A stretch of DNA of 21,599 nucleotides from a virus. Position 1 is the stretch's first letter. Each line of letters begins with the position of its first letter. Below are positions 1-21,599 of the stretch, piece by piece. The notes under the pieces were generated by a model. That model did not search any database, was not told the origin of the DNA, and worked only from the letters and a program-made list of their open reading frames with translations. Position numbers and translations under genes: made by a program. The stretch lies in IMG/VR virus record IMGVR_UViG_3300045968_000309, positions 1 through 21,599 of that record. One strand, given 5' to 3'.

Positions 1-109
1 CGAGGTCGCGCTGCGTTCGCTGCGCGTGCTCGAGGAGAGCGGGGCGCGGCGCTCCCGGACGGCGGCGGCGCGGCGGCGCCTTTCCCTCGCCATGGCGCGC
101 GGCGCATAA
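1..109 (+). CDS. Prohead protease, 3' end (same gene as 20994-21581, cut by the linearisation)
   Basis: This is the last 36 codons of the HK97-type prohead protease gene, stop TAA at 107-109. It duplicates 21473-21581 because of the terminal overlap and is not a second gene. The encoded tail is rich in Arg and Ala and lies after the conserved protease core. On the circular genome the gene lies directly upstream of the major capsid gene, with a 184-bp leader between them. See the full entry at 20994. Confidence 0.93.
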   Translation, partial: EVALRSLRVLEESGARRSRTAAARRRLSLAMARGA

Positions 110-127
110 TGGCGGCGACGTGACGCG
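1..127. repeat. Left copy of 127-bp terminal direct repeat
   Basis: Bases 1-127 are identical to 21473-21599, read directly by comparing the two ends. The protease reading frame continues across the join and stops at 109, as expected for a circular molecule cut at an arbitrary point. Exactly 127 bp matches a usual maximum assembler k-mer, so this is best read as contig-circularisation overlap and not as a phage direct terminal repeat. Confidence 0.97.
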
Positions 128-293
128 GCGCCCGAGCGCGCCGCCGGCACGCTGAATGCGAGCACTCGCCGGCCGAGCCCGGCGCGGATCGCCCCCCAAC
201 ACGCACAACGATGCGCGGCTCCCGCCGCGGCGCGTTCGCCGCGTCTGCCGCCGCGCGCGAACGGGGCGGCCGTGCCGCCCGGGAGCGGCGACA
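110..293 (+). promoter_or_regulatory. 184-bp structured leader between protease and major capsid genes
   Basis: No convincing gene lies here. The capsid reading frame is open upstream to 156, but the added residues are Arg/Ala/Pro-rich and unlike a capsid N-terminus. Two hairpins are visible: 226-232 with 237-243 (7 bp, CGCGGCG/CGCCGCG) and 264-270 with 274-280 (7 bp, GGGCGGC/GCCGCCC). The second is followed at once by a GGGAG ribosome-binding site (281-285), 8 bases before the capsid ATG at 294. The structures may modulate or stabilise the capsid message. That role is inferred; in GC-rich DNA short hairpins also arise by chance. Confidence 0.4.
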
Positions 294-1667
294 ATGCCGA
301 CGTACGAGGAGATCAAGGCGAAGAAGGACAAGCGCACCGCGCTCCTGTCGGACGCGGAGCAGATCATGGTCAAGGGCGACGACGAGAAGCGCGCCTTGAC
401 CGAGGACGAGCTTAAGCTCATCGACGGGTACATCGGGCAGAGCGACGAGCTCCGCCGCGAGATCGACGAGCTCGAGCAGGAACGCCGCCGGCAGATCATC
501 CGCGACGCGAAGGGCACCCAGCGCGAGCTCGAGCCGCGGAGCACGCGGCCGTATCAGCCCGGCGTCGTGACGCCCGAGCGGATCAAGCACGCGCAGGCAC
601 GCGGGCTGAAGGTGTTCCGGGGCGAGGGGGCGACCGAGCGCGCGACCGGGTTCGCGCACTTCATATTCGCCCTGCGCGGGAGCGGCGCCAGCCGCAACTG
701 GCTCGAGAAGCGCGGGATCGAGCTCCGCCCCGAGGCCGCCCCGGCCGAGGCGCGGGCCATGTCCAACACGACCGACGCGAGCGGCGGATTTCTCACGCCG
801 CAGGAGTTCGCGACCGAGATCATCGACATCATGGGGATGGTGGGCGCCGTGCGGCAGGCCTTCCGCATCTGGCCGATGTCGCGCGACGTGCTCTATGTTC
901 CCAAGGTGACGACGCGCCCGACGTGGGGCGCGATCAACGAAAACGCGCTCCCGACCGAGGCCGGCGCGCAGGGCGGATACGTCAACCTCACCGCGAAAAA
1001 GGCGGGCGGGCTCACGAAGGTCTCCAACGAGCTCACCGAGGACTCGCTCCCGTACGTGGGCGACGTGCTGGCGCGCGACTTCGCGTATCAGGCCGCGTTC
1101 TTCGAGGACGACTGCTTGATAAACGGGCTCGGCACGCCGCCGTACCTGTCGATCACGGGCATCATCCTCGCGACCGGCACGGCCGGCACGGTGACGCCCG
1201 GGGCCGGGATCACGACGCCCGAGCTCCTCACGATGACGCACTTCCTGAGCGTGCTCGGATCCGTCGCCGACTACGCGCTCTCGGACATCAACAACCCCGT
1301 GTGGATCATGAACCGGAGCGTCTTCGCGCGCTCGGCGATGCGCCTCATGTACGCGCAGGGCGGCAACACGAAGGAAGACATCGGAGACGGCGTGCGGCCG
1401 AGCCTGTTCGGCTATCCCGTCATCTTCACGAGCGCCATGAGCGCCTCGCCGGCGGTCAACACGGCGGTGGCGGTGTTCGGCTCCCTCGAGACCGGCGGCG
1501 CCTTCGGCGACCGCCGGCAGTTCAACGTGCAGTATTCCCCGCACTACTACTTCGGAGACGACGCATTCGCGGTGCGCGCCAACGAGCGGTTCGCCGCGTC
1601 GATCCACGATGCGAGCGACAACAGCGTGAAGCGCTCGACCGCGAAGCTCATGCTCGCCGCGGTGTAG
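294..1667 (+). CDS. Major capsid protein, HK97 family
   Basis: This 457-residue protein builds the icosahedral head shell. Residues 1-~75 are highly charged and predicted helical/coiled coil (repeated Glu, Lys and Arg, ending in an ELEQERRR stretch), which matches the N-terminal delta/scaffold region of HK97-type capsids. The mature fold begins around residue 156 after an MSNTTDASGG stretch, with GGFLTPQEF, the usual start of the HK97 capsid core, just downstream. The adjoining protease presumably removes the N-terminal part. ATG 294 is preferred because it has GGGAG 8 bases upstream and begins the charged helix. A strong hairpin follows the stop. Family membership is firm from order and motifs; the cleavage position is inferred. 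Confidence 0.93.
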   Translation: MPTYEEIKAKKDKRTALLSDAEQIMVKGDDEKRALTEDELKLIDGYIGQSDELRREIDELEQERRRQIIRDAKGTQRELEPRSTRPYQPGVVTPERIKHAQARGLKVFRGEGATERATGFAHFIFALRGSGASRNWLEKRGIELRPEAAPAEARAMSNTTDASGGFLTPQEFATEIIDIMGMVGAVRQAFRIWPMSRDVLYVPKVTTRPTWGAINENALPTEAGAQGGYVNLTAKKAGGLTKVSNELTEDSLPYVGDVLARDFAYQAAFFEDDCLINGLGTPPYLSITGIILATGTAGTVTPGAGITTPELLTMTHFLSVLGSVADYALSDINNPVWIMNRSVFARSAMRLMYAQGGNTKEDIGDGVRPSLFGYPVIFTSAMSASPAVNTAVAVFGSLETGGAFGDRRQFNVQYSPHYYFGDDAFAVRANERFAASIHDASDNSVKRSTAKLMLAAV

Positions 1668-1683
1668 CGGATTCCCTTGGATC

Positions 1684-1715
1684 GGGCCCGGCGCGCGGAG
1701 AGACGCGCCGGGCCC
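1684..1715 (+). terminator. Perfect 12-bp GC hairpin after the capsid gene
   Basis: Bases 1684-1695 (GGGCCCGGCGCG) and 1704-1715 (CGCGCCGGGCCC) are exact reverse complements with an 8-base loop (CGGAGAGA). The hairpin begins 16 bases after the capsid stop and ends 23 bases before the next start. No T-run follows, so a classical intrinsic terminator is unproven. It may be a partial terminator or an mRNA 3' stabiliser that lets capsid be made in excess over the connector genes. Confidence 0.65.
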
Positions 1716-1738
1716 TCCCCCCGGACCCCGGATCAACA

Positions 1739-1939
1739 ATGCGAGTTCTCTTTGTGAAACCGTGGGGGATCTGGGCGCCGGGCGAGCGCGGCGAGCTCGA
1801 TCCGCCGATCGTCGAGATCCTCGAGGGCCGCGGCATCGTCGAGCGCGAGCGGCGGGCCGAGCCGCTCGAGAGCGCGGCGACGGACGGCGGCACGCGCGCG
1901 AGCCCGCCGCAGAAACCCGAACGGCGGCGCCGATGCTGA
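1739..1939 (+). CDS. Small phage protein between capsid and connector
   Basis: This 66-residue protein starts at ATG 1739, and its stop overlaps the next start (1933). The N-terminal half (MRVLFVKPWGIWAPGE, then an ILEGRGIVE stretch) fits a recurring pattern of small phage head-module proteins: a short strand with Lys/Trp, a PGE turn, and a helix ending in a Gly-Ile/Val-Ala/Val motif. The C-terminal half is Arg/Pro-rich and probably disordered. The function is unknown. Its place in the head operon suggests a head-associated or assembly role. I recall the pattern but cannot assign a named family. Confidence 0.75.
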   Translation: MRVLFVKPWGIWAPGERGELDPPIVEILEGRGIVERERRAEPLESAATDGGTRASPPQKPERRRRC

Positions 1940-2538
1940 ACATGCACGAGGCGCCCTCTGCAGCGCGGCGGTGGTCGCTCGTTCGCACGGCGCCGCCGGC
2001 GGCGCTCCTCTCGACGGCGGACCTCAAGGCTCATCTCCGCGTCCAGCACGACGACGAGGACGCGCTCATCGACTCCTACGCGGCCGCCGCGGTCGATCAC
2101 TGCCAGCGCCTCGCGCAGCGAGCGTTCCTCACCCAAGGCTTTACCTACGTCATCCGCAACGGGGCCGGCTGGCGGATGGGCCGGGTGCAGCTTCCGATGC
2201 CGCCGCTCGCCGCCGTCGCCGCCGTGCGCGTGCGCACGACCGAGGAGGGCGCCGCGAGCGTCATTCCCGCGCTCAACTACCACGTCGATTCGGCGAGCGA
2301 GCCGGGCGTCGTGACGCAGCTTGCGGGCTTTCAGGCCGGCGCCGTCCACGAGTTCGACTTCCTCGCCGGCACCGGCACGGCGGCGAACGTGCCGCCCGAG
2401 CTCGTGCAGGCGGTGCGCCTCCTCGCCGCGCATTGGTACGAGAACCGCGAGAGCGGGCTCGTCGGAACGATTTCGAAAGAGATCGAGTTCGCCGTAAGCG
2501 CGCTCGTCGAGCCCTACCGCATGCGGGTGCTCTCGTGA
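1933..2538 (+). CDS. Head-tail connector (adaptor) protein, gp6/gp8-like
   Basis: This 201-residue protein is predicted to form the ring that attaches beneath the portal. Features typical of the connector family are an early LLSTADLKAHLRV helix, a DDEDALIDSYAAAAVDHCQ helix, and a C-terminal VPPELVQAVRLLAAHWYENR helix, with beta-rich sequence between. The position after the capsid and before a head-closure gene is canonical. ATG 1933 overlaps the previous stop by 7 bases (a second ATG is at 1942). The stop overlaps the GTG of the next gene, implying translational coupling. Confidence 0.85.
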   Translation: MLNMHEAPSAARRWSLVRTAPPAALLSTADLKAHLRVQHDDEDALIDSYAAAAVDHCQRLAQRAFLTQGFTYVIRNGAGWRMGRVQLPMPPLAAVAAVRVRTTEEGAASVIPALNYHVDSASEPGVVTQLAGFQAGAVHEFDFLAGTGTAANVPPELVQAVRLLAAHWYENRESGLVGTISKEIEFAVSALVEPYRMRVLS

Positions 2539-2855
2539 GAGCAGGCCTGCTCCGCGAGCGCGTGACCGTGCAGGCGCGATCGACCACGCGCAACGATCTC
2601 GGCGAGGCCGTCGTCGCGTGGACGAACGCGGGCACCGTCTGGGCGCAGGTGCGCAACGACGCCGGCGCCGAGCTCGCCCGGATCCGGCAGACCTACGGCG
2701 AGAACGCCGTCGAGGTGCGCGTCCGCCTTCCCCTCGAGGTCACGAAGGATCATCGGCTCATGCACGGCGATCGGGCCCTCGAGATCGTGGCGGTTCTGGA
2801 TCCCGACAACCGGCGCCGCGAGGCGCGGCTCGTGTGCAGGGAGCCCGTCGAGTGA
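2535..2855 (+). CDS. Head closure / head-tail joining protein
   Basis: This 106-residue, beta-rich protein starts at GTG 2535, overlapping the previous stop. The pattern RAGLLRERVTVQ near the N-terminus, a conserved VWAQV, a charged linker, and a closing IVAVLDPDNRRREARLVCRE is characteristic of the SPP1 gp16-type head-closure (stopper) family. It would seal the connector after DNA packaging and dock the tail. Its length is normal for the family. No ATG exists at the N-terminus, so the GTG start is chosen from the overlap and the family-like beginning. Confidence 0.85.
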   Translation: MRAGLLRERVTVQARSTTRNDLGEAVVAWTNAGTVWAQVRNDAGAELARIRQTYGENAVEVRVRLPLEVTKDHRLMHGDRALEIVAVLDPDNRRREARLVCREPVE

Positions 2856-3433
2856 CCGCCGTCGAGGTCACGATCGACGCCCGCGAGGTGGACGCGCTCC
2901 TCTCGACGGTGGAACGGAAGTTCCGCACGCGCACCGTCAACCGCGGGCTCCGGCACGCGGCGAAGATCGTCGCGCAGGCGGCCCGGGGCGGAACGCCGCG
3001 CGACACGGGCACGCTCCGCAAGGCGCTCAAGGTGCGCCGCCTGCGCTCCTACGGGCGGCGCGTGCTCGCCATCGGCGCCATCTTCGGCCGGCGGTGGTTC
3101 ACGGGTCCGACGTTCTACGCCGCGTTCGTCGAGTGGGGGCACGGGATCGGGGACCGCTCGAGCGGGCAGCGCGCCGCGCAGCGCTTCGCTCGGCTCGCGC
3201 CGGACGTGCAGGCGGCGCGCCAGACGGCCCGCGCGAAAAAGGGCTTGGCGCCGTTCGCCGCGGCGGCCGACACGCGGAAGCGCGTGCCGGCCCGGCTCAT
3301 GCTTACGAACGCGGCGCGCATGACCGGGCGCTTCGCCCTCGCCGCGGGCGTGGGCGTCATGAAGGACGAGCTCGAGAAGATCCGCAAGGGCAAGGGGCTC
3401 GACCGCGGAGAGGAGGTCGCCGGCAGTGGCTGA
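2852..3433 (+). CDS. HK97 gp10-like head-tail protein
   Basis: This 193-residue, basic protein starts at GTG 2852, overlapping the previous stop (GTGA). It contains an N-terminal EVTIDAREVDALLSTVER helix, an ARGGTPRDTGTLRKALKV segment (the P-x-D-T-G-x-L motif is typical of HK97 gp10-type proteins) and an FYAAFVEWGHG motif, which is also a family hallmark. These proteins sit at the head-tail joint or act as tail completion factors. The Lys/Arg-rich middle part (residues 95-150) is longer than in some relatives. The gene overlaps the next by 8 bases. Confidence 0.85.
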   Translation: MTAVEVTIDAREVDALLSTVERKFRTRTVNRGLRHAAKIVAQAARGGTPRDTGTLRKALKVRRLRSYGRRVLAIGAIFGRRWFTGPTFYAAFVEWGHGIGDRSSGQRAAQRFARLAPDVQAARQTARAKKGLAPFAAAADTRKRVPARLMLTNAARMTGRFALAAGVGVMKDELEKIRKGKGLDRGEEVAGSG

Positions 3434-3824
3434 CGTGGACAAGGCCCTCTACGACGCGCTTTCCGACTCGGCCGCGGTCTCGGCGATCGTGGGAACGCGC
3501 ATCTTTCCGCAGCTTGCGCCCGTGGACGCGGGCCGGCCGTTCGTCGCCTACCAGCGCACCGGCGAGCAGCATTTCCCCGTGTGCGACTCGGCGGCGCTCT
3601 TCAAGCGCACCGACTACGACGTCGATTGCGTGGCGGACGGGCACAAGCAGGCCGAGGAGCTCGCCGACGCCGTGCGGGATGCGCTGCACGGGACCGCGCT
3701 CGACGCCGCGCAAAAGTTCCTCGTCACGGGGCGCCGCTCGAGGAGCGCCAACCCCCCCGGCGACGAGCAGGCCATCGAGTACGCGGCGACGGTGGACATT
3801 TCCGCCTTCTCTGGAGGATCCTGA
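3426..3824 (+). CDS. Tail terminator / tail completion protein (DUF3168-like)
   Basis: This 132-residue protein starts at GTG 3426. It has the family pattern of an N-terminal helix with ALYDALSDSAAVSAIVGTRI, then FPQLAP, a strand with PFVAYQRTG, a central DVDCVADGHKQAEELADAVRDAL strand-helix, and a final strand. Proteins of this type cap the growing tail tube and join it to the head. It lies directly before the tail-tube gene, separated by no bases (stop 3822-3824, next ATG 3825), as expected for the order head closure, gp10-like, terminator, tube. Confidence 0.87.
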   Translation: MADVDKALYDALSDSAAVSAIVGTRIFPQLAPVDAGRPFVAYQRTGEQHFPVCDSAALFKRTDYDVDCVADGHKQAEELADAVRDALHGTALDAAQKFLVTGRRSRSANPPGDEQAIEYAATVDISAFSGGS

Positions 3825-4232
3825 ATGGGCCAGATCATCGGACACGGCTCGTCGATCGTGTGGGGCACGGCGGGAAGCGCCGTGCTCGCGCACATCGTCT
3901 CGATCGGGCACCCGTCGCGCGAGGTCGAAAAGGTCGATTTCACGACGTGCCAGAGCCCCAACAACCACCGCGAGACCCAACCCGGGCTCGGGAGCGCCGT
4001 CGAGGTTCCGTGCGTGCTCAACTTCGACGAGGCCGCGGCGACCCAGAACACGCTCGAGACCGACTACGCGAGCTCGACGCCCAAGCTCTTGACGATCATC
4101 TACGGCGACGGAACGAAGACGCTTTCGGGGAACGCGTTCATTTCGCGTCTGGGCGTGGGGTTCTCCGATCCGGGCGGAGTCGTCACGCGCGAGGTCTCGT
4201 TCTGCTTCACGGGGAAACCGTCATGGACGTGA
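3825..4232 (+). CDS. Major tail tube protein
   Basis: This 135-residue, beta-rich protein with very few Lys/Arg contrasts with its basic neighbours. The start ATG 3825 has a strong GGAGGAT site 5-10 bases upstream inside the previous gene. Position between the tail terminator and the tail-assembly chaperone identifies it as the tube subunit, and the closing REVSFCFTGKPSWT strand fits tube proteins. It is shorter than many siphophage tube proteins but close to the minimal single-domain forms. Assignment rests mainly on gene order and composition. Confidence 0.8.
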   Translation: MGQIIGHGSSIVWGTAGSAVLAHIVSIGHPSREVEKVDFTTCQSPNNHRETQPGLGSAVEVPCVLNFDEAAATQNTLETDYASSTPKLLTIIYGDGTKTLSGNAFISRLGVGFSDPGGVVTREVSFCFTGKPSWT

Positions 4233-4597
4233 ACGGCACGCTCACCCGGGAGAGGATTCTCGCCGCCGCGACGGCGCCGCCGATGCGGGTGGAGGTTCCC
4301 GAGTGGGGCGGCGCGCTCTGGGTGCGCTCGATCTCCGCCGGCGAGCGCGACACGTACGAGCGCCGCGCCCTCGAGGGCGGCCGGCGCGACCTCGTGCGGG
4401 CGATGCTCGTCATGCTCTGCGCCGTGGACGGCGAGGGCAGGCGCCTCTTTTCCGAGGCCGACGTCGAGCTCCTCGCGGGGCGCGACGCGGCGCCGATGCA
4501 CCGGGTCTTCGACGCCGCGTGCCGGCTCAACCGGATCGGGCCGCAGGAGGTCGCCGAACTGGAACAAGTCTCCGCGGCTCGGAGCGAGAGCGGATGA
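4223..4597 (+). CDS. Tail assembly chaperone, first gene
   Basis: This 124-residue, mainly helical protein starts at ATG 4223, 10 bases inside the tail-tube gene. It has the style of small tail chaperones: an EVPEWGGALWVRSISAGERD segment and then a central helix rich in Arg, Met and Leu. It ends at a TGA that overlaps the ATG of the next gene (ATGA). In many siphophages the two chaperone products are linked by a programmed frameshift. Here I see no slippery heptamer near 4551-4597, and the second product has its own start, so simple translational coupling is more likely. Confidence 0.78.
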   Translation: MDVNGTLTRERILAAATAPPMRVEVPEWGGALWVRSISAGERDTYERRALEGGRRDLVRAMLVMLCAVDGEGRRLFSEADVELLAGRDAAPMHRVFDAACRLNRIGPQEVAELEQVSAARSESG

Positions 4598-4887
4598 TCC
4601 TCGCCCTCTGCCTTGCGCTCGGCATGAGCAGGCGGCGCTTGCTCGAGGAGCTCGACTCGGCCGAGCTCTCGACGTGGCAGGCGTGGTTCCGGCTCGAGCC
4701 CGAGCCGGCGCTTCGCGCCGATCTCCGGGCCGGCATGGTCGCCGCGGCGGTGGTCAACATGCTGGGCGCCCGGGGTACCGCCGCCCGGGCCGAAGACTTT
4801 TCCTTGGGATACCGCGCGCCGGCGACCGAGCAGGACGTCGATACAGCCGTCCGCGCGATCGCCGAGGCATTCGGGAGGGTCGATTAA
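4594..4887 (+). CDS. Tail assembly protein, gpT-like (second chaperone)
   Basis: This 97-residue protein starts at ATG 4594 in an ATGA overlap. The N-terminal half (a short hydrophobic stretch, then RLLEELDSAELSTWQAWFRL and EPEP) matches the minor-tail-T pattern: a helix with S-x-E-L-x-x-W followed by a W-x-x-x-x-x-x-E-P signature. The partner of the preceding chaperone helps load the tape measure during tail assembly. It is followed directly by the tape measure candidate, with the stop codon sharing a base with the next ATG. Confidence 0.8.
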   Translation: MILALCLALGMSRRRLLEELDSAELSTWQAWFRLEPEPALRADLRAGMVAAAVVNMLGARGTAARAEDFSLGYRAPATEQDVDTAVRAIAEAFGRVD

Positions 4888-5426
4888 TGGCGATCGCTGC
4901 GAGCCTTGTCGTCGCCGTGACCGCGGCGACCGCCGCGGCCGAGGCCGGATTCCGCCGGCTGAGGGGCGCCGTCGCCGACGTCAGGAAGACGGCCGCGGGC
5001 TCGTTCGGCAAGGACACGGTGCTCGGCGGGATCGCGACGAAGCTCCTCGCATTCGAGGCCGTGCGGCAGATCTCGCGCGGTTTGCAGGAGTTCACGCGCT
5101 CCATGGCCGCGGCCCGCATCGCCGGCGAGGGCTGGATCGCGTCCTTCGGCACCGGGCTCGACAAGCTCATCGAGAAGGGCGGTCTGCTCGGCGACGTGTT
5201 CGGGTTCTTCCGCTACTTCAACCCCTTCCGGCCGTTCGACCCGGGCACGCTCGGCGGCGACATAGCGAGCGCCATCACCGGCAAGCCCGCGCGGGGCGCC
5301 GGCGGCGGCGGGAAGTTCCGGCAGGCGACCCCGCTCACGACCGGCGCCGGCGCCGATCACGCCGCGAAGCAGACGACGCTCCTGCAGCAGATCGCCAACA
5401 ACACCCGCACCGCGAGGGCGACGTAG
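4887..5426 (+). CDS. Very short tape measure-like protein
   Basis: This 179-residue protein starts at ATG 4887, sharing one base with the preceding stop. Tape measure identity comes from its place after the two chaperones, an Ala-rich helical N-terminus, central hydrophobic segments (about residues 85-120) and a C-terminus with a Gly-rich linker followed by TTLLQQIANNTRTA, a common ending of tape measure proteins. Normal tape measures are several hundred to thousands of residues. At about 1.5 Angstrom per residue this one would specify a tail near 27 nm. Short tape measures are known in gene transfer agents of Rhodobacter. The gene looks intact, not a deletion remnant. Confidence 0.68.
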   Translation: MAIAASLVVAVTAATAAAEAGFRRLRGAVADVRKTAAGSFGKDTVLGGIATKLLAFEAVRQISRGLQEFTRSMAAARIAGEGWIASFGTGLDKLIEKGGLLGDVFGFFRYFNPFRPFDPGTLGGDIASAITGKPARGAGGGGKFRQATPLTTGAGADHAAKQTTLLQQIANNTRTARAT

Positions 5427-5430
5427 CGCG

Positions 5431-6210
5431 ATGGCCGTCACCGCGACGAAAAAGATCATCGACGGGCAGGAAGCGCGTTTCGTGGACGGCGAGCTTTTCG
5501 AGTTCGTCGATCCCGTCATCATCGCCGGGCTTTCGCCGAGCGCGACCCTGCTCCTCGATGCGCTCGCGAACCCCGTCTGCCCGCAGCCCTACTCCCTCTT
5601 TGCGGTCGGATCGAAGCTCCGACTCGTCGAGCGCCGCGCCACGCCGATCGACACGATGACGGTCTTGGTGCTCTGCACGTACCGCCGGCTGTGGATCTTC
5701 CCCGACTACCGCTACACGGGAAGCGGCGCGCTCGAGACCGTCGAGACCTCGAGGAGCTCGCAGGATCCGACGACGTGGGGCACCAGCACCATTCAGGTGG
5801 GGCCGACGCTGCGCCGCCAGTGCGGCACGATCCAAACGACGATGGCGCAGCAGGTGCTGCGCTTCGAGCGCATCGTCGAGAGCGGCGATCCCGCGGCCGA
5901 CCAGCGCCTGTACCTCAACAAGTGCAATTCGACGGTCTGGTACGGGCTCGATCCGGGCTACTGGCTCTGCACGAAGTTCGACTTCGACTGGCTCGCGCCG
6001 GCCGGATCCATCACGGGCGGCGACGAGGGCGTGCCGGCGTGGAACTACGTGATGGAGTTCTCCTCCAAGGGCTACGGCTGGCCGCCGCTCGCCGAGTGGA
6101 TCGACCCCGAGACCGGCAAGCCGCACCCGGAGCCGACGAGCGCCTACTGGCAGACCGTCGATTGGTACTCGCTCGTCAATTTCTTCGATCTCCTGATCGG
6201 GGGCGCGTGA
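5431..6210 (+). CDS. Unknown tail-tip protein
   Basis: This 259-residue protein is rich in Trp and Tyr, predicted mostly beta, starts at ATG 5431 five bases after the tape measure stop and ends in a TGATG overlap with the next gene. By position it occupies the slot of a distal tail or baseplate protein, but I do not recognise a named family. Visible features are a hydrophobic C-terminus ([15 protein letters not shown]), a [14 protein letters not shown] segment and four scattered cysteines. It may form the tail tip ring or hold the fibres encoded downstream. Confidence 0.72.
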
Positions 6211-6662
6211 TGCCCGCGGCGCCCGCCCCGTTCAAGCCCGGCGACTCGATCACGGCCGCGAAGCTCAACCGCATGCAGGCGGGGCGCGTGGGGAGCGTGC
6301 GCGGAGTCGGGGTGCTCGCGCGCTCGCGCGCCGACGAACTGCAGCTCGTCGCCGCGTTCTACCGGCGCTTCGGCCCGCGCGTCGTGCCGGCGACGATCAC
6401 CGCGAAGTACGGGACCGCGAACGCGACCTACGACGCCTCGAGCATCTTCGGCAACGTCAAGGTGGCGGGCGCCACGCCGATCAACCGGATCTTCCCGGCG
6501 GCGCTCGTGGTTCATTTGCCCGCGGCGGTGGGCGCGAAGTGCCTGCTTTGGTCGGACGGGCAGAGCGAGACCGACGGCGGCGCGGTGTATCACCTCGTCG
6601 TCTGGGAGCAGGTGGACGTCGCGCAGTGCGAGAGCTCGCTCGACGGCGGAGAGTGGACGTGA
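6210..6662 (+). CDS. Small fibre/baseplate-associated protein
   Basis: This 150-residue protein starts at ATG 6210, sharing a base with the upstream TGA. The N-terminus has [19 protein letters not shown], an entry motif (G-D-x-I-x-A-x-x-L/W-N) that I associate with phage baseplate or fibre-attachment proteins. The rest is beta-rich, ending in an acidic tail. Location between the unknown tail-tip gene and the collagen-like fibre suggests a linker or fibre base. The function is inferred from context only. Confidence 0.7.
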
Positions 6663-7210
6663 GCGGCGGTGCCGCCCGCGGCGCGGGCCGCGTGACGCTG
6701 CGCCCGGGCGCGCGGCGCGTCGAGCTTGCGCTCGGCGAGCGCGGGCGCCTGCGCTTCGCGCTGGCCGAGCTCCGGCGCCTGCGCGCCCGCGCGGCCCTCG
6801 TCGATCTCTCCAACGTCGATTGGCTCGCGGCGCGGCGCGTGCGCGGCGAGCCCGGGCTCGAGGGCCGGCAGGGGCCGCCGGGCATCGACGGCGCCGAGGG
6901 CCGGCAGGGCGACCCCGGCATTCCCGGGATCCCCGGGCCGCCGGGACCGCAGGGGCCGCAGGGCGAGCGCGGGTTCCGCGGGCCGCCCGGCCCCGAGGGC
7001 GAGCGCGGGCCCGGCATCGTGGACGCGCGGATCGTGGGCACGGCGCTCGTCTTCACGTACACGGACGGCCGCGAGGAGAACGTCGGGCGCGTCGTCGGAA
7101 CGCGCGGGCCGCCCGGGCCGCCCGGCGACCGCGGCATCGGCTCGGCGGCAGGGGAGGGCGGTGTCGCGCCCTCGCCGCCGCTGGAGGAGATCGACGGCGG
7201 CGCGTGGTGA
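6659..7210 (+). CDS. Collagen-like tail fibre protein
   Basis: This 183-residue protein starts at GTG 6659, overlapping the previous stop. The first 60 residues form a helical basic head with an [10 protein letters not shown] motif. Residues 63-116 are 18 unbroken Gly-X-Y triplets, many with Pro or Glu/Arg at X/Y ([13 protein letters not shown] type), and a second block of about 5 triplets starts near residue 147. Such repeats form collagen-like triple helices in phage fibres. The head probably binds the baseplate and the segment between the blocks (about 120-146) is a beta-rich knot. Triplets need no prolyl hydroxylation in phages. Confidence is high for a trimeric fibre, less for its exact place. 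Confidence 0.82.
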
Positions 7211-7233
7211 ACCACACTTGAAAGGCGTTTGAG

Positions 7234-8052
7234 ATGGTCCTCATTCAAATACGGCGCGGGAGCCCGACCGATCCGCAGGCAACCCTGCTCGCCCCCGGCG
7301 AGCAGGCCGTCGATTACTCGGCGAGCCGCGCCGCGCTCTACATCGGCAACGAGGACGGCACCCACAACGACCGGACGAACGGCGGGCAGGCGGGGCGCTT
7401 CCTGCGCCGCGTCGTCAAGAGCGGCTCGGACACTTCGTACGTCGCCGGCACGGGCGCCGTGACGGCGCTCATCCGCATGATCGGCGGCGGCGGCGGCGGC
7501 GGCGGGATTGCGACCTTTACGAGCAATTCCGGCGGCGGCGCCGGCGGCCCCGCCGGCGGGTTCCTCTACGTGCAGGCGACCGTGACGGCGGGCACGTCCT
7601 ACACGTGCGCCATCGGCGCCGCGGGCACCGGGGGCGCGGCGGGCAACAACGCGGGCACGGCCGGCGGGGCGACCACGCTCACGATCGGCGCGACCACGTA
7701 CACCGCGAACGGCGGCGGCGGCGGCGCGGGCGGGAACGCCGTCGCGGTCGGGTTCACGCTCGGCGGGGCGCCGGCGGCCGTCTCGACGAACGGCGACCTG
7801 AACCTCTCCTCGATGGGCGGGATGTTCGGATTCAACCGGTCCACGTCGGCGGCGGTGGCGGGATTCGGCGGCTCGTGCGAGTTCGGCAACGGCGGCGCCA
7901 TGCGCAGCACGCACGGCAACGGCAACAACGCGCTGGGCTACGGCGGCGGCGGCGGCGGCGGATGCAACATCTCCAACGGCGGCAACGTCGGCGGCGGCAA
8001 CGGCACCGGGGGCGTCATCGTCATCGACGAGTATTCGGGAGCGGAGTCGTGA
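7234..8052 (+). CDS. Glycine-rich tail fibre / adhesin
   Basis: This 272-residue protein starts at ATG 7234 with a GAAAGG site 8 bases upstream. Residues 1-45 have the fibre-entry pattern [11 protein letters not shown], then [11 protein letters not shown] and LYIGNEDG, as in many fibre N-terminal domains. From about residue 82 there are long glycine runs (GGGGGGGG type) interleaved with beta segments, ending in [11 protein letters not shown], the usual end of phage glycine-rich domains. Related proteins use polyglycine helices to bind receptors. It follows the collagen-like gene and is likely the tip adhesin that decides host range. The next start overlaps its stop. Confidence 0.82.
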
Positions 8053-8747
8053 CCGCGGGCGCGTGCGTCGTCGCCGGCGGGAAGATCAACCTCTTGGGAT
8101 CGAAGGTCTTCAGCGACGGCGAGGGCAGCGCGTGCTGTTGCGGGGCGATCGAGCCCGGATGCTTCGCGTGCGCGACGTGCGATGCGGAGATCGTCGTCCA
8201 GATCGTCGGCGTGATCGTGCGCTCGACGGAGTTTCTCGGCGGGTGCGAGTGGAGCGTCACGCGCCAGTACGACTTTCTTTTGCACGGCGTGCGCTACACG
8301 GGTCTGGGCCCGGGCTCGTTCGTCGCCGACGACGACCAATGCACGTGGATCGACCCGGGCATGCTCGGCCCGTCGCCGACGTGCCAAGAGGGCGAGTGCG
8401 TGTGCAAGATCATCGACGTGGAGCTCGTGAGCGGGCCGCCGACGTGCACGTACACGTGCTCGCTCGACGTCGAAGAATCGACGTTTGCGGGAATGCAGAC
8501 GAACTGCTTCAACACGGATCCCCGGACCTTCCCGGTGAGCGTGTCGTTCCGGTTCTTCGGGTTCTGCAACCCCGAGGTGACGTGCATCACGCGCGCGCTT
8601 CCCGACTCGTGGCTCGATCAGGTCGGGGGCGTGACGCTCGTCGTCGATCCGTGCCCGAGCGGGTTCGTGCTCCCGCCGCTCGGCACGGGCATCGAGATCT
8701 CCAACGGCGACGTGGTGCTCGATCTGGGCACGTGGACCGTTCTTTAG
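8049..8747 (+). CDS. Cysteine-rich tail-associated protein
   Basis: This 232-residue protein starts at GTG 8049, overlapping the fibre stop (GTGA). It contains about 18 cysteines, including a CCC triplet, paired C-x-x-C or C-x-C elements (CATC, CVC) and many acidic residues. The high cysteine content in a beta-rich, low-Lys sequence suggests disulfide-stabilised or metal-binding beta domains exposed outside the cell. I do not recognise a family. It is in the fibre cluster and probably forms part of the receptor-binding assembly or is displayed with the Gly-rich fibre. Function is unproven. Confidence 0.7.
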
Positions 8748-8768
8748 TCTTCAAGTGAAAGGCTCACC

Positions 8769-9563
8769 ATGCGGCAGCGCATCCTTGCCAGCGATCACGA
8801 GTTTCCCGAGGACGACATTCTCCCGTTTCTCCCCGAGGGGTGGATCCACGCGACGTGCCACGTCTTGTACGGCGAGATCGTGGAGGAGTCGGGCGAGCTC
8901 GACGCCGACTACGTGCGCTCGTTCCTCGACGCGCTTCCCTTCGGCGCGCTGGCGAACCTCGATCTCGAGACGCTGCACGGGATCAACTGGATGGCGGACG
9001 CCGTCGCCGGCAAGGGCGACGCGATCCGCGTCTACCGGAGCGGCATGGAGCTCTGCCGCGCGCACCGGCCGGACGTGCTCGCCTCGTGGTACGGCGTCGG
9101 GTCGCAGGACTTCGTGCTCGACGACTTGCGCGGGAGCGGCAACCAGTACTGGAACCGGGCGCACGACGACCAGAAGCTCGCGGCGCGCTACTCGTGGATG
9201 CGCCAGCGCGCGATCGGCGACCTGCAGAAGTGGTGGTCGCCGACCGCCTACGACAAGTATGCGGGCGTCGATCCGTCCGAGCCGGCATGGACGCGCGCGA
9301 GCGTGCTCTCGTGCAAGCTCGAGAACGACGGCAAGCTCATACTGCCGTTCACGTGGAGCCAGCGCGACGCGGTGCAGCTCACGACGAGCGAATGGCGATC
9401 GTGCCAAGTGGACCCGGCGCTCGAGGCCGGCGCGCACGGCGTGGTCCTGTGGGAAGCGTGGAACAAGACGAACAACGTGCCCAACCGGCGCGAGCGCGTG
9501 AAGGAGTTCGTCGCCGCCCTCCCGCCGCAGGTGCCGAGCGAGGCGCCGCCCCCCGAGCCATGA
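8769..9563 (+). CDS. Probable TIM-barrel glycosidase-like protein
   Basis: This 264-residue protein starts at ATG 8769 with a GAAAGG site 6 bases upstream. It shows repeated helix-strand units typical of TIM barrels: HATCHVLYGEI, an ANLDLETLHG strand with conserved acids near residues 65-67, a helical middle, a VLASWYGVGSQDF strand, and a late GVVLWEAWN strand (residues 224-232) like the last strands of hyaluronidase-type hydrolases. Position at the end of the fibre genes suggests a tail depolymerase or a host-wall glycanase. I cannot assign a glycoside hydrolase family or confirm catalytic residues by eye. Confidence 0.55.
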   Translation: MRQRILASDHEFPEDDILPFLPEGWIHATCHVLYGEIVEESGELDADYVRSFLDALPFGALANLDLETLHGINWMADAVAGKGDAIRVYRSGMELCRAHRPDVLASWYGVGSQDFVLDDLRGSGNQYWNRAHDDQKLAARYSWMRQRAIGDLQKWWSPTAYDKYAGVDPSEPAWTRASVLSCKLENDGKLILPFTWSQRDAVQLTTSEWRSCQVDPALEAGAHGVVLWEAWNKTNNVPNRRERVKEFVAALPPQVPSEAPPPEP

Positions 9564-9799
9564 CGACGATTCCCCTCGTGGTCGCGTGTGCGCACTGGTC
9601 GCCGGCGGCGCGGGCCGGCGGCGGGCGGTGCGCGCTGGGCTATGCGGGCGGATGGCCGAACCTCTCCCATTGCGCCGCGTGCCTCGAGCACGGCGGAGAC
9701 CGGCGATCGCCGGCGGAGCTCGCGGCGGAGCGGCGGATGCTGTGGGAGGAGACGCAGCGCATGCGCGGCGGTGCCCCGTGCGGCGGGTGCGGCGACTAG
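9560..9799 (+). CDS. Small Cys/His-rich phage protein
   Basis: This 79-residue protein starts at ATG 9560, overlapping the upstream TGA. It carries ACAHWSP, a GGRCALGYAGGWPNLSHCAACLEHGG segment (given in pieces: GGRCALG, GGWPN, HCAAC) and a C-terminal CGGCGD. The pattern C-x2-H, C-x-n-C-x-x-C plus a final C-x-x-C suggests a small metal-binding fold. I recall similar small phage proteins beginning with a C-x-H motif and a G-G-x-P turn, but no function. It is the last gene of the rightward late block. Confidence 0.65.
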   Translation: MTTIPLVVACAHWSPAARAGGGRCALGYAGGWPNLSHCAACLEHGGDRRSPAELAAERRMLWEETQRMRGGAPCGGCGD

Positions 9800-9805
9800 T
9801 TCAAG

Positions 9806-9826
9806 CGTTCAACGAATCGTTGAACG
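9806..9826. terminator. Palindrome between convergent operons (candidate two-way terminator)
   Basis: CGTTCAACG (9806-9814), AAT, CGTTGAACG (9818-9826) form a perfect 9-bp inverted repeat with a 3-base loop. A further GTTCAA precedes it at 9799. It lies exactly between the stop of the rightward gene (9799) and the stop of the leftward gene (9827), in a 27-bp gap. That placement suits a bidirectional terminator although no T-runs flank it. An operator role is possible but less likely at a convergent end. Confidence 0.5.
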
Positions 9827-10018
9827 TCACCGCGCGAGAAGCGCGAGGACGAGGAGCATCGCGGCGGCGAGGAGCAGCACGACGGTGAGGCCGAGGAGCA
9901 GGCGCACGGCGGGCGTCCAAGGGCGGTCGAGCGTGGGATATCCGTCGAGCCGCGGCGGTGCCGCCGCCGGCGGGGGCGCGTGGGGGAGGCGCGTGGTTTC
10001 AATCGGGCGCTTGGGCAT
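9827..10018 (-). CDS. Small single-TM protein (possible holin)
   Basis: This 63-residue protein is read leftward from ATG at 10018-10016. The first 36 residues are Pro-rich and polar (APPPAAAPP), and residues 37-62 form one long hydrophobic segment of Leu, Val and Ala (LLLGLTVVLLLAAAM type), ending with Arg. It would be a tail-anchored membrane protein. A holin or other lysis role is possible since no lysis genes are otherwise recognised, but this rests on topology alone. It is the last gene of the minus-strand block. Confidence 0.55.
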   Translation of the reverse strand: MPKRPIETTRLPHAPPPAAAPPRLDGYPTLDRPWTPAVRLLLGLTVVLLLAAAMLLVLALLAR

Positions 10019-10080
10019 GGGTCTATGTTGCCGCGTCCACGCGGCCGCGGCGCGCGCGTCGGAGCGTGCGCCGCGGCTTT

Positions 10081-10344
10081 TCACAGGCCGAGCCAGTAGG
10101 CGGCGATTCCCGCCGGCGGGCGGAGATGCGCGATCGTGCCGTCTTCGCGCCGGACGACCTCGACGTGAAGCGGGAACCCGTCGCGGCCCTCGAGCTCGTC
10201 GAGGGGATCCCACTCGGCGCGGTCGGTGAAGCACGCGGGATCGTGGAAGACGACGAAGCGCACCGCGGGATGCGCGCACTCGCGCGGCAGGCGCACGCGG
10301 GCGCCGTCAAACCGGCCGCCGAGGATCTCTACGGGCGTGGTCAC
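10081..10344 (-). CDS. Small conserved-type phage protein, unknown function
   Basis: This 87-residue protein is read leftward from GTG at 10344. It begins TTPVEILGGRFDGARVRLP, a pattern (I-L-G-G-x-F-D-G-A-x-V) that recurs in small phage accessory proteins, followed by beta-rich, acidic sequence ending IAAYWLGL. The coding pattern stands out from its shadow frames by the conserved-looking start and balanced composition. Function is unknown. It lies between the lipoprotein and the one-TM gene. Confidence 0.55.
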   Translation of the reverse strand: MTTPVEILGGRFDGARVRLPRECAHPAVRFVVFHDPACFTDRAEWDPLDELEGRDGFPLHVEVVRREDGTIAHLRPPAGIAAYWLGL

Positions 10345-10394
10345 GTCGGGCAAAGTAAAGCGGCGCCCCGCGGTGCGTGCCCGCGGTGCGGGCG

Positions 10395-10691
10395 TCAACG
10401 CTCCCAGCGCGCCGCCGCGGCGCGGCGCGCCTCGTCGTGCGCCCGGAGCGCCTCGAGGTAGGCGTCGCGCGCTTCGACGAGGCCGGCGGGCAGGCGCTCG
10501 CGCTCGTACTCCATGCACGCATCGAGCAAGCGGTCGCGGGCGTCGGCGAGGGCGCGGTCGGTCTGGGTCGGGAACAAGGTGATTTCCGTTTCCTGTCGGA
10601 AGGTGCAACCCCCGGAGAGCGGGCCGAGCAGGGCGGCGAGCGCCGCCAAGCGGGGGAGGGTCTTCCGGGGGCGGGTCTTCCGGGGCGTCAA
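10395..10691 (-). CDS. Predicted lipoprotein (possible spanin-like)
   Basis: This 98-residue protein is read leftward from TTG at 10691, overlapping the TGA of the upstream regulator. Residues 1-28 form a basic n-region (many Arg/Lys), a hydrophobic stretch RLAALAALLGPLSGG and Cys29, resembling a lipobox, although Ser-Gly-Gly before the Cys is not ideal. The mature part is a long charged helix (LADARDRLLDACMEYERERL). A lipoprotein with a helical coil near a small membrane protein could be an outer-membrane spanin, but no partner is evident. It may equally be a moron. Confidence 0.5.
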   Translation of the reverse strand: MTPRKTRPRKTLPRLAALAALLGPLSGGCTFRQETEITLFPTQTDRALADARDRLLDACMEYERERLPAGLVEARDAYLEALRAHDEARRAAAARWER

Positions 10692-10954
10692 CCCCGTATC
10701 TTGCGCTGGCCCCCGTTGGGCTTGCGGATCGCCTGCAGCGCGCGGACGTCGGCGCCCGTCCAGAGGCGCACCATGCCGCGCTTCGCCGGCTTGCGCTCGA
10801 GCCGGCGCGCCAACTGATGGACGCGGCCCGGGGAGATCCCGAGGATCTTGGCGACTTCGGGCGTGGTGAGGATGCTCAGGTCGAAAAGTTCGAGGCTCAA
10901 GGGTGTTCCTTGGGGGAGTCTATCGGTAGGGTGACGGTTTGTGTCGGTCGCCAT
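10688..10954 (-). CDS. HTH DNA-binding protein (excisionase/MerR-type regulator)
   Basis: This 88-residue protein is read leftward from ATG at 10954. Residues 29-50 (LTTPEVAKILGISPGRVHQL) are a textbook helix-turn-helix, and residues 58-66 (KRGMVRLW) form a basic wing as in MerR/excisionase domains. Divergence from the integrase suggests an excisionase or lysogeny regulator. An alternative start, TTG at 10900 (70 residues), has a better AAGGAA site five bases upstream and would leave a true intergenic region before the integrase. The stop overlaps the lipoprotein start. Class is confident; the exact start is not. Confidence 0.72.
   Translation of the reverse strand: MATDTNRHPTDRLPQGTPLSLELFDLSILTTPEVAKILGISPGRVHQLARRLERKPAKRGMVRLWTGADVRALQAIRKPNGGQRKIRG
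10920..10932 (+). promoter_or_regulatory. CTATCGGTAGGGT site before the integrase
   Basis: The site at 10920-10932 contains a partial palindrome (CTATCG/GTAG) and a TAGGGT hexamer that could be a -10 element for rightward transcription into the integrase GTG at 10941. It matches CTACCGATAGGGT at 11942-11954, on the far side of the integrase, in 11 of 13 bases in the same orientation, each with GGGGG just upstream. No good -35 is seen here. It may be an operator for the divergent HTH protein. Confidence 0.42.
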
Positions 10955-11930
10955 GGAGTTATCCCGTGCGTGGCTGGGGGAGCTCGTTCGTCTGGGGTGG
11001 AGCGAGCGCCATCGCCGGCGCTGCGCCCGCGCGGCCGAGGAGTTCGTGCGCTTCGTCGAGGCGGCGGGGCCGCACTTCGGCCCGCCGTGCGGGCAGGCGT
11101 TCACCGCGATGCACGGGCTGGCGTGGCTCGAGCACGGGGGCTGGCGCGGGAAGACGCAGCGCAACCGCGCGAGCGTGTTGCGCGCCTTCGGAGACTGGCT
11201 CGAGACGAGCGGGCGGGTCTCGGCGAACCCGTTCCGCGCGATCCGGCTCCCGCGTGCCGCGTCGGCGCCGGGGGCGGAGCCGTTCACGCTCGAGGAGCTC
11301 CGATCGCTCTTGCGGGCGGTGCGGGCGTTGGAGGAGACTTCTGATCGCCGCCGCGGGCGGCACGGGCCGATGCGCTCGACCTTCTATGCGTTCCTCGCCT
11401 TGACGGGGCTGCGGTATTCGGAAGCGGCGGGGCAGGCGTGGGCCGACGTCGATCTCGCGGGGGCCGCGATCGTGGTCACGTGCGACAAGAGCCGGCGGCG
11501 CGACGTGTTGCCGTTGTGCGCGGAGTGCGTGGGTCTCCTCGCGCGCTGGGCGTGGTGGTCGAGTGCGGGCGGGCTCGTCTTTCCCGTCGTGCCCTGTCAC
11601 AAGACGCTTGTTGCCGACTGCGCCCGGGCCGGGATTGCGCGGGGGCGGGGTGCGTGGCATCGGTTCCGGAAGGCGGCGATCACCGAGCGTGCGCGTCGGG
11701 TGGCCACGTACCGCGACGTGCAGGGGTTCGCGCGGCACACGGACCCGCGGATCACGCTCGGCGTCTACGACCGTGTTCGGCTGGACGAATTGCGTCCGGT
11801 GGCCGAGGCGATGCCGGCGCTCCTGTGGCCCCCGGAAGGTCCGTCGCCCGCGGGCGGGCCGTCGTCGTCGGTCCACGACTTGTCCACCGGCGATCAACCG
11901 ATCGGGGACAAGGCGCGCGAAAGGGCTTGA
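10941..11930 (+). CDS. Tyrosine-type site-specific integrase
   Basis: This 329-residue recombinase integrates and, with an excisionase, excises the phage. Residues 1-100 form an N-terminal core-binding helical domain (ERHRRRCARAAEEFVRFVEA). The catalytic domain contains all key residues: Arg158 in LTGLRYSEA, Lys183 in CDKSRRRD, His240 and Arg243 in WHRFRKAA, His266 in FARHTDPR and the nucleophile Tyr276 in LGVYDRVR. GTG 10941 is preferred because an AGGG lies upstream; ATG 10953 (325 residues) is an alternative whose ATG overlaps the divergent regulator's ATG. A promoter-like site and a tRNA-like hairpin follow its stop. Phage temperance follows from this gene. Confidence 0.93.
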   Translation: MSVAMELSRAWLGELVRLGWSERHRRRCARAAEEFVRFVEAAGPHFGPPCGQAFTAMHGLAWLEHGGWRGKTQRNRASVLRAFGDWLETSGRVSANPFRAIRLPRAASAPGAEPFTLEELRSLLRAVRALEETSDRRRGRHGPMRSTFYAFLALTGLRYSEAAGQAWADVDLAGAAIVVTCDKSRRRDVLPLCAECVGLLARWAWWSSAGGLVFPVVPCHKTLVADCARAGIARGRGAWHRFRKAAITERARRVATYRDVQGFARHTDPRITLGVYDRVRLDELRPVAEAMPALLWPPEGPSPAGGPSSSVHDLSTGDQPIGDKARERA

Positions 11931-11954
11931 CAGGTCGGGGGCTACCGATAGGGT
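11927..11954 (+). promoter_or_regulatory. Sigma70-like promoter after the integrase
   Basis: TTGACA (11927-11932) is a perfect -35, followed 16 bases later by TAGGGT (11949-11954), a partial -10 (T, A and final T kept). It overlaps the last codons of the integrase and would start transcription near 11961, before the genes at 12030 and 12401. The -10 lies inside the CTACCGATAGGGT site shared with 10920-10932, so a repressor binding that site could control it. Confidence 0.55.
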
Positions 11955-11955
11955 C

Positions 11956-12033
11956 ATGCGAAGCACGTCAAGGGGGGCGAGATGGACCCGGGGGGATTCG
12001 ACCCCCCGGGGCAACCCCGAAAGGCACGCATGA
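11956..12033 (+). CDS. 25-codon leader ORF overlapping the next start
   Basis: ATG 11956 to TGA 12031-12033 gives a 25-residue basic peptide whose stop overlaps the ATG of the next gene (ATGA). It spans the hairpin at 11987-12010. It might couple translation through the hairpin, but the ORF may be fortuitous, since no good ribosome-binding site precedes it and the sequence may be dictated by the attachment site. Confidence 0.25.
   Translation: MRSTSRGARWTRGDSTPRGNPERHA
11983..12010. other. Candidate attP: hairpin resembling a tRNA 3' end
   Basis: CCCGGGGGG (11987-11995), loop ATTCGA (11996-12001) and CCCCCCGGG (12002-12010) form a perfect 9-bp hairpin 52 bases after the integrase stop. Read on the minus strand, GGGGG (12007-12003), loop GTCGAAT, CCCCC and CGGGTCCA (to 11983) has the exact spacing of a tRNA T-arm plus 7-base acceptor strand and discriminator; only the first loop base (G for T) departs from TTCGAAT. 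Phages with tyrosine integrases often carry such tRNA 3' ends as attP beside int. The complete tRNA is absent. Inference awaits a host match. Confidence 0.5.
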
Positions 12034-12404
12034 CACGCACTCACGTTGACCCCGGGCCGGCGCCAGACACGCAACGCAAACCAACCCCGAGAATCGTCTC
12101 GATCGAGAAGGGCTCGATCGGCGAGACGTTGATCGCCACCGCGCGACTCTCGGACGGCTCGACCGTCGATTGCACGCTCGACGAACGCGGCCGGCCGCGC
12201 GAACTGCAGCGCGTCGGCGCCGACATGCGGACGATTTACTACACGGTCGGTCTTCTCTGGAACGGCACCGAGGCCGTCGATTACGACGGGACCGCGGGAT
12301 TTCTCCCGAAGACGGCGGCGCGCGTGGCGCGCCGGCTCGTGCCGTTCGCCAAAGGGCTCGGCGAGCTCACCGGCGATGCATCCTCGTCGGCGCCGCGAAC
12401 ATGA
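12030..12404 (+). CDS. Unknown small protein after the integrase
   Basis: This 124-residue protein is chosen to start at ATG 12030, with GAAAGG five bases upstream. An ATG at 11982 is in frame but would read through the tRNA-like hairpin. The N-terminal 25 residues are Pro/Thr-rich and flexible. Then come beta strands (RIVSIEKGS, LIATARLSDGSTVDCTLDE) and a C-terminal helical region with FLPKTAARVARRLVPFAKGL. I do not recognise the family. Its stop overlaps the ATG of the secreted-protein gene, so the two are probably cotranscribed from the promoter at 11927, possibly in the lysogen. Confidence 0.7.
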   Translation: MTRTHVDPGPAPDTQRKPTPRIVSIEKGSIGETLIATARLSDGSTVDCTLDERGRPRELQRVGADMRTIYYTVGLLWNGTEAVDYDGTAGFLPKTAARVARRLVPFAKGLGELTGDASSSAPRT

Positions 12405-13564
12405 TTTCTCCCCCAGCGCCGCGCTCCGCGCGGCAGATCGGATTTGCCGCCATGCTCCGAATGCATCCTGTCGTTTGGTCCGTGTTGCTCACCCCGATAC
12501 TGGCGCACGGCGGCGCCGCACACGTGGCACCCGGCGAGCCGGCAGGCTCGTCGGGTGCTCCACGTGTGGTGACGCCGCTCCCGCCCGTGGTCGATCCCTC
12601 GCCCTCCGCGTTCTGGGAGAGCCGCGGCATCCTCGTCATGCCGGGCATGACCGTGCGCCGCGACGTCGGCCGGTTCTTCGTGCAGTGGGTCGATCTCGAG
12701 ACGTGGGAGGAGTTCCCTTGGCCGGGCGGCCTGCTCGGCGGGCCCGACGAGATCGGGCTCTATCTGTCCCTGCGCTACGGGCTCGATGCGCTCCTCAACT
12801 TCCCGGAGCCCTTGTGCGCGGACACGTGGCCGATGATGGGGCTCGAGGCCCCGGGCGCCTTCGCCGACGACGTCGAGGCGCCGTGCGACATTGTCGAGGC
12901 TTGGACGGTGCTCGCCGGCGTCGGCCGCGGCGACGAGGGCGACGTGTGGCTCCTCGAGGTCTGGTACGAGCGGCGCTCGGGGGAGATCGAGTGCGCCGAC
13001 GTCGTCGAGTGCGCGCTCGGCGACATGGAGAGCTTCCTCGATCTCATGCGGCTCCCGGCGCGCGTCGGATTCCCGCCCGTCGTCCATCGGACGTGCGAGG
13101 GCGCCGGCGAGATGGAATCGGGCGAGGTTCCGGACGGCCCGCTCTGGCCCGACACCGGAACGAACGTCTGGGAGCCGCTCCCGCATTCCGACCGCCCGGT
13201 GCTCCCGCCCCCGGCTCACCCAGGCAAGCCCCATGCTGACAGGGGCGGCAGTGCCGGCGGCGGTGCCGGCGGCGGTGCCGCGGGCCCGTGCGGCGCGCCG
13301 CTCAACGCGCTTTGCATGGCGGTGGTGGCGCTCGGCGGGCCGACTACGGGCGCGGCCCCGAAGATGGGACCGAGCCCGACGCCCGGGCCCGCGGAAGACG
13401 CCGCGTGTGCGCGGCAGGCGGGCATCGAGTGCAAGGCGATGGGCGCCCAAGGGGTGTGCTATTCGTGGTTCGACGTCGTCGGGCCGGGCGTGACGCGGCT
13501 GTGCCAGTACCGATGCAAGTGGGCGGGCAACCCGTGCCCCCCGAACCCGCACACGCACACGTGA
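12401..13564 (+). CDS. Predicted secreted protein (possible lysogenic conversion gene)
   Basis: This 387-residue protein starts at ATG 12401, overlapping the upstream stop. Residues 1-41 look like a signal peptide: basic n-region (with RSARQ), hydrophobic VVWSVLLTPILA and small residues (HGGAA) before a likely cleavage point. The mature part is acidic and Trp/Glu-rich (residues 60-290), followed by a Pro/Gly linker (GGSAGGGAGGG) and a short cysteine-rich C-terminal domain with about eight cysteines ending in HTHT. I recognise no enzyme motif. A secreted product beside the integrase fits a moron expressed by lysogens. The hairpin at 13579 follows its stop by 14 bases. Confidence 0.7.
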   Translation: MISPPAPRSARQIGFAAMLRMHPVVWSVLLTPILAHGGAAHVAPGEPAGSSGAPRVVTPLPPVVDPSPSAFWESRGILVMPGMTVRRDVGRFFVQWVDLETWEEFPWPGGLLGGPDEIGLYLSLRYGLDALLNFPEPLCADTWPMMGLEAPGAFADDVEAPCDIVEAWTVLAGVGRGDEGDVWLLEVWYERRSGEIECADVVECALGDMESFLDLMRLPARVGFPPVVHRTCEGAGEMESGEVPDGPLWPDTGTNVWEPLPHSDRPVLPPPAHPGKPHADRGGSAGGGAGGGAAGPCGAPLNALCMAVVALGGPTTGAAPKMGPSPTPGPAEDAACARQAGIECKAMGAQGVCYSWFDVVGPGVTRLCQYRCKWAGNPCPPNPHTHT

Positions 13565-13578
13565 CGACGTGAGTGCAG

Positions 13579-13610
13579 GGGGCGGCGCGGGCCCGGACCC
13601 GTGCCGCCCC
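13579..13610 (+). terminator. 13-bp GC hairpin after the secreted-protein gene
   Basis: GGGGCGGCGCGGG (13579-13591) pairs with CCCGTGCCGCCCC (13598-13610) with one G-U pair and a 6-base loop (CCCGGA). It starts 14 bases after the stop at 13564. No T-run follows. It closely resembles in style the hairpin after the capsid gene (1684-1715), so this phage may use long GC hairpins as terminators or mRNA ends. Confidence 0.6.
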
Positions 13611-13624
13611 GTGCCGTCGCGGCC

Positions 13625-13642
13625 GCGCTCCCGCGGGAGCGC
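13625..13642. promoter_or_regulatory. 18-bp perfect palindrome before the initiator gene
   Basis: GCGCTCCCGCGGGAGCGC (13625-13642) is an exact palindrome centred 56 bases before ATG 13690. It may be an operator or a second stem helping the upstream hairpin terminate. No clear -10 or -35 lies in 13565-13689, so the promoter of the following gene is not identified. Confidence 0.4.
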
Positions 13643-13689
13643 CGCCGCGTCGGCACATGGCAGGACGCCTCCGATCTTCCGCGTGGACG

Positions 13690-14832
13690 ATGCCAAGGAC
13701 CGGCGTCGCCGCGATCGCGCTCGCCCGCACAAACGCGGCATGGCGCCCCGTCGCCGTCCATCTCGTCTACGGAGCGCTGGCCAAGGTCGCCGAGCTCGTG
13801 CCGAACGTCGAGCCCGGCGTCGATCCCTTCCTCGAGGGCGGCGACCGCAGGTGGCTCGACGAGACCCTCGGGATCCGCGGCATCGCGTTGGCCCTCGAGC
13901 ACGCGAAGCTCGTCAAGCTGACCCGGCGCGGGGCGCTCTTCCCGCACGCCGACGAATGGCTCGCCGCGAGCTCCACCGGCACCAGCACCGCACGCGTGCG
14001 GCGCCACCGGGAGCGCCGGCGGGCCCGGCTCGAGGAGCTCTCCGCGGGCCGTTCCGGGCCGAGCCTTCCATTCGCACTGCACGTCGGGGATGACTCTCCC
14101 CCGGACGTCCGAACCTCCGGGGCGCCCCCTCCGGAAGTGACGTCACCGGTGACGTCACGTGACGTCACCTGTAACGTTCCTGAAACGTTACGAAACGTTC
14201 CTGAAACGTTTCACGAAACGTTGCGAAACGTTTCACCGGCCCTCGTGCGCGCGCGTCCACCCGTTTTCGCGCGGGCGTCGGACTCTCTTGCATTCAGGTG
14301 TCTTGAGAGACGACAAACAGCACAGCACAGCACAGCACAGCACAACGCCGAACGGACTCCTCGCGCAACGCGGGCGCGCGAGCCGGCCGCCTCGCTGGCG
14401 GCCGAGCTCGTCGAGCGGCGGGTCGCCTGCCTGCTCGCGAAGTGCCCTCCCGCCGGGCCCGAGGCCACGATCGAACGCCCGGCTCCGCCGCGTGCGACAG
14501 CTGCAAGGATCCTTCCGGCCCAAGCCGCGGCTCCGCCGCGGTGCCCGGATGCCCGGAGCGCCCTCGACCGAGGAGATCCGACCGTGAACGCCGCACTCGA
14601 CGAATGCCGCCGCATCCTGCGGACCCGCGTCCGGGGATGGGATCCGTCGCGCGAAAAGGGCGCGCTCGATGCGTGCTTCGCGCTGCTCTGCGCGCGGCGA
14701 CCGGCGCTGGACATTCTCGAGGACGTCTGCACGCGGGCCGCGAGGGGCAACAATGGTCCCGGGTGGGTCACGAACGCGCTCCGCCTCGAGGCGGAGCTCC
14801 CGACGCATGCACGCACGGCCCGCACGGGCTGA
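13690..14832 (+). CDS. Putative replication initiator (O-like) with embedded repeats
   Basis: This 380-residue protein is read from ATG 13690 (13657 is an in-frame alternative; neither has a good ribosome-binding site). Residues 1-95 are a compact helical domain that could be a winged helix. Residues 99-117 (STARVRRHRERRRARLEEL) are a basic helix typical of phage replisome organisers, followed by a linker rich in Val-Thr repeats (EVTSPVTSRDVT, then NVPETLR repeats, residues 149-183). Residues 200-310 are low complexity with a CACAG repeat. The last 70 residues (DECRRILRTRVRGW on) are helical and look folded. The family call comes from layout and recall; no helicase or polymerase gene accompanies it, so host replication proteins would be recruited. 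Confidence 0.55.
   Translation: MPRTGVAAIALARTNAAWRPVAVHLVYGALAKVAELVPNVEPGVDPFLEGGDRRWLDETLGIRGIALALEHAKLVKLTRRGALFPHADEWLAASSTGTSTARVRRHRERRRARLEELSAGRSGPSLPFALHVGDDSPPDVRTSGAPPPEVTSPVTSRDVTCNVPETLRNVPETFHETLRNVSPALVRARPPVFARASDSLAFRCLERRQTAQHSTAQHNAERTPRATRAREPAASLAAELVERRVACLLAKCPPAGPEATIERPAPPRATAARILPAQAAAPPRCPDARSALDRGDPTVNAALDECRRILRTRVRGWDPSREKGALDACFALLCARRPALDILEDVCTRAARGNNGPGWVTNALRLEAELPTHARTARTG
14137..14234. repeat. Array of helically phased ACGT palindromes (candidate origin)
   Basis: Nine ACGT cores lie at 14140, 14152, 14162, 14174, 14185, 14195, 14206, 14218 and 14228, spaced 12, 10, 12, 11, 10, 11, 12 and 10 bases (mean 11.0). The first three are identical 10-bp palindromes GTGACGTCAC (14137, 14149, 14159). 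Fusion of these makes larger perfect palindromes at 14137-14158 (22 bp) and 14149-14168 (20 bp). The remaining six have AACGTT cores, including perfect TGAAACGTTTCA (14202-14213) and GAAACGTTTC (14225-14234). Lambdoid origins likewise lie inside the initiator gene, so iterons are the first guess. Confidence 0.7.
14317..14344. repeat. CACAG pentanucleotide tandem repeat inside the initiator gene
   Basis: Bases 14317-14344 are 5.6 copies of a 5-base unit (CACAG). In frame they encode a Gln-His-Ser-Thr-Ala-type repeat. Because 5 is not a multiple of 3, gain or loss of one unit would shift the reading frame of the upstream gene, a classical source of phase variation. The frame is open at the copy number present. 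Confidence 0.75.
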
Positions 14833-14842
14833 GAGGAGCACC

Positions 14843-15193
14843 ATGTTTGCGAAAGCGCAACGCACGAAGCGGCACGACGAGGACGAGGAGCGCCCGATGG
14901 CGATACCGGCACAGCCGGGCGAGGAGAAGCGCCTCGCCATGCCGGCGACGTCGATCGCCCCGAGCACGCTCGAGGCCGATCCGCACGAGGGGAGCACGTA
15001 TCAGGCCCACACGGGCGACGTGCGTTTCCACGTGCAGGCGCTGAACGGCGCGGTGCGCGTGTCGCTCTCCAACGGGGCCATCGGCCCCGACTTCGCCGAG
15101 GAGCTCGCCGCGGCCCTCACGGCCGCCGCCAGCGAGGCGCGCCTGCAGGTTCCCCCGATTGAACCACCCCCCGTCGAGCCCGAACCCGGCTGA
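14843..15193 (+). CDS. Unknown small protein after the initiator
   Basis: This 116-residue protein starts at ATG 14843 with a strong GAGAGGAG site four bases upstream. The first 35 residues are charged and likely disordered. Residues 50-100 have strand-strand-helix pattern (DVRFHVQALNGAVRVSLSNG, then DFAEELAAALTAAASEA). The C-terminus is Pro/Glu-rich. I do not recognise it. The strand-strand-helix layout loosely recalls the three tandem genes at 15911-16745 but without convincing sequence identity. Confidence 0.68.
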   Translation: MFAKAQRTKRHDEDEERPMAIPAQPGEEKRLAMPATSIAPSTLEADPHEGSTYQAHTGDVRFHVQALNGAVRVSLSNGAIGPDFAEELAAALTAAASEARLQVPPIEPPPVEPEPG

Positions 15194-15205
15194 GGAGATC
15201 CCCCA

Positions 15206-15604
15206 ATGGCACTAGGCGACGTCTACGAAGTGGCTGGATACGACCACGAGCTCGGCGACATTCTCTGCACCGTCTCGACCGACGCAACGGCGATGATGGC
15301 CGACGTCATGCTCGGCGGGAGGGTCCAAGAGGGGGCGTTCACCGACGACCTGCGCCAGCGCCTCGACTCGGCCGCCGTCGCCGATCTCGGGGGCGTCTTC
15401 TCCCCGGGCGACTACTCCGCGCATCAGCCCGGCGAGGAGCTCGGATGGCGCGAGCAGAGCCGCGAGTTCGGGCTCAACGAGTTCCGGGCGCATGTCGTCG
15501 GCACGCGCATCTCCATGAGTCTCACGCAACAGAGGGTCTCGGCGGAGATGGCGTTCCGAATGTCCGAGATCCTGAACGTGCTCGTGATCGAGCTCGGGAT
15601 CTGA
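15206..15604 (+). CDS. Unknown protein upstream of the HNH gene
   Basis: This 132-residue protein starts at ATG 15206 with GAGGAG (15193-15198) upstream. It is acidic, with mixed alpha/beta sequence: VYEVAGYDHELGDILCTV near the start, a Met-rich helix ATAMMADVMLGG, a DDLRQRLDSAAVADLGG segment, and a final helix SEILNVLVIELGI. No family is recognised. It ends two bases before the HNH gene, so the two are likely cotranscribed in the early or pre-late block. Confidence 0.7.
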   Translation: MALGDVYEVAGYDHELGDILCTVSTDATAMMADVMLGGRVQEGAFTDDLRQRLDSAAVADLGGVFSPGDYSAHQPGEELGWREQSREFGLNEFRAHVVGTRISMSLTQQRVSAEMAFRMSEILNVLVIELGI

Positions 15605-15605
15605 C

Positions 15606-15914
15606 ATGCCGAGACGGCCCCCCGTGTTCAGGCCGCTCTCATGGTCGCCCCTCGAGGCGCGCGGATGCGCCGCCTCGAGGGGCTATGACCGGCGCTGGCG
15701 CACGCTGCGCGCATGGTTCCTCTCGCGCCATCCCGTGTGCGTGCGGTGCGGCTCGCCGGCGAGCCTCGTCGATCACGTGACGCCCCTCGAGGACGGCGGC
15801 GCGCGGCTCGATCCTGCGAACCTGCAGGCGCTGTGCCGAGGCTGTCACGGGCCGAAGACGAGGAGCGATCTCAAGGCGCGCAAGGCGAGGCGGACGGGCA
15901 CGGTGGCGACGTGA
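15606..15914 (+). CDS. HNH endonuclease beside the terminase
   Basis: This 102-residue nuclease starts at ATG 15606. Zinc pairs Cys45-x2-Cys48 (CVRC) and Cys77-x2-Cys80 (CRGCH) bracket the catalytic Asp56-His57 (VDHVTPLEDGG), Asn72 (PANLQ) and His81, so the HNH core is complete. HNH proteins encoded near terminase genes assist DNA cutting during packaging in HK97-type phages, and that role fits here although six small genes separate it from the terminase. Its stop overlaps the GTG of the next gene (GTGA). Confidence 0.9.
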   Translation: MPRRPPVFRPLSWSPLEARGCAASRGYDRRWRTLRAWFLSRHPVCVRCGSPASLVDHVTPLEDGGARLDPANLQALCRGCHGPKTRSDLKARKARRTGTVAT

Positions 15915-16171
15915 CGCCCGAGGAGATCGAGCTCGAGCGGGAGCGGCGGCAACGCATCATGCGCGGCGCCGTCTCGGCCGCGCGGGCGAAGCTCCCGGAA
16001 GGCACGCCGTTCGCGATGGTGGTTGTGCTCGGCGTGGAGGGCGAAGAAGTGCCCTTCGTGGCGGGCAACCCGGGCAGTGCCGTCGGGCTTGCGGCGCTCT
16101 TCACGTCGGCGATTCTCGTCATCGTGGGCGAGGGTTGCACGCCGCAACCCGAGCACGGGGGCTCGACGTGA
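15911..16171 (+). CDS. Tandem small protein A (paralogue set, first)
   Basis: This 86-residue protein starts at GTG 15911, overlapping the HNH stop. The layout is an N-terminal helix (TPEEIELERERRQRIMRGAV), then LPEGTPFAMVVVLGV, EEVPFVAGNPGS and a hydrophobic helix AVGLAALFTSAILVIV. The next two genes share this layout (helix, P-x-G-x-x-[FV], hydrophobic strand, second strand, helix). The first 15 bases around the start (from 15907) match those around 16164. Function unknown; the repeated fold suggests a duplicated module. Confidence 0.7.
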   Translation: MTPEEIELERERRQRIMRGAVSAARAKLPEGTPFAMVVVLGVEGEEVPFVAGNPGSAVGLAALFTSAILVIVGEGCTPQPEHGGST

Positions 16172-16506
16172 CGCCCGACGTGCGCAAGAGACTTGCGCAG
16201 GCGATCCGGGGCACGCTCGGGAGCGTCTTCCCCGAGGGCACCCAGTTCGTGCTTGTCGTGTGGCCCTCGCTCGAGGCGCCGCCCGTCGTGCTGGCGCAGG
16301 TGCGGGCCGAGCTCGAGCTCGCGTGCATCACCGGGGCGATCACGGCGCTCTGTCACGAGGGCCGGCAGTGCTTGCCCCCGCTCGCACAAGTGGCCCTCGA
16401 TGCGGCATCGAAAGGGGAGGGGGGGGTCGCCTTTCAGGACCCGAACGGCGTGGACCGTCCCGCCCCCGCGCACGTTTTTCGTCAAAACCCCGAGGGGCCC
16501 CAATGA
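16168..16506 (+). CDS. Tandem small protein B (paralogue set, second)
   Basis: This 112-residue protein starts at GTG 16168 in a GTGA overlap. It shares the layout of the preceding gene: TPDVRKRLAQAIRGTLGS helix, then FPEGTQFVLVVWPSLEA, a VVLAQVR strand and an ELELACITGAITAL helix. It extends beyond its paralogues by a C-terminal tail of about 45 residues, partly low complexity (KGEGGVAF, AHVFRQNPEG). The unit is cotranslated with its neighbours. Its function is unknown. Confidence 0.7.
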   Translation: MTPDVRKRLAQAIRGTLGSVFPEGTQFVLVVWPSLEAPPVVLAQVRAELELACITGAITALCHEGRQCLPPLAQVALDAASKGEGGVAFQDPNGVDRPAPAHVFRQNPEGPQ

Positions 16507-16745
16507 CGACGAAACCCCTCGAGGCGCTCGGCGACGAGGAGCTCGACGCGCTCTTGCGCCAGCTTGGGCGCGTCGTGACGGCGATCGCGCCGCCGGGTGC
16601 GCGCGTGCTCGTCGTCGTCGAGGCGGGCCCGATCCCGTTCGAGGCGCTCGTCGTCGGAAACGTCGAGGGCGCCGAAACGCTGGCGATGCTCGAGCGCGTG
16701 ACGAGGACATGGCGCAAGCGCGGCGCGGAGAGGCTCGGCTCGTGA
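16503..16745 (+). CDS. Tandem small protein C (paralogue set, third)
   Basis: This 80-residue protein starts at ATG 16503, overlapping the stop of the previous gene. It has the same layout: an acidic helix LGDEELDALLRQLGRVVTAI, then APPGARVLVVVEAGP, IPFEALVVGNVEGAET and a helix LAMLERVTRTW. The P-F-x-A-L-V-V-G-N stretch resembles V-P-F-V-A-G-N in protein A. Divergence is large, so common ancestry is inferred. Its stop overlaps the next GTG. Confidence 0.68.
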   Translation: MTTKPLEALGDEELDALLRQLGRVVTAIAPPGARVLVVVEAGPIPFEALVVGNVEGAETLAMLERVTRTWRKRGAERLGS

Positions 16746-16927
16746 AGCGCGACAAGCCGGGCACCGCGCTCTGCTCCGAGCCCGGATGCACCGAGCTCGC
16801 CGGGTTCGGGCCGTGGCGGAACCGCTGCTACAAGCACGCGCTCGCCTACGTGCGCGAGGCGCAGCGCACGCGGCGCCGCGAGAAGCAGCGCCGCCCCAAG
16901 CCGCGCACCGGACGCGGCGGGCTGTAA
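16742..16927 (+). CDS. Small Cys/His zinc-binding-type protein
   Basis: This 61-residue, very basic protein starts at GTG 16742, overlapping the upstream TGA. Cys-x4-Cys (CSEPGC) followed by 12 residues and Cys-x2-His (CYKH) is a plausible four-ligand zinc site. The C-terminal half is Arg/Lys-rich (TRRREKQRRPKPRTGRGG), so nucleic-acid binding is likely. It sits just upstream of the small membrane gene and terminase. Role unknown; a transcription or packaging helper is possible. Confidence 0.62.
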   Translation: MKRDKPGTALCSEPGCTELAGFGPWRNRCYKHALAYVREAQRTRRREKQRRPKPRTGRGGL

Positions 16928-16954
16928 AGATCGGGCTGGAAAGGCGGTGTCCGA

Positions 16955-17080
16955 ATGAACGAAGTCACCGGATGGACGATCCTGCACGGGATGGTCTGGG
17001 GCGCGGGGTTCTGGATCTCGTGGGCGGTGGTGGACGTGCTGCGCTATCTCCTCACGCACCGGCCGCCGCGGGTGCCGTGA
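16955..17080 (+). CDS. 41-residue single-TM protein upstream of the terminase
   Basis: ATG 16955 to TGA 17078-17080 encodes a 41-residue membrane protein. GGAAAGG at 16938-16944 lies 10 bases upstream. Residues 8-33 are hydrophobic and aromatic (TILHGMVWGAGFWISWAVV), predicted to span the membrane once, and the tail is basic. A small holin-like or anti-holin role is possible, but so is a regulatory peptide. It fits the gap between 16927 and the small terminase at 17085, which would otherwise be noncoding. It is below usual length cut-offs for gene calling. Confidence 0.58.
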   Translation: MNEVTGWTILHGMVWGAGFWISWAVVDVLRYLLTHRPPRVP

Positions 17081-17084
17081 GCGC

Positions 17085-17531
17085 GTGCGCGGCCGCAAGC
17101 CAACCCCCGAGAACGTGCTGCGGCTCCGGGGGACGCTGCGCGCGGACCGGCACGGCGCGCGCATGACGACGGCGTGCGAGGCGCCCGAGTGTCCGCCGAT
17201 GCTCGTCGGGCGCGCGGCCGCGGTCTGGGCGCGCACCGTGCCGCTCTTGCTCGAGGCCCGCGCCATCGCCCGGATCGACGCCGACGCCCTCGTGCGCTAC
17301 TGCGTGGCGCAGGCCGCCTTCGAGCGCCTCGTCGGCCGGCTCGGGCGGTGCCGCACGGTCAAGGACTTCGACGCGGTCTCCAAGGTGGTGCGCGGGTTCT
17401 CGGCGACCGCGAACCGGCTCGCGGGCGAGCTCGGGCTCACGCCCGCGAGCCGCGGCCGCGTGCGCGCGTCGGCGCCGCCGGAAGATCCCGCGAATGGCAC
17501 GAACGAAAAGGCGCGGTTCTTCGGCGCCTGA
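17085..17531 (+). CDS. Terminase small subunit, P27 family
   Basis: This 148-residue protein recognises phage DNA for packaging. It starts at GTG 17085 with RGRKPTPENVLRLRGTLRADRH, the usual opening of P27-family small terminases (R-G-R-K-P, L-R-L-R-G-T). The middle is helical (VWARTVPLLLEARAIARIDADA, split here) and the C-terminal KVVRGFSATANRLAGELGLTP fits the same family. The C-terminus overlaps the large subunit by 38 bases in another frame, a normal arrangement. Confidence 0.9.
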   Translation: MRGRKPTPENVLRLRGTLRADRHGARMTTACEAPECPPMLVGRAAAVWARTVPLLLEARAIARIDADALVRYCVAQAAFERLVGRLGRCRTVKDFDAVSKVVRGFSATANRLAGELGLTPASRGRVRASAPPEDPANGTNEKARFFGA

Positions 17532-19110
17532 AAACGTCGCCGGGTTCGACCCGACCGCCGACGCGGCCGGGTGCACCTACGACGCCGAGCGCGCCGAGCG
17601 CGCCGTCGCGTTCTTCGCCGAGTGCCTCACGCACCGCAAGGGCGAGCTCGCCGGGAAGGCGTTCGCCCTCGAGCGATGGCAGGCGGAAGTGACGCGCACC
17701 CTGTGGGGCTGGCGCCGGCGCGACGGCTCGAGGCGCTTCCGCGAGGCGTGGCTCGAGGTGCCCCGGAAAAACGGCAAGAGCACCTACGCCGCCGGCGTCG
17801 CGCTCGCGTGCTTCTACACCGACGCCGAGCTCGGCGCCGAGGTCTACAGCGCGGCCGCCGACCGCGAGCAGGCGCGGATCGTCTTCGAGATCGCCTCGGG
17901 CATGGTGAGCGCCGAGCCCGAGCTCCTCCGCCGATCCACCGTCCTGCGAAACGCGATCGTGTACGAGCGCGAGGGCTCGACCTACAAGGCGATCTCCTCC
18001 GACGCCGACACCAAGCACGGGTTCAACACGCACGCGGCCGTCTGCGACGAGGTGCACGCATGGCCGAGCCCGGACCTGTTCGACGTGCTCGCGACGAGTA
18101 CCGGCGCCCGCCGGCAACCCCTCATCCTCTCGATCACGACCGCGGGGCACGACCGCGAAAGCCTCGCCTACCGCAAGCACCTCTACGCGCTCAAGGTGCG
18201 CGAGGGCGTGATCTCGGATCCCGCGTTCCTCCCCGTGATCTACGCGGCCGGCGACGACGCCGACTGGACCGACGAGGCGGTCTGGGCCGCGGCGAACCCG
18301 TGTCTGGGCGTGTCGCTCTCGCTGGAATATCTCCGCCGCGAATGCGCCCGGGCGCAAGAGGAGCCGACGTACGAGAACACGTTTCGGCGCCTCCACCTCA
18401 ACCAGTGGACCGAGCAGGCCGTGCGCTGGCTCCCGATGGCCAAGTGGGACGCCGCCCCCGCGATGCCCCCCGACGAGTTCCTGCGCTCCTCGCCGTGCTG
18501 GATCGGGCTCGATCTCGCGTCCACGCTCGATCTCACGGCGGCGGTGCTCGTCTGGAACCTCCCGCCCCCCGCGGGGGGGTTCGCGTGCCGGGCGCACTTC
18601 TGGATCCCCGAAGACAACGCGCACGAGCGCGAGCGCCGCGACAAGGTGCCCTACCTCACGTGGGCGAAACAGGGGCTCCTCACGCTGACGCCGGGCAACG
18701 TGTGCGACTACGACCGGGTCCGCGCCGATCTCCTCGAGCTCGCCCGGCGGCACGACGTGCGCGGGTTCGCCATCGACCCGTGGAATTCGCGCCAGCTCTC
18801 CGCGCAGCTCGCCGGCGACGGCGCGAACGTCGTCGAGTTCCGGCAGGGATTCCAGTCTTTCGCCGATCCGTGCCGGCAGCTTGAGCGGGCCGTGATGGGC
18901 GGCGCGCTCGCGCACGGCGCGAACCCCGTCTTGCGATGGTGCGCCGCCAACGTGTGCGTCGAGATCGACCCGGCCGGCAACCTCAAGCCGTCGAAGCGGC
19001 GGAGCACGGAGCGCATCGACGGGATAGTCGCGCTCCTCATGGGGATCGGGCTCGCGTCCACCGCGGCCGGCTCGAGCGTCTACGACGGCCGCGGGTTTCT
19101 TCACGTGTGA
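17494..19110 (+). CDS. Terminase large subunit
   Basis: This 538-residue motor packages DNA and cuts it into the head. Residues 89-97 (VPRKNGKST) form the Walker A loop, Asp185-Glu186 in VCDEVHAW are Walker B, SITTAGH is the coupling motif, and WIGLDLASTLDLTA (336 on, Asp340) starts the RNase H-like nuclease domain, with RGFAIDPWNSRQ as a later acidic motif. Length is normal for HK97-type large terminases. The start overlaps the small subunit by 38 bases. The gene ends 24 bases before the portal start. Confidence 0.95.
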   Translation: MARTKRRGSSAPENVAGFDPTADAAGCTYDAERAERAVAFFAECLTHRKGELAGKAFALERWQAEVTRTLWGWRRRDGSRRFREAWLEVPRKNGKSTYAAGVALACFYTDAELGAEVYSAAADREQARIVFEIASGMVSAEPELLRRSTVLRNAIVYEREGSTYKAISSDADTKHGFNTHAAVCDEVHAWPSPDLFDVLATSTGARRQPLILSITTAGHDRESLAYRKHLYALKVREGVISDPAFLPVIYAAGDDADWTDEAVWAAANPCLGVSLSLEYLRRECARAQEEPTYENTFRRLHLNQWTEQAVRWLPMAKWDAAPAMPPDEFLRSSPCWIGLDLASTLDLTAAVLVWNLPPPAGGFACRAHFWIPEDNAHERERRDKVPYLTWAKQGLLTLTPGNVCDYDRVRADLLELARRHDVRGFAIDPWNSRQLSAQLAGDGANVVEFRQGFQSFADPCRQLERAVMGGALAHGANPVLRWCAANVCVEIDPAGNLKPSKRRSTERIDGIVALLMGIGLASTAAGSSVYDGRGFLHV

Positions 19111-19134
19111 GGGCGCCGGGCTTATTCTGATCGC

Positions 19135-20997
19135 GTGGCAACCCCGAAAACTCGCCGGCCGCCCCGTTCGTCGCGCAGGGGAGCGCGACGGCGGGCGCCG
19201 CGCGGGAGCGCCCCCGGAACCGGCAAGGGCTCGGGGGCGATCGAGGTGCGCGAGGGCTCATGGCTCAACGGGTGGTCCACGCTGCTCGGCGGGCTCGTCT
19301 TCCCGCACCAGCAGATCGAGTACGACATGCCGGCGAAGGCGCTCACGCTCCCGACGTACGCCGCGTGCGTGCGGAACATCGCCGAGGACGTCGCGAAGCT
19401 CCCCCTCATCGTCTACCGCGACGAGGGCGACGGCAGCAAGAGACGGCTCACCGAGGATCCCCTGTACCGGCTCCTCCACGATGCGCCCAACCCCGAGCAG
19501 AGCTCGCACTCGTTCATCGAGGCCATCGTGTCGAATGCGGTGGGGTGGGGCAACGGATACGCGGAGATCGTGCCGGACGGGACCGGCGAGCCGCGCGAGC
19601 TCTGGCTCCTCGATCCGAGCCGCACGTGCCCGAGGCGCTCGGAGGCCGGCGCGCTCTTCTACGAGTACGTCCAGCCCAACGGGCAGCGCACCGTGCTCCC
19701 GCCCGAGCGCGTGCTCCACGTCCACGGGCTCGCGTTCGACGGGATCACGGGCTACACGCCCGCGCAGTTGTTCTCGAGGTCGCTCGGGGCGCACGCCGCG
19801 GCGCGCGACTTCGGCGCGAGCTTCTACGTCAACGGCGCCTTCCCCTCGAGCGTGCTCACGCACCCGGGCAAGCTCACTCCGCAGGCGCACGAGCAGTTGC
19901 GCCGCGAATGGGAGGCCATGCACCAAGGCGCCGAGCGCGCCGGGAAAACGGCGATTCTCGAGGAGGGCATGACGCTCACGCCCGTCTCGATCAACCCGAA
20001 GGACGCCCAGTTCCTCGAGACCGCGCGCTTCGCCATCGAGGACGTCGCCCGCATGTTCCGGATGCCGCCGCACATGGTCGGCGATCTCTCGCGCGGCACC
20101 TTCAGCAACATCGAGCATCTTTCGATCGAGTACGTGACGAACACTCTCTTGGCGTGGATCCGCCGGCTCGAGGCGGCGCTTCGGCGGAGCGTGCTCTCCG
20201 TGCGCGGGCCGAACGTCTACGCCGAGGTCTTGATCGAGGGCGCGCTCCGCGGCGACACGAAAAGCCGGTTCGACGCCTACGCGGTCGGGCGGCAGTGGGG
20301 ATGGCTCTCGATCAACGACATTCGCCGGCTCGAGAATCTCCCGCCCGTCGAGGGCGGAGACGTCTACCTGCAACCGCTCAACATGGTGGATGCATCGAAG
20401 CCCCCGCCCCCGCCCCCGGGGCCGGCGGCCGAACCTGAAGCGCCTACCGGCGTGACAACCTCTGGCGCTGACGGGGAGGCCGCCGGCCCCGGCGGTGCCG
20501 GCAGTGGGGGAGGGGGCGGGGGCGGTGCCCCCGGAGACAACGCAACCCGGGCCCTCGAGGCGGCACCCGGAAGCTGCGCCATCGAGCGCGATGCGCGGGC
20601 GCTCCTCGTCGCCGCGACTCCGCCGCTCCTCGATGCCGCCGCCCGCATGGTGGACAAGGAACGCCGCGCCGTGACGAACGCGGCCGGGAGCGCCGACGCC
20701 GAGACCCGGCTCGACCGGTTCTACGCGGGCCATCTTGCGCAGCTCGCCGAGGCCCTCGAGCCGGCGGCGCGGACGATCGGCACGCTCCTCGAGCTCGTCG
20801 GGTTCGCCGCCGCGGCGAGCCCCGAGACGGCCGCCGCCGAGGCCGCGGCCGCACACGTCGAATGGAGCCGGCGCGAGCTCCGCCTGTGCGGCGCCGCCGG
20901 CGCCGAGGCGGCGGCGGCCGCATGGACCCCGGGCCGGGCCCGCGGGCTCGCCGAGAACGTGATCCGCCGCCTCGCCGGCCGGGAGCTTTCGCAATGA
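19135..20997 (+). CDS. Portal protein, HK97 type, with long C-terminal extension
   Basis: This 620-residue protein forms the dodecameric DNA channel at the head vertex. Residues 1-45 are a basic, Gly/Pro-rich N-tail. About 60-415 carry the portal core: ALTLPTYAACVRNIAEDVAKLP, GITGYTPAQL, SFYVNGAFPSSVLTHPG, and RMFRMPPHMVGDLSRGTFSN plus EHLSIEYVTNTLLAWIRR are all strong HK97-portal landmarks. After KPPPPPPGP (near 418) there is a Gly-rich linker to about 480 and a 140-residue, Ala-rich helical C-terminal domain absent from minimal portals. GTG 19135 is the only sensible start. The stop overlaps the protease ATG (ATGA). Confidence 0.94.
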   Translation: MATPKTRRPPRSSRRGARRRAPRGSAPGTGKGSGAIEVREGSWLNGWSTLLGGLVFPHQQIEYDMPAKALTLPTYAACVRNIAEDVAKLPLIVYRDEGDGSKRRLTEDPLYRLLHDAPNPEQSSHSFIEAIVSNAVGWGNGYAEIVPDGTGEPRELWLLDPSRTCPRRSEAGALFYEYVQPNGQRTVLPPERVLHVHGLAFDGITGYTPAQLFSRSLGAHAAARDFGASFYVNGAFPSSVLTHPGKLTPQAHEQLRREWEAMHQGAERAGKTAILEEGMTLTPVSINPKDAQFLETARFAIEDVARMFRMPPHMVGDLSRGTFSNIEHLSIEYVTNTLLAWIRRLEAALRRSVLSVRGPNVYAEVLIEGALRGDTKSRFDAYAVGRQWGWLSINDIRRLENLPPVEGGDVYLQPLNMVDASKPPPPPPGPAAEPEAPTGVTTSGADGEAAGPGGAGSGGGGGGGAPGDNATRALEAAPGSCAIERDARALLVAATPPLLDAAARMVDKERRAVTNAAGSADAETRLDRFYAGHLAQLAEALEPAARTIGTLLELVGFAAAASPETAAAEAAAAHVEWSRRELRLCGAAGAEAAAAAWTPGRARGLAENVIRRLAGRELSQ

Positions 20998-21581
20998 CCA
21001 CGCCCGCACACTTGGAACGCCGCTACGTCGCACGCACCGAGGCCCGGGTCGCCGCACGCGGCCGCACGCTCGTCGGCTATGCGGCGCTCTTCAACGTCGA
21101 GAGCCGCGATCTGGGCGGGTTCGTCGAAGTGATCCGCCCGGGCGCGTTCCGGGCATCGCTCGCCGATCCCGAGACCGACGTGCGGGCGTTCTTCGATCAC
21201 GACACCGGCCGGGTTCTGGGCCGGCAGAAAAGCGGCACCCTGCGCGTCGCCGAAGACGAGCGCGGGCTCCGGTTCGAGATCGACGCTCCCGACACGACGG
21301 ACGGCCGGGACGCGGTGGAGCTCATCGGCCGCGGCGATCTCGACGGGACGAGCTTCGCCTTCCGGATGATCGAGGACGAATGGACCCGGACGGGCCGGAT
21401 CCATCGCCGGGAGCTCGTCGCGGTGGACGTCTTCGACGTGTCCGTCGTGACGTTTCCCGCCTACCCCGAGACCGAGGTCGCGCTGCGTTCGCTGCGCGTG
21501 CTCGAGGAGAGCGGGGCGCGGCGCTCCCGGACGGCGGCGGCGCGGCGGCGCCTTTCCCTCGCCATGGCGCGCGGCGCATAA
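20994..21581 (+). CDS. Prohead protease, HK97 family (U35-like)
   Basis: This 195-residue serine protease cleaves the capsid delta domain and other head proteins during maturation. It starts at ATG 20994, overlapping the portal stop. The family signature is present: VGYAALFNVESRDLGGF, VIRPGAF, catalytic His69 in FFDHDTGRVLGR, catalytic Ser120 in LDGTSFAFR, and DVFDVSVVTFPAYPET near the end. An Arg-rich tail follows. The last 36 codons (from 21473) are duplicated at 1-109 through the terminal overlap. The gene lies between portal and capsid as usual. Confidence 0.94.
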   Translation: MTTPAHLERRYVARTEARVAARGRTLVGYAALFNVESRDLGGFVEVIRPGAFRASLADPETDVRAFFDHDTGRVLGRQKSGTLRVAEDERGLRFEIDAPDTTDGRDAVELIGRGDLDGTSFAFRMIEDEWTRTGRIHRRELVAVDVFDVSVVTFPAYPETEVALRSLRVLEESGARRSRTAAARRRLSLAMARGA

Positions 21582-21599
21582 TGGCGGCGACGTGACGCG
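21473..21599. repeat. Right copy of 127-bp terminal direct repeat
   Basis: Identical to 1-127 base for base. It contains the end of the protease gene and the first 18 bases of the leader before the capsid gene. Removing one copy gives a 21,472-bp circle with no interrupted gene. Confidence 0.97.

Follow-up and report, generated by a model that had tools for sequence, protein, structure and literature searches.

A row of ACGT palindromes inside a putative phage initiator gene as the likely iterons of an in-gene replication origin

A row of nine ACGT-centered palindromes lies within an open reading frame for a putative replication initiator in IMGVR_UViG_3300045968_000309, a viral DNA record of 21,599 bp and 72% GC that was analyzed at its full length (hereafter the window). 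We interpret this array, with a probability of roughly 0.75, as the initiator-binding iterons of an in-gene replication origin, both the binding and the origin function being inferred. The arrangement probably represents initiator-gene iterons in a layout like that of lambda O and the RepA_N proteins, with a basic helix reminiscent of the bZIP proteins as their proposed reader; here too binding and origin function remain inferences. The window carries a 127-bp direct terminal repeat (1-127 and 21473-21599), and therefore the record is likely to be a complete, circularly closing phage genome of ~21.5 kb. It encodes HK97-type head genes, a terminase and an integrase; ~21.5 kb is small for a phage with head genes of this type. 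Also encoded are an HNH endonuclease (phrog_589, E 3e-23) at 15606-15914, which lies upstream of the terminase genes, and collagen-like Gly-x-y repeats at 6820-7210 in an ORF adjoining the presumed tail genes. The features pertinent to the array are as follows, in window coordinates:

13690-14832, plus strand: ORF of a putative replication initiator, 380 aa when counted from ATG 13690
13984-14019, plus strand: basic helix STARVRRHRERR, residues 99-110, the proposed DNA-reading helix (binding inferred)
14102-14111, no strand: outlying 10-bp palindrome CGGACGTCCG
14137-14169, no strand: class 1 sites, three GTGACGTCAC palindromes with half-site GTGAC
14173-14234, no strand: class 2 sites, six AACGTT-centered
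14154-14235, no strand: highest AT content and lowest stability in the genome, whether in windows of 60, 80 or 100 bp; overlaps the class 2 sites
14236-14583, plus strand: linker, frame open, codon-position GC signal lost
14584-14832, plus strand: C-terminal part of 82 aa, codon periodicity restored

The nine palindromes, each of at least 6 bp, occupy 14137-14234 within the open frame, and their ACGT cores start at 14140, 14152, 14162, 14174, 14185, 14195, 14206, 14218 and 14228, i.e. at successive spacings of 12, 10, 12, 11, 10, 11, 12 and 10 bp with a mean of 11.0. The three class 1 palindromes fuse into two overlapping 22-bp palindromes (14137-14158 and 14148-14169), and the fusion of the second and third sites creates an extra CACGTG at 14157, such that the array holds ten ACGT. 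All twelve half-sites of class 2 conform to GNAAC (GTAAC, GGAAC, GAAAC and GCAAC); beyond 6 bp, just two of these six sites, 14202-14213 and 14225-14234, are perfect palindromes. An earlier note, made from the letters alone, had claimed nine ACGT cores at 10-12-base spacing (mean 11.0), the first three being identical palindromes and the last six having AACGTT centers, all of which held except that the extra CACGTG brings the number of ACGT to ten. Three of its further claims held in part: the fused palindromes, given as 22 and 20 bp, are both of 22 bp, the reported 20-mer being the core of 14148-14169; the upstream palindrome, given as 14103-14110, is in full the 10-bp palindrome listed above; and the sites, said to face one side of the helix, do so only broadly, with drifting centers. 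When placed on a 10.5-bp helix, the nine centers span an arc of ~154 degrees (mean resultant 0.71, Rayleigh p ~0.01); thus, the phasing is real but loose. The array is the densest ACGT cluster of the window (10 in 98 bp), but this count by itself is weak evidence because ACGT is over-represented throughout the window, with 143 occurrences where dinucleotide shuffles predict 71.6.

The array is a DNA-level element under DNA-level constraint. GC3 is 0.485 within it as against 0.921 in the other genes of the phage, and the codons TTA, TCA, GTT, CCT and CGA, which account for 0.4-5% of usage elsewhere, sit exactly where the palindromes require them. When the array peptide was resampled synonymously 50,000 times according to the codon usage of this phage, a count of ten palindromes never arose (mean 1.2, maximum 6), and the prior assertion that Val-Thr/Asn-Val peptide repeats do not explain the palindromes is upheld. 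The AT content of the AT-rich stretch at 14154-14235 is merely 51-57%; its role as a candidate unwinding region is inferred from sequence alone.

The frame of the array-bearing gene is open from 13573 and its start is uncertain. Codon-position GC is gene-like across 13690-14080, is gone from ~14110 to 14530 and is back in 14590-14830, from which we infer an N-terminal domain, an unconstrained linker containing the array, and a C-terminal part or second gene. The linker at 14236-14583 is likely to be disordered, while 14584-14832 might be either a C-terminal domain or a separate gene from GTG 14584, with GAGGAG upstream. Past the array and ahead of the C-terminal part, the open frame contains a perfect tandem repeat of ACAGC (5.6 copies, 14317-14344); since the gain or loss of a single copy would put 14584-14832 in another frame, that part is perhaps phase-variable or a separate gene.

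The protein has no Pfam or NCBIfam match, and neither does its C-terminal part taken separately; the PF09681 (Phage_rep_org_N) profile does not match it at E 0.1 and a Pfam search yielded no RepA_N match. Its sole PHROG match, phrog_2509 'replication initiation protein' at residues 44-111, is weak (E 0.064). The basic helix STARVRRHRERR aligns with the profile of array-bearing initiators in hhalign over 17 columns with 59% identity (E 1e-5), this alignment covering the helix only. An AlphaFold model of the N-domain (pLDDT 64, pTM 0.30) was set aside for any claims regarding the fold; within this otherwise poor model residues 101-120 are modeled as a helix with a mean pLDDT of 93. The prior identification of the gene as a replication gene is hence supported weakly, resting on the phrog_2509 match (E 0.064), the common helix motif and the layout. 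Close relatives of the protein were not found in IMG/VR, phages or GTDB genomes, and the conservation of the gene itself is consequently untestable; the conservation tests described below use relatives that share only the layout and the helix. Synteny via terminase relatives was tried and abandoned: the best relative, L187 (85%), ends before the region and an array was carried by 0/80.

The array recurs at one place in the initiators of many diverged phages. Scans of IMG/VR with array-pattern DNA recovered two kinds of loci, namely repeat proteins and ORFs with the row located behind a helix of the form R-x4-R-E-[RK]. The former (tail and collagen-like proteins), which served as a control, show AACGTT rows with 9- or 12-bp steps in a single codon phase. 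The helix-type ORFs show 11-12 bp steps, with mixed codon phases in 38 of 49 initiator-like arrays, and 22 of them matched PHROGs for replication initiation, replisome organizer and DnaD-like loader, as well as PF09681. The initiators of phages phi11, phiPV83, phiEf11, SM1 and A500 carry ACGT arrays directly after the basic helix. A tight GTGACGTCAC pattern gave only 3 matches in 85,000 genomes, the layout being clearly shared by L269 and plausibly by L268.

As an array-blind sample we assembled 68 distinct Phage_rep_org_N genes retrieved by the N-terminal protein domain alone. In 44 of these GTNACGTNAC is present within nt 330-560, and palindromes of at least 10 bp occur in nt 360-419 at 0.82 per gene versus 0.085 upon synonymous shuffling, with a frequency near background across most of the remaining gene. 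The 10-mer palindromes are found in three codon phases (32/23/9), encoding NVT/DVT/HVT, VTS/VTL or SRD. The earlier note had named as its refutation the retention of the Val-Thr repeats with loss of the palindromes; the opposite is found, with the palindrome being kept while the peptide and the frame vary. A three-site row is mostly retained in 13 relatives of a second family. Some relatives have other palindromes at the array position (GTAGATTCTAC, TGTCAATGACA, CCTAACGTTAGG and GGACATGTCC), some lack any recognized array, and the rep genes of TP901-1 and Tuc2009, with experimentally known or annotated origins, have no ACGT array.

Several variations on the theme were also seen. In L303 and L333 the half-site recurs mainly in direct orientation (GTCACGGGACAGTCACGG...), and thus the half-site, rather than the palindrome, is perhaps the basic unit. 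In L355, L362, L368 and L375, which are relatives of the replisome organizer, an insertion that looks like an HNH-like domain (YCGN...DHLIP) separates the basic helix from the array place, spanning gene nt ~390-670; in the first three of these a GTNACGTNAC palindrome lies after the insertion, near nt 676. The initiator-like ORFs of L124, L130, L131 and L153 display extra VT-rich palindromic stretches that precede the main array and fall within the N-domain region.

The sequence class of the array covaries with one face of the basic helix, which spans residues 106-132 in the relatives. When relatives with ACGT-class sites are compared with relatives whose sites are GTAGAT, the two groups have no residue in common at helix positions 115, 116, 119 and 123, and zero positions of the winged-helix domain (1-104) separate the ACGT classes from GTAGAT. 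Residue 120 tracks the third base of the half-site within the ACGT classes: V with A in 30/30, T with G in 12/13, N with G in 4/4 and K with C in 14/16; one additional K120 relative, outside the B set of relatives, carries G. The same base is tracked by residue 123, with F or H accompanying A, W accompanying G and Q accompanying C. The families that are independent of the B set yield z values of 9.8 for position 120 and 7.5 for position 123, with no signal at 121, 125 and 126. The association of V/T with A/G extends beyond the family from which it was derived (Fisher p 2.5e-7, uncorrected for kinship). Named phages fit the pattern: V-A is found in PP9W, YMC P54, Silvergun, A500 and SM1, and K-C in phiPV83 and phiRg519T2.

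Kinship inflates such simple p-values, and a test on disjoint sister pairs is a better guide, though the code was partly learned from the same data. A tree built from the N-domains with the helix left out contains 21 disjoint pairs whose members are of different class. Of these, L363/L359 and L357/L358 were rejected as unconvincing class switches, being ties or near-ties in base counting. Residue 120 differs in 18 of the 19 remaining pairs, and the code is obeyed by both members in all 14 pairs in which both residues are informative. The pair L054/L174 breaks the residue-120 pattern, both members having Q, which is not predictive. As the members of the pairs L129/L003 and L154/L035 are nearly equal in GC, base composition does not explain the code. 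The sites of L310, L316 and L320 are CCTAACGTTAGG, and in their helices WYD replaces x123-R124-E; this group possibly constitutes a further class of the recognition code, with the half-site G set against R124.

In the numbering of the relatives the helix of the window protein has R119, V120, H123 and R124. The combination of V120 and H123 predicts GNAAC, which is matched by the six AACGTT sites; the three GACGTC-centered GTGACGTCAC sites fall outside the code, unlike the sites of V120 helices elsewhere. The suggestion that the two kinds of centers define two binding classes gains a concrete basis, given that in other initiators GACGTC and AACGTT form separate recognition classes in step with helix residues, the binding itself being inferred. 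Likewise, the region formerly suggested for DNA binding, residues 1-120, includes the basic helix to which the covariation points.

Parallels are offered by several known systems. The O genes of lambda and Stx phages contain inverted-repeat iterons between the parts for the N-terminal DNA-binding and C-terminal regions, near AT-rich DNA (PMC7466680). The window array likewise consists of repeated inverted-repeat sites within putative initiator coding sequence, with the frame open throughout. The lambda iterons are ~19-bp imperfect inverted repeats, whereas those of the window are ACGT-centered palindromes of at most 10 bp in 11-bp steps; no sequence relation between the two was found, and the window lacks a separate AT-rich tract beyond the iterons. 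The earlier proposal of lambda O-type iterons is thus supported as the best reading, with origin function inferred in the absence of any experiment on this phage. In Staphylococcus phage 80alpha, the gp20 record places a rep_origin within the initiator gene, where palindromes precede an AT-rich stretch; a deletion of this gene cannot be rescued in trans, and ORF20-21 support the replication of a plasmid (PMC5499656). In SPP1, oriL lies in gene 38 (PMC6316719). Both 80alpha ORF20, with palindromes, and SPP1 gene 38, with direct repeats, combine an initiator-embedded origin with AT-rich DNA, as is inferred for the window; their type of initiator and their iterons are different (in 80alpha TTTTCCAACGTTGGAAAA and ACCGTTAACGGT). 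The PF09681 replisome organizers (phi11, phiPV83, phiEf11, SM1 and A500) have the same ACGT palindromes at the same place and the same kind of helix, the window protein differing from them in the lack of a profile match.

The rep gene of plasmid pSK41 specifies a winged-helix N-domain, a dispensable linker whose coding region houses the origin boxes, and a C-terminal recruitment domain (PMC5703833). The N-domain of the array relatives, modeled as a winged helix (pLDDT 77), aligns with 4pql and 4pt7 (Z 9.0 and 8.8, 81-82 residues), titled 'N-Terminal domain of DNA binding protein' and 'Structure of initiator', which we take to be pSK41-type RepA; a CRP-like domain scores Z 9.6, and a Foldseek search with the relatives' N-domain returned only generic winged helices (best E 2.6e-3). 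The likeness to RepA_N is therefore one of the fold of the relatives' N-domain and not of the sequence of the window protein. Moreover, pSK41 reads its boxes by the winged helix, whereas in the array relatives the site class follows the basic helix located behind it.

The sites of eukaryotic bZIP proteins such as GCN4 and CREB are palindromes with an ACGT core (CRE, G-box and PAR-like). Their basic regions contact DNA at positions 0, +3, +4, +7 and +8 with an N-x7-R spacing, specificity residing at +4/+7 (GCN4). In the array relatives N/S/T116, R119, 120, 123 and R124 fall at 0, +3, +4, +7 and +8; N-x7-R is present in most of the B set and S-x7-R in the window, the DNA contacts being inferred. 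A leucine zipper is absent, the helix being followed by the array-encoded linker without heptad leucines. We regard the resemblance as likeness rather than membership, and probably as convergent.

The position of the array in initiator genes is the same as that of the origins of 80alpha, lambda/Stx O, SPP1 and pSK41, which favors the interpretation as an origin; cumulative GC skew, previously proposed as a check for an origin near 14.2 kb, marks no clean origin in the window. Further points against the interpretation are the weak match of the window N-domain to the initiators, the three GACGTC sites outside the code, the different initiator type and iterons of 80alpha, which is the phage with genetic evidence, and the absence of arrays from some relatives and of ACGT arrays from the TP901-1 and Tuc2009 rep genes. 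In the mechanism we propose, the N-terminal DNA-binding domain of the initiator ends in the basic alpha-helix STARVRRHRERR, and initiator dimers would insert their paired basic helices into the major groove to read the half-sites G-N-R-A-C of each ACGT palindrome. Sites about one helical turn apart would load several initiators into a single nucleoprotein complex, to which the winged-helix domain may contribute DNA contacts or oligomerization. This complex is predicted to strain AT-rich DNA such that the row melts, no DNA in the genome being richer in AT than the iterons themselves; the C-terminal part would then recruit the helicase or its loader. Initiator binding, origin function, the unwinding site and helicase recruitment are all inferred.

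The main rival to this reading, which we consider unlikely, is that of an autoregulatory operator, wherein binding of the initiator, or of a repressor, to the array throttles transcription of the initiator gene or of downstream genes without any origin function. In its favor, initiators often autorepress, and covariation between protein and DNA is to be expected whatever purpose the binding serves. Against it, the array lies ~450 nt inside the gene and not at a promoter, at a depth comparable to that in the relatives, and the corresponding gene of 80alpha is required in cis for replication and together with the loader drives a plasmid. A second alternative, which has very little support, sees the palindromes as hairpins or cruciforms in single-stranded or supercoiled DNA or in mRNA, serving as a primosome-assembly, single-strand-initiation or RNA signal. 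The plus strand of the array does fold into four hairpins (-32.4 kcal/mol, z -5.1 vs dinucleotide shuffles), as would be expected of any palindrome row. However, hairpin stability requires complementarity and not a fixed ACGT core or a third base tied to residues 120 and 123, and L303, L333 and others carry the half-site as direct and not inverted repeats. Similarly improbable is a partition (centromere-like) or other maintenance site for the same protein, or a binding site for a host factor. Palindrome arrays do serve also as centromeres; however, this phage encodes an integrase and is therefore probably maintained via integration, no ParA-like gene was noticed by eye among the window ORFs, and the covariation is with a helix of the very protein whose gene holds the array. 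Finally, selection for a Val-Thr/Asn-Val peptide, with the palindromes as a codon by-product, has a precedent in the tail and collagen-like genes, which do yield AACGTT rows (9 or 12 bp, single phase), but is all but excluded by the failure of all 50,000 synonymous resamples, the three codon phases in homologs and the 38/49 mixed-phase arrays.

The interpretation as in-gene origin iterons can be extended to a bolder reading, to which we give only a slight edge over its negation: that many unrelated initiator families share a bZIP-like helix reading ACGT palindromes by the residue-120 code, with the iterons lodged in the linker DNA directly after the helix and the helix and iterons switching together. 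ACGT palindromes as phage iterons are undescribed in the 5.4 million open-access papers that we searched; subscription literature was outside the search and priority is not established. In-gene origins are known from few model phages, i.e. lambda, SPP1 and 80alpha. Here a single recognizable element marks the probable origin in initiator genes of diverse, mostly uncultured phages ranging from 30 to 72% GC. As the part of the protein that would read the array can be named from covariation, origins in metagenomic phages become predictable and the proposed recognition code testable. Lying in the same stretch of DNA, an initiator and its sites are able to change in concert, and, if the bolder reading is true, its code would allow origins to be predicted from protein sequence across phages.
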